Assembly: GCA_030148505.1 (NCBI GenBank)
Contig: JASBTI010000016.1
Coordinates: 186,001 to 250,000, forward strand
Direction: 5' to 3'
Length of the DNA: 64,000 nucleotides
From: Rhodanobacter sp.
GTDB lineage: Bacteria; Pseudomonadota; Gammaproteobacteria; Xanthomonadales; Rhodanobacteraceae
The position numbers and the translations under genes are program-made. The notes under the pieces were generated by a model. It saw only the letters and a list, made by a program, of their open reading frames with translations, was not told the origin of the DNA and did no database searches. Below, piece after piece: positions 1-64,000 of this stretch. Positions within the stretch are counted from its first letter, which is position 1. Each line of letters starts with the position of its first letter.

Positions 1-46
1 TCACCAGGTCGATGTTGATGCTGCCCACCACGACGATGCGTGTCAT
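1..46 (-). CDS. rbsK: Ribokinase-like PfkB-family sugar kinase, N-terminal fragment
   Basis: Only the first 15 codons are in the window, reading MTRIVVVGSINIDLV on the minus strand; the gene runs off the left edge. The VVVGSINxDLV start is typical of ribokinase, where this strand forms the first beta-alpha unit of the PfkB fold that binds the sugar. Ribokinase phosphorylates D-ribose to ribose 5-phosphate in the cytoplasm. With so little protein visible, another PfkB sugar kinase is possible. A weak purine-rich stretch precedes the ATG. Confidence 0.5.
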   Translation of the reverse strand, partial: MTRIVVVGSINIDLV

Positions 47-207
47 CGGCTACTCCGCTCTTTCCTTCTCCATTGCTGAGAGCTTACCCGCTCGGGCGGT
101 GCATCCGTCGGTGACAGGGTGCGGCAGGAGTTCTCCACGCCCTTGTGCGACGACATCTATGCGAGGTGACGGCGAGGTGCTTCCGCAATGCGGCTGCGGG
201 ACCGGAC

Positions 208-819
208 TCAGGCGCGACCGATGCCCGAATCGCCTTGCTCGAGCGCCGGCGCTGCCCCGGCCACGGCGAGCAGCGATTGCGCGTAGCTGTCCTCGATACT
301 GACGGTGGAGACCTCGTCCCAGGCAAAGAACGAGGCCTCGCGCATCCACTCCGCATCGGGGCTGAGCTCCTGCATGTGGAAGCCGTCCTCCTCGACGCTG
401 ACCAGCCGGCCGATGTAGCAGACTTCGGCCTCGTCCTCACTGTCCACGTGCACGCCGATTACCGTGGCCTGCGCTGCCGCGGCCTGGATCACCTCGCGGA
501 TGTTGTCCAGCGGAAAACCCCGCGGCGGACGCGGCAGGATGTGCTTCAGTGCGAGCGCCTTCTCAAAGAAAGCGTGATGTTTGTCCGGCGCTTCAAGTTC
601 GGACACGTCACGATGGCGCATCACGTACATGCCGTCGTAGGTGATGCCGTCGCCGACTACCCACAGCAGGAAGAATTCGCGCCCGACGCCTCCCACGTAA
701 CCGCAGAAGCTACCGTGCTCGAGATCTTCACGCCATAGCCGGACCAAGGTTTGCTTCTGCTGCGCTTCGCGCAGCTGCGCACGCTGGCCGGTGGTCTTGA
801 GTTCGATGATGTTGCTCAC
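208..819 (-). CDS. Conserved hypothetical protein (203 aa)
   Basis: I do not recognise a named domain. The protein is acidic and soluble-looking, with no signal peptide or membrane segment. It starts with GTG (reading MSNIIELKTTG) and has two blocks: an N-terminal part around GFxFxxWVVGDGITYDGMYVMRH and a C-terminal part around the CYIGRLVSVEEDGFHMQEL segment, which reads like a small beta-barrel domain. Codon use matches its neighbours, and no competing ORF on the other strand looks protein-like. It lies 29 bp downstream of the hslU stop on the same strand, so it may be the last gene of the xerC-hslVU transcript. Function unknown. Confidence 0.7.
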   Translation of the reverse strand: MSNIIELKTTGQRAQLREAQQKQTLVRLWREDLEHGSFCGYVGGVGREFFLLWVVGDGITYDGMYVMRHRDVSELEAPDKHHAFFEKALALKHILPRPPRGFPLDNIREVIQAAAAQATVIGVHVDSEDEAEVCYIGRLVSVEEDGFHMQELSPDAEWMREASFFAWDEVSTVSIEDSYAQSLLAVAGAAPALEQGDSGIGRA

Positions 820-848
820 GGCGCGGATTCTAACAGATCGGCTGGTGA

Positions 849-2195
849 CTACAGGATGTAGCGGCTGAGATCTTCATCCTGAACCAGGCTATTCAGGCTG
901 TTGTCTACATGTTCGGCGTCGATGAGGTACTTTTCGCCGGACTTGTCCGCCGCTTCGTAGGAGATTTTCTCCAGCAGGCGCTCCATCACCGTGTGCAACC
1001 GGCGCGCGCCGATGTTCTCGGTGCGTTCGTTCACCTGAAACGCCACTTCAGCCAGCCGGTCGATGCCGGAGTCGGAGAACTCCAGGGTGACGCCCTCGGT
1101 ACCCAGCAGGGCCACGTATTGCTTGGTCAGCGCGTTATTCGGTTCGCGCAGGATGCGCTTGAAATCGCCCACCGACAGTGCCGACAGCTCGACCCGGATC
1201 GGCAGACGACCCTGCAGCTCGGGAATCAGATCGGAGGGCTTGGCCAGTGAAAACGCGCCCGAGGCGATGAACAGCATGTGGTCGGTCTTGATCGGGCCGT
1301 ATTTGGTAGAGACCGTCGAGCCCTCGACTAGCGGCAACAGATCACGCTGCACGCCTTCGCGGCTGACCCCGGCCTGGCCCTGGTCACCACGCTGTACCAC
1401 CTTGTCGATCTCGTCGATGAACACGATGCCGTTCTGCTCGGCGGCCTCCATCGCCTGGGCGCGCACCTCTTCGTCGTTGAGCAACTTGCCGGCTTCCTCG
1501 TCGATCAGCAGTGGCCGCGCCAGCTTGATCGCCAACTTGCGGTTCTGCGTCTTGGCACCGCCGATATTCTGGAACATCTGCCGCAATTGCTGTCCCATCT
1601 CCTCCATGCCCGGCGGCGACATGATTTCCACGCCGACGTTCATGGCAAAGTCCATTTCGATCTCGCGGTCATCGAGGGTGCCTTCGCGCAACTGCTTGCG
1701 CAGCTTTTGGCGGGTATCGCTGTCGATCGCCGGCGCCGTGGTGGGCGTGTCCTGGCTCCAGTCGGCCGGCAGCGGCTGGCGGCGTGGCAATAGCGCGTCG
1801 AGGATGCGGTCCTCGGCCCGGTCCTCGGCCTGCGTGCGCACGCGTTTGATCGCCTGTTCGCGGGTCAGCTTGTAGGCCACGTCGGCGAGATCGCGAATGA
1901 TCGAGTCGACCTCTTTCCCGACATAGCCGACTTCGGTGAATTTGGTCGCCTCGACCTTGACGAACGGGGCGTTGGCCAGGGTGGCCAGACGTCGCGCGAT
2001 CTCGGTCTTGCCCACGCCGGTGGGTCCGATCATCAGGATATTCTTCGGTGTCACCTCATCGCGCATCGCCGGCTCCAGCTGCATGCGCCGCCAGCGGTTG
2101 CGCAGGGCTATCGCCACGGCGCGCTTGGCGTCGTGCTGGCCGATGATATAGCGGTCGAGTTCATTGACGATTTCGCGGGGGGTGAGTTCGGACAT
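849..2195 (-). CDS. hslU: HslU, ATPase subunit of the HslUV protease
   Basis: AAA+ unfoldase that feeds substrates into the HslV peptidase in the cytoplasm (heat-shock protein turnover). The 448 aa match the family length. The N-terminal [37 protein letters not shown] region is typical, followed by Walker [10 protein letters not shown] (about residue 57), Walker B VFIDEIDK, sensor motifs, and the C-terminal DLSRYIL tail whose last residues dock into HslV. The I domain lies between the Walker motifs, roughly residues 110-245. It follows hslV in the same direction with a 75-bp gap. Confidence 0.97.
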
Positions 2196-2270
2196 GGTTT
2201 GCTTCTTTGAAAGCGGAAACGGGAAACAGTGAACGGGGGGCTTTGGGAGGAGCTTGACGGTTTCGGCTTC

Positions 2271-2804
2271 TCAAAGCTCTTCGATGGACACGTTATGGTT
2301 GGTATAGATGCAGATGTCGCCGGCGATCTTCAGTGCTTTTTCGACAATACTGCGCGCGTCCATGTCGGTATTTTCCAACAGCGCCATGGCGGCAGACTGC
2401 GCAAACGGGCCGCCGGAGCCGATCGCGATCAGGCTGTGCTCCGGTTCGAGCACGTCGCCGTTGCCGGAAATCAGCAATGAGGCCTCCTTGTCGGCTACCG
2501 CCAGCATCGCCTCGAGCTTCCCCAGGCGCCGGTCGGTGCGCCACTCCTTGGCCATCTCCACCGCAGCGCGGGTCAGGTTGCCCCCGTGCTTGGTGAGCTT
2601 TTCCTCGAACAGTTCGAACAGCGTGAATGCATCGGCGGTGGCCCCGGCAAAGCCGGCGACCACGTCGCCCTTGCCGAGCCGGCGCACTTTGCGTGCATTG
2701 GCTTTCATCACCGTATTGCCGAGTGTGACCTGGCCGTCGCTGCCGATGACTACCCGTCCATCGCGGCGAACGCAGACGATGGTGGTGGCGTGAAACGATT
2801 CCAT
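2271..2804 (-). CDS. hslV: HslV, peptidase subunit of the HslUV protease
   Basis: Threonine protease with a proteasome beta-subunit fold, forming double hexamer rings capped by HslU. The ORF track extends to 2876, but the start reading [25 protein letters not shown] is preferred: it gives 177 aa, the family size, and the 5' extension is low-complexity and Arg/Pro-rich. The catalytic Thr is expected in ATTIV, so a short MESFHA propeptide would have to be removed, unlike E. coli HslV where Thr follows Met directly. Conserved [18 protein letters not shown] and [11 protein letters not shown] segments are present. It sits between xerC and hslU. Confidence 0.96.
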
Positions 2805-2987
2805 GGATAGCTCCGCGTGCGGTGAATCCGGCAAAGGTGGGGCCGGGCGGCGTGAATCCAAGCCGCCGCGTCCCATATGGCTGCACAGCGTCGGTGCGGC
2901 CGCGCCCGCCGGTCGATCAGCCGCACCCTCAAGGCAACCATGAGGGATTCGCCGAGGAAATCGCGACGAACGCGCGCCGCGCCGCGA

Positions 2988-3896
2988 TCATTTGCGCCGC
3001 GCGCGGGGGTGTGCCGCGTCGTACACCTTGGCCAGATGCTGGAAGTCCAGGTGGGTATAAATCTGCGTGGTGGCGATGTCGGCATGGCCGAGCAGCTCCT
3101 GCACCGCGCGCAGGTCGCCGGAGGACTCCAACAGGTGACTGGCGAACGTATGCCGCAGCAGGTGCGGATGAATGTGCTTCGGGATCCCTTGTTGCAGCGC
3201 CAGTGTCTTCATCCGCAATTGCACGGTGCGTGGATTGATCGGTGCACCGCCGCGTCCGCGGAATACCGGGCTCTCGGGGCGCATGCCGTCGCCCTGTTCC
3301 GCAGCCAGAGCACGCAGCGCCGCCACGGCATGCCGGCCTACCGGCACGAGGCGGGTCTTGCGCCCCTTGCCGAGCACGCGCACCTCGCCGCCCTCCAGAT
3401 CCAGGTCGATCCAGTGCAGCCCGACCAGTTCGGATAGCCGCAGTCCGCTGGAATAGAACAGTTCCAGCATGGCGCGGTCGCGCACCGCCAGTTTGCCGCC
3501 GCTGTCGGTTTCCACCAGCGCCCCGGCCTCGTCCACGTCCAGCACTTGCGGCAGCTTGCGGCGAACCTTGGGGCCGCGCACACCGAGCATCGGATCGTGG
3601 GCGAGCTGGCCTTCGCGACTGAGCTGACGAAACAGGCTGCGGCACGAGGACAACAGCCGCTGCAGGCTTTTGGCTGCCAACCCGCCGCGATGTTCGGCCG
3701 CCACGAAAGCGCGCATCAGCTGGTTGTCCAGGCTTTCGAAGGAGGTCAGTCGACGCTCCTGCATGAAACGCAGTAGCTTGGCCAGATCGCGACGATAGGC
3801 GGCAACGGTATGCGTCGAGGCCTGCCGTTCGTCGGCGAGGCGGCCCAGCCAAGCCTCAACTTGGCGTTCGGGATTCACCACCGGCTCAGGAGACAT
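2988..3896 (-). CDS. xerC: XerC, tyrosine site-specific recombinase
   Basis: Works with XerD at dif to resolve chromosome dimers. The 302 aa fit the family. The N-terminal SAM-like core-binding domain (about residues 8-95) contains STHTVAAYRRDLAKLLRFM. The catalytic domain carries Arg in SGLRLSELVGL, the box-II motif HLLRHTFASHLL, the HxxR/W-equivalent ELLGHADIATTQ, and the nucleophile Tyr in IYTHLD. It overlaps the 3' end of the DUF484 gene by 11 bp, so the two are probably co-translated. XerD lacks this DUF484-xerC-hslVU context, which supports XerC. Confidence 0.95.
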   Translation of the reverse strand: MSPEPVVNPERQVEAWLGRLADERQASTHTVAAYRRDLAKLLRFMQERRLTSFESLDNQLMRAFVAAEHRGGLAAKSLQRLLSSCRSLFRQLSREGQLAHDPMLGVRGPKVRRKLPQVLDVDEAGALVETDSGGKLAVRDRAMLELFYSSGLRLSELVGLHWIDLDLEGGEVRVLGKGRKTRLVPVGRHAVAALRALAAEQGDGMRPESPVFRGRGGAPINPRTVQLRMKTLALQQGIPKHIHPHLLRHTFASHLLESSGDLRAVQELLGHADIATTQIYTHLDFQHLAKVYDAAHPRARRK

Positions 3897-4572
3897 CCCG
3901 CGAGCGGGCCAATGCCGCAGTGACGGTGGCGGCGATCATTTTCAAAAACAAAGTGCCCATCCCGGGCTGGAAGCGATCAGGGTCAGCGCTGCCGATCGCC
4001 AGCATGCCGGCATCACCCAGGCGCATCATCGCGACCGACTCGATCTCACCCGCCTTGCTGCCGAACAGTCGCTCGAGCTTGTCTGCCGAGAGCCGGCCGG
4101 AAGCAGGCTCACTTTGGTTCAGGAAATCGGCAAATTCCGGCAGCGCAGCGGCACCTCCGGCAATTTGCTGCAGCCATTCGGCCCGTGGCAATTCCGGATG
4201 GGCGCCAAACAGCAGCAGGCGCACCTGCTCGGAATGGAAGTTGGCGCCGAGCTTGGCTACCACCGTACGCGCGGTTACCTCCAGCGTGTTGGCACGCAGC
4301 AGCGCAACGGTCAGCGCATGCACGCGCTCCATCAGTTTTTCGTTGTCGGCGGCTATCGTCACCAGCTCGGTGAGGCGGCGTTCCAGTTCGTTATTTTTCT
4401 CGCGCAGACTATGCAACTGATACGCCGCGAGCGATGCCACCGAGCCTTTCTCCCGCGGCATCGTCAGCTGTGCCGCCAGCTCGGGATATTCGGTGAGGAA
4501 GCCGGGGTGACGCTTCAGGTACGCAGCGACCACGCGTGCCTGGGTGGCGTCGTCAAGCAGGGTTGCGGTCAT
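3886..4572 (-). CDS. DUF484 family protein (GAF-like)
   Basis: 228-aa soluble protein of the DUF484 family, which is usually encoded next to xerC and dapF in gammaproteobacteria. Visible parts: an N-terminal VAAYLKRHPGFLTEYPELAAQL segment, a coiled-coil-prone stretch (SLREKNNELERRLTELVTIAADNEKLMERVHAL), then a GAF-like domain with GDAGMLAIGSADPDRFQPGMGTLFL near the C-terminus. The last motif is strongly conserved in the family. Biochemical role unknown. It overlaps xerC by 11 bp. Confidence 0.9.
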   Translation of the reverse strand: MTATLLDDATQARVVAAYLKRHPGFLTEYPELAAQLTMPREKGSVASLAAYQLHSLREKNNELERRLTELVTIAADNEKLMERVHALTVALLRANTLEVTARTVVAKLGANFHSEQVRLLLFGAHPELPRAEWLQQIAGGAAALPEFADFLNQSEPASGRLSADKLERLFGSKAGEIESVAMMRLGDAGMLAIGSADPDRFQPGMGTLFLKMIAATVTAALARSRDVS

Positions 4573-4674
4573 GCGTGAATGTCCTCATGGCGATGCGGGA
4601 CGGATGGGATAGTTACACCTCTTCTCTGGAGTGTGCGATGGACGAGTCCGCGCATCAAGCGGGGCCTCGGTTGC

Positions 4675-5526
4675 TCATTCCGGGATGCGCCATTCGCCTT
4701 CGAACGCAAATGCCACCGGCCCGGTCATCCAGAGCTGCTGGCCGGGACCGCCCCATTCGATCTGCAGCGTTCCGCCAGGCAGCGTCACCTGCACGCTGTC
4801 ATCGACCTCGCCGCGCGCATGCAGCACCGCCATCGCGGCACAGGCCCCGGTGCCGCAGGCCTGTGTCCAGCCCGCGCCGCGCTCGTGGACGCGCAAATGC
4901 AGGTGCGACCGATCGAGCTTGCGCACAAAGCCGGCGTTGACGCCTTGAGCAAAGCGTTCATGGAGGGAAAGTTGCGGACCGAGCTGCTGCAGTATCGGTG
5001 CCGCGAGGTCGTTCACGACTACGACCGCATGAGGGTTGCCCATCGACACGGCGCCAATTTCCAGCATTTCGCCATCGACCGGCACGGCATAGGCGTCCGC
5101 AGCGGCTTCCGCGGCAAACGGAATCCGGGCGGGTTCGAACACGGGTTCGCCCATGCCCACGGTCACCCTGTCCGCCGCCAACAGGCGCACGTGCACCGGA
5201 CCCGATGGACTCGCAATGCTCACGGTGTCGCCGATTGCCAGCACGCCGGCACGATGCAGCCATGCCGCCACGCATCGCACACCGTTGCCACACTGTCCGG
5301 ACGGCGAACCGTCAGCATTCCAGATGCCGTAGTAGAACGCGCTGTCGGCGTCGCGGGACTGCTCGATACTGAGCAGCTGGTCAAAACCGACGCCGGTATG
5401 GCGGTCAGCCAGGGCGCGGATTTGTGCGGCGCTCAGCGGCATCCCGCCACGGCGTCCGTCGAGCAGCACGAAATCGTTGCCGATGCCGTGCATTTTCGAG
5501 AAGCGCAGGGGCGCTGCAGTAGTCAT
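4675..5526 (-). CDS. dapF: DapF, diaminopimelate epimerase
   Basis: Converts LL-DAP to meso-DAP for lysine and peptidoglycan synthesis. Family hallmarks: FSKMHGIGNDFVLLD at the N-terminus, the first catalytic Cys in NADGSPSGQCGNGVRC, the second in GAGWTQACGTGACAA. The ORF track begins at 5559, but those first codons overlap lptM in another frame. The ATG pair at 5526/5529, 2-5 bp after the lptM stop, gives about 283 aa, close to the usual 274. It is encoded directly behind lptM, the standard gammaproteobacterial arrangement. Confidence 0.96.
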   Translation of the reverse strand: MTTAAPLRFSKMHGIGNDFVLLDGRRGGMPLSAAQIRALADRHTGVGFDQLLSIEQSRDADSAFYYGIWNADGSPSGQCGNGVRCVAAWLHRAGVLAIGDTVSIASPSGPVHVRLLAADRVTVGMGEPVFEPARIPFAAEAAADAYAVPVDGEMLEIGAVSMGNPHAVVVVNDLAAPILQQLGPQLSLHERFAQGVNAGFVRKLDRSHLHLRVHERGAGWTQACGTGACAAMAVLHARGEVDDSVQVTLPGGTLQIEWGGPGQQLWMTGPVAFAFEGEWRIPE

Positions 5527-5530
5527 CATC

Positions 5531-5692
5531 TCAGCGTTGACCATGGACCGGTAGGGCACTGCTGCTTGCTGGAACGGGTACAGCGGGTGCGGTAGCCGGT
5601 CGGGTAGGCAATACCAGTGGACCTTTCTGGCCGCAGCCGCCGAGGAGGATGGCGAGAAGGCTCAATGACAGTAACGGGATAAAGCGGCGCAT
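5531..5692 (-). CDS. lptM: LptM (YifL), small LPS-translocon lipoprotein
   Basis: A 53-aa ORF missing from the supplied track. It reads MRRFIPLLSLSLLAILLGGC then GQKGPLVLPTRPATAPA and a Pro/Ala-rich tail. A positively charged start, hydrophobic core and LGGC lipobox mark a lipoprotein signal peptide cut before Cys20. The GCGQKGPLxLP signature is the hallmark of LptM/YifL, which in E. coli helps mature the LptDE LPS translocon in the outer membrane. It has an AAGGAG-type RBS upstream. The stop lies 2-5 bp before dapF, the usual neighbour. Confidence 0.92.
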   Translation of the reverse strand: MRRFIPLLSLSLLAILLGGCGQKGPLVLPTRPATAPAVPVPASSSALPVHGQR

Positions 5693-5811
5693 GGCGGAAA
5701 CTCCTTGACGACGGGTCGAAGTATAGCGATGAGTGGTGTCTGCTCGGAGGGCGCATGCCTCCCGCTATGATGGGAGGAGAAATCGCTTGCCCAACGCGGA
5801 GGCAATCCCTG

Positions 5812-6501
5812 ATGGAATGGAGTACGTGGCTGCGCATGCCGATGACCGTGCTGCTGGTGCTGGCGGCGATATGCCTGCTGATCACCCTGATGCAGCTGGT
5901 GGGGGTGCGCCGGCACCTTCACGGCGGGCGTCGCCTGGCCGCGAGCTGGCGTGGTCTGCTGTGTCTGGTCTTCCTGGCGTTGACGCTATTGCTCGGCGGC
6001 ATCGGTTATGCCGTGCGTGGGTACCATTTGCTCGGGGAGGAGGCGCCAGTGCTGGACATCGATGCGCGCATCCTCTCGCCGCAGCGCTGGGCGTTGACCC
6101 TGACCTGGCCCGATGGTCACACCCGGCAGGTGGAGGTATACGGCGACGACTGGCGGCTCGAGGCGGTAGTGTTGAAGTGGAAACTGCCCGCCTTGCTCGC
6201 TGGCGTGCCGCCGCTGTACCGTCTTGATCGCTTGTCCGGACGTTACGATGATCCGGCGCAGGAAATGAGTGCGCCACGCAGCGTGGTGGCTTTCGCACCC
6301 CCCGGTGGCTTCGACCTGCTCGATCTGAAGAAACAGTACCCGCAATGGTTGCCCGAAGTTGACACTATTTACGGCAGCGGCGCGTTCCTGCCTTTGGTTG
6401 ATCAGGGCCACTATACGGTGACCCTGATGCGTACCGGTGCCTTGGTGACGCGGGCAGATCAGGCCACCCGGCGGCGGATTGGGCAGCCGCTAGGAGGCTG
6501 A
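5812..6501 (+). CDS. Inner-membrane protein of unknown function (229 aa)
   Basis: The start at MEWSTWLRMPM is chosen because GGAGG lies about 10 bp upstream; the longer ORF-track version begins in unlikely sequence. Two hydrophobic segments follow, about residues 10-32 (VLLVLAAICLLITLMQLVGV) and 48-70 (LLCLVFLALTLLLGGIGYAV). The remaining 150 residues look like an extracytoplasmic beta-rich domain (ALTLTWPDGHTRQVEVYGDDWRLEAVVLKWK). I know similar proteins only as Xanthomonadales hypotheticals, sometimes labelled multidrug-transporter-like without support. Function unknown. Confidence 0.8.
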   Translation: MEWSTWLRMPMTVLLVLAAICLLITLMQLVGVRRHLHGGRRLAASWRGLLCLVFLALTLLLGGIGYAVRGYHLLGEEAPVLDIDARILSPQRWALTLTWPDGHTRQVEVYGDDWRLEAVVLKWKLPALLAGVPPLYRLDRLSGRYDDPAQEMSAPRSVVAFAPPGGFDLLDLKKQYPQWLPEVDTIYGSGAFLPLVDQGHYTVTLMRTGALVTRADQATRRRIGQPLGG

Positions 6502-6596
6502 GTCGACGCGCTTGTGGGGCACGCTGCATGGTAAAAGCCACAAGCCGCGGAGCTGCGGGTATACCCTTGTGGCGATGCCATCGGAGGAGTCTTCCC

Positions 6597-7685
6597 ATGC
6601 GACTGCTGCCTGTGCTGTTGTGGTTGCTCGTTACGCCGGTGTTCGGTGCCCCCCGCCTCGACCGCCTGACCCTGCCGCCCGGGTTCCACATCGCGGTGTA
6701 TTCCGACCAGGTGCCGAGTGCGCGGGAAATTGCCCTCGGTACCCACGGCACGGTGTTTGTCGGTTCGATGAGTGCGGGCAAGGTTTATGCCCTGGTGGAT
6801 CGCGACGGCGATGGCCGTGCCGATCAGGTCAGGGTGGTAGCTAGCGGCCTGGAAATGCCGGTTGGCGTCGCGTTTCGAGACGGCAATCTATACATCTCGG
6901 CAGTCAGTCGCATCCTGGTCCTGCGGAATATCGAGCAGCATCTGGACGATCCTCCGCCACCGGTGGTCATCAACGACCATTTTCCAAGCGAGACACACCA
7001 TGGCTGGAAATTCATTGCCTTCGGTCCGGACGGCAAGTTGTATGTCCCGATCGGTGCGCCGTGCAATATCTGCGATCGAGGCAACGCCTACGCCAAGCTG
7101 GTTCGCATCAATCCCGACGGTAGTGGCATGCAGGACGTCGCCTACGGCATCCGCAACACCGTAGGGTTCGACTGGCAGCCGGGGACGAAGCATTTGTGGT
7201 TCACCGACAACGGCCGCGACATGATGGGCGATGACATGCCCAGCGACGAGTTGAACGAAGTCAGCAGACTTGGCCAGCACTTCGGTTATCCGTATTGCCA
7301 TCAGGGCGATACCGCGGATCCCGAATTCGGCAAGGGCCACGACTGCAAGGATTATGTCCCGCCACGCTTGAAGCTGGGCGCGCATGTGGCCTCGCTCGGT
7401 ATGCGCTTCTATGAGGGGAGGCAGTTCCCGACCCGCTACCGTGGCGCGATCATTGTCGCCGAGCATGGCTCGTGGAATCGCACAACAAAGTCGGGTTACC
7501 GGGTGATGACGGTGCGCCTGCGTGGCGACCAGGTGCTTTCGTACCGTCCGCTGATCGAAGGCTTCCAGCAGGACCAGAAGGCCTGGGGTCGCCCCGTCGA
7601 CGTCCAGCCGATGCCGGATGGCAGTTTGTTGGTCAGCGATGATCTGGCGGGAGCGGTCTATCGGGTCACCTACCGCAAACCGTGA
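6597..7685 (+). CDS. Secreted PQQ/sorbosone-dehydrogenase-like beta-propeller protein
   Basis: 362 aa from the ATG behind a GGAGGAG RBS; the longer track start is unlikely. A signal peptide (MRLLPVLLWLLVTPVFGAP) predicts periplasmic export. The mature protein begins LDRLTLPPGFHIAVYSDQVPSAREIALG, typical of the L-sorbosone dehydrogenase/GDH beta-propeller family (COG2133), and contains repeated G-x-VFVG, GPDGKLYVPIG, LWFTDNGRDMMGDD and AEHGSWNR blade motifs. Members oxidise sugars with PQQ, but many homologues have no proven substrate, and no pqq genes are in the window. Cys residues in GAPCNICDRG may form a disulfide. Confidence 0.88.
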   Translation: MRLLPVLLWLLVTPVFGAPRLDRLTLPPGFHIAVYSDQVPSAREIALGTHGTVFVGSMSAGKVYALVDRDGDGRADQVRVVASGLEMPVGVAFRDGNLYISAVSRILVLRNIEQHLDDPPPPVVINDHFPSETHHGWKFIAFGPDGKLYVPIGAPCNICDRGNAYAKLVRINPDGSGMQDVAYGIRNTVGFDWQPGTKHLWFTDNGRDMMGDDMPSDELNEVSRLGQHFGYPYCHQGDTADPEFGKGHDCKDYVPPRLKLGAHVASLGMRFYEGRQFPTRYRGAIIVAEHGSWNRTTKSGYRVMTVRLRGDQVLSYRPLIEGFQQDQKAWGRPVDVQPMPDGSLLVSDDLAGAVYRVTYRKP

Positions 7686-7781
7686 TCATCGGTTGCTGCC
7701 AGGATGAGCCGGTGCCTGCGCTTGTCCGTCGACGAGGGCGCCCCATGTAGTCATGATTGCCGTTCGTACAGGAGAAACATC

Positions 7782-8405
7782 ATGCAGTTGCGCAGTGACA
7801 GCTTCGAGTCCGGCCAGCGGATTCCGGTCCGTCTGGCGTTCGGAAAATTGGGGGCACCCGTCGCGTTGTCGGACAACTTCAGCCCGCATCTGGCTTGGCG
7901 GGATGCTCCCGACGGCACCCGCTCGTTTGTGATTACCTGCATCGATCCTGACGTGCCGAGCAAGCCGGACGACGTCAACCAGCAAGGTCGCACGGTACCG
8001 GCGGACCTGCCCCGGGTGGAATTCGTGCATTGGCTGATGGCCAATATACCGGCGGAATGCGGCGAATTGGCCGAGGGAGCGTGCAGCGATGAGGTGACGC
8101 CACATGGCAAGAGCTCACCCGCAGGACCACCCGGTAGCGTACAGGGACAGAATGACTACACTGGCTGGTTTGCCGGCGACGAGGGCATGAAAGGGAGTTA
8201 CCGTGGTTACGATGGTCCGTGCCCGCCGTGGAACGATGCCTTGCTGCATCACTATCACTTTCGCGTGCAAGCCCTGGATGTGGCGCAATTGCCGCTTGCC
8301 GAGGGTTTCACACTCGCTGAGCTGCGCGCGGCCATGGCCGGTCATGTGCTGGCGACGGCCGAGGTAGTGGGTACGTACAGCCTGAATCCGGACGTATCCG
8401 TCTGA
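7782..8405 (+). CDS. YbhB/YbcL-family (PEBP/Raf kinase inhibitor-like) protein
   Basis: 207 aa from the ATG with GGAG just upstream; the track's earlier start is not supported. Motifs of the bacterial phosphatidylethanolamine-binding protein family are seen: SFVITCIDPDVPSK, VEFVHWLMANIPA, GYDGPCPPWNDALLHHYHFRVQALD. The anion pocket of this fold is made by the DPD and HxHFxV segments. No signal peptide, so cytoplasmic. Cellular role of bacterial members is unclear. It stands alone between the beta-propeller gene and the small-envelope-protein cluster. Confidence 0.9.
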   Translation: MQLRSDSFESGQRIPVRLAFGKLGAPVALSDNFSPHLAWRDAPDGTRSFVITCIDPDVPSKPDDVNQQGRTVPADLPRVEFVHWLMANIPAECGELAEGACSDEVTPHGKSSPAGPPGSVQGQNDYTGWFAGDEGMKGSYRGYDGPCPPWNDALLHHYHFRVQALDVAQLPLAEGFTLAELRAAMAGHVLATAEVVGTYSLNPDVSV

Positions 8406-8532
8406 GCAGGCATCGGTATCGCGTGGATGAGGCCGTGCGGGCCCTTCACGTCAGCGTGGCGCTCGGTGTGGGTAAATGACATCGCTGGCCCGCGGGCTGG
8501 TCCCCGACCGTTACCCAAAAGAGGATGTCGCC

Positions 8533-8688
8533 ATGCTTCACTATGCGCTGGTGTTTTTGATCATCGCCATCATCGCCGCGGTATTGGGATTTGGCGGCAT
8601 TGCCGGCGCTGCTGCCGGAATCGCCAAGATCCTTTTCATCGTGTTTCTGATTCTTGCCGTGATCGCCTTCTTCCGCCGCGCACGGTAG
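8533..8688 (+). CDS. DUF1328 small membrane protein (YtjA-like)
   Basis: 51-aa protein starting [47 protein letters not shown] and ending RRAR. Two transmembrane helices separated by a Gly/Ala turn match DUF1328/YtjA, a widespread small inner-membrane family, often stress-induced. The start follows an AAAGAGGAT purine stretch; the 70-aa track version extends upstream through non-hydrophobic sequence. It is the first gene in a series of small envelope-protein genes. Confidence 0.88.
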
Positions 8689-8739
8689 CCGAACCAAACC
8701 GGCATTTCGCATCCACGCCAGCCTTATCCGGAGTCAGTC

Positions 8740-9102
8740 ATGAATAAGCAAGTACCCTCCCTCGAGCCCACCGGTGCGGACCGCATCGATGAACGCGCCG
8801 AGCGAGTAAAGCAGGCGACCTCTGCCGCCGTAAACAACACCAAGGACGCCATGGATCGCACCGCCGATCAGGTCGAACAGGGCTTGCACCACGCGACAGA
8901 CAAGGCTGCGCACGCGGCGCATACTGCGGCGGACAAAGCGTCGGAGGTCAGCGAGCGGGGTCGTGAAGTCTACGATCAGACGCGCGAACGCGCCGATGAA
9001 TGGCTGGAGCAAGCGCGCGCGTACGTACGCGAAAAGCCGGTTCAGTCGGTGGCTATTGCACTCGGTGCAGGCTGGCTGCTCGGGCGCATACTGCGTCGTT
9101 GA
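8740..9102 (+). CDS. YqjD/ElaB-type (DUF883) C-tail-anchored protein
   Basis: 120 aa. The first 90 residues are highly charged, Ala-rich and helical (SAAVNNTKDAMDRTADQVEQGLHHATDKAAHAAHTAADKASEVSERG), resembling apolipoprotein or LEA-type repeats. The C-terminus VQSVAIALGAGWLLGRILRR is the single membrane anchor with the GxxxGxxL pattern of DUF883. E. coli YqjD and ElaB bind ribosomes at the membrane in stationary phase; that role is only inferred here. The next gene, 26 bp on, is the YqjE-like partner, as in E. coli yqjD-yqjE. Confidence 0.85.
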   Translation: MNKQVPSLEPTGADRIDERAERVKQATSAAVNNTKDAMDRTADQVEQGLHHATDKAAHAAHTAADKASEVSERGREVYDQTRERADEWLEQARAYVREKPVQSVAIALGAGWLLGRILRR

Positions 9103-9128
9103 TCGGTACGGCCGCCCAGGGGGACGAT

Positions 9129-9596
9129 ATGCACGACGAGGCTGGGCCACCACCCGCAGCGGCGGCGCCTGACCCGGCACCGGCGCCGTCTGGCCTCCTG
9201 GGGGAAATCGGTCAGTTCGGGCGGGCCTTCAAACATTTGTTCGGCGCACAGCTGAAACTTCTTGTCGCTGAGCTGGGTCTGGCGCGAAGCGCCGTGTCGT
9301 GGATGCTGTTGGCGGCGCTTGCCGCCACCGTGGCCGGGGTCGGACTGGGCCTGAGCGGGCTGGCACTGTTGGGGTTGGTGTTGGCCAAATGGTTTGGTTC
9401 CTGGTTGTGGGCGTTGCTGTTGCTATGCGTACTACAGTTGCTTTTTTTAGTCGGTGCTTTGGTAGTGTTTCGCCGTTGCATGCACTGGCTCAGTCTGCCG
9501 GCAACCCGGAGCGAATGGGGCCGCATGATGCGCGATATTTTGCGCACATCCGATCGTCAGATGAACCCGCCTGACGAGGAGGAGCGGCAAGCATGA
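9129..9596 (+). CDS. YqjE-like phage-holin-family membrane protein
   Basis: 155 aa from the ATG reading MHDEAGPPPAAAAPDP; the track start at 9000 overlaps the upstream gene in another frame. Residues about 20-45 contain LLGEIGQFGRAFKHLFGAQLKLLVAELGLAR, then two long hydrophobic helices (about 50-80 and 86-115), then a basic tail. This is the layout of the DUF1469/YqjE holin-superfamily proteins. Its last 4 bp (ATGA) overlap the following gene, so translation is likely coupled. Confidence 0.82.
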   Translation: MHDEAGPPPAAAAPDPAPAPSGLLGEIGQFGRAFKHLFGAQLKLLVAELGLARSAVSWMLLAALAATVAGVGLGLSGLALLGLVLAKWFGSWLWALLLLCVLQLLFLVGALVVFRRCMHWLSLPATRSEWGRMMRDILRTSDRQMNPPDEEERQA

Positions 9597-9955
9597 CGAT
9601 TTTCAGACGCGTGGCCCGCGTGCGCGCGGCACAGGCTCGGGCCAGGCTGGCACAACAGGGGTTAAAGGCCCCGGCGGCGACCTTGCTCACGCGTAGCCGG
9701 GAACATCCGCTGACGACCGTCAGCATGGCCGCTGGTGCCGGATTTACGTTGGGAAGCCTGAACGTGCATCCCTTGCGAGTGCCGGGTCTGGGCGCTTTGC
9801 TGGGTGGCGGCGTTGCGGAGGCGGTTGCGTTCGGCACGCGTCTGATCGCCGAACTCGGTGTAATGGGTCTGGGGGCCGCCACTCAGCAGACCCATCCCAC
9901 GGGTCAGCCGTCTGATCGAGCGCCTCGGTCAGCGCCACAGGCGGTGACCGAGTGA
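9593..9955 (+). CDS. Small Gly-rich hypothetical protein of the yqjDE-like operon
   Basis: 120-aa basic protein starting MTIFRRVARVRAAQARARLAQQG. The middle (TTVSMAAGAGFTLGSLNVHP and GLGALLGGGVAEAVAFGTRLIAELGVMGLGA) is Gly/Ala-rich and weakly hydrophobic, suggesting a membrane-associated glycine-zipper helix pair. Its position suggests a YqjK-like role, but sequence similarity cannot be judged by eye. It overlaps the YqjE-like gene by ATGA and the AI-2E permease gene by GTGA. Confidence 0.65.
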   Translation: MTIFRRVARVRAAQARARLAQQGLKAPAATLLTRSREHPLTTVSMAAGAGFTLGSLNVHPLRVPGLGALLGGGVAEAVAFGTRLIAELGVMGLGAATQQTHPTGQPSDRAPRSAPQAVTE

Positions 9956-11133
9956 GTTCCGGAGCGGGGCAAGAGCAGCCCGTAGCGGATGCCGACGGAC
10001 AGCCACGCGTCGCCTCCGGGACAGACGTAGTTATTTCAGCGCCCCCAGCGGGAAAGCGCGGACGCAGGCTATATGTTGGCCGCGGCGTGTGGCGCCATCT
10101 GCGGGCGTCGCGGCTGGCGCTCAACGTTCTGCTGTTTCTGGCGTTGATGTATACCATCACCTTGACCAAGGCTCTGTTGATACCGCTGCTTTTGGCGGCG
10201 TTTCTCGGGCTGACCCTGAACCCGCTGGTCGCAGCTGGTTCGCGCCTGCACCTGCCGCGTTGGTTGAGTGCCAGTGTGTTGATGCTGGCATTGATCGCGG
10301 GACTCTCTGTGAGCATCACGCAGCTGACCCAGCCGGCGCTGGGGTGGTTTCACGGCGCACCGGCGGCCATTCGTCATTTCGTGCCGGCATTGAAGAAGAT
10401 GACCAAGCCGATCGAGGCCGCCAATCGAGCGACCCAGACCCTGGTCAATGCGCCGACTGGTCGCCGCGCCGCGCCACAGACTTCGACGTCACTGGCGATC
10501 AGCACCTGGGATGTGGTCTCCACGGCTCCGAAGGTGCTGGCGGCGGTACTCAGTGTGCTGCTGCTGGTGTTCTTCTTCTTGGTTTTTGGCGACTCGATGT
10601 TGCGACGGCTGGTAGAAATCACTCCCGGATTTGCCTATAAGCGGCATGCGGTGGCGATCGTGCGCGGTATCCAGACCGAGGTTTCCCGTTATCTACTGAC
10701 GGCGCTGTTGATCAATGCCGGCCTGGGTGCGGTCACCGCAACCATGCTGTGGCTATATCACATGCCCGATCCGCTGCTGTGGGGTGCCGTGGCGATGTTC
10801 GCCAATTTTGTCCCGTATGTAGGCGCGATCAGTACCGCGATTGTGCTGGCCCTGGTCGGCATGCTCAATGCCAACGATGCCAGTCTGCATGCCTTGCTGC
10901 CGGCGGTGACGTTTTCGGCCATCACCGTGATCGAGGGCAATCTGGTCACTCCGATGATCCAGGGCCGCAGCATGCGACTGAGCCCGATCGCCATCCTGCT
11001 ATGGCTGGTGGTGTGGGGCTGGTTGTGGGGAGTCCCCGGCGCCTTGCTGGCGGTGCCGATGCTGACTTGCACCAAGCTGATCGCCGAGCGCGTTCCCAGC
11101 TGGCATTGGTTTTCGTTGATCGTACAGCGCTGA
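9952..11133 (+). CDS. AI-2E family transporter (PerM-like permease)
   Basis: 393 aa with a GTG start that overlaps the previous stop (GTGA). After a hydrophilic N-terminus of about 55 residues come seven to eight transmembrane segments. Family signatures include LFLALMYTITLTKALLIPLLLAAFLGLTLNPLV, the periplasmic linker, and the conserved C-terminal ALLWGAVAMFANFVPYVGAI and EGNLVTPMIQGRSMRLSPIAILLWLVVWGWLWGVPGALLAVPML. Members include TqsA and PerM and various small-solute or sodium/proton exchangers. The substrate cannot be assigned. Confidence 0.92.
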   Translation: MSSGAGQEQPVADADGQPRVASGTDVVISAPPAGKRGRRLYVGRGVWRHLRASRLALNVLLFLALMYTITLTKALLIPLLLAAFLGLTLNPLVAAGSRLHLPRWLSASVLMLALIAGLSVSITQLTQPALGWFHGAPAAIRHFVPALKKMTKPIEAANRATQTLVNAPTGRRAAPQTSTSLAISTWDVVSTAPKVLAAVLSVLLLVFFFLVFGDSMLRRLVEITPGFAYKRHAVAIVRGIQTEVSRYLLTALLINAGLGAVTATMLWLYHMPDPLLWGAVAMFANFVPYVGAISTAIVLALVGMLNANDASLHALLPAVTFSAITVIEGNLVTPMIQGRSMRLSPIAILLWLVVWGWLWGVPGALLAVPMLTCTKLIAERVPSWHWFSLIVQR

Positions 11134-11146
11134 ACCGGCGTCTCAC

Positions 11147-11947
11147 TCAGCCGCCGGCGGGCACCAGCAACAGCAAGGCCACGCCAAAGGCGATGCGGTA
11201 AATCGCGAAGGGCGTAAAACGATGACTGCGGATGTAGCCAAGCAACCACTTGACCGCGACAAACGCCACGATCGCCGACACCACGAAGCCAACAACCAGT
11301 GCCGTCCAGTTTTCCTGCGCGGCTCCGCCGTTTCCGAGCACCTTCAGCAACTCGTAGCCGGTAGCGGCGTACATCGTCGGAATGCCGACCAGGAAAGCGA
11401 ATTCGGTGGCTGCCGCGCGATTGCTGGTACCGGCCAGCATGGCGGTGAAAATCGTCGCCGCCGAGCGCGAGGTACCCGGGAAAATACCCGCAACCATCTG
11501 TGCGATACCGACCAGGATCGCCACCTTCCAAGTCACCTCGCTGCGCTCGGGTTGCCGCGATGCCATTCGCTCGGCAGCCAGCATCCAGAAACCTCCGATC
11601 ACCAGCGCCCAGGCGATTGGGGTAACCGTGGCCGGCAGCTTGAAATGAAAGCGGGTGACGACAACAAAGCCAATCAGTGCGGTGATCATGAAGCTGACGA
11701 ACAGTTTCAGCAGATAGTCGCGGTTCGTCGGATCACGCCAGCGGGTGAACAGCTGCCAGATACGTTTCCAGTAGATCAGCGTCACCGCGAGGATGGCGCC
11801 AGCCTGAATACCGACATTGAATAGATCCGAGCGCGCGCCGAGACCAAACTTTTCGGCGATCAGCAAATGGCCGGTACTGGAAATTGGCAGGAATTCGGTG
11901 ATGCCTTCGATGATGCCAAGCAGGATGACATGAAGCAGATCACTCAC
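11147..11947 (-). CDS. uppP: UppP (BacA), undecaprenyl-diphosphate phosphatase
   Basis: Dephosphorylates undecaprenyl-PP to recycle the lipid carrier for peptidoglycan and O-antigen synthesis, at the inner membrane. The 266 aa fit. The two active-site signatures are visible: GIIEGITEFLPISSTGHLLIAEKFG near the N-terminus and FPGTSRSAATIFTAMLAGTSNRAAATEFAFLVGIP in the middle, with seven to eight hydrophobic helices. It is convergent with the AI-2E gene, 13 bp apart. A GCGACGC/GCGTCGC hairpin lies just upstream of its start. Confidence 0.96.
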   Translation of the reverse strand: MSDLLHVILLGIIEGITEFLPISSTGHLLIAEKFGLGARSDLFNVGIQAGAILAVTLIYWKRIWQLFTRWRDPTNRDYLLKLFVSFMITALIGFVVVTRFHFKLPATVTPIAWALVIGGFWMLAAERMASRQPERSEVTWKVAILVGIAQMVAGIFPGTSRSAATIFTAMLAGTSNRAAATEFAFLVGIPTMYAATGYELLKVLGNGGAAQENWTALVVGFVVSAIVAFVAVKWLLGYIRSHRFTPFAIYRIAFGVALLLLVPAGG

Positions 11948-12623
11948 GGGGGCCGGACCTTGGATAGGGAGCGACGCCAGCGTCGCCGGAAGGAGGCACG
12001 TAGCTTACGTGGTTGTATCGAACGCGCAACTGTTGCGGGCGCGGCTTCTGTCGGTGCGCGAGACATTGCCACAACAACGCCCTTTTTTTGTCCGCACACC
12101 GCCCTGAGTTCGTTGGCGCAGCTCCCGTGATGCTTGAGCCGGCGGCTATTGCCGCGGGTGCACAAGGTATATAACGACTGGTGATAAGGATCTTGGTGTC
12201 ATCCTATTGCAATGCAGCAATGATTGAGGCAGGATCAAGTTGCAGCAGGAGCCAGGGGAGTCGGAAGCAGGCAGCGATTATTACGCGCCCACCGCCTCCG
12301 TGACGCGGGGATTGGAATAGCGAAATTCGCGCGCCTTGGCGCAGGATTTCGCCGCCTCTCCTCTCCGCCTCCCTGTTGTCGGCTTTCGCTGAAGAGTACG
12401 AATTGCCAGACGCCGAGCGCTTGCCGAGCGCTTGCCGATCAGTCTGCTGAACCCTTTTCTATGTATCTGTTCCCGGCTGCCACGGCGCCGGGTTGTGGCG
12501 GGTTGCGTCCAGCTTTCAACGCCAGTGAGTATCTACCGCAAGCCATGGCGATGGTCTGTTTTGCATCAATAGACGTCTAGACGTCTATTGATGATTTGCC
12601 GATTACAGCAGAGGAGCAAGTCG
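11948..12623. other. 676-bp intergenic region between uppP and the TorF-like porin
   Basis: Divergent promoter region. On the uppP side it has a small GC-rich hairpin near 11970-11990. The middle contains a run of seven T (about 12083-12089) and an 11-bp direct repeat CGAGCGCTTGC in tandem (12413-12434). The ORFs in the track here (for example 12224-12580) are low-complexity and unsupported. The porin-proximal end holds the perfect 30-bp palindrome described separately. I looked for a GG-N10-GC sigma-54 promoter and did not find one. Confidence 0.6.
12564..12593. promoter_or_regulatory. Perfect 30-bp palindrome with two tandem met boxes
   Basis: A palindrome with no mismatches whose core is AGACGTCTAGACGTCT (12571-12586), flanked by CATCAAT and ATTGATG. 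AGACGTCT is the consensus met box bound by the MetJ repressor, which needs at least two adjacent boxes. ArsR-type SahR regulators of methionine genes also bind palindromes. It ends 30 bp before the porin ATG, where a repressor would block the promoter or initiation. Whether this organism has MetJ or SahR is not visible here. Confidence 0.7.
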
Positions 12624-13776
<1,153 letters not shown>

Positions 13777-13797
13777 ATTCTGTCCAGCGAGGTTTCC

Positions 13798-15150
13798 ATG
13801 AAAGACCTTATGTCGTTCCGCCACGCGCGTGGCCTGCCGGCATGGATGCCGATATTGTTGCTGATCTGCCTGATGTTGCTGGCGCCAACCTCGTATGCCG
13901 CCGAGGCGGCTGCGCCTGTCGTGGACAAGGGCGATGTGGCGTGGATGTTGACCTCTACCTTGCTGGTGTTGTTGATGACGGTGCCCGGACTGGCTTTGTT
14001 TTATGGCGGGCTGGTCCGCTCAAAGAACGTGCTGTCGGTGCTGATGCAGGTGCTGACAGTCTTTTCGGTGATCGTGTTGCTGTGGATGATCTACGGCTAC
14101 ACGTTTGCCTTCGACAGCGGTAATGCTTTTATCGGCCATGCCGACAAGCTGTTCCTGCGCGGGGTCACCACGACATCGCTGGCGGACACCTTCACCGCGA
14201 CCGTGAAATTGCCGGAATTCGTGTTCATCGTGTTCCAGGCGACGTTTGCCGGTATCACCGGTGCCTTGATCGTCGGCGCGCTGGCGGAACGCATGAAGTT
14301 CGGCGCCGTGTTGCTGTTTTCGGTGCTCTGGTTCACCTTCGCCTACATTCCCATCGCCCACATGGTCTGGGGTCCGGGTGGCTTCATGCTGACGCGCGGC
14401 GCACTCGACTTCGCCGGTGGCACGGTGGTGCATATCAACGCGGGTATCGCCGGTCTCGTCGGCGCCTACCTGCTCGGCCCACGCATCGGTATCGGTCGCG
14501 AATCGATGAAGCCCCATAACCTGACCTTCACCATGATCGGCGCTTCGCTGCTGTGGGTCGGCTGGTTCGGCTTCAATGCCGGCTCCAATCTGGAGGCGAA
14601 TGCTGGCGCCGCGCTGGCGTTTATCAACACCTTGGTGGCCACGGCGGCAGCGGTGCTTGCATGGCTGGTAATCGAGCGCGTGCTCAAGGGCAAGCCGTCG
14701 ATGCTCGGCGGTGCCTCCGGCGCGGTGGCGGGTCTGGTCGCGATCACCCCGGCTTGCGGCACGGTTGGCCCGATGGGTTCGATCATCATCGGTGTGGTGG
14801 CCAGTGGGTTCTGCGTCTGGGGGGTCAGCGGCCTGAAGCGGCTGTTGAAGGCCGATGACGCGCTGGATGTGTTCGGCGTGCATGGCCTGGGCGGTATTGT
14901 CGGAGCCTTGTTGACCGGCATCTTCACGGCACCGGCTCTGGGCGGCACCGGTGCGGCGGATTTCTCCATGCTTCATCAACTGGGTATCCAGTCTCTCGGT
15001 GTTGGCGTGACCCTGGTCTGGAGCGGCGTGGTCTCGCTGATCTCCTACCTGATCGTCAGGGCCGTGTTCGGCAGCCTGCGGGTCACCGAGGAAGACGAGC
15101 ATCAAGGTCTCGACATCACCACGCATGGTGAAAGTGCCTACGAGGCGTAA
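13798..15150 (+). CDS. amtB: AmtB, ammonium transporter
   Basis: 450 aa. A cleavable signal peptide (to about YAAEA, residue 35) precedes 11 transmembrane helices, as in E. coli AmtB. Motifs include the start of the mature core DVAWMLTSTLLVLLMTVPGLALFYGGLVRSKN, the pore region DFAGGTVVHINAGIAGLVGAYLLGPR containing the first pore His, and DVFGVHGLGGIVGALLTGIF with the second. AmtB trimers conduct ammonia and are plugged by GlnK under nitrogen excess. A strong terminator follows the stop, separating this unit from glnA. Confidence 0.96.
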   Translation: MKDLMSFRHARGLPAWMPILLLICLMLLAPTSYAAEAAAPVVDKGDVAWMLTSTLLVLLMTVPGLALFYGGLVRSKNVLSVLMQVLTVFSVIVLLWMIYGYTFAFDSGNAFIGHADKLFLRGVTTTSLADTFTATVKLPEFVFIVFQATFAGITGALIVGALAERMKFGAVLLFSVLWFTFAYIPIAHMVWGPGGFMLTRGALDFAGGTVVHINAGIAGLVGAYLLGPRIGIGRESMKPHNLTFTMIGASLLWVGWFGFNAGSNLEANAGAALAFINTLVATAAAVLAWLVIERVLKGKPSMLGGASGAVAGLVAITPACGTVGPMGSIIIGVVASGFCVWGVSGLKRLLKADDALDVFGVHGLGGIVGALLTGIFTAPALGGTGAADFSMLHQLGIQSLGVGVTLVWSGVVSLISYLIVRAVFGSLRVTEEDEHQGLDITTHGESAYEA

Positions 15151-15155
15151 GATGC

Positions 15156-15190
15156 GACGGGTTCGCGGTGGCACGCGAACCCGTCTTTTG
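15156..15190 (+). terminator. Rho-independent terminator after amtB
   Basis: A perfect 12-bp stem, GACGGGTTCGCG pairing with CGCGAACCCGTC around a GTGGCA loop, followed by TTTTGTTT. It lies 5 bp after the amtB stop and ends the porin-glnK-amtB unit before the glnA control region. Confidence 0.9.
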
Positions 15191-15206
15191 TTTCATTTTG
15201 GTGCAA
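15188..15206 (+). promoter_or_regulatory. NtrC-like enhancer site 1 upstream of glnA
   Basis: TTGTTTCATTTTGGTGCAA matches the enteric NtrC palindrome TTGCACCAACATGGTGCAA at 13 of 19 positions, with a perfect right half TGGTGCAA. Its centre is 131 bp upstream of the predicted glnA start site. Confidence 0.6.
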
Positions 15207-15220
15207 AGAAGCGGCGTCTC

Positions 15221-15239
15221 TTGCCCATGTATGATGCGT
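15221..15239 (+). promoter_or_regulatory. NtrC-like enhancer site 2 upstream of glnA
   Basis: TTGCCCATGTATGATGCGT keeps the TTGC and ATGNTGC half-site cores of the NtrC palindrome (11 of 19). It is centred 33 bp from site 1, about three helical turns, and about -98 from the predicted transcription start. E. coli glnA has its strong sites at -140 and -108. Confidence 0.5.
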
Positions 15240-15301
15240 AAAGACCGTCTTCATACACGCCGTGAAACGGCAAGCTGCTGTTTGAAAACAATTTCACGGG
15301 G

Positions 15302-15317
15302 TGGCACGGACTTTGCC
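15302..15317 (+). promoter_or_regulatory. Sigma-54 promoter of glnA
   Basis: TGGCACGGACTTTGCC fits the RpoN consensus TGGCAC-N5-TTGCW in all but the last base, with the obligatory 10 bp between GG and GC. The start of transcription would be near 15328, leaving a 25-nt leader before the glnA ATG. Confidence 0.88.
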
Positions 15318-15352
15318 AATAACGTCACGTCACTCACAGCCGAGGTTGTTCT

Positions 15353-16762
15353 ATGTCCGCCCAGAAAGTGCTCGATCTCATCCAGGAACACGAGGTCGAA
15401 TTCGTCGACTTCCGTTTTGCCGACATTCTCGGCGTGCACCACCATGTCAGTTTCCCGGCTCACGCCATCGATGAGTCGACCTTCGAGGACGGCAAGATGT
15501 TCGACGGCTCGTCGATTTCGGGCTGGAAGGGCATCAACGAGTCGGACATGGTGCTGATGCCCGATCCGGACACCGCGTATCTCGATCCGTTCAGCGCCCA
15601 CACGCTGCTGGTGTTGCATTGCGACGTACTTGAGCCGTCGACGATGCAGGCCTACGGGCGCGATCCCCGCTCGATCGCCAAGCGCGGTGAGGCCTACCTC
15701 AAGTCCACCGGTGTGGCTGATACCGCGTTCTTCGGTCCCGAACCGGAATTCTTCATCTTCGATTCGGTGCGCTGGCAGAACGATATGGGCCGCGTGTTCT
15801 ACGAGATCGAGTCCGAGGAGGCGCACTGGAGTTCGCGCAACAAGTACGACGAGGGCAATACTGGTCATCGTCCGGGCGTGAAGGGCGGCTATTTCCCGGT
15901 CAGTCCGGTCGACTCGCTCGGTGACCTGCGTGCCGACATGTGCAAGGTGCTGGAGTCGCTGGGTCAGACGGTGGAGGTGCATCACCACGAGGTAGCAAAT
16001 GCCGGCCAGTGCGAAATCGGCGTCAAGTTCAATACCCTGGTGAAGAAGGCCGACGAGCTGATCACCATGAAGTACGTCGTCAAGAACGTGGCCCACCAGA
16101 ACGGCAAGACCGTCACCTTCATGCCCAAGCCGATCGTCGGCGATAACGGCAGCGGCATGCATGTGCATCAATCGTTGTCCAAAGACGGTACCAACCTGTT
16201 CGCCGGCGATCTTTACGGTGGTCTGAGCCAGACCGCGCTGTGGTACATCGGCGGCATCTTCAAGCATGCCAAGGCAATCAACGCGTTCTCCAATGCCACC
16301 ACCAACAGCTACAAGCGCCTGGTGCCGGGTTTCGAGGCGCCGGTGATGCTGGCTTACTCCGCCCGCAACCGCTCGGCCAGTTGCCGCATCCCCTATGTGG
16401 CCAGCCCCAAGGGCCGCCGCATCGAGGTGCGCTTCCCCGATCCGATGCAGTCCGGTTACCTCACCTTTACCGCACTGATGATGGCCGGGTTGGACGGCAT
16501 CCTCAACAAGATCGATCCGGGTGCACCGGCCGACAAGGATCTGTACGACCTGCCGCCGGAAGAAGAGAAGAATATCCCCCAGGTGTGTTCCAGCCTTGAC
16601 GCGGCGCTGGAGGCACTCGACAAGGATCGCGACTTCCTCAAGGCCGGTGGCGTGTTTACCGACGACTTCATCGACGCCTATATCGAATTGAAGATGAAGG
16701 AAGTCACCCGCTACCGTGCCAGCACCCATCCGTTGGAGTTCCAGATGTATTACGCGGGTTGA
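15353..16762 (+). CDS. glnA: GlnA, glutamine synthetase type I
   Basis: ATP-dependent ligation of ammonia to glutamate; 469 aa, the GSI-beta length. Signatures: [20 protein letters not shown] (latch/N-domain), PEPEFFIF at the metal site, [14 protein letters not shown], the ATP-binding [17 protein letters not shown], and the adenylylation Tyr in [13 protein letters not shown] (about residue 398), so activity should be controlled by GlnE. Starts at the ATG 25 nt after the predicted sigma-54 start site. Expression is expected to rise under nitrogen limitation through NtrC. Confidence 0.97.
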
Positions 16763-16799
16763 TCGCAGGCCGTGCCGGCTGCCGTGCCATCGCGAATGT

Positions 16800-16837
16800 G
16801 AAAGAGCAACGGGCGCATTGGCGCCCGTTGCTCTTTC
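16800..16837 (+). terminator. Long hairpin after glnA, probable terminator
   Basis: A perfect 17-bp stem (GAAAGAGCAACGGGCGC against its complement) with an ATTG loop, 37 bp after the glnA stop. The T-rich part CTCTTTC lies inside the 3' arm rather than after it, so it may act as a terminator or as an RNA-stabilising 3' end that lowers read-through into ntrBC. Confidence 0.7.
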
Positions 16838-16923
16838 AGCGCCACGCAACAACCCGTCGCGGTCAGTGTATGGGGCGCGATCTCCACGCTGACCGGCAAG
16901 GTGCGGTCGGCAGTGTCGCCGGA

Positions 16924-16959
16924 TTGCACCAACACAAGGCAATGACCATGATGGTGCAA
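16924..16959 (+). promoter_or_regulatory. Two overlapping NtrC-like sites at the ntrB start
   Basis: TTGCACCAACACAAGGCAA (16924-16942) matches the left 11 bases and the GCAA end of the NtrC palindrome. AATGACCATGATGGTGCAA (16941-16959) keeps ACCA and the whole right half ATGGTGCAA. The second runs into the ntrB ATG, so NtrC binding here could repress ntrBC, as at enteric glnLp. No ribosome site is clear in the same stretch. Confidence 0.45.
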
Positions 16960-17966
16960 TGAGCGACCAAGACTGGCGAACATGGGCAGAGCAGATGACG
17001 ACCGGCCTGGCCCTGGTCGACGGTGAGCTGCGCCTGCAGTGGATCAATCCCGCCCTGGCGGAGTGGTTGCAGTTGGGGCCGCGCAGTGCGGTGGGACAGT
17101 CCCTGGGCGCGTTGTTGAGTGACCCGGATCTGCCGCGGCAAGCGCGCCGCGTTCTCGCCGAGCAGTTTCCAATGCAGTGGCGTGGGGTGGTGCTGACTGC
17201 GGTCAATGGCACGGAAATGCGCGTGGATCTTGCCTTGCAGCCGTTCGAGCAGGGGCTGTTGCTGGAGGTCCATGCCCTCGCCGAACCGGCGTCGACCGAC
17301 TCGCCGCTGTCAGCTACCTTGCGCGGCTTCGCGCACGAGGTAAAGAATCCGCTGGCGGGGTTGCGGGGGGCCGCGCAGCTTTTGCAGCGACGCGTCGATG
17401 GTGAGGACCTGCGGTCATTGGCCGGCTTGATCATCGATGAGGCCGATCGACTTGGCGCGCTGGCGAACCGCTTGCTGCATCACGACGGCGCGGCGCGACT
17501 GGGGCCGGTCAACATCCATCATCTGCTGCAACGTCTGACCGACCTGCTGCAAGCCGAACCGTCGCCGCCGCAGCTCCATGGCGACTATGACCCCAGCGTG
17601 CCCGATCTGCTGGGTGATGCCGATCGCCTGCAGCAAATCCTGCTGAATCTGGTGCGCAATGCAGCGCAAGCCGGTGCGCGTACGCTCACCTTGCGCACCC
17701 GGGTTGAGCACGGAGTACGCGTGGGCGAGCGGGTACTGCGCATGGCTTTGCGACTGGACGTGATCGATGATGGCGCAGGTGTGCCGCCGGCCCTGCGCGA
17801 GAGCCTGTTCCAGCCGCTGGTGTCCGGGCGTGCCGATGGCAGCGGGCTGGGTCTGGCGCTGTCGCGCGAGATTGCCCACGATCATGGCGGTGATCTGCGT
17901 CATGCCAGCCGTGACGGCGAAACCGTCTTTTCCCTGTACCTGCCGCTGGAGCGCGCGCATGAATGA
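16959..17966 (+). CDS. ntrB: NtrB (GlnL), nitrogen-sensing histidine kinase
   Basis: 335-aa cytoplasmic kinase/phosphatase for NtrC. An N-terminal PAS domain (about residues 8-110) starts WAEQMTTGLALVDGELRLQWINPALAEWL. The dimerisation/phosphotransfer region holds His126 in LRGFAHEVKNPLAGLRGAAQLL. The ATPase domain has the N box LLNLVRNAAQAGA, DVIDDGAGVPP, and GSGLGLALSREIAHDHGG. No membrane segments, as expected for a PII-controlled NtrB. The start codon lies within an NtrC-like site. ntrC follows after an 80-bp gap to its GTG. Confidence 0.95.
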   Translation: MSDQDWRTWAEQMTTGLALVDGELRLQWINPALAEWLQLGPRSAVGQSLGALLSDPDLPRQARRVLAEQFPMQWRGVVLTAVNGTEMRVDLALQPFEQGLLLEVHALAEPASTDSPLSATLRGFAHEVKNPLAGLRGAAQLLQRRVDGEDLRSLAGLIIDEADRLGALANRLLHHDGAARLGPVNIHHLLQRLTDLLQAEPSPPQLHGDYDPSVPDLLGDADRLQQILLNLVRNAAQAGARTLTLRTRVEHGVRVGERVLRMALRLDVIDDGAGVPPALRESLFQPLVSGRADGSGLGLALSREIAHDHGGDLRHASRDGETVFSLYLPLERAHE

Positions 17967-18046
17967 TCCGTGCATTTCCATGGCGATGATGCGGCCGCCG
18001 CCGGCAAATCCTCCGCCCACCGGCCGAAATGTTGCTGGAGACCGCC

Positions 18047-19432
18047 GTGACTGAAGAAATCTGGATCGTCGACGATGACCGCGGGGTGCGTCTGGTCCTC
18101 GCCGAAGCCCTGCGTGACGCCGGCCTCGCCGTGCGCGAATTCGGCGAAGCCGCGACCGCCAGGGTAGCCTTGAGCGAGGGACGTCCCGCCTTGCTGGTCA
18201 CCGATGTGCGGATGCCGGGCGAGAGTGGGCTGGACTTGTTGGTCGACCTGCAGGCGCGGGGCATCGGGCCGGTTATCGTGATGAGTGCTTACACCGACGT
18301 GGCGACCACGGCGGCGGCGTATCGTGCGGGTGCGGTGGATTACCTGGCCAAGCCGTTCGACCTGGACAAAGCCGTGGCGACGGTGCAGCGGGCCCTGGTC
18401 AGTGCCTCGTCGCCGACGCTGCCGGAGACCAAGGCGCCGATGCCGGAGCACACGCTGCTGGGAGAAAGTGCGCCGATGCGGGAAGTATTCCGGTTGATTG
18501 GTCGGGTGGCCGCCAGCGACCTCAATGTGCTGGTCACCGGCGAGACCGGTACCGGCAAGGAACTGGTTGCGCGCGCCTTGCATAACGAAAGCGTGCGGCG
18601 GGAGCGGCCTTTCGTGGCGCTGAACACCGCAGCGATTCCAAGCGAGCTGCTGGAGAGCGAGCTGTTTGGTCACGAGGCCGGTGCATTCACGGGTGCCACC
18701 CGTCGCGTCGCCGGGCGCTTCGAACAGGCTGAGGGTGGCACCTTGTTTCTGGATGAAATTGGCGACATGCCGCTGGCCTTGCAGACGCGCCTGTTGCGCG
18801 TGCTGGCCGGTGGCGAGTTTTACCGCGTCGGTGGTAGGGAATTGATTCGCGGCAATGTGCGTATCGTCGCCGCGACCCATCAGGACCTCGACGCCTGCGT
18901 GCTGGCCGGCCGTTTCCGCGCCGACCTGAAACATCGGCTCGATGTGGTGCGCATCGAGCTGCCGGCATTGCGCACGCGCCGCAGCGACATCCCGTTGCTG
19001 GCACAGCACTTCCTCGCCAGCACGGCTCGCGAGTTGAAATTGCCGCCTAAACGCTTTTCCCGTGCGGCGCTGAAACTGATTGCCCAGCGTGACTTCCCTG
19101 GCAATGTCCGCGAGCTCGAAAACCTTTGCCGCCGTTTGGTGGTTATTGCCCCAGGTGCCGAAATCCTGCCAGCCGATCTGGGTGTCGCGCCACCGGCCGA
19201 CAGCGGTGGCGGGGAGTGGACCGATGCGCTGCGCGAGTGGGCCCTGGCGGCGTTGCAGCACGACGAAGCGGCGATCCATGCGCGGGCCCGTGAAGCACTC
19301 GATCAAACCTTGCTGCAGGCGGCGCTGCAGATCACCGAGGGTCACCGTCAGCACGCCGCCCTGGCGTTGGGCGTCGGCCGCAACACGCTGACCCGAAAGC
19401 TGGGTGCATCGCGTACCCGGCGCAAGCGCTGA
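18047..19432 (+). CDS. ntrC: NtrC (GlnG), sigma-54 activator
   Basis: Response regulator and bacterial enhancer-binding protein. The GTG at 18047 ([19 protein letters not shown] 8 bp upstream) is favoured over the ATG at 18029, giving 461 aa. Receiver Asp is D53 in [13 protein letters not shown]. The AAA+ domain has [15 protein letters not shown] (Walker A), the sigma-54-contacting GAFTGATRR, and [11 protein letters not shown] (Walker B). The Fis-type helix-turn-helix lies in the C-terminal [17 protein letters not shown]. It should act on the glnA and nitrate-operon enhancers in this window. Confidence 0.95.
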
Positions 19433-19527
19433 TCTGCGCCGTCCCGGATCAGCAACGTCAGTTGCGCATGCCGGACGTCAGCCCGGTATCAGCCTCACCG
19501 CCAAGGCGGCTTCACCCGTGCCGCGCT

Positions 19528-22500
19528 TCAGCCCAGAACCACCCGCAACCGGTGTGTCTTGCCGTCATCAAGCAGAGCGACTGCCGCGCTCGGGTCGAGC
19601 GGCCTGTCGTCCATTTCCACGACCGCCACACCGTGGCAAACGCGGTCCGGATTCTCCACCTCGATCGCGTAGGTGGTGACCCGATCCTCGCCGCCGCGAT
19701 GGCGGTAGCTGAGCTCGAAGCGAGGCCAGTGTCGCGGGATGCACGGCTCGATACGCAGCCTGTCGCCGCGCAGCTGAAAGCCCAGGATCGACTCCAGTCC
19801 GGCCCGGTACAGCCACGCGGCGGAGCCGGTATACCAGGTCCAGCCACCGCGGCCGACATGCGGGGCGACGGCGTAGACATCGGCGCTGACCACGTAGGGC
19901 TCGACCCTGTAGCGCTGCATCGCCTCCGGGCTGGCGCTGTGCGTGATCGGGTTGAGCAGGTCGAACAGTCCGGCCGCGCGGTCGCCTTCGCCGAGCCCGG
20001 CCCAGGCGAAAATCGACCAGATCGCGCCGTGGGTGTACTGGCCGCCGTTTTCGCGGACGCCGGGCGGATAGCCTTTGATGTAGCCCGGGTTGTCGTGGCC
20101 GTCGGGATCGAAGGGCGGGGTGAACAGGCGCGCGAGGCGGTTGTCGTGGTCGACCAGCAGCCGGTCCACCGAGGCCATCGCCTGGACGCTGTGTTGGCGA
20201 TTGTCTACGCCGGCCATCACGCTCCATGATTGCGCGATGCTGTCAATCTGGCACTGGCTGCTTTTCTGCGAGCCAAGCGGCGTGCCGTCGTCGTAGTAAC
20301 CGCGTCGGTACCATTGGCCATCCCAGGCCTGTTCCAATGCCTGGCGCAAAGTCTCGGCGTGGGCGCGCCAGCGGGTCGCCCGCCCGGCATCGTCGCGTCG
20401 TTCGGCCAGCGGTGCCATCGCATCGATCGCCCTGAGCAACAACCAGCCCAGCCAGCTGCTCTCGCCCTGGCCCTTGGCGCCAACGGCATTCATGCCGTCG
20501 TTCCAGTCGCCCGTACCGATCAGCGGTAGCGCATGGGCGCCGACCGCGAGACTGGAGTCGATGGCGCGCGCGCAGTGCTCGTACAGCGGCACCTGCTGAT
20601 CCGACGTCTGCGGCTGGAAGAAGGCGTCGCTGGCATGGTCGGCGATCGACTGGCCGGTCAAAAATGGCAACATCGCGTCGAGCACGGCGTCGTCACCGCT
20701 GACCTCGATGTAGTGCATGGCCACATGGGCCAGCCAGATGCGGTCGTCGCTGATCCGCGTACGAATGCCCTGTCCCGCCGGCGGCAGCCACCAGTGCTGC
20801 ACGTCGCCCTCGGCAAACTGGCGCCCGGCGGCACGCAGCAGATGCTCGCGAGCAAGGTCGGGACGGCTCACGCACAGCGCCATGACGTCCTGTAGCTGAT
20901 CGCGGAATCCGTAGGCTCCGCTGGCCTGGTAATACGCGGTGCGCGCCCACAACCGGCAGGCGGTGACCTGGTATAGCAGCCAGTCGTTGAGCAGGATATC
21001 CATCGCGCGTTCCGGCGTGCGGATTTGTACAGTGTCGAGCAGGCGGCGCCAGTGTGCGTCGATATCGGTCAACACCTGATCGAACGGGGTAGCGCGATAG
21101 GTAGCGATCAGCGTCCGCGCCTCGTCGTCGTCCGCTGCATCGCCCAGCAGAAACACCAGCTCGATCTGGGTCATCGGCGGCAATTCGATGCAGGTCTGCA
21201 GCGCGCCGCAAGGATCGAGACCGGCTCCGCATCGACCCGACAGCGGCGCCTCGTGCCGCAGCGCCGCCGGGCATGCGGCCGTGCCAAGCGGACCCAACAG
21301 CTCGGCACGGTCGCCACTGATCGAGTGCTGCCGGCCAGCGGCATCGAAGAAGGCCACGCGCTCACTGAAGTCGGCGCGCCAGCGGTTGCGTGCGAACAGC
21401 GCGCCGGTTGCGGCGTCGTGCGCGGTGACCACAAAAGGTGCCGGCGTGCTGCCGTTGGGGCCCAACGCCCACGCGACATACCCGGTGACTGCCAGCCGGC
21501 GCGTGTGTGGGGAGTGGTTGCGCAGCCGCAGCCGCGACAACTTGATCGTGTCCGCCAACGGCACGCACTGGGTCAGCTCCAGTGCAATGCCGTGGGCATC
21601 GTTGCGAAAACGGCTCCAGCCCTTGCCATGGGTGATCGCGTAGTGTGCGTCGAAAACCCGTATCGGCAGCGCGGTGGCGCTCCACAGCGCACCGCTATCG
21701 CGGTCGCGCAGATAGATCACATCCTGCGGAGTGTCACTGACCGGGTCATTCGGCCATGGCGTCAACGGGTTTTGCTGGCTGTTCTGCGACCAGGTATAGC
21801 CGCCGCCTTCGGCCGAGACGATGAAACCAAACGTGGGGTTGGCGATCACGTTGATCCAGGGGGCCGGGGTATGGCGCTCTCCGTCGAGCTCGATCCGGTA
21901 GACGCGCCCGGCGTCGTCGAAGCCGCCCTGGCCGTTGGCGAACTCCAGCACCGCGGCATCGTCCACAGCGGCGGCGATGGCCGGGGTGCGCGTGCGAATG
22001 GCCGCCGTTTCCCCGCTACCAGACTGGGCGAAATCCACTGCATGCGCATGCTCGACCTCCCCCCCCTGCAGCACCACCCGGGCAACGCGCTGCAGACCGT
22101 CGCGGAGACTCTCGTCGATGGCATCATTGCGCAGCGAGAACAGCTCGGTCTGGGGTAGCTGATCACCCTTCTTGAGCTGCTCGCGTTGTGTTTCGACCAG
22201 CGGGTCGATGGCGCTTTGTAAGCGGTCGGCGGCTGCGCCAACGGCGTGGTTGAGCAGCACCACATCGACGGCGAGCATTTGTTCACGCCAATAGCGCTGG
22301 GCCAGCAGAAGCGTCCGCAGGCGTGGCAGACCGAGCTCGTCGTGAAGCCACAACAGAATGATCGGCCGATCCCCGGAAATGCCGATGGGCCAGAGCGTTG
22401 GCGCCCCCCCATGGCCACGCGCCAGCGCCTCCGGTGCGGCCCGCAGTGACCGGTCGCTGCTGAACACCGCACCCAACCACGGTGCCAGGCTGTCCCGCTG

Positions 22501-23418
22501 CGCCCCAGTGAGTTCCAGGCGGTGTATCAGGTTTTCGGCGTAGGTGGCCGCATCGGCAAACAGCAACTCGGCAGCGTTCGGTTTGCCCAAGTGAGTGCTC
22601 AGTGCCACCGCGCCCTCGCGGGAATCGGCGACACATGTCCAGCAGAGCAACCGTATGCTGGTGCCCGGCGCCAGCGTGATCCGCTGGCGCATGCCGAAGA
22701 CCGGATCGAGCACGCAACCGGTGATGTTGGACAATGCAACACCCGATCGCATCGCGGCGGCGTTGGTCAGGGTACGGCCGCGGCCAAGGAAGCGTGCACG
22801 GTCGGTTTCGTACTCGTGCACTGTACTGGCAGGCAGCTCTTCCGCCTGCAGCGCATGGGCGGCCCATACTGTGGGCTCGTCGTCCGAACGCCGTCGCCGG
22901 GTGGCCAGCAACAGTCCGCGCTGTGCGTCGAATTCTGTCTGCACGAACATCTTGGAGAACGCAGGGTGCGCGTTGTCGGCTGCTATGGGACCGAGCACCA
23001 GCTCCGAGAACGAGGTTACTGACAGTACGCGGGTGCGCTCACCGTGGTTGCTCAGGGTGAGCCGGCGCAGCTCGATGTCGGCGTCGTGGGCGACCGCCAC
23101 ATCCATACAGGTATGCAGGCCGTGATGGCGTCGGCTGAAAACGGCACGACCGGGATGAAATGCCACCGCATGGTCCGATAGCGCCGTGCCGAACGGTTGC
23201 CGGGTGGTCGACCACACGCTGGCATCCTCTTCGTCGCGCAGCAACAGGTAGCTGCCCCAGCAGTCCGCCGTGGGATCTTCGCGCCACCGGGTGACCGCCA
23301 GCCCCCGCCAGCGGCTGAAGCCGGTGCCCCGAGTGCTCAGCATCACCGTATAGGCACCGTTGGAAAGCAGGTGTATGGTCGCTGGAGGTGCGGACGAGGT
23401 AGTGGACGGGGATAACAT
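19528..23418 (-). CDS. GH94 beta-glucan phosphorylase-like protein (cyclic beta-1,2-glucan synthase C-terminal type)
   Basis: 1296 aa from the ATG reading MLSPSTTSSAPPATIHLLSNG; the 1322-aa track form extends upstream. It resembles the GH94-type C-terminal half of cyclic beta-1,2-glucan synthase (NdvB/Cgs). Two beta-supersandwich units are visible: residues about 12-280 (LSNGAYTVMLSTRGTGFSRWRGLAVTRW) and about 510-800 (GGYTWSQNSQQNPLTPWPNDP). An alpha/alpha barrel follows (GFRDQLQDVMAL, ISDDRIWLAH, ALPLIGTGDWNDGMNAVG). The Asp of GDWNDGMN is the expected general acid. The GT84 synthase domain is missing. No signal peptide, so likely cytoplasmic. It could trim or phosphorolyse beta-1,2-glucans; substrate inferred. 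Confidence 0.85.
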   Translation of the reverse strand: MLSPSTTSSAPPATIHLLSNGAYTVMLSTRGTGFSRWRGLAVTRWREDPTADCWGSYLLLRDEEDASVWSTTRQPFGTALSDHAVAFHPGRAVFSRRHHGLHTCMDVAVAHDADIELRRLTLSNHGERTRVLSVTSFSELVLGPIAADNAHPAFSKMFVQTEFDAQRGLLLATRRRRSDDEPTVWAAHALQAEELPASTVHEYETDRARFLGRGRTLTNAAAMRSGVALSNITGCVLDPVFGMRQRITLAPGTSIRLLCWTCVADSREGAVALSTHLGKPNAAELLFADAATYAENLIHRLELTGAQRDSLAPWLGAVFSSDRSLRAAPEALARGHGGAPTLWPIGISGDRPIILLWLHDELGLPRLRTLLLAQRYWREQMLAVDVVLLNHAVGAAADRLQSAIDPLVETQREQLKKGDQLPQTELFSLRNDAIDESLRDGLQRVARVVLQGGEVEHAHAVDFAQSGSGETAAIRTRTPAIAAAVDDAAVLEFANGQGGFDDAGRVYRIELDGERHTPAPWINVIANPTFGFIVSAEGGGYTWSQNSQQNPLTPWPNDPVSDTPQDVIYLRDRDSGALWSATALPIRVFDAHYAITHGKGWSRFRNDAHGIALELTQCVPLADTIKLSRLRLRNHSPHTRRLAVTGYVAWALGPNGSTPAPFVVTAHDAATGALFARNRWRADFSERVAFFDAAGRQHSISGDRAELLGPLGTAACPAALRHEAPLSGRCGAGLDPCGALQTCIELPPMTQIELVFLLGDAADDDEARTLIATYRATPFDQVLTDIDAHWRRLLDTVQIRTPERAMDILLNDWLLYQVTACRLWARTAYYQASGAYGFRDQLQDVMALCVSRPDLAREHLLRAAGRQFAEGDVQHWWLPPAGQGIRTRISDDRIWLAHVAMHYIEVSGDDAVLDAMLPFLTGQSIADHASDAFFQPQTSDQQVPLYEHCARAIDSSLAVGAHALPLIGTGDWNDGMNAVGAKGQGESSWLGWLLLRAIDAMAPLAERRDDAGRATRWRAHAETLRQALEQAWDGQWYRRGYYDDGTPLGSQKSSQCQIDSIAQSWSVMAGVDNRQHSVQAMASVDRLLVDHDNRLARLFTPPFDPDGHDNPGYIKGYPPGVRENGGQYTHGAIWSIFAWAGLGEGDRAAGLFDLLNPITHSASPEAMQRYRVEPYVVSADVYAVAPHVGRGGWTWYTGSAAWLYRAGLESILGFQLRGDRLRIEPCIPRHWPRFELSYRHRGGEDRVTTYAIEVENPDRVCHGVAVVEMDDRPLDPSAAVALLDDGKTHRLRVVLG

Positions 23419-23641
23419 GCGCTGGCTGACTCCTGCAAGGTGCTGCGCCGGGCACGGGCACGGCACCGATACGAGCCTACGACTACCAGGGGGCAATCCC
23501 GTGTGAACGCCGGTGGCAACGGGCGCAGCGAGCGCCCTACACGGGGGTTTTGCATTCGTTCGGTCACACTAGCGACTGGCCATGGCAGCAACGGACGCGC
23601 GCCGGTTGCCATGGCTTCTTGTTTCCTCCTGGATATCGTCG

Positions 23642-24973
23642 ATGCCCGACCTCTGTTCGCTGCCCGATGACGCCCTGCTGGATCGTCTGCAGCGGGGCGC
23701 CTTCGGTTACTTCGTCGAGACCATGAACCCGCGCAATGGACTGGTACCCGATACCTCGCGCGAGAACTCGCCGGTCAGTATCGCGGTGGTCGGGTTTGCG
23801 TTGTCGGCCTATCCGGTGGCGGTGGAGCGCGGCTGGATGGAGCGTGCCGAGGCGGTGCGGCGCAGCTTGCTGGCGCTGCGCTTCTTTCGCGACAGTGACC
23901 AGAGCGGCAGCCCGACGGCCACGGGCTACAAGGGCTTCTACTACCACTTTCTCGATAGCCATTCCGGTGCGCGGATGTGGCAGTCCGAGTTGTCGATGAT
24001 CGACAGCGCCCTGCTGATCGCCGGCATGCTCACCGCCGCGACCTACTTCACCGGCGCGGGCGCCGCAGAAAGCGAGCTGCGCGAACTGGCCGACCTGCTG
24101 TATCGGCGCGTCGACTGGCGCTGGTCGCAGGATGGCGGCGACACCATCCGTCAGGGCTGGAAACCGGAGTGCGGCTACCTGCATTACGGCTGGGAGGGTT
24201 ACAGCGAGGCGATCGTACTGTACGCACTGGCGCTGGGTTCGCCGACTCATCCGATCAGCGGCGACTGCTACCCCGCCTGGACCGCCACCTATCAATGGGA
24301 AAACCTGTACGACCAGGACTTTCTCTACGCCGGTCCGCTGTTCGTGCACCATTTTTCGCAAGCGTGGATCGACCTGCGTGGTATCCGCGACCGCTTCATG
24401 CGCGAAAAGCGCTCGGACTATTTCGAAAACAGCCGGCGCGCGGTATTCGTGCAGCGCAAGTACACCGCGCTCAATCCCAACGAGTTCGTCGGCTACGACG
24501 AAAACTGTTGGGGCCTGTCGGCCTGTGACGGACCCAGCGACGAGCAGGCGCAGGTGGAGAATGAACGCCGCCGCCTGTTCGGTTACGCCGCGCGCGGCGT
24601 GCCCTACGGCCCCGACGATGGCACCTTGTCGCCGCCGTCCGTGCTCGCCTCGCTGCCATTCGCACCGGATCTTGTCCTGGCCGCGTTGCGCAATATGCTG
24701 CTGCGCTACCCCCAATTGCTCAGCCACGACCGCCTGACCACCAGCTTCAACGCCACGCTCGTCGACAGCGACGGCCAACCCTGGCTGTCGCCGGGCCACT
24801 ACGGGCTCGATCAGGGCATCGTATTCATGATGATCGAAAACCACCGCAGCGAATGGATATGGCAATTGCTGCGAGACTGCGACTATCTCGCAGAGGGCCT
24901 GCGCCATGCAGGCTTCACTGGCGGGTGGCTGCAGGCGCAGCCGCCGACGAAGGTGACGGGAGCCGCGCCGTGA
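23642..24973 (+). CDS. PF10091 glycoamylase-like / GH144-type glucanase
   Basis: About 443 aa from the ATG reading MPDLCSLPDDALLDRLQRGAFGYF; an upstream ATG at 23582 adds 20 residues and neither has a good RBS. Motifs of this alpha/alpha-barrel family: GFALSAYPVAVERGW, GFYYHFLDSHSGARMWQSELSMIDSALLIAGML, WGLSACDGPSDEQ, GVPYGPDDGTLSPPSVLASLPFAPD and FNATL...SPGHYGLDQGIVFMMIENHRS. Characterised GH144 members are endo-beta-1,2-glucanases, and the same domain forms the middle of Cgs/NdvB. It lacks an evident signal peptide. It is divergent from the GH94 gene and overlaps the next gene by one base (TGATG). Confidence 0.85.
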   Translation: MPDLCSLPDDALLDRLQRGAFGYFVETMNPRNGLVPDTSRENSPVSIAVVGFALSAYPVAVERGWMERAEAVRRSLLALRFFRDSDQSGSPTATGYKGFYYHFLDSHSGARMWQSELSMIDSALLIAGMLTAATYFTGAGAAESELRELADLLYRRVDWRWSQDGGDTIRQGWKPECGYLHYGWEGYSEAIVLYALALGSPTHPISGDCYPAWTATYQWENLYDQDFLYAGPLFVHHFSQAWIDLRGIRDRFMREKRSDYFENSRRAVFVQRKYTALNPNEFVGYDENCWGLSACDGPSDEQAQVENERRRLFGYAARGVPYGPDDGTLSPPSVLASLPFAPDLVLAALRNMLLRYPQLLSHDRLTTSFNATLVDSDGQPWLSPGHYGLDQGIVFMMIENHRSEWIWQLLRDCDYLAEGLRHAGFTGGWLQAQPPTKVTGAAP

Positions 24974-26496
24974 TGACCGCCAAGTTCGACGCCACGGTAA
25001 GCGCGCCGCTCGATGCCTTCGAGCACAAGCGCCTCGCCGAGGTGCAACCGGAGGCATGGAGCAATCCCGAGCCGTCCGGCCCGTACCAGCTGGTGATTGT
25101 GGGCGCCGGACCGGCCGGTATAGTCGCCGCGAGGGAAGCAGCGGCGCTCGGCGCCCGGGTAGCGCTGATCGAACGCCACTTGATCGGCGGTACGTGTTTC
25201 AACACCGGCTGCATCCCATCCAAGACCCTGATCCGCACCGCCAGCGTCTATGCGGAAATGCGCGAAGCCGCCCGCTACGGCGCGCAGGCGCCGGGCGACA
25301 TCCGGGTCGACTTCGCCGCCGTGATGACGCGCTTGCGGCGCATCCGCAGCCATCTCACGGCCACCACGTCGGTGCGTCAGCTGGCGGCGGGCGGCGTAGA
25401 TGTGTTCTTCGGCTATACCCGTTTCGAGAGTGTCGACAGCCTCAGTGTCAACGGGCAGCTTCTGCAGTTCGACAAAGCATTGATCGCCACCGGCGCACGG
25501 CCGCTCATACCGGACATCCCCGGCCTCAAGCAAGCCGGTTTCCTGACCAACGCCACCGTGTTCGATCTCACCGAATTGCCCTCGCGGCTGCTGGTAATCG
25601 GTGGTGGTCCGCTCGGTTGCGAGCTGGCCCAGGCTTTCCAGCGGCTCGGCTCACGGGTCACCATCGTGCAGGATCTGCCGCTGTTTCTGGAGCATGAGGA
25701 GCGTGACGCCGCGCAGACCCTGTCCGACGCGTTCGCCCGCGATGGCATCGAGGTGCGCCTGAACACCCGCACCACCGAGGTACGCGTGGAGGGTGCTGAA
25801 AAGTGGGTGGATCTGGTCAGTGCCGATTACCACAGCACGATCCGGGTCGATGCGATCCTGACCGGGGTGGGCCGCCGCCCCAATGTGCAGGGGCTGGCGC
25901 TGGAGATGGCTGCGGTCGACTACGACGAGGACAGCGGGATTACCGTCGACGACCATTTGCGCACCAGCAATCCGCGCATCTTTGCCGCCGGCGACGTCTG
26001 CCTCGATGCCAAGTACACCGATATCGCCGAAGAGTCGGCACGCATCGTGGTGCGCAATGCCTTGCTGGGCGGGTGCGAACAGCTGAGCAAACGGGTGGTG
26101 CCCTGGTGTACCTACACCGATCCCGAGATCGCCCACGTCGGCATGTACGTGCGCCAGGCCAACGTGCTCGGCATCCCGGTAAAAACCTTCACCGTTCCGA
26201 TGCACCAGTCCGACCGTGCCGTGACCGACAGCGAGGAAAGCGGCTTCGTGAAGATCCATATCCGCGATGGCAGCGACACCATACTCGGTGCCACCATCGT
26301 GTCACGCCATGCCGGTGACATGATCAACGAGATCACCCTGGCGATGGTGGCGGGCATCGGTCTGCGTACCCTGGCCAAGGTGATCCATGCCTACCCGACC
26401 AAGACCGAGGCGATTCGCGAAGCCGCGATGGCGTACAACCGCACGCGGATCACGCCCCGCCTGCTGGCCCGCCTGCATCGCTGGCTGCGGCGCTGA
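24973..26496 (+). CDS. Flavin-dependent pyridine-nucleotide disulfide oxidoreductase (mercuric-reductase-like)
   Basis: 507 aa. After a 30-residue leader, the FAD-binding VIVGAGPAGIVAAREAAALGA is followed by the redox-active disulfide GGTCFNTGCIPSKT, an NAD(P) fold VIGGGPLGCELAQAFQRLG, the second FAD motif RIFAAGDVC, and the dimerisation domain ending VIHAYPTKTEAIREAAMAYNR. The HxxxxE pair (HAYPTKTE) of this class is present. Homologues are often called MerA-like, but there is no HMA domain or mer operon, so mercury reduction is unlikely. Translationally coupled to the glucanase-like gene; a functional link is unclear. Confidence 0.88.
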   Translation: MTAKFDATVSAPLDAFEHKRLAEVQPEAWSNPEPSGPYQLVIVGAGPAGIVAAREAAALGARVALIERHLIGGTCFNTGCIPSKTLIRTASVYAEMREAARYGAQAPGDIRVDFAAVMTRLRRIRSHLTATTSVRQLAAGGVDVFFGYTRFESVDSLSVNGQLLQFDKALIATGARPLIPDIPGLKQAGFLTNATVFDLTELPSRLLVIGGGPLGCELAQAFQRLGSRVTIVQDLPLFLEHEERDAAQTLSDAFARDGIEVRLNTRTTEVRVEGAEKWVDLVSADYHSTIRVDAILTGVGRRPNVQGLALEMAAVDYDEDSGITVDDHLRTSNPRIFAAGDVCLDAKYTDIAEESARIVVRNALLGGCEQLSKRVVPWCTYTDPEIAHVGMYVRQANVLGIPVKTFTVPMHQSDRAVTDSEESGFVKIHIRDGSDTILGATIVSRHAGDMINEITLAMVAGIGLRTLAKVIHAYPTKTEAIREAAMAYNRTRITPRLLARLHRWLRR

Positions 26497-26583
26497 TTAC
26501 GATCACGTCTGCTTATCGCCCGCCGGCCTACAATCCAGCGTTTCGACCCTCGCCACTTTCGTCACATCACGCAAGGAAAACCT

Positions 26584-27495
26584 ATGCAACTTGGCATGAT
26601 CGGCCTCGGCAAGATGGGCGCCAACATGGCGCAGCGGCTGCTCAATGGCAGCCATAAGGTCATCGGCTTCGACCCTGCCGCCCAGGCACGTAAGAAGCTC
26701 GAAGAAAATGGTGGTGGCTCGGCCGATTCGCTCAAGGCACTGGTGGCGGCGCTGCCCGCCCCAAGGGTGCTGTGGATGATGGTGCCTTCGGGCAAGGTCA
26801 CCAACGACACCGTCAGTGCCTTGCTCGACATCCTCGAGAAGGGCGACACGATGATCGACGGCGGCAACTCCAACTACAAGGATTCGCTGGGACATGCCGC
26901 GGCCTGCGCCGCCAAGGGCATCAACTACGTCGATTGCGGCACCAGTGGTGGTGTTTGGGGCCTGAAGGAGGGCTATAGCATGATGGTCGGTGGTGACGAG
27001 AAGGTGGTCGCCAACCTCAAGCCGATCTTCGAGACGTTGGCGCCGGGCAAGGACAAAGGCTGGGGTCGGGTCGGCCCGGTGGGTGCCGGTCACTTCACTA
27101 AGATGGTTCACAATGGCATTGAATACGGGCTGATGCAGGCCTATGCCGAAGGCTTCTCGATCCTGCGGCACAAGGAGGCGTTCGAGCTCGACCTGCAACA
27201 GGTCGGCGAGATCTGGCGCTATGGCAGCGTGGTGCGCTCGTGGTTGCTGGAGCTGACCACCGACGCACTGGGCAAGAATCCCAACCTCGACGGCATCGCT
27301 CCGTACGTGCCCGACTCCGGCGAAGGCCGCTGGACCGTGGACGCGGCGATCGAACTCAGCGTGCCGGCGCCCGTGATCACGCTAGCCTTGATGGAGCGTT
27401 TCCGCTCGCGCGACGTCGACTCATTCTCCGACAAGCTGCTGTCGGCGATGCGCAACGAGTTTGGCGGACACGCGATTAAACACGAATCCGACTAG
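26584..27495 (+). CDS. gnd: 6-phosphogluconate dehydrogenase, short (about 300-aa) class
   Basis: Oxidative decarboxylation of 6-phosphogluconate to ribulose 5-phosphate. 303 aa, the short GntZ/YqeC class rather than the 470-aa enteric Gnd. NAD(P) fold MQLGMIGLGKMGANMAQRLLNGSHKVIGFD, substrate loop VDCGTSGGVWGLKEGYSMMVGG, catalytic region GPVGAGHFTKMVHNGIEYGLMQAYAEGF, C-terminal PDSGEGRWTVDAAIELSVPAPVI. A purine-rich AAGGAAAA precedes the ATG. The coenzyme of this class is often NAD; not determinable here. Confidence 0.93.
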   Translation: MQLGMIGLGKMGANMAQRLLNGSHKVIGFDPAAQARKKLEENGGGSADSLKALVAALPAPRVLWMMVPSGKVTNDTVSALLDILEKGDTMIDGGNSNYKDSLGHAAACAAKGINYVDCGTSGGVWGLKEGYSMMVGGDEKVVANLKPIFETLAPGKDKGWGRVGPVGAGHFTKMVHNGIEYGLMQAYAEGFSILRHKEAFELDLQQVGEIWRYGSVVRSWLLELTTDALGKNPNLDGIAPYVPDSGEGRWTVDAAIELSVPAPVITLALMERFRSRDVDSFSDKLLSAMRNEFGGHAIKHESD

Positions 27496-27814
27496 CATCT
27501 TGCGGCCGTCGCGGCCCCGACACCCCCTCTGCGTCCAAGGAATCGGCGATGCCGGAATGAGTTCACCACCCACCGGCAACGTCATCTTTTTCAAGCCACG
27601 ATTTGCGATATATTGAACGACCGTCCAGATGTCTAAACGGCGAACCGTTTCCGCAGCACTTCGCCAGCCAAGCTTCAGTCATGACACACAGTGAAAAGCG
27701 GATCGATTCGAAGCTAAAGGCTGCAAAATCGCGCATCGCGCGCAGCCTCATTCATCGGCTCGGAAGCTTGGATCGCTTCTTTGCTCGTCGCCCCATGACA
27801 TTCGGAGCATAGCC
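27496..27814 (+). other. 319-bp region upstream of cysG
   Basis: No convincing gene. A 69-codon ORF (27603-27812) is unlike any family I know and is best treated as leader sequence. It holds a likely promoter stretch TTTGCGATATATTGAACG (about 27601-27618) and directly after it an imperfect inverted repeat CCGTCCAGATGTCTAAACGG (27624-27643). The inner AGATGTCT differs by one base from the AGACGTCT met box seen near 12.57 kb, which may be coincidental. A GGAGC ribosome site precedes the cysG ATG. Confidence 0.4.
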
Positions 27815-29221
27815 ATGGGTCTCTATCCGTTATTCGCCGATCTGGCCGGTTTGCCGGTACTGGTGGTCGGCGGTGGCCGTGTTGCCGAACGCAAGGCGGC
27901 CGCCTTGCTCGACGCCGGTGCGCAGGTTCGGGTCGGCGCCCCGCAACTCAGCCGGGCACTTGCGCAATGGGCTGCGGCCGGGCACATCGAACATCTCGAG
28001 GGACTGTTTCAATCAGCCTGGCTGGATGATGTATGGCTGGTGATTGCCGCCACCGACGATCGCTCTGCCAATGAGGATGTGGCTTCTCAGGCCGGCAAGC
28101 GTCGTATCTGGGCCAACGTGGTGGATGACCCGCAGCTGTCGCGCTTCCAGGTGCCGGCGGTCATTGACCGTAGCCCGCTGACGGTGGCGGTCTCCACCGC
28201 TGGCGCCGCGCCGGTGCTGGCGCGACGCCTGCGCGAGAAGCTGGAATCCGAACTGGATCCGGCGCTGGGACCGCTGGTGGCGCTTGCGCAGCGGCATCGC
28301 CCCGCGATCCGCCGCGCCCTACCCGAGCTGCCGGCCCGTCGCGCATTCTACGACTGGCTGTACGAGGGGCCGGTACTTTCGCTGTTGCGCGATGCCAAGT
28401 CGCTGCAAGCCGAACAGACGATGTTGGAAGTGCTGGAGCAAGGCGGGAAGATGCCATCGGTGGGTTCGGTGGTCCTGGTAGGTGCCGGGCCCGGCGATCC
28501 GGGGCTGTTGACCCTGCAGGCCCTGCGGGTCCTGAATCAGGCCGACGTGATCCTGCATGATCGCCTGGTCAGCCTCCAGGTCCTGGCGATGGCTCGCCGC
28601 GATGCCGAACGTATCGACGTTGGCAAACGTATTGGCGACAGGCATACGCGGCAGGACGAGATTCACCGCTTGCTGCTGAAGCACGTGCGGGCTGGTCGGC
28701 GCGTCGTCCGGCTCAAGGGCGGTGACCCGTTCGTCTTCGGTCGCGGTGGTGAGGAGATGGCATTCCTGCGCCAACACGGCATTGTTTGCGAGGTCGTGCC
28801 CGGTATCACCGCGGCAGTGGCGTGCGCTGCCTACGCGGGTGTCCCGCTTACCCATCGTGAGCATGTGCAGTCGGTGCGATTGCTCACCGCCCATGGCAGC
28901 GAGTCACTGGGCAGCCTGGACTGGGCCATGCTGGCCTACGAGCGAGAAACCCTGGCCATCTATATGGGCGTGGCCCAGCTCGATACGCTGACCACCCGGC
29001 TGATCGCCCATGGCCGCAGTCCGCAGACACCGTTTGCGCTGATCGAAAATGGAACGCGGCCCCAGCAACGCGTGCTCAGTGGCGTATTGGGTGACCTTCC
29101 GGCGCTGGCCAGACAACATGCCATGGGTGCCCCGGCACTGCTGATCATTGGCTCGGTAGCTGCAATGGCGTGTGATCACGGGTGGTTTGGTGAACTGCTA
29201 CCGGTGCGGCCACCGCCTTGA
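27815..29221 (+). CDS. cysG: CysG, multifunctional siroheme synthase
   Basis: 468 aa. The N-terminal half (about 1-200) is the precorrin-2 dehydrogenase/ferrochelatase: [36 protein letters not shown]. The C-terminal half is uroporphyrinogen-III methyltransferase: [90 protein letters not shown]. Makes siroheme for sulfite and nitrite reductases. The nitrate operon with the siroheme enzyme NirB lies just downstream in the opposite direction. Confidence 0.96.
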
Positions 29222-29243
29222 GCGGAGTTGCCGCGTGTGTCTG

Positions 29244-29412
29244 TTAGCGGCCTGTCGGACTTTGGCGGTCGAGGCGAGAATTCGGTTATGCGAGGAAAGA
29301 TTTCTGACGATTCGCCAAGCCCACAGTGGTGCGATGGGCCAACAAGCGGCGGGGATATGGACTGCACAGCCGGGTTCGCTGACCGACCGACCAAAGTCTG
29401 ACAGGCTGCTAG
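29244..29412. repeat. Short element with imperfect terminal inverted repeats (MITE-like)
   Basis: The left end TAGCGGCCTGTCGGACTTTGG (starting about 29245) and the right end, read on the minus strand as TAGCAGCCTGTCAGACTTTGG, differ at two positions. Similarity continues into GGTCG with one indel. About 110 bp lie between, with no transposase ORF. This is the layout of a miniature inverted-repeat element or an IS remnant. It sits in the cysG-hemD gap. Confidence 0.55.
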
Positions 29413-29467
29413 GATGCAAGGACCGCCCACCCCGGCGAGCGGGTGCCTGCCCGGACGAATCGTTTGC

Positions 29468-30319
29468 ATGACTCCCCGCACCGAACATCACTGCGCATTG
29501 CAAGGACGGCGCATCGCCGTTCCCGAATCCCGCGAGCTGGACGTGTTTGCCACGCTGCTTGAACGACGCGGGGCGACGGTGTTGCGCTGCCCGTTGATCG
29601 ACATTCGCGACGCGCCCGACCCGGCGCCGGTACTGGCCTGGCTGCACCTGTTCTGCGCTGGCGGCTGCGATGACCTGATCGTCTTCACCGGCGAAGGGCT
29701 GCGCCGCCTGATGGGTGCACTGGAGCGACATGCGCCGGCGTTGCGCGAGCGTTTTGTCAGCCGACTGGGCGAGGTACGCAAGATTGCCCGCGGCCCCAAG
29801 CCGGGGCGGGTGCTACGCGAATGGGGATTGAAACCCGAACGCATCGCCGAGCCGGCCACCACGCCCGGGGTGATCGCCCTGCTGCGGAGCCTGAACCTGC
29901 ATGGCCGACGGGTCGGCGTGCAACTGTACGGCAGCGAGCCAAACGTGCCGCTGATGGATTTTCTCGGTACCGTCGGCGCCCGGGTCTTGCCGGTGGCGCC
30001 CTACGTGTATGCCGATGCGGCCGCGGATATCGAAGTACTGGCCCTGATCGAACGGATGCATCAGGGCGACATCGATGCGATCGCATTCACCAGCATGCAG
30101 CAGGTGCAGCGGTTGTTCCGGGTGGCCGAGGCACAGCAGCAAGGTGAGCTGCTGCGGCGGGCACTGGCACGCACCATGGTGGCGGCAATCGGCCCGGTGG
30201 TGGCCGATGTGCTCCTTGCGCGGGGCGTGCAGCCACAGGTGATTCCACTCGACAGTTACTACCTGAAGCCGCTTGCCCAGGCATTGATACGTCATTTCGA
30301 TACCCGGCCCGGCAATTGA
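29468..30319 (+). CDS. Uroporphyrinogen-III synthase (HemD-like)
   Basis: 283 aa from the ATG reading MTPRTEHHCALQGRRIAVPES. Two-domain HemD fold: domain 1 with GRRIAVPESRELDVFATLLERRGATVLRCPLIDI and DDLIVFTGEGLRRL, domain 2 with GRRVGVQLYGSEPNVPLMDFLGTVGARVLPVAPYVY and IDAIAFTSMQQVQRLF, ending VAAIGPVVADVLLARGVQPQVIP. Cyclises hydroxymethylbilane. This form, beside cysG and nitrate genes, is probably an accessory copy for siroheme rather than the main hemCD gene (inference). It is convergent with nasA, only 9 bp apart. Confidence 0.88.
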   Translation: MTPRTEHHCALQGRRIAVPESRELDVFATLLERRGATVLRCPLIDIRDAPDPAPVLAWLHLFCAGGCDDLIVFTGEGLRRLMGALERHAPALRERFVSRLGEVRKIARGPKPGRVLREWGLKPERIAEPATTPGVIALLRSLNLHGRRVGVQLYGSEPNVPLMDFLGTVGARVLPVAPYVYADAAADIEVLALIERMHQGDIDAIAFTSMQQVQRLFRVAEAQQQGELLRRALARTMVAAIGPVVADVLLARGVQPQVIPLDSYYLKPLAQALIRHFDTRPGN

Positions 30320-30328
30320 TCGCCAGCG

Positions 30329-33037
30329 TCAGGCGATCGCCACGGCGTGAACCTCCGCGATCAGCTGTCGCAACTCCGGCACGCATGAACCGCAATTGCC
30401 GCCTGCCTGCAGGTGGGCGGTGATCTGTGCGGGACGATCGAAACCCTGTGCGCGGATCGCCTCGCAGATGGTACGGCGGCCTACCCCGAAGCAGGAGCAC
30501 ACCATCGGCCCGCTGTCGGTGCCCGGCCCCGGCAGTTCGCCGACCAGCAGGCCGACCCGGTCGGACTCCTGCAGCCGCTCCTGCGCAAACAAGCCCGCCA
30601 ACCAGGTGCGTGCGGGCAATTCCGGCCGCGACGAGAGAAACACACAGGACTCGATGCGCTCGTCGACCACGTGCACGGCGCGATAGACGCCCGCGCCGCG
30701 ATCTTCATATTCGAGCCAGTCGGCCTGCGGGCTCTCGGCACCGAGCCATGTCCGCGCCCATGCACCGCAGTCGGGCGGCCGCTGGTGGCAGGCGACCTCA
30801 TATCGCAGGAAGCGGTCGCCCTGGATCGACGTCCAGTAGGTCAGCTCGTCCGCTGGCAGAGGCTGCCGGCTGAGGGCGAAGCCGTACCAGCGCACGGCAA
30901 GGGGCTCCACCCGAACCGGCGTATGCTTGAACTCTGGCTCGCCGGAGATCGGGTCGACCACCGGATTGACCAGGCTGCCGACCCGGGCATCCGAAGCGAA
31001 TTCGTCGTTCCAGTGGATCGGCACGAACACATTGCCGTTCAATACCCCGCCACTGTGCTGTACACGGGCCACCAGCGTGCCCCAGCGCGAATGCACCCGC
31101 GCCAGCTCACCTTCGCGCACGCCGCACAGCAGGGCATCGCGCGGGTGCATGTCAATGAACGGTTCGGGGGTGTGTCCGCACAATCGAGGTGACTTGCCGG
31201 TGCGTGTCATGGTGTGCCACTGATCGCGGACACGACCGGTATTGAGGATCAGCGGATACTCGCGATCAGGCGCATGTACCGGTCTACGCGCAACGGTGGG
31301 AACGAAGCGGGCGCGCCCGTCGGCGTGCGCATAGCGTCCGTCGGCGAACAACCGCGCGCTACCCGTGCCGCCTGCCCGTATCGGCCACTGCACCGGCGTG
31401 AGCGCGTCGTAGGCTTCGCGGCCGAGACCGGCCAGGCCGCCAAGATCAAGTACTCTGCGTGCGGCAGGACGTCCATCGGCCTGCACGTCGTGATTGCGGC
31501 ACGCCGTAAGCCGGACGTGCTCATCGAAGATCTCGTGTGCATCGGCAAAATCGAAACCCTGTTCGAAGCCCATGCGCCGGGCGACATCGCACACGATGCG
31601 CCAGTCCGCGCGCGCTTCGCCCGGCACCGGCAGAAAGGCACGCTGGCGCGAGATGCGCCGTTCGGAATTGGTGACGGTGCCGTCTTTCTCGCCCCAGCCC
31701 AGCGCAGGCAACAGTACATGGGCGAAGGCGTTAGTATCGGTGCGTTCGACGATGTCCGAGCTCACTACCAGCTCGCAATTCGCCAGCGCGCGCTTGACCC
31801 GATCGGCATCGGGCAGGCTGACCACCGGATTGGTGGCGATGATCCAGACGGCCTTCACCCGGCCTTGCGCGATCGCCTCGAACAGCTCTACGGCCTTCAG
31901 TCCCGGTCGCTCGGCGATGCGCGGCGACTGCCAGAACGTCTGTACGATGTCGCGATGGACGGGGTTGGTCAGCGCCATGTGCGCGGCCAGCATGTTGGCC
32001 AGCCCACCCACTTCGCGGCCGCCCATCGCGTTCGGCTGGCCGGTGATCGAGAAGGGTCCCATGCCCGGCCGGCCGATGCGACCGGTGAGCAGGTGGCAGT
32101 TGATGATGCTGTTGACCTTGTCGGTGCCGCTGGAGGACTGGTTCACGCCCTGCGAAAACAGGCTGACGGTTTTTTCGTGGCGCGCGAACAAGTCGTAGAA
32201 GGCCAGCAGCTCGGCCAGCTGCACGCCGCAGATGCGGGCAACCTCGGCCGGATCGTCGGCATCCGACGCGGCCGCCGCCAGGGCCTCGGCGAAGCCTGCG
32301 GTATGCGCCTCGACGAAGTCCGCCTCCATCGCACCCTGTCGCGACAGGAAGGCCAGCAGGCCGTTGAACAGCCAGACGTCGGTACCGGGCTTGATCGGCA
32401 GGTGCAGGTCGGCCGAATCGGCGGTCGCGGTCCGGCGCGGGTCGATCACCACCAGTCGCAGCGAGGGGCGTGCCTCCCTGGCCTCGGCAATCCGCTGGAA
32501 CACGATGGGATGGCACCAGGCGGTATTCGAGCCAATCAGCACCACCAGCTCGGCCAGCTCCAGATCCTCGTAACAGCCCGGCACCAGGTCTTCGCCGAAC
32601 GCGCGCGCGTGTCCGGCCACGGCGGAGGACATGCACAGCCGCGAATTGGTGTCGATATTGGCGCTGCCGAGATAGCCCTTGGCGAGCTTGTTGACGACGT
32701 AATAATCCTCGGTAAGCAACTGGCCGGAGACATAGAACGCCACCGCATCCGGGCCATGTTCGTCGATGATCCGGCGGAACCCGCGTGCCACCCGATCCAG
32801 TGCTTCGTCCCAGCTTGCTCGACGTGGCACCGCACCCGGTTCGCGCAGCAGCGGATGCAGCAGGCGTCCCTGCAGTGCGACGGTTTCGCCCAGCGCCGCA
32901 CCCTTCACGCACATGCGACCGGCGCTGGAGGCGTGTTGCGGATCGCCTGCCACGTTCACGGCGCCGGCCGTATCGATGCTGGCCAGCACGCCGCAGCCCA
33001 CGCCGCAATAAGGACAGGTGGTGGCGATGGCGTTCAT
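30329..33037 (-). CDS. nasA: NasA, assimilatory nitrate reductase with C-terminal BFD-type [2Fe-2S] domain
   Basis: 902 aa from the ATG reading MNAIATTCPYCGVGCG; the track adds 13 residues. N-terminal [4Fe-4S] ligands CPYCGVGC plus MCVKG. Bis-MGD binding segments follow: YVSGQLLTEDYYVVNKLAKG, GSNTAWCHPIVFQRI, NQSSSGTDKVNSIINCHLLTGRIGRPGMGPFSITGQPNAMGGREVGG, and the molydopterin dinucleotide domain TGRVRDQWHTMTRTGKSPRL. The C-terminus MVCSCFGVGRRTICEAI...GGNCGSCVPELRQLI is a bacterioferredoxin-like Fe-S domain, as in Klebsiella-type NasA. Last gene of the operon; its ATGA overlaps the reductase gene. Confidence 0.95.
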   Translation of the reverse strand: MNAIATTCPYCGVGCGVLASIDTAGAVNVAGDPQHASSAGRMCVKGAALGETVALQGRLLHPLLREPGAVPRRASWDEALDRVARGFRRIIDEHGPDAVAFYVSGQLLTEDYYVVNKLAKGYLGSANIDTNSRLCMSSAVAGHARAFGEDLVPGCYEDLELAELVVLIGSNTAWCHPIVFQRIAEAREARPSLRLVVIDPRRTATADSADLHLPIKPGTDVWLFNGLLAFLSRQGAMEADFVEAHTAGFAEALAAAASDADDPAEVARICGVQLAELLAFYDLFARHEKTVSLFSQGVNQSSSGTDKVNSIINCHLLTGRIGRPGMGPFSITGQPNAMGGREVGGLANMLAAHMALTNPVHRDIVQTFWQSPRIAERPGLKAVELFEAIAQGRVKAVWIIATNPVVSLPDADRVKRALANCELVVSSDIVERTDTNAFAHVLLPALGWGEKDGTVTNSERRISRQRAFLPVPGEARADWRIVCDVARRMGFEQGFDFADAHEIFDEHVRLTACRNHDVQADGRPAARRVLDLGGLAGLGREAYDALTPVQWPIRAGGTGSARLFADGRYAHADGRARFVPTVARRPVHAPDREYPLILNTGRVRDQWHTMTRTGKSPRLCGHTPEPFIDMHPRDALLCGVREGELARVHSRWGTLVARVQHSGGVLNGNVFVPIHWNDEFASDARVGSLVNPVVDPISGEPEFKHTPVRVEPLAVRWYGFALSRQPLPADELTYWTSIQGDRFLRYEVACHQRPPDCGAWARTWLGAESPQADWLEYEDRGAGVYRAVHVVDERIESCVFLSSRPELPARTWLAGLFAQERLQESDRVGLLVGELPGPGTDSGPMVCSCFGVGRRTICEAIRAQGFDRPAQITAHLQAGGNCGSCVPELRQLIAEVHAVAIA

Positions 33038-34281
33038 GCCACCGCCCGTGTGCCATCGTCGTCGGACAGATTGCAAAAGCGCTTGCCGAACAGCAGGCGG
33101 TGGCGGAACAAGGTGATGTCGGTCGCGTTGCGGATCAGTTCGAAATACCAGCCGCCGTCCACGACATCGCCGTAGAGCACCGCGCCGATCACCCGATTGT
33201 CCTTGAGTACCAGCCGCTTGTAGATGCCGCGGCGCGGATCGCGCAGCACGATATCCTCGGTGCCCGCGCCGCCGATGAAATCACCGGCCGAATACACGTC
33301 GACGCCGGTGACCTTGAGCTTGGTAGCGGTCTGTGTGGCGCGATAGCGGCGATGACCGAAACGGGCCAGATGCGCGGCACAGACCCGCGCCTGTTCCCAT
33401 ACTGGCGCCACCAGCCCGAACGTGGCCTGGCGATGCTGCACGCATTCGCCCACCGCGTAGATGCTGGGGTCATAGGTCTGCAAGGTGTCGTCCACCACGA
33501 TGCCACGCTCGCAATGCAGTCCGCTGGATCTGGCCAGCGCGATGTCCGGCCGCACGCCGACCGCCATCACCACCAGATCGGCATCGATGCGAATGCCGTC
33601 GGCCAGCGCCACGCCCTCGACGCGTTCGTCGCCGTACAGCGCCACGGTGTCCGCATTGAGCCGCAAGGTCAGGCCGCGTGCTTGCAGCTTGCTGGCGAGC
33701 AAGCTGGCGGCGTCGGCATTGAGCTGCTGGTCCAGCAAAACATTGCTGCGATGGATCAAGGTGACCTGCATGCCCCGGCGTGAGAGTCCGTTGGCGGCCT
33801 CGATGCCGAGCAGCCCGCCGCCGATCACGGCGGCGCGGCGGTGCGTGCGGCTGGCGTCGAGCATCTGTTCGACGTCGTCGATACCGCGAAAGCCGATCAC
33901 GCCCGGCAACTCGCGTCCCGGCACCGGCAGCATGAAAGGTTGCGAACCGGTGGCGATCAGCAACCGTTCGTAGTCCAGTTCCACGCCGCTGGCCGAACGT
34001 ACCCGCTGGCGCCGCCGGTCGATCGCCACCACCGGATCGCCGGCATGCAGGGCAATACCCTGGCTGGCATACCACGCGGGGGTGTTGAGCATGATGTCGT
34101 CCGTGCTCTTTTCGCCGCTGAGCAGCAGCGACAGCAGGATGCGGTTGTAGTTGCCGTAAGGCTCGCTGCCGAACACGCTGATGTCGTACAGATCGGGAGC
34201 GAGTTGCAGCAACTCCTCCACTGCGCGCATGCCGGCCATGCCGTTGCCGATCACCACCAGTCCTGGCCGTTGCGCGCTCAC
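33034..34281 (-). CDS. FAD-dependent NAD(P)H reductase of the nitrate-assimilation operon
   Basis: 415 aa from a GTG start that overlaps the nirD stop (GTGA); the 571-aa track version reads nirD in a wrong frame. It is homologous to the N-terminal flavin module of NirB: LVVIGNGMAGMRAVEELLQLAPDLYDISVFGSEPYGNYNRILLS, AAVIGGGLLGIEAANGLSRRGMQVTLIHRS, and YAVGECVQHRQATFGLVAPVWEQARV. It has no Fe-S cysteines or siroheme domain. It probably passes electrons from NAD(P)H to NasA through the BFD domain, like NasB/NasC-type proteins. It overlaps nasA by 4 bp. Confidence 0.9.
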   Translation of the reverse strand: MSAQRPGLVVIGNGMAGMRAVEELLQLAPDLYDISVFGSEPYGNYNRILLSLLLSGEKSTDDIMLNTPAWYASQGIALHAGDPVVAIDRRRQRVRSASGVELDYERLLIATGSQPFMLPVPGRELPGVIGFRGIDDVEQMLDASRTHRRAAVIGGGLLGIEAANGLSRRGMQVTLIHRSNVLLDQQLNADAASLLASKLQARGLTLRLNADTVALYGDERVEGVALADGIRIDADLVVMAVGVRPDIALARSSGLHCERGIVVDDTLQTYDPSIYAVGECVQHRQATFGLVAPVWEQARVCAAHLARFGHRRYRATQTATKLKVTGVDVYSAGDFIGGAGTEDIVLRDPRRGIYKRLVLKDNRVIGAVLYGDVVDGGWYFELIRNATDITLFRHRLLFGKRFCNLSDDDGTRAVA

Positions 34282-34625
34282 CGGGCAGTGGGCCCGACCC
34301 GTACCCGGCCGTCCGCGCCAAGGCGCACGGACCAGACGCGAACCGAGTGCTCTGGCGCCTCGATGCACTCCCCGGTGCACAGATCGAAATGCTGCTTGTA
34401 GATCGGCGAGGCCACCACGGTGCGTTCGCCCAGGCTGCCGACCAATCCGCGCGAAAGCACGGCGGCATGAGCATTGGGATCGAAGTTGCCGATGGCGTAC
34501 AGCTCGCGTTCGCCGACCCGGAACACCGCCACCTGTTCGCCGTCGACCAAGGCGCAGACGCCGGTATCGGGGACGATGTCGTCGAGCGCGCAGATGTCGG
34601 TCCAGCCCTGCATCATGTCGTTCAT
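34278..34625 (-). CDS. nirD: NirD, small subunit of NADH nitrite reductase
   Basis: 115 aa from the ATG reading MNDMMQGWTDICALDDIVPDTGVCALV. A Rieske-fold protein without Fe-S ligands: where true Rieske proteins have C-x-H and C-x2-H motifs, it has FDPNAHAAVLSRGLVGSLGERTVVASPIYKQHFDLCTGECIEAPEHSVRVW, the NirD pattern. Partners NirB. The start ATGA overlaps the nirB stop by 4 bp and its end overlaps the FAD-reductase GTG by 4 bp. Confidence 0.94.
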   Translation of the reverse strand: MNDMMQGWTDICALDDIVPDTGVCALVDGEQVAVFRVGERELYAIGNFDPNAHAAVLSRGLVGSLGERTVVASPIYKQHFDLCTGECIEAPEHSVRVWSVRLGADGRVRVGPTAR

Positions 34626-37189
34626 TCCGTCTCGACCGTGATCGGGATGCGCCTCGGACGTTCGCGCTTTTCCGCCGCTGTGGCCGGGCGAATCTGCCCG
34701 CGCTCGGAGACGAAACTGACGTTGTCGTCGCCGGCGTTGCTGTTGACAAAGTGCTGGAAGCGCCGGCGCGTCGGCGGGTCGTTGACGGCCTTCTTCCATT
34801 CGCATTCGTAGGCGTTCACCACCTGTTGCATCTCCGTCTCCAGTTCGGCGGCCAGTCCAAGGGTGTCGTGCACAATTACGTCGCGGAGGTAGTCCAGGCC
34901 GCCCTCGAGGTTGTCGCGCCATACGCTGGTACGCTGCAGGCGGTCGGCGGTACGGATGTAGAACATCAGGAAGCGGTCGATGTAGGCAATCAGCGTCGGC
35001 GTATCCAGATCGCCGACCAGCAGCTCGGCATGACGGGGTTTCATGCCGCCGTTACCGCAGACATACAGGTTCCAGCCCTTTTCGGTGGCGATCACGCCGA
35101 CGTCCTTGCCCTGCGCCTCGGCGCATTCGCGGGTGCAGCCGGACACCGCGAACTTCAGCTTGTGCGGCGAGCGCAGACCCTTGTAGCGATTCTCCAGGTT
35201 GATGGCGGTGCCGACCGCATCCTGTACGCCATAGCGGCACCAGCTGGAGCCGACGCACGATTTAACCGTGCGCAGCGACTTGCCGTAGGCATGGCCCGAC
35301 TCGAAGCCCGCCGCAATCAGCGCCTCCCAGATCATGGGCAGCTGCTCCAGCCGCGCGCCAAACATGTCGACCCGCTGGCCGCCGGTGATCTTGGTGTAGA
35401 GACCGTATTTTCTGGCGATCTGTCCCACCGCGATTAGGCCATCCGGCGTCACCTCGCCGCCGGGCATGCGCGGCACCACCGAGTAGCTGCCGTCCTTCTG
35501 GATATTGGCGAGAAAATAGTCGTTGGAATCCTGCAGCGAGGCGTGTTCCTTCTGCAGCACGAATTCATTCCAGCAAGAGGCCAGGATGCTGGCTATCGTG
35601 GGCTTGCAGATGTCGCAACCCAGACCCTTGCCGTGGCGGGCCAGCAGTTCGTCGAAACGCCGGATGCGCTCCACCCGCACCAGGTGATAGAGCTCCTGCC
35701 GCGAGTAGGCGAAGTGCTCGCACAGGTGATTGTTCACCGCCAGGCCCTGGCGTTTCATTTCGGCCTTCATGATCTGCGTCGCCAGTGGCACGCAGCCGCC
35801 GCAGCTGGTGCCGGCCTTGGTGGCCGCCTTCAAGGCGCCGATGGACATCGCCCCCGCACTCACCGCGTCGCACAGCTGGCCCTTGGAGACGTTGTTGCAG
35901 GAACAGATTTGCGCTGACGCCGGCAATGCGTCGATACCCAGGCCGGGTTTGGCCTGACCGTCGGCGGACGGGAGAATCAGGAATTCCGGTGCCGCGGGCA
36001 GTTCGATGCCGTTGAGCAGCATCTGCAGCAATGTCCCGTATTCGGTCGCGTCGCCGACCAGCACGCCGCCCAGCAACCGCTTGCCGTCGGCGGAGACCAC
36101 CAGCTTCTTGTAGACCTGCTTGCGCTCGTCGCTGAACTGGTAGGTGCGACTGCCGGGGGTGGCGCCGTGCGCATCGCCGATGCTGGCCACGTCCACGCCC
36201 ATCAACTTGAGTTTGGTGGACATGTCGGCACCGGTAAACTCGGGTGCGTTGGTCGCCGACCGCTTGCGTTTGATCAAGGCGCCGAGATGAGCGGCGACGA
36301 TGCGCGCCATGTCGTAGCCCGGGGCCACCAGGCCGAAAATCTTGCCGCCCCAAAGCGCGCATTCGCCGATCGCGTAGACATCCCGATCGCGGGTGCGGCA
36401 AAAATTGTCGATGCGGATGCCGCCGCGTTCGCCCACCCCCAGCTCGCTCTGTCGGGCCAGGTCGTCGCGCGGGCGGATACCGGCGGAAAACACGATCATG
36501 TCCGTTTCGAGATAGCTGCCGTCGGCGAACTGCATGCGGTGGCGTGCGGTTTCGCCATCGATGATCGCCTGTGTCCCTTTCTGCGTATGTACGGTGACGC
36601 CCAGCTCCTCGATCTTCCGTTGCAGCATGCGCCCGCCACCGTCGTCCATTTGCACCGCCATCAGGCGCGGAGCGAATTCGACGACATGCGCTTTCAGCCC
36701 CATGTCGCACAATGCCTTGGCACATTCCAGCCCCAGCAGACCGCCGCCGACGACCACGCCGACGCGGGAGCGCGCACCCCACTCGGCCATGGCCTGCAGG
36801 TCTTCGATCGTGCGGTAAACCAGACAGGCCGGCCGGTCGTTGCCGGGGATGGGGGGGACGAACGGTGTGGAGCCGGTGGCGAGTACCAGCTTATCGTAGC
36901 GAATGATCTCGCCATCGGCGGTGACGATCTGCTTGATGGCCCGGTCGATACGCACGGCGCGGGCGTTCAGTCGCAGATCCAGGCCGGGCTGGGCGAAGAA
37001 ACCGGGGGCCGCCAGCGAGAGCTCGTCGGCGCTCTTGCCGGTGAAAAATTCCGACAGATGCACGCGATCGTACGCGACCCGCGGTTCCTCGCAGAGTACG
37101 GTGATCTCCAGTCCGGTGTGGTGGGCCGCCATCAGCTCCTCCAGCAGCTTGTGCCCGACCATGCCATTGCCAATCACGACAAGTTTCAT
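34622..37189 (-). CDS. nirB: NirB, NADH-dependent nitrite reductase large subunit
   Basis: 855 aa from the ATG behind GAGGTGA. Domains in order: FAD/NAD module (MKLVVIGNGMVGHKLLEELMAAH; VVVGGGLLGLECAKALCDMG; YAIGECALWGGKIFGLVAPGYDMA), BFD-like [2Fe-2S] (ICSCNNVSKGQLCDAV and GTSCGGCVPLATQIM), and the siroheme/[4Fe-4S] domain with CVGSSWC and CTREC...GWNLYVCGNGGMKPRHAELL. Reduces nitrite to ammonium in the cytoplasm with six electrons. Needs siroheme, which CysG just beyond this operon can provide. Preceded by the transporter with a 16-bp gap. Confidence 0.96.
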   Translation of the reverse strand: MKLVVIGNGMVGHKLLEELMAAHHTGLEITVLCEEPRVAYDRVHLSEFFTGKSADELSLAAPGFFAQPGLDLRLNARAVRIDRAIKQIVTADGEIIRYDKLVLATGSTPFVPPIPGNDRPACLVYRTIEDLQAMAEWGARSRVGVVVGGGLLGLECAKALCDMGLKAHVVEFAPRLMAVQMDDGGGRMLQRKIEELGVTVHTQKGTQAIIDGETARHRMQFADGSYLETDMIVFSAGIRPRDDLARQSELGVGERGGIRIDNFCRTRDRDVYAIGECALWGGKIFGLVAPGYDMARIVAAHLGALIKRKRSATNAPEFTGADMSTKLKLMGVDVASIGDAHGATPGSRTYQFSDERKQVYKKLVVSADGKRLLGGVLVGDATEYGTLLQMLLNGIELPAAPEFLILPSADGQAKPGLGIDALPASAQICSCNNVSKGQLCDAVSAGAMSIGALKAATKAGTSCGGCVPLATQIMKAEMKRQGLAVNNHLCEHFAYSRQELYHLVRVERIRRFDELLARHGKGLGCDICKPTIASILASCWNEFVLQKEHASLQDSNDYFLANIQKDGSYSVVPRMPGGEVTPDGLIAVGQIARKYGLYTKITGGQRVDMFGARLEQLPMIWEALIAAGFESGHAYGKSLRTVKSCVGSSWCRYGVQDAVGTAINLENRYKGLRSPHKLKFAVSGCTRECAEAQGKDVGVIATEKGWNLYVCGNGGMKPRHAELLVGDLDTPTLIAYIDRFLMFYIRTADRLQRTSVWRDNLEGGLDYLRDVIVHDTLGLAAELETEMQQVVNAYECEWKKAVNDPPTRRRFQHFVNSNAGDDNVSFVSERGQIRPATAAEKRERPRRIPITVETE

Positions 37190-37205
37190 GTTCACCTCGA
37201 TCGAT

Positions 37206-38561
37206 TCAGTCCGTCGCCAGTGCGGCCGCCGCCGGCACCCCGCCCGCATGGCGTTGCCGCAACGCTTCCCGGTAGAGGGTTTCCTCGCGTGTCGTGTGCG
37301 CCACGCTGAAACGTACGGCCAGCGCGCACAGCGAGCCGGCGATCACGAAGCCGCCCAGCAACATGAAAGTTTCCTGCACTGAACCCGTGGCCTTGAGCAG
37401 GAAGCCCGCCGCCACCGCACCGACGTTGCCGCCCGCCCCGATGATGCCGGCCACACCCCCCAGTGCCTGGCGATCGATGAAGGGTGTCAACGCATACGTT
37501 GCCCCGCAGGCCATGTGAGTGAATAAGCCGAAACTGAGCATTGCGACAATCGCCATCGTCGCGCTGTGCACGCTGGAGAACCACAGCAAGCCCAGGCCCT
37601 CCCCCAGCATCAGGGCGAACAGGAGCCACGTGCGCGCCTTCAGGCCGCGCCAATGCGCCAACCGGTCGGAAGTCATGCCGCCGATCGCACGCGCGAACAG
37701 CGCCAGTAGCCCGAAGCTGCCGGCCGCCATGCCTGCGCTGCGTAGATTCAATCCGAAGTGGTCCACGTAATAGATCGCGGCCACGCCGTGCACAAACAGT
37801 TCGATGCCGAAGCAACAGGCATAGGTCACGAACAGCATCCACACCCGGTAGTTGCGCGTCGCCGCCAGGAACACCGCCCAGCCGCCGCGCTTTCCGCTGT
37901 CGATGGAGAAGCCGCGTGCGCGCAGCTCGGAATAGTCACCTTGGGGGCAATCCTGCGCGTACTTCCAGTACAACACGCCGACGATCAGCATCAGCACCCC
38001 GGGCACGAACATCGCTGCGCGCCAGCCCAAACCGTGCTCCACGCCCATGGCCAGCACCGCTACCAGCACCCAGGGCATCACCGACTGGGCAACCCCGGCA
38101 CCGGCGTTGCCCCAGCCGGCGGTGACCGCGTTGGCGGTGCCCACCACATTGGGCGCGAACATTACCGAGGTGTGGTACTGGGTGATCACGAAGCTGGCGC
38201 CGATGGCGCCGATCGCCAGGCGAAAGAACAGGAAGGCGTGGTAACTCTGCGCGAAGGCGATCCCGAACACCGGGATCGCGCCCAGCAGCAGCAAGCCGGT
38301 ATAGGTGCGGCGGGGACCGAAGCGGTCGCACAGCGGTCCCACCAGCAGGCGTACCAGAATCGTGATCGACACGGCGGCGATGTTGATATTCGCAATCTGG
38401 TCGTTGTCCAGGCTGAAATCGCTCTTGATCAGCGGCATCAGCGGAGCCACCGCAAACCAGGCGAAGAAACAGACAAAAAAAGCCAGCCAGCTCAGATGAA
38501 ACGCGCGCATCTGGGGGGTACCCAGATTGAAAAGTTCGATCCGCGTAGCTTTGCTTTGCAT
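37206..38561 (-). CDS. Nitrate/nitrite MFS transporter (NarK/NasA type)
   Basis: 451 aa from the ATG reading MQSKATRIELFNLGTPQMRAFHLSWLAFFVCFFAWFAVAPLMP; the 518-aa track form reads through the promoter. Twelve membrane segments. Nitrate/nitrite porter signatures are visible: the FHLSWLAFFVCFFAWF first helix, GPLCDRFGPRRTYTGLL between helices 2 and 3, the NNP motif TAGWGNAGAGVAQSVMPWVL in helix 5, and a second Gly-rich signature GVAGIIGAGGNVGAVAAGFLL in helix 11. First gene of the assimilation operon, downstream of a sigma-54 promoter with an 80-nt leader. Confidence 0.95.
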   Translation of the reverse strand: MQSKATRIELFNLGTPQMRAFHLSWLAFFVCFFAWFAVAPLMPLIKSDFSLDNDQIANINIAAVSITILVRLLVGPLCDRFGPRRTYTGLLLLGAIPVFGIAFAQSYHAFLFFRLAIGAIGASFVITQYHTSVMFAPNVVGTANAVTAGWGNAGAGVAQSVMPWVLVAVLAMGVEHGLGWRAAMFVPGVLMLIVGVLYWKYAQDCPQGDYSELRARGFSIDSGKRGGWAVFLAATRNYRVWMLFVTYACCFGIELFVHGVAAIYYVDHFGLNLRSAGMAAGSFGLLALFARAIGGMTSDRLAHWRGLKARTWLLFALMLGEGLGLLWFSSVHSATMAIVAMLSFGLFTHMACGATYALTPFIDRQALGGVAGIIGAGGNVGAVAAGFLLKATGSVQETFMLLGGFVIAGSLCALAVRFSVAHTTREETLYREALRQRHAGGVPAAAALATD

Positions 38562-38651
38562 TCCGACCCCCAGAGGTGGCTGGCAGCAGTGGCTGTCTAC
38601 CCGTGCTGCGTCGATGGTGACGGCGAATAACGCTCTCACGCTATGTTGCGT

Positions 38652-38667
38652 AGCAACATCCGCGCCA
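38652..38667 (-). promoter_or_regulatory. Sigma-54 promoter of the nitrate-assimilation operon
   Basis: Read on the minus strand, TGGCGCGGATGTTGCT fits TGGCAC-N5-TTGCW with one change (A to G), keeps the invariant GG and GC, and has exactly 10 bp between them. The predicted start is near 38641, 80 nt before the transporter ATG. Confidence 0.85.
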
Positions 38668-38729
38668 TCGCCGTTGGTCCCAGTGTTCTGGGGCCTTAGA
38701 AGGGGACTCGGCGCGATAAAGCCGGTTGA

Positions 38730-38748
38730 GCGCACAGATATAGAGCGC
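38730..38748 (-). promoter_or_regulatory. NtrC-like site 2 of the nitrate operon
   Basis: On the minus strand GCGCTCTATATCTGTGCGC has inverted GCGC/GYGC ends like the GCAC/GTGC halves of NtrC sites (8 of 19 to consensus). Its centre is 32 bp from site 1 and about 98 bp upstream of the predicted start. Confidence 0.4.
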
Positions 38749-38761
38749 CATGTGAATCGCA

Positions 38762-38780
38762 TTGCACCAATAACGGGCGG
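38762..38780 (-). promoter_or_regulatory. NtrC-like site 1 of the nitrate operon
   Basis: On the minus strand CCGCCCGTTATTGGTGCAA carries the complete right half TGGTGCAA of the NtrC palindrome plus weaker left-half matches (11 of 19). It is centred about 130 bp upstream of the predicted sigma-54 start, the same distance as at glnA. Confidence 0.55.
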
Positions 38781-38938
38781 CTAGACGGCTGGTCGGGAAG
38801 GCTTCGGCGCGCCGCGCCGTCTGCCCGCTCACGGGGACACGAAGGCGATTCTTGCCGCAGGGGTTGGCGTCGAGCGAGTTTCCCCTGGCGAACCGCGCCG
38901 CTTCCGGGTGGGTTTTGCGAAGAGGCCTGAGGAGGACG

Positions 38939-39007
38939 ATGATGGGCGGGAATTGGAACGCTAGCAGCTGGGCAGCGACAGCTGGCGTGCAAACCCCAAC
39001 CGACTGA
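38939..39007 (+). CDS. Possible 22-residue peptide upstream of the cytochrome gene
   Basis: Too short for the ORF track. ATG ATG begins 3 bp after a perfect GAGGAGG-like stretch (GAGGAGGACG) and encodes MMGGNWNASSWAATAGVQTP followed by TD and a TGA stop. It has two Trp, no Cys, no charge except the last Asp, and does not look like a signal peptide. The cytochrome ATG is 27 bp after its stop with its own RBS, so the two could be co-transcribed. It may be a small protein, a peptide precursor or a leader; I do not recognise it. Confidence 0.35.
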   Translation: MMGGNWNASSWAATAGVQTPTD

Positions 39008-39033
39008 GCACCCCCATCAAAGGAGAAGCTGAC

Positions 39034-39495
39034 ATGCCACGATCATCTACTGCGTTGAGTACGCCCCGGCACCAAGGATTCCTGCTTGGCAGCATGTTGC
39101 TCGTCGCCTTCGGCGGATGGGGCGTGTGTCTGCCCGCGCAGGCTGCAGCCAGCAGCCCGATGGCCAAGGCGATCGCGACCGGCAAGCAGACTTTCATGCA
39201 CGACACTTTCGGCGGCAGTGGCAAAACTTGCTCATCCTGCCATACCGATGCGGGCCAGGGTCCGACGGTGACTCCGAACGGTGGTCGTTTCCCGAGCCTG
39301 GATGCTGCCGCGACGCACTTTCCGCGTTACAACGCCCGTGCCGGCAAGGTCATTACCTTGCAGGATCAGGTCCGCGCCTGCGTGACCGGCGCCTTGGGCG
39401 GCAAGCCACCCGCAGCCGACAGCGTCACCATGACCGACTTGGTCAGTTATCTGACATCGCTGTCGCAGGGCAAGCCCATGGCGATGGGTGAGTAG
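39034..39495 (+). CDS. Exported monoheme c-type cytochrome
   Basis: 153 aa with AAGGAG upstream. A long signal sequence (LLGSMLLVAFGGWGVCLPAQAAA, cut near residue 39) exports it to the periplasm. A single heme-binding motif CSSCH at residues 66-70 (GKTCSSCHTDAGQGP) is followed by PSLDAAATHFPRYNARAGKVITLQDQVRACVTGALGGKPPAADSVTMTDLVSYLTSLSQGKPM; a late Met may be the sixth heme ligand. The domain resembles SoxX/DHH-type cytochromes that use VxxCVxGALGGxPP. Electron partner unknown. Divergent from the nitrate operon. Confidence 0.85.
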   Translation: MPRSSTALSTPRHQGFLLGSMLLVAFGGWGVCLPAQAAASSPMAKAIATGKQTFMHDTFGGSGKTCSSCHTDAGQGPTVTPNGGRFPSLDAAATHFPRYNARAGKVITLQDQVRACVTGALGGKPPAADSVTMTDLVSYLTSLSQGKPMAMGE

Positions 39496-39581
39496 GAACG
39501 CCGCATTCGTCATGGCCGGCGAAACCGGTCATGACGCGCTTTACCGTGGCCGACCGTGGTCGGCCCAGTATGGCCCTCGAA

Positions 39582-39902
39582 TCAGGCGTGACCGACCACT
39601 ACTTCACTGATCTGCAGGGTGGGTACCAAGTCGGTGTAATTGGGTATGTCATCCATGATCTCCTTGGCATGCGGCGCGAAAGCTGTCTGGAACGCCTCGA
39701 CCGAGTCACAGAAAATGTGGCACATGCCGATGTAGGTCGCCGCGTCACCCGGCGCACCGCCAGCCAGCCCTCTGTCGACGGTGTAGTACAGACACGCATC
39801 GCCCATGCGTTGCTTGAGCAGCGGCATGTGCTTGTCACGGTAGTACGCATGGTCGAAGCGTGCGCCTGGGGTATTCGCGTACATCACACTGACCTTGATC
39901 AT
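39582..39902 (-). CDS. EthD-family small protein
   Basis: 106 aa. Begins MIKVSVMYANTPGARFDHAYYRDKHMPLLKQRMGDACLYYTVDRG and ends VPTLQISEVVVGHA. The YxxxHMPL motif and ferredoxin-like dimeric alpha-beta barrel pattern are typical of EthD/Dabb proteins. Their exact reaction is unknown outside the ETBE-degradation cluster where EthD was named. Single gene on the minus strand between the cytochrome and the small membrane protein. Confidence 0.88.
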   Translation of the reverse strand: MIKVSVMYANTPGARFDHAYYRDKHMPLLKQRMGDACLYYTVDRGLAGGAPGDAATYIGMCHIFCDSVEAFQTAFAPHAKEIMDDIPNYTDLVPTLQISEVVVGHA

Positions 39903-40025
39903 CGTGGATCTCCCACGCCCGGACGCGAGGCCCGGAAAATCGTGATGGCGGTGAACTGGCCAGCCGGAAAACGCGTCGTGGCATGACCATCCTGTGAGGG
40001 ATGAGCTTTGCGCGGAGCATCGGCC

Positions 40026-40196
40026 TTACCGTGTTGTAACCGATGCTTTTGCTGGCTTGCGATGGAACAGCCGGAACCAGAAGGTGGCTTCGGCGAGGAG
40101 GCCAAACCCTGCAAAAACCGCCATCCCGCTGGCCATGCCGACGGCGTAGACGCCCAAGGCTACCAACAGACAGCCCAGCGTAATCAGATGCCTCAT
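40026..40196 (-). CDS. Small two-helix membrane protein
   Basis: 56 aa from the ATG reading MRHLITLGCLLVALGVYAVGMASGMAVFAGFGLLAEATFWFRLFHR; the 90-aa track start adds an unlikely Arg/Pro-rich stretch. Two hydrophobic helices with a short turn and a basic tail (KPAKASVTTR). No known function. It lies downstream of the LytS/LytTR pair on the same strand with a 195-bp gap. Confidence 0.65.
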   Translation of the reverse strand: MRHLITLGCLLVALGVYAVGMASGMAVFAGFGLLAEATFWFRLFHRKPAKASVTTR

Positions 40197-40391
40197 GGTA
40201 CGGCTCCGTGGAAACCGGTGTGCTGAAATTCCAGGTGAGGCTGCTGTGGGCAGTCTCGGCAACGCTTCGATGCTCTCCCTCTGACCATGCGCCGTCAAGC
40301 GCGGGATAGCCTCGCCAATTCCCGGCGGCCCGGATGTTGCTGCCTGTCCCCGCCTCCCCAGGTTGCGCGGTGCGGCTTCCGTGAAAACAAC

Positions 40392-41096
40392 TCAACCGAG
40401 ACGCAGCAGCTTGCGGACTGCCGGCAGATTGCGGCGGCTGACTTCGGGGGTGCTTTCGGTGCCGTCGAGGCGGGCCAGTACGCGTCCGTCGTCGAGCGTC
40501 TTCAAGCCGAGCACACGGGATGGCGGAGCCAGGCAGTTGCGATGCAGGCGGATCCACTGGTCGGGATAGGTCTCCTCCAACTGTCGCAGGGATTCCTCGA
40601 TCAATAGCTCGCCACCGACATGCTGCACCAGAACGTATTTTTCCTCGGCCAGCAGGCAGATCACCTCAGTCAAGGCAATACGGATCGCTTCGCCGCGCAA
40701 TCGCCCATATAGCCACGCTGCCGTTTCACGCGGCGTATCGTCCAGTCGCCGCTGGGCGCGTTGCAGCGCATCGCGCAGACGTTCCAGGCGCACCGGTTTG
40801 AGCAGGTAGTCGACCGCGCCGAGCTCAAAAGCCTCCACCGCGTGACCTTCGTAGGCGGTGCAGAAAACCACCTGCGGCCGTGTCCTGTCGGCCAATCGTG
40901 CCGCCAGGCTGGTGCCGTCGAGGCCAGGCATGTTGATATCCAGCAGCAGCAGCTCGGGGTTCAGCGTGTTGATCGCCACCAGGGCGGCTTCGCCGTCGCC
41001 GATGCTGCCAACGACTTCGATGCCGTCACAGTCTTCCAGCAACGCTGCTAGCCGCGCTCTTGCCAGGGGCTCGTCGTCGACAATCAATACGCGCAT
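40392..41096 (-). CDS. LytTR-family response regulator (AlgR/LytR type)
   Basis: 234 aa. Receiver domain with MRVLIVDDEPLARARLAALLE and phospho-acceptor Asp in LLLLDINMPGLDGTSLAARL, followed by the conserved signalling Thr/Lys region FCTAYEGHAVEAFELGAVDYLLKPVRLERL. The C-terminal LytTR DNA-binding domain spans about residues 135-232 (TEVICLLAEEKYVLVQHVGGELLIEESLRQLEETYPDQWIRLHRNCL). The start overlaps the kinase stop by one base (TGATG). Target genes unknown; AlgR homologues control surface polysaccharide and type IV pili. Confidence 0.93.
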   Translation of the reverse strand: MRVLIVDDEPLARARLAALLEDCDGIEVVGSIGDGEAALVAINTLNPELLLLDINMPGLDGTSLAARLADRTRPQVVFCTAYEGHAVEAFELGAVDYLLKPVRLERLRDALQRAQRRLDDTPRETAAWLYGRLRGEAIRIALTEVICLLAEEKYVLVQHVGGELLIEESLRQLEETYPDQWIRLHRNCLAPPSRVLGLKTLDDGRVLARLDGTESTPEVSRRNLPAVRKLLRLG

Positions 41097-42145
41097 CAGG
41101 CGGATGCCCCGGGCAGATAAAGCCTTACCACGAAACGGTCGTCCTGGGGCCCTGCCTCGACAGTCGCCTTGGGCCCATAGCGGTAGACCACACGCTGACG
41201 CACATTGTCCAGGCCATGACCGGTACCGCCCAGAGCAGGGGTAACGGGGAGCGGGTTGACGATCTCGATGCGGATGCCGCCGCCATCGGCGTCAACACGT
41301 ATGCTGATTTCGCCACCCGCGCGCAACGGCTGGATGCCATGGCGTACGGCGTTCTCGACCAGCGGTTGCAGCAGCAGCCGGGGCAACGGGAAATCCTCCG
41401 GCAACGCGCACAGGTCCCGCTGCACGCGGAGGCGTTCGCCCAGCCGCAACTGCTCGATGGCCAGGTAGCGCTCGACCAGCGCCAGTTCTTCGGCCAGCGT
41501 GCCGTCGCCGGTGTCGTGCTGGCCCAGCGCGGCACGAAACAGTTCGGATAGATCTTCAACCGTGCGCTCCGCGGCGGTGGGGTCGACCCGGATCAGCGCG
41601 GCCACGGTATTCATGCTGTTGAACAGAAAATGCGGGCGGATCCGTGCCTGCAATGCTTCGACCTGGGCACGGGCGACCGCGGAAAGGCGCATCTGCCACT
41701 GCGTCAGCACGTAGAAATAGCGCAGCATAGCCGCGCCGAGGAGGGCCGCGATGATCACGTTGTCGCGTACAAAACCCAGCATGCTGGTATCGATCAACTG
41801 CATTTTCAGCGCCACGTCGAACCAGCGCGCCAGCGCACTGGCGACGGCGACGATCAGCACGATCAGCAACCACACGCCGACATACGGCAGGTGCGCCGGC
41901 AGGCGCTGCAGCCGCGGGCGCAGCTTGCATGCACTGACCGCGATCACCAGGATCAACCAGGTTACGAACAGCATGCTGACGCTGTAGGCGGGCCAGTCAT
42001 GGGTGCTGTCGCGCGCCAGCCACATCACCGTAGTCGTCAGTGCGCCGATCATGAACAGTGCGAATAGCTCCGGCAACCGGCAGAAATCCGGCAGCGGACT
42101 GCGTTCGGTGCGGCGCGAGCCGCGGGCGGCAGAAGGGACGCGCAT
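41096..42145 (-). CDS. LytS/AlgZ-type sensor histidine kinase
   Basis: 349 aa. Four hydrophobic segments in the first 170 residues (LFALFMIGALTTTVMWLA; VSMLFVTWLILVIAVSA; YVGVWLLIVLIVAVASALA; NVIIAALLGAAMLRYFYVL). The His_kinase (PF06580) box follows: LQARIRPHFLFNSMNTVAALIRVDP with the phospho-His in RPHFLFN, then LQPLVENAVRHGIQP and the G box GGTGHGLDNVRQR. Cognate to the overlapping LytTR regulator. Confidence 0.93.
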   Translation of the reverse strand: MRVPSAARGSRRTERSPLPDFCRLPELFALFMIGALTTTVMWLARDSTHDWPAYSVSMLFVTWLILVIAVSACKLRPRLQRLPAHLPYVGVWLLIVLIVAVASALARWFDVALKMQLIDTSMLGFVRDNVIIAALLGAAMLRYFYVLTQWQMRLSAVARAQVEALQARIRPHFLFNSMNTVAALIRVDPTAAERTVEDLSELFRAALGQHDTGDGTLAEELALVERYLAIEQLRLGERLRVQRDLCALPEDFPLPRLLLQPLVENAVRHGIQPLRAGGEISIRVDADGGGIRIEIVNPLPVTPALGGTGHGLDNVRQRVVYRYGPKATVEAGPQDDRFVVRLYLPGASA

Positions 42146-42176
42146 AAGACTAAGTATGCCGCATGCGCGAGCGGGA

Positions 42177-42854
42177 TCAGGAGGGCATGAACGGTTTCAA
42201 CCGTTGACCAAGCCAGCCACGCAGTGCGGCGATCTCCTCGGCGCAGACGGCGTGTGCCATCGGATAGGTATGCCAGTCCACCGCATAACCCAGCGATTGC
42301 AGAAGCTCGCGTGATTCCATACCGCGCTGCAGCGCCACCACCGGATCCGCGGTGCCATGGCCCCAAAAGATGGGCGTAGTGGCATTCGCCGTGCTGCGCT
42401 CGCTGGCGAGCGTGGCCGGCAAGGGCAGGTAGGTCGACAGTGCCACGATGCCAGCCAGTTTATCGGCGTGGCGCAGGCCGCCGGCCAGCGCGATCGCGCC
42501 GCCTTGGGAGAAGCCGGCCAGCACGATTCGCTCGCTGGGCACGCCGCGGCTGTGCTCGCGGGCGATCAAGGTCTCCAGCTCGCCGATCGAGGCGCGCATG
42601 CCGACTTCGTCCTGCCGCGCATTGAGGTCGAACGCGGCGATGTCGTACCAGGCGCGCATCGACATGCCATTGTTGATGGTTACCGGCCGCACCGGTGCGT
42701 GGGGAAACACGAAGCGCAAGGGTGGCCATGCCTGGTCCACCAATTCCGGCACGATCGGTGCGAAATCGTGGCCATCGGCGCCCAACCCATGCAGCCAGAT
42801 GATGCTGCAAACAGGGTGAGTGGCGGTTTCGTGTTCGATGGCGGGAAGGGTCAT
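42177..42854 (-). CDS. Carboxylesterase of the phospholipase/carboxylesterase alpha/beta-hydrolase family
   Basis: 225 aa from the ATG reading MTLPAIEHETATHPVCSIIWLHGLGADGHDF. Catalytic triad motifs: nucleophile Ser in LAGFSQGGAIALAGGL, Asp in IFWGHGTADPVVALQRG, His in YPMAHAVCAEEI. The oxyanion-hole loop is WLHGLGADGHDF. Soluble and cytoplasmic, like EstB of Pseudomonas, which cleaves short-chain acyl esters. It lies 52 bp downstream of the prolyl-oligopeptidase-like gene on the same strand. Confidence 0.93.
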   Translation of the reverse strand: MTLPAIEHETATHPVCSIIWLHGLGADGHDFAPIVPELVDQAWPPLRFVFPHAPVRPVTINNGMSMRAWYDIAAFDLNARQDEVGMRASIGELETLIAREHSRGVPSERIVLAGFSQGGAIALAGGLRHADKLAGIVALSTYLPLPATLASERSTANATTPIFWGHGTADPVVALQRGMESRELLQSLGYAVDWHTYPMAHAVCAEEIAALRGWLGQRLKPFMPS

Positions 42855-42906
42855 GCGCGGGGTCCGTTGTGGGTGAGAGGGTGGTGCTCCTGACGTGGCA
42901 GCTTGC

Positions 42907-45081
42907 TCATTCCGTGGCGTCCGGCAGGCCCAGCTCGTGAGCAAAGAAAGTCAGCATGATGGCGGTATTGCCGACGCGCTGACTGAAGGGGGCGCCGATG
43001 CCGTGACCCGCGTTCATCCGTGTCAGCAGCAGGATCGGTCGCGTTGACGAGGTCGCGTTTTGCAGGGCCGCGGCGAACTTGCGTGATTGCCACGGCGCCA
43101 CCCGCGGGTCGTTGGCGCCGGTGGTCATCAGCACCGCCGGGTAGGCGGTGCGCGGTTTCACGTTCTGCAGCGGCGAGTAGGCCAGGGTCGCTTTGAATTG
43201 CGCCGGATCGCCAACGCTGCCGTATTCGCTCACATTGTAGGCACCGTTGTCGAAGTGGGTCTCGTGGCGAATCATGTCGTAGATGCCGACCATCGATACC
43301 ACCGCGCGGTAATCCCCGGGATGCTGCACCAGCGAGGCGCCCATCAGCAGGCCACCGTTGCTGCCGCCGAGGATGCCTAGGTGCGCGCGGTCGGTCCAGC
43401 GACTGCGGAACAGCGCCAGGGTAGCGGCGTGGAAATCGTCGAACACCGTCTGCTTGTGCAACTTCTGGCCTTGCGCATGCCACACCTCGCCATCCTCGTT
43501 GCCACCGCGAATGTTGGCGAAGGCAAGTACGCCGCCCCGCTCCAACCAGGCCAGCTCGGCGCCGACGAAGTGGGGGCGGATCGGAATGTCGAAGCCGCCG
43601 TAGCTGTACAGAATGGTCGGCTGCCGACCGTCGCGGGTAACACCACGCAGTGACAGCACGGTCACCGGAATCCGCGTGCCGTCCTTCGACACGCCGTTGA
43701 GCCGGTGCGTTTCGATACCCGAATAGTCGGCGGCCGGCTGCACCTGGAACACGGTTTTCAGCACGCCCGATCGTGCGTCGTACGCGGCCCAGCGCGAGGG
43801 ATTCGTCCAGCCGCTGTAGCCGATAAGCGCGTGAGGCGATCCTTGCTCGGAGGCGATGCCGGTTATCGCGATGCCCCTGGCCGGCAGCGGCAACCGGCGC
43901 ACGAATTGGGCACGCGCCAGCCTGGGTGAGGCACGGTATTGGTCCACCCACCAGTCCGGGCCCCAGCTGCGCACCACCAGGAAACCATTGGCGATCGGGG
44001 CGATCCTTTGCACGGCCCCCCGTTGCTGCGCAAGCAGGGTTCGCGCGACACCATCGGCGCCGATGCGCAGCAGCTTGCCCTGTGGCGCACCGGCAAAACT
44101 GACCACGACGAGCTGCTGGCCGACCCATGCGGCGCTGCGCACGTTGGCATCGTGGCCGATCATCTTTTTCCATTGCGTGCCATCGCGCAGATAGAGCTCG
44201 GCCGGCCCGCCATCGCCGATATTGGCCAGCACGGCAAGCCGATGCGCGCCGGCTGAGCTGAGCAGGCGATACTCGGCCACCCGCGAATAGTGCTGGCCAA
44301 AGACTGCCCGGTCCGCCGTCGCCGCGTGTCCCAGGACGTGGTGCACCAAGGTGGCGTTGAATGGCTGCACGGATTCGCCAGGGGGCGGCGGCGCAAAGCG
44401 CGCATAGGTGAAGCCTTGTTCATCGGCGTCCCAGGCCAGCGCCGGCGGGGTGGTACCGCCCCCGGCCCACGGCAAGGTATCGGGCAGCAACGTGCCGCTG
44501 GCCACATCGAGGACGTGGATGGTGGTCAGCTCGCTGCCGCCCTCGGCCGTGCCGTAGGCCAGGTAGCGGCCGTGAGGCGATGGCCAGTAGGCGGTAATCG
44601 CGGTGTTGCCCTGCTCGGCATCCAGATCCACCAGCACCCGTGGCTTGCCGTTGGGCCACGCCTGCGCCATCAGCTGCGGTTGCGGTTGTGGCGGGGTTTC
44701 TTGCAGGTAGAACAAGGTGCCGCCGGCTAGCCGTGGCGAAGAGCGCGTCGTCGACGTGATGGCCAGTTGCCGCACGCGGGCAGCGATTGTGGTGCCTTCC
44801 GGGATCGCCGCCAGCACGCTTTCCGTGTAGGTGTTTTGCGCATTGATCCATTGCTGTACCGCCGGATTGTGCGCATTTTCCAGCCAGCGATAAGGGTCGC
44901 TCACGGTAATCCCGTGAAGGCGACTGGATGCCGCATGTTTCGGTGTGGCTGGTGGAAGCGTGCGCGCCGGACCGATCAGCGACACCTCCGGTTTGGTCCC
45001 GTTCTGCTGAGGCAGTAATTGGCTTGCGTGTCCGGCCCATGAAGCCAGTAGCACGATGGCAAGAACAAGCAGACTGCGCAT
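42907..45081 (-). CDS. Secreted prolyl-oligopeptidase-family (S9A) serine peptidase
   Basis: 724 aa from the ATG reading MRSLLVLAIVLLASWAGHAS, a signal peptide, so periplasmic or secreted. S9A order: N-terminal helix with GITVSDPYRWLENAHNPAVQQWINAQNTYTESVL, seven-bladed beta-propeller (about residues 110-440), then the hydrolase domain. Triad: Ser in LGILGGSNGGLLMGA, Asp in MTTGANDPRVAPW, His in RMNAGHGIGAPFSQR. Cleaves peptides after Pro in family members. The upstream track extension is not supported. Confidence 0.95.
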   Translation of the reverse strand: MRSLLVLAIVLLASWAGHASQLLPQQNGTKPEVSLIGPARTLPPATPKHAASSRLHGITVSDPYRWLENAHNPAVQQWINAQNTYTESVLAAIPEGTTIAARVRQLAITSTTRSSPRLAGGTLFYLQETPPQPQPQLMAQAWPNGKPRVLVDLDAEQGNTAITAYWPSPHGRYLAYGTAEGGSELTTIHVLDVASGTLLPDTLPWAGGGTTPPALAWDADEQGFTYARFAPPPPGESVQPFNATLVHHVLGHAATADRAVFGQHYSRVAEYRLLSSAGAHRLAVLANIGDGGPAELYLRDGTQWKKMIGHDANVRSAAWVGQQLVVVSFAGAPQGKLLRIGADGVARTLLAQQRGAVQRIAPIANGFLVVRSWGPDWWVDQYRASPRLARAQFVRRLPLPARGIAITGIASEQGSPHALIGYSGWTNPSRWAAYDARSGVLKTVFQVQPAADYSGIETHRLNGVSKDGTRIPVTVLSLRGVTRDGRQPTILYSYGGFDIPIRPHFVGAELAWLERGGVLAFANIRGGNEDGEVWHAQGQKLHKQTVFDDFHAATLALFRSRWTDRAHLGILGGSNGGLLMGASLVQHPGDYRAVVSMVGIYDMIRHETHFDNGAYNVSEYGSVGDPAQFKATLAYSPLQNVKPRTAYPAVLMTTGANDPRVAPWQSRKFAAALQNATSSTRPILLLTRMNAGHGIGAPFSQRVGNTAIMLTFFAHELGLPDATE

Positions 45082-45242
45082 GACCGACCGTCCGGTAATC
45101 AATCGAAGCTGCAGGGTAACCCCCGCGCGTGTCGCGTGCATCCGCCGATCGCGGTCCCTCATCGCTGGCTGCCCTGGTGTGAAACGGCCGGGAAAGAAAA
45201 CCCGCGCAGGATATTCGATTGGACGTATCGATATGCTGCACC

Positions 45243-46367
45243 ATGACCGCCATGCCTGACTTTCCCCACCTCTGGTCTTATCTGATTGCTTGGCTCAGCG
45301 ACCACGCGGTGGTCCCACTGCTGGCCTTGCTGCACGTCAACGGTCTGGCCGGCGACCCGCGGCAAATTGCCGAGGCGCTGCTGATTGCAGCCGTGCAGGT
45401 GTCGATCATCGGCCTCGTCTTCCGCCCGCTGGAAAGCTGGGTGCCAGCCGAGCACTGGAGCGATCGTCGGCTGACCCGGGTCGATCGCAACTACACGTTA
45501 CTGATGCTGCTCGGCATCTTTCCGCTGTTCACCTATCTGGTGCTCACCCCATTCAGCCACCTGTTTGGCGGTACCGATGCGAACACCAGCAGCAGTTCGC
45601 CGCTGGCGATCAGCCATCTGATCCCGTGGTTCAACCATCACCCGCTGCTGCTGTTCCTGTTCTATTACGTGATCTACGATTTCGTCTACTACTGGATGCA
45701 TCGCACCCAGCATGCAATCCCATGGTGGTGGGCGTTGCACAGCATGCATCACAGCCAGCGCCAGATGAGTTGCTGGACCAACGACCGTGGCAGCTTGGTG
45801 GACGGCTTCATCCAGTCGATGATCCTGGCCGTGGTCGGTCTGGTGATAGGGGTGCAGCCGGACGAGTTCGCCTGGTTGATGCTGCTCGGAGAGTTGGCGC
45901 AGAATTTTTCGCATGCCAACGTGCGAATCGGGTTCGGCCGGGCGTTCGAGCGGGTGTTTGTCGATCCCAAGTTTCACCGCCTGCATCACATGCTGGTCGA
46001 TCCGCAGCGGCCGAGCCTGCACAACTGCAACTACGGGCAAGTGTTTACGGTGTGGGACGTGTTGTTCGGCACCGCGTTGTACGGCGAGGCGCCAAGACCC
46101 ACCGGCGTAGGTGATCCGATCGTCGATGCCGACAACAACTACGGCCTGATTGGCCTGCATTGGGCGGCGCTGAAGCGCTTCTGGGGCGCGGTCTGGTGTC
46201 GGGCCGGCTGGATCCCGGGCGAGGTGGCGTTTGGCGAGGACTACCGGCCGGTTCCGGTCAGCCAGCTTGACCTGCATACGTTCGTCCACGCCGCCCCGAT
46301 GGACACGGCTGCCGAGGCGGCCCCGCCTCCAGTCCATGCCGCCTCGGGGGAAGAGGTGCCGGGTTGA
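45243..46367 (+). CDS. Sterol-desaturase-family (fatty acid hydroxylase superfamily) membrane enzyme
   Basis: About 374 aa; the ATG reading MTAMPDFPHLW is chosen, with MPDFPHLW as an alternative. Four to six hydrophobic helices. The His clusters of the di-iron active site are clear: DFVYYWMHRTQHAIPWWWALHSMHHSQRQMSCWTNDR, then KFHRLHHMLVDPQRPSLHNCNYGQVFTVWDVLFGTALY. Bacterial members hydroxylate or desaturate lipids such as ornithine lipids, hopanoids or carotenoids; the substrate cannot be told. Encoded divergently from the S9 peptidase gene. Confidence 0.92.
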   Translation: MTAMPDFPHLWSYLIAWLSDHAVVPLLALLHVNGLAGDPRQIAEALLIAAVQVSIIGLVFRPLESWVPAEHWSDRRLTRVDRNYTLLMLLGIFPLFTYLVLTPFSHLFGGTDANTSSSSPLAISHLIPWFNHHPLLLFLFYYVIYDFVYYWMHRTQHAIPWWWALHSMHHSQRQMSCWTNDRGSLVDGFIQSMILAVVGLVIGVQPDEFAWLMLLGELAQNFSHANVRIGFGRAFERVFVDPKFHRLHHMLVDPQRPSLHNCNYGQVFTVWDVLFGTALYGEAPRPTGVGDPIVDADNNYGLIGLHWAALKRFWGAVWCRAGWIPGEVAFGEDYRPVPVSQLDLHTFVHAAPMDTAAEAAPPPVHAASGEEVPG

Positions 46368-46405
46368 TGCGTTGAGGGGTGAACCGCGGCCCCCGGGCGG
46401 CGCGA

Positions 46406-47371
46406 CTACCAGGGCAGCGCCCGTAGGTCGACGTTGCCGCCGGTAAGCACGACCCCGACCCGCCGACCGGCGAACTGCGCGGGCTTTTTCAACAGCGCCG
46501 CCATAACCGTAGCGCTGGAGACTTCCACCACCATTTTCAGCTCGGACCAGAGCAATTGCATCGCCGCAATCGCTTCGCGGTCGCTGACGGTAATGACTTG
46601 CACATGATGCTGGCGCAAGGCGTCGAAGTTGGACGCACCAATCAACGCGCGCAATCCATCGCACAGCGTGTCGGGTACCATCGAGTGGAGGCGTGCACCC
46701 TGCGCCAGCGATTGCGCCGCATCGTCGGCGCCTTGCGGTTCGGCACCGAACAACATCAGCGCCGGGTTGAGTGCATGCGCCACGATGGCTGTGCCACTGG
46801 CCAATCCACCGCCACCGATCGGGGTGATCAAGCTGTCCAGCCCTTCGGCCTGGCGCAGCAGTTCGAGCGCAACTGTGCCCTGACCGGCCATCACCTCGGT
46901 GTTGGCATACGGGTGAATCAGTACCGCGCCGGTACGCTGCTGCACCTCGGCGGCAGTCTGTTCGCGTGCCGCCTGGGTGGGGGCGCAGCGATGCAGAATC
47001 GCACCTGCATGCTGGATCGCCGCGACCTTTGCCTGCACGGCTCCCTCAGGAATCACCACGTGAGCGCTGATTCCGCGGGTGGCGGCGGCCAGCGCCAGGG
47101 CATTGCCGTGGTTGCCGGAGGAATGCGTAACCACGCCGTTTGCGGCCTGCGCCTCGCTCAACGCCCATACCGCATTGCAGGCCCCGCGAAACTTGAAGGC
47201 GCCTCCGCGCTGCAGGTTTTCGCATTTGAAGTGCAGCTCGGCGCCGCTCAGCGCGTCCAGCGTTGCACTGCGCAATACCGGTGTCACCTGGGCGTGCGGC
47301 GCGATGCGTGCGGCAGCATCGCGAATTTGTCCGATGGCTGGCAGCGCAGCATCGTTCTCCGGCAGCTTCAT
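46406..47371 (-). CDS. PLP-dependent serine/threonine dehydratase-like enzyme (possible serine racemase)
   Basis: 321 aa of the fold-type II PLP family. PLP-binding Lys lies in ENLQRGGAFKFRGACNAV, the Asn/Ser loop is THSSGNHGNALALAA, and the phosphate-binding loop is TPIGGGGLASGTAI. There is no C-terminal ACT regulatory domain, so it resembles catabolic threonine dehydratase/TdcB or serine racemase rather than IlvA. Its start overlaps the stop of the epimerase gene by 4 bp (ATGA). Confidence 0.92.
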   Translation of the reverse strand: MKLPENDAALPAIGQIRDAAARIAPHAQVTPVLRSATLDALSGAELHFKCENLQRGGAFKFRGACNAVWALSEAQAANGVVTHSSGNHGNALALAAATRGISAHVVIPEGAVQAKVAAIQHAGAILHRCAPTQAAREQTAAEVQQRTGAVLIHPYANTEVMAGQGTVALELLRQAEGLDSLITPIGGGGLASGTAIVAHALNPALMLFGAEPQGADDAAQSLAQGARLHSMVPDTLCDGLRALIGASNFDALRQHHVQVITVSDREAIAAMQLLWSELKMVVEVSSATVMAALLKKPAQFAGRRVGVVLTGGNVDLRALPW

Positions 47372-48366
47372 GAGGGGTCGACCTCCACGCCACAGCGGAA
47401 TCGACGTTCAGCACCGGGCAACAGGCGAATCGCCGTTGTGCAATCAGGTCGATTGAACGCATCGGCCATGCATTCCATCGGCTCCAGCGCGACCGCGCGC
47501 CGCGCATCCCGGCTCACCGTGTCCGCGGTAAACGCATGCATCACCCCGCGCTCTTGCCATACCGCGATGCCTAGCCCGCTGACGGGGTCGTGCAGTCGCG
47601 TGCGGATACGCCCGTCGGGATCGGCACCGAGCTCGCAGTATTCCTGATCGATGATGGCGTCGCCGATGCGCCGCGGTGCGCGAAAATCCAGCGCCGGGAC
47701 ATGGTCCAGCGATACGTAAGCGGCTTGATCGGCAAGCGGGATAAGGTCGGCGTCGGTACGAATAACGGTCTGCGCCGGAATCTGCAGCTGCCAGTCCTCG
47801 ATGCCGCCAGCGGCCAGGCGGAAATAGGGATGCCATCCGAAAAAGCATGGTGCCGCCTCGTTGCCGACGTTGCGCATCAGCGCTTCCAGGGTCATCCCCT
47901 GGGCGTCCAGGGTGAAGCGGACGCTGAGGTCGACCGCATGCGGATAGCCCGGCTGTGGGCGGATCGCTGCGCTGCTGAGCATGACGCTGGCGCCGTCATT
48001 GTCGGCGAGCAGCGAGTCGACGGCAAAGTCCACATCGCGCACGAAACCGTGCCGGCTGGCCCGCTGGGTATCGTTTACGCCCGGTTGCAGGTCCTGCGAT
48101 TGGCCGTCGAAGCGATAGCGCGCATCACCGATACGCCCGGCAAAAGGCACCATGATGGCAAAGCGGGAGCCGGGTCGGCGGAGGACTTCGTCGGCGTTTC
48201 GGTAGCCGTCGGCAAGATCGTGCACGACACCATGTCGCACCACCTCGAAACCGAGCACGGCAGCGCCATGCCGCGCAATACGCAGTCGTCGTCGGCTGGC
48301 CGTATCGTTCAGCACCACGATCTCCTGCTTCCCCCACCAGGTCGACTCTGCCGCGTAGCGCGTCAT
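47368..48366 (-). CDS. Aldose 1-epimerase family protein
   Basis: 332 aa with the galactose-mutarotase beta-sandwich pattern. Catalytic pair: His in PCFFGWHPYFRL and Glu in VALEPMECMADAFNRPD. Other conserved parts: SRFAIMVPFAGRIGDARYRFDG and SRHGFVRDVDFAVD. Interconverts sugar anomers; substrate unknown. No signal peptide. It is coupled to the downstream dehydratase by a 4-bp overlap and divergent from pepN, 73 bp apart, so the two share a short promoter region. Confidence 0.9.
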   Translation of the reverse strand: MTRYAAESTWWGKQEIVVLNDTASRRRLRIARHGAAVLGFEVVRHGVVHDLADGYRNADEVLRRPGSRFAIMVPFAGRIGDARYRFDGQSQDLQPGVNDTQRASRHGFVRDVDFAVDSLLADNDGASVMLSSAAIRPQPGYPHAVDLSVRFTLDAQGMTLEALMRNVGNEAAPCFFGWHPYFRLAAGGIEDWQLQIPAQTVIRTDADLIPLADQAAYVSLDHVPALDFRAPRRIGDAIIDQEYCELGADPDGRIRTRLHDPVSGLGIAVWQERGVMHAFTADTVSRDARRAVALEPMECMADAFNRPDCTTAIRLLPGAERRFRCGVEVDPS

Positions 48367-48439
48367 CCGATTTTCCTGCGATTGAAAGTCTGCATGTTAG
48401 CCTGACCCACCCCCATTTCCAGCGTTGTCCGTTGTTGCC

Positions 48440-51094
48440 ATGAATGCACTGCAAACAGCAAAGCCCGGTTTGATCCATCTTGGCGACTACCGGCCGCCGG
48501 CCTGGCGGGCCGACACTGTCGAGTTGGTATTTGACCTGGGTATCGAGACTACCGAGGTGACAGCACGACTTCGCCTGTGCCGTGATCCCGCGCAAGACCA
48601 GATACTGCGCCTGGACGGCGAAAACTTGCAGCTGCTCTCGATCACGCTGGATGGTGAGACGGTTCCCGCTACGGCCTATCGCCATGGCAACGGGGTGCTG
48701 GAGGTCGAAGGTGTGGCCGACGGCAGCGTGCTGGAAACCCGTGTGCGGCTGAAGCCTGCCAGCAACACCACGCTGGAGGGTCTGTACCTTTCCGGCAGTC
48801 CCGAAAACGGTTTTCTGTTGACCCAGTGTGAGGCCGAAGGGTTTCGTCATATCACCTTCTTTCCCGACCGTCCCGACGTGCAGTCGCGTTATACGGTGAC
48901 CTTGCGCGCCGACCGCGCGCGTTTTCCGGTGCTGCTGGCCGGCGGCAATGCCGACGGCAGCGGTGAACTGCCCGATGGCCGCCATTGGGTCCGCTTTGTC
49001 GATCCGCACCCCAAACCCAGTTACCTGTTTGCCCTGGTGGCCGGTCGTCTGGAACACATTGCGCGCGACTACGTGACTGCCGAAGGCCGTGCGGTGACAT
49101 TGAAGATCTGGTCCGAGGCCGAGGTCATCGGGCGCTGCCATTACGCGATGGATGCGCTGGAACGCGCGATGCGCTGGGATGAGCAGGCGTACGGGCGCAA
49201 TTACGATCTGGATACCTTCCATATCGTTGCCACCCAGGATTTCAACATGGGCGCGATGGAGAACAAGGGTCTCAACGTCTTCAACGCCAAATACCTGCTG
49301 GCCGACCCGGACTGCAGCACCGACGACGAATACCGGCATGTCGAGGCGGTGGTCGCGCACGAATACTTCCATAACTGGAGCGGCAACCGGGTGACCTGCC
49401 GCGACTGGTTCCAGCTGTCGCTGAAGGAAGGCCTCACCGTATACCGCGAACAGAGTTTCTCGGCCGAGATGAATTCGGCGCCCTTGAAGCGCATCGAAGA
49501 TGTGGCATTGCTGCGTCGCGCCCAGTTTCCCGAAGACGCGGGGCCGCTGGCGCACCCGGTGCGCCCGGCGCAGTACAGCGAAATCAACAATTTCTATACC
49601 GCTACCGTGTACGAAAAGGGTGCCGAGCTGGTGCGCATGGTGGCCGGTCGTCTCGGCCAAGCCGGCTTCCGGCGTGGCATGGATCTGTATTTCGACCGTA
49701 ACGACGGACGTGCCGCCACTTTGGAGGACTTCCTCGGCGCGCTAGGTGAGGCCAATCGCATCGATTTGATGCCCTACCTGGCGTGGTACGGCCAGCCCGG
49801 CACGCCACGCCTGAGGGCTCGTGGCCATTACGATGCCACACGCAAGGAATACACCTTGCTGCTGTCGCAATGGAACCGGTCAAGCGCTATCGGGCGAGAG
49901 GTGGCGCCACCGTTGCCGATTCCCGTCAAGTTGGCGTTGTTCTCGCGCCGTGGCGAGATGTTGCCCTTGCAGTTGCCGGGTGACACCGCTGCTGCGCCCA
50001 ACGAGCGCGTGCTGGTACTGGTCGAGACCGAGCAGCGATTTGTCTTCGGCGGTATCGATGAGGCGCCGATTCCCTCATTGCTGCGCGGGTTCTCGGCGCC
50101 GGTCATTCTGGAGTGCGACTACGCGCCGGATGAACTGGCCCTGCTGCTGGCTCACGACATCGACGGTTTCAATCGCTGGGAGGCCGGTCAGCAGCTGGCG
50201 GCACGGGCTTACGAGGAGCTGCGCGACGGCGCCACCAGCGGCGCATTGTCGGCCTGGTGCGACGCGCTGGCACAGTTGTTCGGCAGCCCGGAGCTGGATA
50301 ACGCCTTGCTGGCGAATCTGCTGACCCCACCCGGCGAAATCGAGTTGGCGGAACGCGAAACGGCGGTCGATCCGCAGCGGATCCACATGCTGCGTCAGAG
50401 TCTCCAGCAGCGACTGGCGGAACGGCTTGGCGCCGAGGCTCTGCAGCGGCGCTTTCACAGCCTGCCCAGCGGAGATGGTGCTTTGCTGGATGCGGCGAGC
50501 CAGGCGCGGCGTCGACTCAAACGACGCGTGCTCGAATTGCTAGCGTTGATCGACAATTCCAGTGCGTGCCGAATGGCCACGGCCATGTACCAGGATGCGA
50601 CAGGCATGACCGAACGGATTGCCGCGCTGGACGTGTTGGTGCGCTGCGACGATGCCAATGTTGAAGCTATCTTGAAGCTGTTTCGCCACGATCGCGCGGA
50701 CAACCCGCAGGCCCTGGATAAGTGGTTTACGGTGCAGGCGACGGTGCCGGGGGAGACTGCGCTGCAGCGGGTGCTGACGCTGGAGACCGACCCCGCGTTC
50801 ACGCTGCGCAATCCGAACCGGGTGCAGGCATTGCTGGGTGCCTTCGTGCGGAGCAATCCGAGTGGCTTCCATCGCGTCGATGGCGCCGGTTACCGCTATC
50901 TGGCCGAACGGCTGGCCGCGCTTGATGCCCTCAACCCGCAGGTTGCCGCTCGGCTGGCGATGGCTTTCAATGGATGGCAGCGGCTGGAACCGCAACGCCG
51001 TGACGGGGCGCGTGACGCGTTGGAAACACTGGCCGCGCGGGAAGGCCTTTCACGCAATCTGGTAGAAATTCTCGACGGGGTGCTGAGGCATTGA
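48440..51094 (+). CDS. pepN: PepN, aminopeptidase N (M1)
   Basis: 884 aa from the ATG reading MNALQTAKPGLIHLGDYRPPAW; the track begins 15 bp earlier at a less likely codon. Exopeptidase motif GAMENKGLN (in ATQDFNMGAMEN), zinc site VAHEYFHNWSGNRVTCRDWFQLSLKEGLT (HExxH with the third ligand Glu 18 residues on), and catalytic Tyr in FYTATVYEKGAELVRM. The C-terminal helical DUF3458 domain spans about residues 440-880. Removes N-terminal residues from peptides in the cytoplasm. Confidence 0.96.
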   Translation: MNALQTAKPGLIHLGDYRPPAWRADTVELVFDLGIETTEVTARLRLCRDPAQDQILRLDGENLQLLSITLDGETVPATAYRHGNGVLEVEGVADGSVLETRVRLKPASNTTLEGLYLSGSPENGFLLTQCEAEGFRHITFFPDRPDVQSRYTVTLRADRARFPVLLAGGNADGSGELPDGRHWVRFVDPHPKPSYLFALVAGRLEHIARDYVTAEGRAVTLKIWSEAEVIGRCHYAMDALERAMRWDEQAYGRNYDLDTFHIVATQDFNMGAMENKGLNVFNAKYLLADPDCSTDDEYRHVEAVVAHEYFHNWSGNRVTCRDWFQLSLKEGLTVYREQSFSAEMNSAPLKRIEDVALLRRAQFPEDAGPLAHPVRPAQYSEINNFYTATVYEKGAELVRMVAGRLGQAGFRRGMDLYFDRNDGRAATLEDFLGALGEANRIDLMPYLAWYGQPGTPRLRARGHYDATRKEYTLLLSQWNRSSAIGREVAPPLPIPVKLALFSRRGEMLPLQLPGDTAAAPNERVLVLVETEQRFVFGGIDEAPIPSLLRGFSAPVILECDYAPDELALLLAHDIDGFNRWEAGQQLAARAYEELRDGATSGALSAWCDALAQLFGSPELDNALLANLLTPPGEIELAERETAVDPQRIHMLRQSLQQRLAERLGAEALQRRFHSLPSGDGALLDAASQARRRLKRRVLELLALIDNSSACRMATAMYQDATGMTERIAALDVLVRCDDANVEAILKLFRHDRADNPQALDKWFTVQATVPGETALQRVLTLETDPAFTLRNPNRVQALLGAFVRSNPSGFHRVDGAGYRYLAERLAALDALNPQVAARLAMAFNGWQRLEPQRRDGARDALETLAAREGLSRNLVEILDGVLRH

Positions 51095-51189
51095 TGGTCG
51101 CTTCAGATGGACCAAAAGCTGCCGGCTCGCGTGCGCATCCGATCTGAAACGGAGCACGGGCGTGATCGCCATCGATCATGACCAGAAGT

Positions 51190-51375
51190 TCAGGCGTCCA
51201 GGTGGTTCAAGGCTTCCAGCAGGTTGCTCATCCGCGATTCCAGCCTCGGCTGCAATACACGCCGCTGACGTTCGTCGCGCTCGCTCAGGCGATCAATGGC
51301 CATTTCCACCTGGCCCAGCTCGACCAACAAATCATGGCGCGGGTAGACCGGTTCAAAATTGATGCTCATGTCCAT
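51190..51375 (-). CDS. Small hypothetical protein (61 aa)
   Basis: The ATG reading MDMSINFEPVYPRHDLLVELGQVEMAIDRLSERDERQRRVLQPRLES is chosen because GAGAGGGA lies upstream; the 111-aa track form adds a less coherent extension. Charged and helical, with a heptad-like middle that could form a coiled coil. No membrane segment. I do not recognise a family. It stands alone after pepN, convergent with it. Confidence 0.55.
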   Translation of the reverse strand: MDMSINFEPVYPRHDLLVELGQVEMAIDRLSERDERQRRVLQPRLESRMSNLLEALNHLDA

Positions 51376-51564
51376 CTCGGCGTCCCTCTCGTTGGTTGGT
51401 AAAGAGAAGGATGCAACGGGCGTGCCAATAGCTGGTTCGAGTCCTGGGGGGGTGACCTGCATCGCGCGACTGACGCAGCACGTCAGCAGCTGTCGCGAAC
51501 TGGCATGAATTTCCGTTTTAGTCACCGCATGTTCACACGCTCGGAGTAACTATCGGTCTGCGTC

Positions 51565-51713
51565 GAGAGGGAGCGCAAGCTCTTTCACCCCAATTTTTCC
51601 GGTTTCTGGCGCCCGGCAATACGGTCATCCTGGATTCCCCCTGTTCCTGAGACCGCCGGGCGCCAGATCTAAGCAGCACAAGGCCCCGCAGGCTCGCCAA
51701 GTCGCGGGGCCTT
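51565..51713 (+). ncRNA. Candidate structured non-coding RNA
   Basis: The centre is TCTGGCGCCCGGC (51605-51617) pairing perfectly with 51655-51667. Inside it is a smaller CGGTC/GACCG helix and a C-rich loop containing GATTCCCCCTGTTCC. A hairpin precedes it and the 10-bp AAGGCCCCGC hairpin follows as a possible terminator. C-rich loops on stable stems are common in bacterial sRNAs, including Xanthomonas sX13. Strand and ends are uncertain; no match to 6S, SRP, RNase P or tmRNA signatures was seen. Confidence 0.3.
51680..51713 (+). terminator. GC-rich hairpin, possible bidirectional terminator
   Basis: AAGGCCCCGC pairs with GCGGGGCCTT over a 14-nt loop. AA/TT ends are within the stem, and the 3' side continues GGCATTT. 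Could end a plus-strand transcript from the candidate ncRNA. Confidence 0.5.
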
Positions 51714-51736
51714 GGCATTTCCGGGCCTGAAAAGAC

Positions 51737-51763
51737 GACGGCATCCCGAAGGATGCCGTCTTG
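51737..51763 (+). terminator. Second hairpin, possible terminator
   Basis: GACGGCATCC-CGAA-GGATGCCGTC, a perfect 10-bp stem with a tetraloop, followed by TTGCTTCCTT on the plus strand and by GTCTTTTC on the minus strand, so it could terminate in either direction. Confidence 0.6.
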
Positions 51764-51955
51764 CTTCCTTCCCCGGCACGCAATCAGACCCCTGTCCGTC
51801 CGATCTCGGCGCGCAGCATGCGCAGCGTCTGCCCGTGGAAGTGCAGGATTATCAAAGCAAAATTTGGGCCAATAGCTATGGGTGGGTAGCGGAGCGCCGC
51901 TGACGTTACCATAGCGACCTCATTCGTCACTTTATTGCACGGTCGGGGCAAAACC

Positions 51956-53830
51956 ATGCAGCACCCCACGCTTTATGACGTCATCGTGATCGGCGGTGGC
52001 CATGCAGGCACCGAAGCGGCGCTGGCGGCGGCGCGTTGCGGCGCCCGCACGCTGCTGCTCAGCCATAACATCGAGACGATTGGCCAGATGAGCTGCAATC
52101 CGGCGATCGGTGGCATCGGCAAAGGTCATCTGGTGAAGGAGATCGATGCCCTGGGGGGCGCGATGGCCCATGCTGCCGATCATGCAGGCATCCAGTGGCG
52201 TACCTTGAACCGTTCCAAAGGGCCGGCTGTGCGGGCAACGCGCTGCCAGGCCGACCGCACGCTGTACAAGGCGGCGATACGGCAGATGGTGGAAACCCAG
52301 CCGAACCTGCAGCTGTTTCAGCAAGCGGTCGATGACCTGATCATCGAGCACGGTCGGGTATGCGGGGTGGTAACCCAAATGGGGTTGTCGTTCCGCGCCC
52401 GAACGGTGGTGCTCACCGCCGGAACGTTCCTTGCCGGCAAAATCCACATCGGCCCGGCCCAATATGCGGCTGGCCGCGCCGGCGATCCGCCGGCTACCAC
52501 GCTAGCGGCGAGGCTGCGGGAGCTGCCGTTGGCGGGGGAACGGCTGAAGACCGGTACCCCGCCGCGCATCGATCGGCGCAGCGTCGATTTCAGCGGGCTC
52601 GAAGAGCAGCCCGGCGACGCACCTGCACCGGTATTTTCTTATCTCGGTTCCCGCGACACGCATCCGGCTCAGGTCAGCTGCTGGATCACCCACACCTCCG
52701 AGCGCACCCATGAATTGATTCGGGGCGCGCTGGATCGCTCGCCGCTATACAGCGGCCAGATCGAAGGTGTAGGTCCGCGTTACTGCCCCTCGATCGAGGA
52801 CAAAGTGGTGCGCTTCGCCGAGAAATCCTCCCACCAGATCTTCATCGAACCGGAGGGGCTGGATACCTTCGAGATATACCCGAACGGGATCTCCACCTCG
52901 CTCCCCTACGATGTGCAGTTGGCTCTGGTGCAGTCGATCCGGGGTTTCGAGAACGCCCACATCACCCGTCCAGGCTATGCGATCGAATACGACTACTTCG
53001 ACCCGCGCGGCCTGCATCCATGGCTGGAAACCCGGGCGCTTCCCGGGTTGTACTTTGCGGGCCAGATCAACGGCACCACTGGCTATGAAGAGGCCGCGGC
53101 CCAGGGGCTGATAGCGGGTTTGAACGCGGCCTTGGCGGTGCAGGGCAAGGCGCCGTGGTATCCGCGCCGGGACGAAGCGTACATCGGCGTGCTGATCGAC
53201 GACCTGACCAGCAACGGGACCATCGAGCCCTACCGCATGTTCACCTCACGCGCCGAGTATCGCCTGCACCTACGCGAGGACAACGCCGACTTGCGTCTCA
53301 CCGAGACAGGTCATGCCTTGGGCGTCGTGCCGCAGATTCGCCATGACGCCTTACGCGCCAAGCGTGAAGCGGTCGAGCGTGAAACGCAGCGGCTGGGGAG
53401 CTTGTGGGCCGGACCGGCCAATGCACTAGGCGCGGCGATCGAGCGCCAGCTGGGACTGACGGTCAGCCGTGAGACCAGGGTCCTGGAGCTGCTGCGCCGC
53501 CCGGAGCTCGATTACGCGAAGCTCGCCACGGTGACGGAACTTGGCCCGATGGTGACACGTGAGGATGTGGCTGCGCAGGTTGAGGTGCAGGTCAAATACG
53601 CCGGCTATCTCCAGCGTCAGCGCGAGGAGATCGAGCGCCAGCAGCGTAACGAACACATCGCGATTCCTGCCGGTTTCGACTACGACAAGGTACGTGGCCT
53701 GTCGGCCGAGGTTCTGCTGAAGCTCAAGCATACACAGCCCGCGACGCTTGGGCAGGCCGCGCGTGTCAGCGGTGTCACCCCCGCGGCAATCTCCCTGCTG
53801 TTGGTACATCTGAAACGTCGCGCCGCCTGA
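51956..53830 (+). CDS. mnmG: MnmG (GidA), tRNA uridine-5-carboxymethylaminomethyl modification enzyme
   Basis: 624 aa from the ATG reading [29 protein letters not shown]. Works with MnmE to modify U34 of several tRNAs. FAD-binding [11 protein letters not shown], the GidA signature GPKxCPSIEDK-equivalent [34 protein letters not shown], and [30 protein letters not shown], then the C-terminal helical MnmE-binding domain. The usual downstream gidB (rsmG) is not here; a GYF/RDD protein follows. Confidence 0.97.
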
Positions 53831-53943
53831 TTGCGCCGCACTACCGTGCATGCGCACGCGTAAGTGCCAACCGCGCGACATTCGCACACCAGCTTGCTCG
53901 TGGCATCATGGGTTATTCAAGGCAGTCAGTGGGAGCGGGCACG

Positions 53944-54708
53944 ATGGAAATCTGGATCGGACGGGACGGCGAACGGCACGGCCCGTACAAGGAAGAGGAT
54001 GTGCGCCAATGGCTGCACAGTGGCCAGGTGACCGGCGATGATCTTGCCTGGTACGAAGGCTTGGCCGACTGGCAGCCCTTGTCGGTGTTGTTTCCCGATG
54101 CACCCGCGGCGGCGGCGGTGCCGAGTGCGCCGCCGCCGATCGCACCGCTACCCCAAACGACAGCCGTCGCACTGGAGGACTACGCGGGGTTCTGGAAGCG
54201 CTTGGCCGCGTTTATTCTCGATTACATCGTGTTGTACATCCCCGGAAAGTTGATCGGCATGATGTTTGGGGCCGGAGCTGCCGAGGCGGTGATGCGCCAG
54301 GCCCAGCTGGCTTCCCCCGGTGACCCTCAGGTGGCTTTTGCCGCCATGGCGCAGTATCTGGATACAGTGTGGCCCGCGTTTTTGCTCAGTGCCGTGGTGA
54401 CCTGGTTGTATTTCGCGTTCCTGGAAAGCTCGACCTGGCAGGCCACCGTCGGCAAGCTCGCCCTGGGCATCCGGGTGACCGATCTGCACGGTGAGCGCAT
54501 CAGCCTGCCGCGGGCGCTGGGTCGCTATCCAGCCAAGATGCTCAGCTTCCTGATTCTCTACATCGGCGTGCTGATGGTCGCCTGGACACCCCGCAAACAG
54601 GGGCTGCACGACATGATTGCCGGCACCCTGGTATTGAATGGTCGGGCCAACGAATTCAACGGCGCATCTCCCCGCCCGACCTCGGGCAGCGGCTCGTTCA
54701 GCGCCTGA
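53944..54708 (+). CDS. GYF-domain plus RDD-family membrane protein
   Basis: 254 aa from the ATG reading MEIWIGRDGERHGPYKEEDVRQWLHSGQVTGDDLAWYEGLADWQPLSVL. Residues 1-52 form a GYF_2 (DUF4339) domain that binds short peptides. A Pro/Ala linker follows, then an RDD domain: GFWKRLAAFILDYIVLYIPGKLIGMMFG, LLSAVVTWLYFAFLESSTWQATVGKLALGIRVTDLHGERISLPRALGRYPAKML, HDMIAGTLVLN. Three to four membrane helices. Domain pairing is common in Xanthomonadales; function unknown. Confidence 0.9.
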   Translation: MEIWIGRDGERHGPYKEEDVRQWLHSGQVTGDDLAWYEGLADWQPLSVLFPDAPAAAAVPSAPPPIAPLPQTTAVALEDYAGFWKRLAAFILDYIVLYIPGKLIGMMFGAGAAEAVMRQAQLASPGDPQVAFAAMAQYLDTVWPAFLLSAVVTWLYFAFLESSTWQATVGKLALGIRVTDLHGERISLPRALGRYPAKMLSFLILYIGVLMVAWTPRKQGLHDMIAGTLVLNGRANEFNGASPRPTSGSGSFSA

Positions 54709-54914
54709 CATCGACTCCGCTTCGACGGCGCCGGGGTGTCCATCCGGCGACACCTTCATATCCGGGAAGCCCGTGCGGAGCCGCCTCCCTGCCTTGATAT
54801 CATCAATGGCTGGTGGACTGCTTGGTCTTGGCGGTCGAGCAAAGTCCCCCGGTGGCGAGAGCGTCATTGTCGACGCGACAGGTCACCCGTTTTTCAAGGA
54901 ATCTTAAATCCCCC

Positions 54915-57242
54915 ATGCTCAGCATCGAACAACGCATCGCCCAGGATATCGCCGCCCAGCCGCCCCAAGTACGGGCGGCCGTGGAGCTTCTCGACGGCGG
55001 CGCCACCGTGCCGTTCATCGCCCGCTACCGCAAGGAGGCGACCGGAGGTCTGGACGACACCCAGCTGCGTTTGCTGGAAGAGCGCCTGCGCTATTTGCGT
55101 GAACTGGAAGACCGCCGCGCGGCAATCCTTGCCAGTGTCGAGGAGCAGGGCAAGCTGACCGAGATCTTGAAGGGTGAATTGCTGGGCGCCGAAACCAAGG
55201 CGCGGCTGGAGGACCTGTACCTGCCGTACAAGCCGAAGCGTCGCACCAAGGCGCAGATTGCCCGCGAAGCGGGGCTTGAGCCGTTGGCACTGCGCTTGCG
55301 CGAAGATCCGACGCAGGTACCCGAGGCGTTGGCCGAAAGTTTTGTCGATGAAGCGAAAGGCGTGGCTGATGTACGCGCCGCACTGGATGGCGCGCGCGCG
55401 ATCCTGATGGAATCGATCGCCGAGGATGCCCATCTGGTCGGTGAGCTGCGCGATTGGCTGTGGACGCAGGGCCAGATCCGCGCCAAGGTGGTTGCGGGCA
55501 AGGAACAGGCCGGCGCCAAGTTTCGCGACTACTTCGATCATCTCGAGCCGATCTCGAAAATCCCCTCGCACCGCCTGCTGGCCTTGATGCGTGCACGCAA
55601 TGAGGGGGTAATCGAGCTAGAGCTTGCGCCTGCCGTCGACAGCGATCAGGGTCATGCTGAAGGCGAGGGTCGGGTCGCCGCCCACGCCAATATCCAATAT
55701 CGCGACCGACCGGCCGATGCGTGGTTGCGTGAAACCGTGCGCATGACCTGGCGGGTGAAACTGCATCTGCATTTGACCTTGGATCTGTTCGGCCGCGTGC
55801 GCGAAGGCGCCGAGGACGAGGCGATCCGCGTGTTCGGCGACAACCTCAAGGATCTGATGCTGGCGGCCCCGGCAGGCGCAAAAACGGTGATGGGCCTGGA
55901 CCCGGGCATCCGCACCGGGGTCAAGGTTGCGGTGGTTGATGCTACCGGCAAGCTGCTTGCTACCGACACCATTTATCCGCACGAGCCGCGCAAGCAGTGG
56001 AACGAATCTGTTGCGCAATTGGGGAAATTGAGCAGGCAACACGGCGTCAACTTGATCGCGATCGGCAACGGCACCGCGTCGCGGGAGACCGACAAGCTGG
56101 CCGCCGAGGTCATCAAGAAGCACGCTGAGCTGAAGCTGTCGAAAGTGGTGGTCAGCGAGGCCGGTGCTTCGGTCTACTCGGCATCCGAAATGGCAGCCAG
56201 AGAATTCCCGCAGCTGGACGTGAGCCTGCGCGGGGCGGTATCGATCGCGCGACGCCTGCAAGACCCCCTGGCCGAGCTGGTGAAGATCGAGCCCAAGGCG
56301 ATCGGCGTCGGGCAGTACCAGCACGATGTGAATCAGATCAAGCTGGCGCGGGCCCTGGATACCCGGGTCGAGGACTGCGTCAATGCCGTCGGTGTGGACG
56401 TCAACACCGCATCTGCCGCCTTGCTGTCGCGCGTCGCCGGGTTGTCGCCGCTGGTCGCCGAGAACGTGGTGAAACACCGCGACGCCAACGGTCCGTTTCC
56501 CAATCGCAAGGCACTGCTTAAAGTGCCACGGCTGGGCGACAAGGCCTTTGAGCAGTGCGCTGGCTTTCTGCGTGTCACTGATGGCGACAACCCGCTGGAT
56601 GCCAGCGCGGTACATCCGGAAGCGTATCCGGTGGTTGAGCGGATCATGGCGCAGTGCGGGCGCGAGGTGAAATCGATTATCGGCGACAGCAGCTTCCTGC
56701 GCGCTCTGAGGCCAGAGCAATTTACCGATGAACGCTTCGGCGTGCCGACGGTGCGCGACATCCTGAAGGAGCTGGAGAAACCCGGCCGCGATCCGCGTCC
56801 GGAGTTCGTCGCGCCGAGTTTCGCCGAAGGCGTGGAAGACGTGAAGGATCTGCGTCCCGGGATGGTTCTCGAAGGTCGTGTCACCAACGTCGCCGCATTC
56901 GGCGCGTTTGTCGATATCGGCGTGCATCAGGACGGTCTGGTGCATGTCTCGGCGTTGTCGCACAGTTTCGTCAAGGATCCACGCGACGCGGTCAAAGCCG
57001 GCGATATCGTCAAGGTCAAGGTGATGGAGATCGATCTGCCGCGTCAGCGCATTGGCTTGTCGATGCGGCTGGACGACGAGCTCGGAGAAACGCGTGGCAA
57101 CCGTGGACCCGCCACCGAAGGCGCAGCAGGTGGCGCGCGCCGCGGCCATCGCGAGAAATCGGCCGTGCCCGCCACGAAGGCTTCTGCCGCTCCGCTCAAC
57201 AGCGCCTTTGCCGATGCCATGGCGAGGGCGACCAAGCGGTAA
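54915..57242 (+). CDS. tex: Tex, S1-domain RNA-binding transcription accessory protein
   Basis: 775 aa from the ATG reading [48 protein letters not shown], the conserved Tex start. Then the YqgF-like RNase-H fold ([31 protein letters not shown]), helix-hairpin-helix region ([33 protein letters not shown]), and the S1 domain ([37 protein letters not shown]) near residues 645-720. Binds nucleic acid and affects transcription and virulence genes in other bacteria. A basic, low-complexity tail follows. Confidence 0.96.
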
Positions 57243-57348
57243 GCGGCCTTGACTGCGCGCGGTATTGCGTTGCAGCATGCGCTTCCGTATGGGGTGGATT
57301 ACCGTAACGCTCAGCTAACAAGGCCATTCAGGCTCAGGAGTGTCATCC

Positions 57349-59205
57349 ATGCTTCGCACCCGTCACCTCGCCAGCGCTATCGCGGCCACTTTGTTGTTCA
57401 GCAGCGCGGCCGTTGCCACCGATTTCAGCCAGGTTGTCGTATTCGGCGACAGCCTCAGCGACAACGGCAATATTTCGCTGGCGGTTGCCCCGAGTATCCA
57501 GCCGCCGCTGCGCTTCACCACCAATCCCGGCAAGGTCGCGATCGAAAATGTCGCCAGTCAGCTGGGCTATACGTTGAGTCCGTCGCTGCTCGGCGGCACC
57601 GATTACGCGTGGGGCGGTGCAGGCGTCAACAACAATTCTCCCGGCACCCCGGCGTCGGTGCCCACCCTGAGCATGCAGGTTGCCGGGTATCTGGCCAGCG
57701 GCACCCCGGTCGACAGCCACGCGCTGTACTCGATGTGGGGCGGCGCCAATGACATCTTTTATCATGCGACCGCCGTGGCCTACGGCCAGGAAACCTCGGC
57801 TCAGGCCCAGGGCGGCACCGCCGTCGCCGCGCAGCAGGAGGTTGCGCTGATCGGCCAGTTGCAGGCTGCCGGCGTCAAGAACATCCTGGTTTTCAATCTG
57901 CCGAATATCGGCCTGACTCCCTCGGGCATCGCGCAGGGTGCCGCGGCCTCGGCCTCGTTGACCGGGCTGAGCCTGATTTTCAACGGCCAGCTCAACGCCG
58001 GCCTGTCGCAGCTCGGCACCGGGATCATCCCGATCAATACGTATAGCCTGTTTTCCGAGGTGATCGCCAACCCGCAGGCCTATGGCTTCGCCAACGCCAC
58101 CGCACCGGCGTGCGGCGCGGGCTCCAGCTCGGTGCAGTGCGGACCACAGGGCTCCGGTTTGCCATACACTTACGCGGCCGGCACCGACCAGAGTTACGTG
58201 TTCGCCGATGGCGTGCACCCGACCACGGCGGCACATGCCTTGCTGGGACAATACGTGATGTCGGTGATCCGCGCGCCGGAGCAGATTTCGTTGCTCGGTG
58301 AGTCGGCGCTGGCGGCGACCACCGCGCAGACCCGCGCGATCCGCAAGCAGATGTTGACCGACAGCGAGGGCGGTGAAACCCGTACATTCGTCAATATCGA
58401 TTACGGTCATCAGCATTTCAACGCGGTCAATGGCTCACCCAAGACCAACAGCAACAATTTCAACCTGACCCTGGGTGCGGACGTGCGTGCCGGTGAGCAT
58501 CTCTCGGCCGGTCTGGCGCTCGGTGTAGGCCAGAGCCACGCCAGCTTCTCCGGCGGTGGCGGCTACAAGCTGCAGGACGTGACCGGGCTTGGTTACCTCA
58601 CCTACCATCAAGGCGGCGGTTACGTCGGCGGCTACACTGACTTCGGTCAGTCCAACTTCAACAATATCGAGCGACGCATCCAGCTCGGCGCGATGCAGCG
58701 TAACGAGAGCGGCAGTGCCGACGGCTCGCATCTGGGTGCAGGCCTCAATGGCGGTTGGTGGTTCGATTTCAGCGGCCTGCGTACCGGACCCTTCGCCAAC
58801 GTGGAATGGCAGACCATCAAGGTCAACGGCTATAGCGAGAGCGGCAACGACAGTACCGCGATGTGGTTCGGGCGGCAGCAGCGTGACGCGTTGATCAGCA
58901 CCCTCGGCTGGCGTCTGCAGGGTCACTGGAACGTTGGTAACACCGTACTTTCGCCGTACGCCGAGCTCGGCTGGAACCACGACAGCAAGGCGGATCCGCG
59001 GGCGATTATGGCCGGTTCAAACAGCATGAACGGGAGCTTCGCGCTGACTGGCTTCATCCCCGACAAGACCTGGGGAAGCGTCGACCTGGGGCTATCCGCC
59101 CAACTGACCCCGAGCATGAGCAGCTGGGTCGGTTACAACGGACGTTTCAGCGACAGCAGCCAGAACTACAACAGCTTCAACATGGGCTTCAAAGTCAAAT
59201 TCTGA
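57349..59205 (+). CDS. EstA-type GDSL autotransporter esterase
   Basis: 618 aa from the ATG 8 bp after AGGAG. Signal peptide MLRTRHLASAIAATLLFSSAAVA. Passenger (about residues 25-320) is an SGNH hydrolase: block I VVVFGDSLSDNGN with the nucleophile Ser, block III SMWGGANDIFYHA, and block V FADGVHPTTAAHALLGQY with Asp and His. The last about 270 residues form the autotransporter beta-barrel, ending FNMGFKVKF with a C-terminal Phe. Resembles EstA of Pseudomonas and outer-membrane esterases of Xanthomonas. A strong terminator follows. Confidence 0.92.
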   Translation: MLRTRHLASAIAATLLFSSAAVATDFSQVVVFGDSLSDNGNISLAVAPSIQPPLRFTTNPGKVAIENVASQLGYTLSPSLLGGTDYAWGGAGVNNNSPGTPASVPTLSMQVAGYLASGTPVDSHALYSMWGGANDIFYHATAVAYGQETSAQAQGGTAVAAQQEVALIGQLQAAGVKNILVFNLPNIGLTPSGIAQGAAASASLTGLSLIFNGQLNAGLSQLGTGIIPINTYSLFSEVIANPQAYGFANATAPACGAGSSSVQCGPQGSGLPYTYAAGTDQSYVFADGVHPTTAAHALLGQYVMSVIRAPEQISLLGESALAATTAQTRAIRKQMLTDSEGGETRTFVNIDYGHQHFNAVNGSPKTNSNNFNLTLGADVRAGEHLSAGLALGVGQSHASFSGGGGYKLQDVTGLGYLTYHQGGGYVGGYTDFGQSNFNNIERRIQLGAMQRNESGSADGSHLGAGLNGGWWFDFSGLRTGPFANVEWQTIKVNGYSESGNDSTAMWFGRQQRDALISTLGWRLQGHWNVGNTVLSPYAELGWNHDSKADPRAIMAGSNSMNGSFALTGFIPDKTWGSVDLGLSAQLTPSMSSWVGYNGRFSDSSQNYNSFNMGFKVKF

Positions 59206-59216
59206 ACGTGAGGCAT

Positions 59217-59251
59217 AAAAAAAACCGTCCGCAATCGCGGACGGTTTTTTT
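59217..59251. terminator. Bidirectional rho-independent terminator
   Basis: AAAAAAACCGTCCGC pairs with GCGGACGGTTTTTTT over a 4-nt loop, giving A- and T-tracts on both sides. It ends the esterase gene on the plus strand and the YbaY-like lipoprotein gene on the minus strand. Confidence 0.95.
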
Positions 59252-59273
59252 GTGACCCGGGATCGAGATTTGT

Positions 59274-60149
59274 TTACTTGTTCTTGCCGTGGGTCGCGAT
59301 GCTGAGGATTTCGTCGGCCTCCTTCTGCAACTTGGCGGCGGCATCGGAGTCGAGTTCCTGCACATCCTTGCCGACCTGGTGCTCTTTCAGCACCAAGGTG
59401 CCGTTGTCCGCCCAGCCCGCGCGATCAATGGAAACCACCTTGCCGTTGCGACCGCCGGCACGGCTTTCCTGCACGATCACCCACGGCTTGCCATCCTTGT
59501 AGGCGAAGTCCGTGCTGGTAAAGCGCTTGTCGACATAGTCGACCAGCTCACGGATGAATTGCACCTTGCCGTCCTTGCGGAACAGCTGCCAGCCCCGCGA
59601 GGCATCCTTTTCAAGCTTGGTGCCATGGCTGACCTTCATCGCCCCGAGCTGTGCCTGCTCGGCCTTGAATTCGGACAGCAACTTTTCACCCGGCGTCTGC
59701 TCGGAAACCAAGCTGATGGACACGACATTCTTGTAGCCCTTGGTCAGCACCGGGGCCTGGATCGGCATCGAGTAGTGCCGATCACCGTCGGTCAATACGA
59801 CCTTGACCACATAAAGGTCGCTGGGCTTGACCTGGGTCGGATCGAACGACAGCTGGAACGATTGCGGAAAATGTCCGACCGGAACCACCGACTTGCTGGC
59901 CAGCGGCTGGGCACCGGCAGCGGTCGAGGAAACATCGACCAGATTGATCACCATGGTGGCCTTCGGTGACGGCTGCACCGAACCGGCGCGCAACGAAATC
60001 GTGCCGCTCACTTCACTGGGAACCTTGACCGTGGGCGCGCTGGCCGTATTGGCGGGTGAGCCGGCACCAGCTTCCTGGGACGGGGAAGAGTTGCAGCCAG
60101 CCAGGGCCAGCGCTGCGACCGACAACAGCGGCAATACCATCTTGCGCAT
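59274..60149 (-). CDS. YbaY-like lipoprotein
   Basis: 291 aa. The lipoprotein signal MRKMVLPLLSVAALALAGC has a lipobox LAGC with Cys19. After a low-complexity linker, residues about 40-140 form a YbaY-type beta-sandwich: VSGTISLRAGSVQPSPKATMVINLVDVSS...FQLSFDPTQVKPSDLYVVKVVLTDGDRHYSM. The C-terminal half (SRGWQLFRKDGKVQFIRELVDYVDKRFTS) is less familiar. A non-DN residue after Cys (Asn) fits outer-membrane sorting. It lies 205 bp downstream of purD on the same strand. Confidence 0.85.
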   Translation of the reverse strand: MRKMVLPLLSVAALALAGCNSSPSQEAGAGSPANTASAPTVKVPSEVSGTISLRAGSVQPSPKATMVINLVDVSSTAAGAQPLASKSVVPVGHFPQSFQLSFDPTQVKPSDLYVVKVVLTDGDRHYSMPIQAPVLTKGYKNVVSISLVSEQTPGEKLLSEFKAEQAQLGAMKVSHGTKLEKDASRGWQLFRKDGKVQFIRELVDYVDKRFTSTDFAYKDGKPWVIVQESRAGGRNGKVVSIDRAGWADNGTLVLKEHQVGKDVQELDSDAAAKLQKEADEILSIATHGKNK

Positions 60150-60354
60150 GGGAAAACCTCATCAACGTGAAAACGAGCACGAAAGCGGCTGGGCGGGTAT
60201 CTCTCCGCCGTGTGACGTTCGCGGGGGAAGCCCCAAGCATAGCCAAAAAAACGGCTACAGAAAAGTCAACAGGTCCAATGGCCTATCCATGCGCAAACGT
60301 ATGTACGTGAGAACCGCGAAAGCGAATGGGTCGATAGCTGCCAATCGCGGGACG

Positions 60355-61638
60355 CTAGCGTCGGTGCAAGGCCCGGTGGGCGATATCACGGCGGTAGAAG
60401 GCGCCATCGAAGCGAAGGGTCGCGACCGCGGCGTAAGCGCTTTCCCGCGCACGGCCAAGGTCGTCCCCCAAGGCGCATACGGTGAGCACCCGTCCACCGG
60501 CGGTGGCCACCTTTCCGCTCGGCTCTAGTCGGGTACCCGCATGGAAGACCTTGACCTCGGCCGAGTGGGCGCCATCGAGGCCTTCGATCGCGTCGCCTTG
60601 GCGTACCCGCCCGGGGTACCCGGCCGCCGCCATCACCACGCCGATTGCCGGCCGGGGGTCCCAGCGTCCCCGCGTGTCCTTGAGCCGACCGTCGAGGGCG
60701 GCATCGATCAGATCGACCAGATCCGACTTCAGCCGCAGCAAAATGGGCTGGGTTTCCGGATCGCCCAGACGCACGTTGAACTCGATGACCTTCGGTGCGC
60801 CGGATTTGTCGATCATCAAGCCGGCATAGAGGAACCCGATAAACGGCGCACCCTCGCCGGCCATACCGCGCAAAGTGGGCTCGATAACTTCTTTGAGTAT
60901 GCGCTGCTCGACCTCGCGGGTAACTACCGGTGCCGGCGAATAGGCGCCCATGCCACCGGTATTCGGCCCCAAGTCGCTTTCATCGCGGCGTTTGTGGTCC
61001 TGGCTGCTGGCCATCGGCAAGGCGTGGCTGCCGTCGCTCATCACGATATAGCTGGCCTCCTCGCCCTCGAGAAACTCCTCGATCACCACCCGCGCCGAGG
61101 CGTCGCCGAAGCTTTGCGCACCCAGCATGTCGTGCAAGGCCTGTTCGGCGTCAGCGAGGGTCAATGCGACCACCACACCCTTGCCGGCGGCCAGACCGTC
61201 GGCCTTGATCACGATCGGCGCACCGTGGTGGCGGACATAGGCGAGCGCAGGGGCGATCTCGGTAAACACCGCATAGTGTGCGGTCGGTATGTTGTGGCGG
61301 AGCAGAAAATCCTTGGCGAAGGCCTTGGAGCCTTCCAGTTGAGCCGCGATCGCGCGGGGACCGTAAATGCGCAGACCGGCGGCGCGAAAGCGATCGACCA
61401 CCCCGGCGACCAGCGGTACCTCGGGGCCGACCACGGTCAGCGCTATCTTTTCGTGCCTCGCCAGCGTCAGCAGTCCATCGAGATCATTCGCCGCCACATC
61501 CGCATTGCGCACGCCAGGTTCGCGCGCCGTGCCCGCGTTGCCGGGTGCCACGATCACTTCGCTGACCCGTGGCGACTGCTTCAGCTTCCACGCCAGCGCG
61601 TGTTCGCGACCGCCGTTGCCTATGACGAGAACTTTCAT
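60355..61638 (-). CDS. purD: PurD, phosphoribosylamine-glycine ligase
   Basis: 427 aa from the ATG reading MKVLVIGNGGREHALAWKLKQSPRVSEVIVAPGNAGTA. ATP-grasp enzyme of purine synthesis, adding glycine to phosphoribosylamine. Conserved motifs: GPEVPLVAGVVDRFRAAGLRIYGPRAIAAQLEGSKAFAKDF, VIKADGLAAGKGVVVA, VVIEEFLEGEEASY, DHKRRDESDLGPNTGGMGAYSPAP, FNVRLGDPETQPILLRL. The track start adds 15 residues that are unlikely. purH, often adjacent in other genomes, is not in the window. Confidence 0.96.
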   Translation of the reverse strand: MKVLVIGNGGREHALAWKLKQSPRVSEVIVAPGNAGTAREPGVRNADVAANDLDGLLTLARHEKIALTVVGPEVPLVAGVVDRFRAAGLRIYGPRAIAAQLEGSKAFAKDFLLRHNIPTAHYAVFTEIAPALAYVRHHGAPIVIKADGLAAGKGVVVALTLADAEQALHDMLGAQSFGDASARVVIEEFLEGEEASYIVMSDGSHALPMASSQDHKRRDESDLGPNTGGMGAYSPAPVVTREVEQRILKEVIEPTLRGMAGEGAPFIGFLYAGLMIDKSGAPKVIEFNVRLGDPETQPILLRLKSDLVDLIDAALDGRLKDTRGRWDPRPAIGVVMAAAGYPGRVRQGDAIEGLDGAHSAEVKVFHAGTRLEPSGKVATAGGRVLTVCALGDDLGRARESAYAAVATLRFDGAFYRRDIAHRALHRR

Positions 61639-61716
61639 GCCTGCTCCGATACCTGGGAATGACGTCGCGCGTCGACGTCGCACGCATTGTAGCGATACCT
61701 GTCGGGCAGTCGGCGA

Positions 61717-63117
61717 TCAGTGGTGATGGGCGAGCAGCGTCAGCAGCGCCTCACGGGGCAATTTGCCAGCATCGTTCCGCGGCAGCGCATGCACCAGACG
61801 CAAAGGCCGCGGGAGGAACAGCGGATCGACTGCGCGACGCAGTGCTTCCAGAATCGTTTGCTCGTTCAGTGTGGGCGCCACCGCCAAGGCGGCGATCCGG
61901 CGGACACCGATCGCATCGCCGTCGTCGAGCTGGAACACCACGGCATCGTTGACCCCCGGTATCGCCAGCAGACGTTGGGTAAGATCACCAAGCGAAGCCC
62001 GTTTTCCGGCGATCTCCAGCATGTCGGCTTGGCGCCCGCACAGGACAAAACGCCGACCCCCATCAGACAGGCTGACGATGTCGGCGAGCTGGACCGGCCT
62101 GTCCAGCTGGGGCGCCGTGACCTCCGTACCATCCGGATGCGGATGCAACTGCACACCCTGGTAAAGCTCCCAGTGTTCATCGGACGCGGGCCGGCGGCTG
62201 GCGAAGACGCAGGTCTCGGTGGACCCGAACACTTCGAGCACAGGTGCGCCAAAACGTTGTTCGGCAAGGCGGGCCAGTTCCACCGGGAGAGGCGCGGTCG
62301 CCGACACCAGTGCGGCGAGCGATGGCAGCTGGATGCCGGATTCCACCAGGGCGCGTAGATGGACCGGGGTGGTTACCAGGACGCGGGGGGCCGATATGTC
62401 GGTCAGCACGGCGGCGATATCGCCAGGCAACAGCGGTCGTCCCGAATGCATTTCGATGCGCCCGAGCAGCGGCAGCAGCACGGACATCTCGATACCGTAC
62501 ATATGCTGCGCCGGCACGGTGGCCACTGCGGTGAACTGGTCACCCAGCGCCGCCCCCAGCATGGCCAGGTTGCCGGCGCAGCTGACATGCAGGTTTCCCC
62601 AGGTTTTTGCGTGGGGCATGGGCGATCCGGTGGACCCCGAAGTGTAGCCGATCGCCACCACCTGGGAAGCGGGAATCTGCGGTACCTCGGTGGTGGCGGC
62701 CGACGGAGGCGATATCAGCGATGGCAGCTGCCGATAATGGGCCGGGGCGGGCATCAAGGCTTGTTCCCCCAGTGCGTAGCAGCCCGGATGCTCGGCCATC
62801 ACTTCGTCGATGGCCTGCGGTGCACGCGAGGGAGGCAGCAGGTTGATCTGGCCGCGCAACATGATCGCGCAGAAGGCGACCATGAAGGCATAGCGATCTT
62901 CGCAAAGGTTCACGGCCGCCGGAGCTCTCGGCAACCGTGCCGCAATCGCATTCACATGCGCCAGGAATCGGGCCTTGCTGATCGCGGTCCCGTCCCGTCG
63001 GGTGACGATCTGGGCAAGCTCGGAACTGAGCATGGGCAGTTGGACGGGTGCCTCGCGCCGAAAGGTGCCATAAACAATAGCCAAACCGTGATCTCCCTTG
63101 GTGATCCGTCGCGTCAT
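61717..63117 (-). CDS. AMP-binding acyl/aryl ligase, aryl-polyene or xanthomonadin type
   Basis: 466 aa ANL-superfamily adenylating enzyme. Phosphate loop IGYTSGSTGSPMPHAKTWGNL; adenine region EVFGSTETCVFASRR; hinge GRQADMLEIAGKRASLGDL; catalytic Lys in RNDAGKLPREALL. The compact size and style resemble XanA2, the ligase that loads 3- or 4-hydroxybenzoate onto an acyl carrier protein for xanthomonadin, and related aryl-polyene ligases. No carrier protein or other pigment gene is in the window, so the pathway is inferred. It lies between purD and tsaC, 105 bp from the latter. Confidence 0.75.
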   Translation of the reverse strand: MTRRITKGDHGLAIVYGTFRREAPVQLPMLSSELAQIVTRRDGTAISKARFLAHVNAIAARLPRAPAAVNLCEDRYAFMVAFCAIMLRGQINLLPPSRAPQAIDEVMAEHPGCYALGEQALMPAPAHYRQLPSLISPPSAATTEVPQIPASQVVAIGYTSGSTGSPMPHAKTWGNLHVSCAGNLAMLGAALGDQFTAVATVPAQHMYGIEMSVLLPLLGRIEMHSGRPLLPGDIAAVLTDISAPRVLVTTPVHLRALVESGIQLPSLAALVSATAPLPVELARLAEQRFGAPVLEVFGSTETCVFASRRPASDEHWELYQGVQLHPHPDGTEVTAPQLDRPVQLADIVSLSDGGRRFVLCGRQADMLEIAGKRASLGDLTQRLLAIPGVNDAVVFQLDDGDAIGVRRIAALAVAPTLNEQTILEALRRAVDPLFLPRPLRLVHALPRNDAGKLPREALLTLLAHHH

Positions 63118-63222
63118 GAAAACAAGCTCACACCCTGTCGCCGGAAGGCTCCGTGAAGGAGCGCTGTCGTCTTGCCAGGTGTGCCAGCTCGTTATGCCCT
63201 ATCCGATGTCAGCGGCGTGCGT

Positions 63223-63795
63223 TCAGGCGCGAATAATAGCGCCGCTGAGCGCATCGCGAATCGTCGAGGGGGCTTGCCGATCGCCGGTGGCGGCGTCGAC
63301 GACCCCATCCAGCGCGTCACCGAAATAATCAGCGACGGTCCGGGTGATGCGCGCTGGCGGGGCGCCGTGGGGATTGGCGCTGGTTGAAACCAGCGCGCCA
63401 CCGAAAGCACGGCACAAGGCGGCGGCCGGCGGGTGTGCGGTGACTCGCAGTGCGATGCCGGTGTGATGACCAACGATCCACTCGGGCACATGCATCGATC
63501 GTGGGAAAACCCAGGTGGAAGGTCCGGGCCAGCTGGCCTGGACTTCGGTCATCACGACGCGCGGTACGTTGGCCAGGTCGATGTACTGCTCGAGCTGCGA
63601 GAACTCCGCGGCGATCAGCAACACGCCTTGTGTCGCCGGCCTTTGCTTCAGTTCGAACAAGCGGCCAAGCGCAGCGCGGTCGTGCGGATCGCAACCAAGC
63701 CCGAACACCGCTTCGGTCGGATAGGCGAGGACGCCGCCGCGATGCAAGGCGTCGGCGGCGGCAGTCAGCTGGTCGAGGGTGTAATACCGCAGCAC
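63223..63795 (-). CDS. tsaC: TsaC (Sua5/YrdC/YwlC family), threonylcarbamoyl-AMP synthase
   Basis: 190 aa, start GTG immediately after the topA stop (TGAGTG). Makes threonylcarbamoyl-AMP for the t6A37 modification of ANN-decoding tRNAs. Motifs: GGVLAYPTEAVFGLGCDPHDRAALGRLFELKQRP, IALRVTAHPPAAALCRAFGGALVSTSANPHGAPPA, and the C-terminal PSTIRDALSG. The short length, with no Sua5 C-terminal domain, fits TsaC (RimN). Translation is probably coupled to topA. Confidence 0.93.
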   Translation of the reverse strand: MLRYYTLDQLTAAADALHRGGVLAYPTEAVFGLGCDPHDRAALGRLFELKQRPATQGVLLIAAEFSQLEQYIDLANVPRVVMTEVQASWPGPSTWVFPRSMHVPEWIVGHHTGIALRVTAHPPAAALCRAFGGALVSTSANPHGAPPARITRTVADYFGDALDGVVDAATGDRQAPSTIRDALSGAIIRA

Positions 63796-64000
63796 TCAAT
63801 CTCCGAGAGGCGTCGTCACGTTTTTGGGGGCGGCGGCTTTTTTGGCGGCAGTCTTTTTTGCCGGCGTTTTCCTGGCTGCCGCTTTTTTGCTGGCGGTCTT
63901 CTTGGTCGTGGTCTTTTTCGCGGCGGCCTTTTTCGCCGGTGCTTTTTTGGCCGCAGCTTTCTTGGTGGCGGTCTTCTTGCCAAACCGCCCCTTCTTAACC
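63796..64000 (-). CDS. topA: TopA, DNA topoisomerase I, C-terminal end (partial)
   Basis: The last 67 codons before TGA, read on the minus strand, form a Lys/Ala tail such as KKTATKKAAAKKAPAKKAAAKK and end KNVTTPLGD. Absent from the ORF track because its start lies outside the window. Xanthomonadales TopA carries this kind of basic tail, and topA next to the tsaC gene is a known arrangement, but histone-like proteins can have similar tails. Placement is by context and composition. Confidence 0.65.
   Translation of the reverse strand, partial: VKKGRFGKKTATKKAAAKKAPAKKAAAKKTTTKKTASKKAAARKTPAKKTAAKKAAAPKNVTTPLGD

Follow-up and report, generated by a model that had tools for sequence, protein, structure and literature searches.

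A conserved double met box as a putative MetJ operator before the torF-glnK-amtB unit of Rhodanobacter

The DNA analysed here is a 64,000-nucleotide stretch of a Rhodanobacter sp. genome, hereafter the window, in which nitrogen-assimilation genes follow a putative outer-membrane porin. The porin (12624..13379, + strand, 251 aa) is of the TorF family (Gcw_chp; TIGR02001/PF09694), and a ribosome-binding-like site, GAGGAG, precedes it (12611-12616). On the same strand lie glnK, encoding a P-II nitrogen regulatory protein of 112 aa (13438..13776), and amtB, encoding an AmtB-type ammonium transporter of 450 aa (13798..15150); these family assignments agree with the gene identities given in the original prediction. 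Next comes the neighbouring glnA gene for glutamine synthetase (15353..16762, +), then an ntrB-like kinase gene and the open reading frame of an NtrC-like regulator. A sigma-54-type -24/-12 element, TGGCACGGACTTTGCC (15302..15317, +), stands before glnA and belongs to this neighbouring unit, not to the porin. Before the window porin itself, no TGGCACG-N4-TTGCW element with up to two mismatches was found, nor did a search near the operator detect a sigma-70 promoter. Two more sigma-54-like elements lie on the minus strand of the window, at 51427 and 38667 (0 and 1 mismatch, respectively). The contig scan gave a single relative, a Rhodanobacter MAG, and it is the 88%-identical porin of a Rhodanobacter MAG that the genus assignment is based on.

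Upstream of the porin lies a 30-bp palindrome, CATCAATAGACGTCTAGACGTCTATTGATG (12564..12593, no strand assigned). It equals its own reverse complement over its full length, as first proposed, and the symmetry stops there, with bases 12563 and 12594 unpaired. Its core, AGACGTCTAGACGTCT (12571-12586), consists of two directly adjoining met boxes, box 1 (12571..12578) and box 2 (12579..12586), neither assigned to a strand. Both read AGACGTCT, which is the exact MetJ consensus quoted in PMC4239095, so that the predicted tandem of consensus boxes is indeed present, and with it an array of at least two 8-bp boxes at a gene start. The double box occupies positions 38-53 bp upstream of the porin's start codon, and the palindrome ends 30 bp before the ATG (12624), the spacing originally given; no T run is found beside it. 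At this composition, palindromes of at least 30 bp are expected 0.00018 times per window and 0.01 times per genome. The second-longest perfect palindrome of the window measures 18 bp, and in Markov simulations (n = 100) the longest palindrome per run was 14-26 bp, which bears out the earlier judgement that chance is an improbable origin. In the 3.68-Mb genome AGACGTCTAGACGTCT occurs once, against 0.0005 occurrences expected.

Of 26 Rhodanobacter units, 19 have the boxes, with at most one mismatch, before torF, as do all 7 units of two further genera; none were found before torF in 15 units of more distant genera. The box-bearing promoters are spread over several porin clades. Over 26 orthologous promoters anchored on the site, column identity is 0.871 in the 16-bp double box vs 0.32-0.34 in the flanks; as the sites were chosen by motif match, the in-site identity (87%) is raised by selection. 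We give more weight to the contrast between site and flanks, and to the distance to the start codon, which is fixed at about 50-70 bp. Some species have a third met box, and the array then keeps its 8-bp period. The outer arms of the palindrome (7 bp each) are not conserved: in the other 25 sites the symmetry extends outward by 0-4 bp. What is conserved is therefore the double box rather than the full 30 bp, and the longer palindrome represents a species-specific extension of the operator. Conservation before the same porin in relatives, a check put forward with the original prediction, is thus found in most sampled Rhodanobacter and in two genera beyond. Judged from this distribution, Rhodanobacter and its relatives have long maintained the boxes in front of the genes for the porin and ammonium uptake. 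Six Rhodanobacter units are without boxes and MetJ was found in five of those six genomes, so that the link between MetJ and the operon is dispensable. Note that the porins at L035 and L036 (genomes G001, G008) were not counted among the operons, having no glnK behind them; each is a solitary TorF porin in front of glnA that has a sigma-54 element and neither glnK-amtB nor met boxes.

The regulator itself, whose presence had been proposed as a further check, is encoded in the same genome (C34:330880; PF01340, E 2e-35; above the cut-off of the NCBIfam MetJ equivalog). Of 40 Rhodanobacter genomes, MetJ was detected in 39, the sole miss being a 79%-complete genome. In an alignment to E. coli MetJ (entry 1cma), the contact strand reads VRKITVSIP vs VKKITVSIP, with KITVSIP identical. 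The base-contacting residues of this beta-strand, which we take to be Lys23 and Thr25 (E. coli numbering), are conserved in the alignment to 1cma. MetJ is needed for the methionine genes anyway, and its conservation is hence no evidence on the torF operon. The Rhodanobacteraceae protein also has a long K/A/P-rich, histone-H1-like C-terminal tail of about 30-170 aa after the ribbon-helix-helix domain, seen in L012:1489-2115 (own genome, C34), L074-L102 and L188-L196; the MetJ of another family in the same order (f9) is without it.

Tandem boxes are also found before methionine genes, as had been suggested for verification. Of 30 Rhodanobacter metJ loci, 29 carry a tandem box (0-2 mismatches) 169-173 bp upstream of the metJ start assumed here. 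The window's own genome has tandem boxes before metJ and metX-metB (2 mismatches each) and further boxes among sulfur and aspartate-family genes, between cysB and cysG and between thrC and leuA, as well as before an amino-acid permease gene; the complete genome G030 has them before metJ, metX, and genes for aspartokinase and a TonB-dependent receptor. Taken together across these genomes, the sites indicate that the motif is that of MetJ. The thrC-leuA met-box-like site is conserved between the window's genome and G030 (L105:1501-1516; L168:2020-2035). In the former, the tandem boxes of metX are directly upstream of a -35-like TTGACA. In both, the metX leader contains a SAM-I riboswitch (L007:2877-3046; L155:1996-2163), and metX thus seems to be under double SAM control, at the DNA and the RNA level. 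Whole-genome box counts are enriched at one mismatch, though many matches are intragenic, and we therefore placed weight on intergenic, conserved sites; at three mismatches the counts show no enrichment over the reversed pattern and were left out of the evidence. Tandem-box-like sequences occur inside genes of these GC-rich genomes, so that a single occurrence is weak evidence. Sites at C23, C26 and C40 were left out of the operator set. A met-box-like palindrome between convergent genes (L106:1501-1516; L150:2013-2028) resembles a bidirectional terminator and is a trap for motif scans; the sites at C10:14659 of the window's genome and at L150 of G030 were rejected as operators on these grounds.

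In many relatives the boxes are accompanied by a nitrogen-type promoter. Allowing at most one mismatch, 12 box-bearing Rhodanobacter torF promoters contain a sigma-54 element, mostly 54-66 bp upstream of the boxes, and two porin-less loci also carry the element with boxes. In these relatives the predicted start site is followed by the boxes at a distance of about 30-40 bp, and with the two elements side by side, nitrogen and SAM control appear to be stacked there. In five units the sigma-54 element (at most one mismatch) stands without boxes, and in a sixth boxless unit the element has two mismatches; in the window's clade the boxes are kept and no recognisable sigma-54 element was found before torF. 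The boxes also persist through rearrangement: where the porin has been lost (L139, apparently only fragments; L140, wholly), sigma-54 element and boxes still stand before glnK-amtB, and where glnK-amtB has been lost (L204, L212), they still stand before the porin, with glnA then following. None of 22 other glnK loci, including the second glnK-amtB of the window's genome (C5:63451), has boxes, and most of them have a sigma-54-like element. The sigma-54 element in most box-bearing relatives, the boxes outlasting porin or glnK-amtB loss and the unconserved arms are points that go beyond the original prediction.

These data lead us to read the site at 12564-12593 as a probable MetJ operator (roughly 85%), whose double met box would control the torF-glnK-amtB unit. 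SAM-loaded MetJ dimers would bind both adjacent boxes cooperatively and block transcription of the whole unit, which, given such a block, is proposed to be expressed when SAM or methionine is scarce. MetJ binding, SAM dependence, repression and co-transcription of the three genes are what we infer from the sequences. In sigma-54-bearing Rhodanobacter, MetJ could form a roadblock on the nitrogen-regulated promoter or act on an overlapping second promoter, and in the window's clade the boxes would act on a promoter other than a recognisable sigma-54 one.

Could another regulator use the palindrome, its likeness to met boxes being coincidental? An ArsR-type SahR or SamR comes to mind, as SamR is the predicted methionine regulator in Xanthomonas-group genomes without MetJ, and ATC...GAT, the ends of the SahR/SamR signature ATC-10nt-GAT (PMC4239095), are present within the 30 bp. 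The spacing is 22 here, however, and the arms are not conserved; the conserved core is exactly two, sometimes three, 8-bp met boxes, and the same motif occurs at a fixed place before metJ itself. We regard a regulator of this kind as unlikely. The original prediction had left methionine control to SAM or SAH: comparative evidence favours MetJ, and with its signature unmatched the SAH-SahR alternative is not needed.

The palindrome might instead act at the RNA level, as a 5'-UTR hairpin that influences translation or stability. The transcript is predicted to fold into a 13-bp hairpin (-16.9 kcal/mol), and the predicted leader of sigma-54-bearing relatives includes the boxes; but any operator of such symmetry folds likewise, complementarity outside the 16 bp is not preserved, the other sites pairing there over 0-4 bp, and the 8-bp period with its third box suits MetJ, not a hairpin, making this reading more improbable still. 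The least credible reading is a palindrome without function, arisen by chance or terminator-like, although similar terminator-looking sequence does exist between convergent genes (C10:14659 in the same genome; L150 in G030): the site lacks a T run, lies close before a gene start, has an expected count far below one, and is conserved across species amid diverged flanks.

A MetJ operator at this place suggests that methionine/SAM status may control genes normally run by nitrogen shortage. We tentatively go one step further, at somewhat less than even odds, and propose that, through MetJ, a sigma-54 nitrogen promoter receives a second input that senses SAM, and that in the window's clade the unit has moved from nitrogen to methionine control. 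MetJ bound in the early transcribed region would stop RNA polymerase, and porin and ammonium uptake would be switched on only under a joint shortage of nitrogen and SAM. The window's clade would keep a further glnK copy, driven by a sigma-54 promoter of its own, with the torF unit released to methionine control. An extra P-II copy was indeed found in 6 of 6 window-clade genomes without the torF sigma-54 element vs 3 of 19 others (Fisher p 0.0005), an association that is suggestive only, as the six genomes form one clade; two of them showed no amtB next to the additional P-II gene.

The arrangement resembles known MetJ regulons in its tandem AGACGTCT-type boxes, the conserved MetJ contact strand, the box before metJ itself, the methionine and aspartate-family targets, and sites usually within about 75 bp of a start codon. 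It differs in its host, Rhodanobacteraceae, in its target, in the combination of boxes with a sigma-54 promoter in relatives, and in the tail of MetJ. Published regulon studies place MetJ in other gammaproteobacterial orders, one including Xanthomonadales genomes, none with MetJ (PMC4239095), the other not naming Xanthomonadales (PMC3228920), and metJ is reportedly missing in Xanthomonas campestris (PMC6230763). The methionine genes of Xanthomonas are under SamR regulation (PMC4239095) and a SAM-I riboswitch (PMC7270179); such a riboswitch also precedes metX here, but metX combines it with a met box, and the window site is without a SamR-type motif. With sigma-54/NtrC-controlled glnK-amtB units the arrangement shares the gene pair and the -24/-12 element of many relatives and of the other glnK-amtB locus; unlike them, the window copy carries boxes and lacks a recognisable sigma-54 element, the reverse of the other unit in the same genome. 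In E. coli, MetJ activity is linked to prolonged nitrogen starvation via YeaG (PMC6299236), a connection different from the operator described here. Full-text searches, with most subscription journals outside their scope, returned no report of MetJ controlling amtB, glnK or a TorF porin, consistent with the original view of the porin/ammonium-methionine link as undescribed.

With this finding the MetJ regulon would reach a bacterial family beyond the published regulon studies and would take in genes of nitrogen assimilation. The finding also raises the question of why ammonium uptake or a TorF porin should answer to SAM. The promoters with sigma-54 only, with sigma-54 and boxes, and with boxes only may offer a natural series for a rewiring from nitrogen to methionine.
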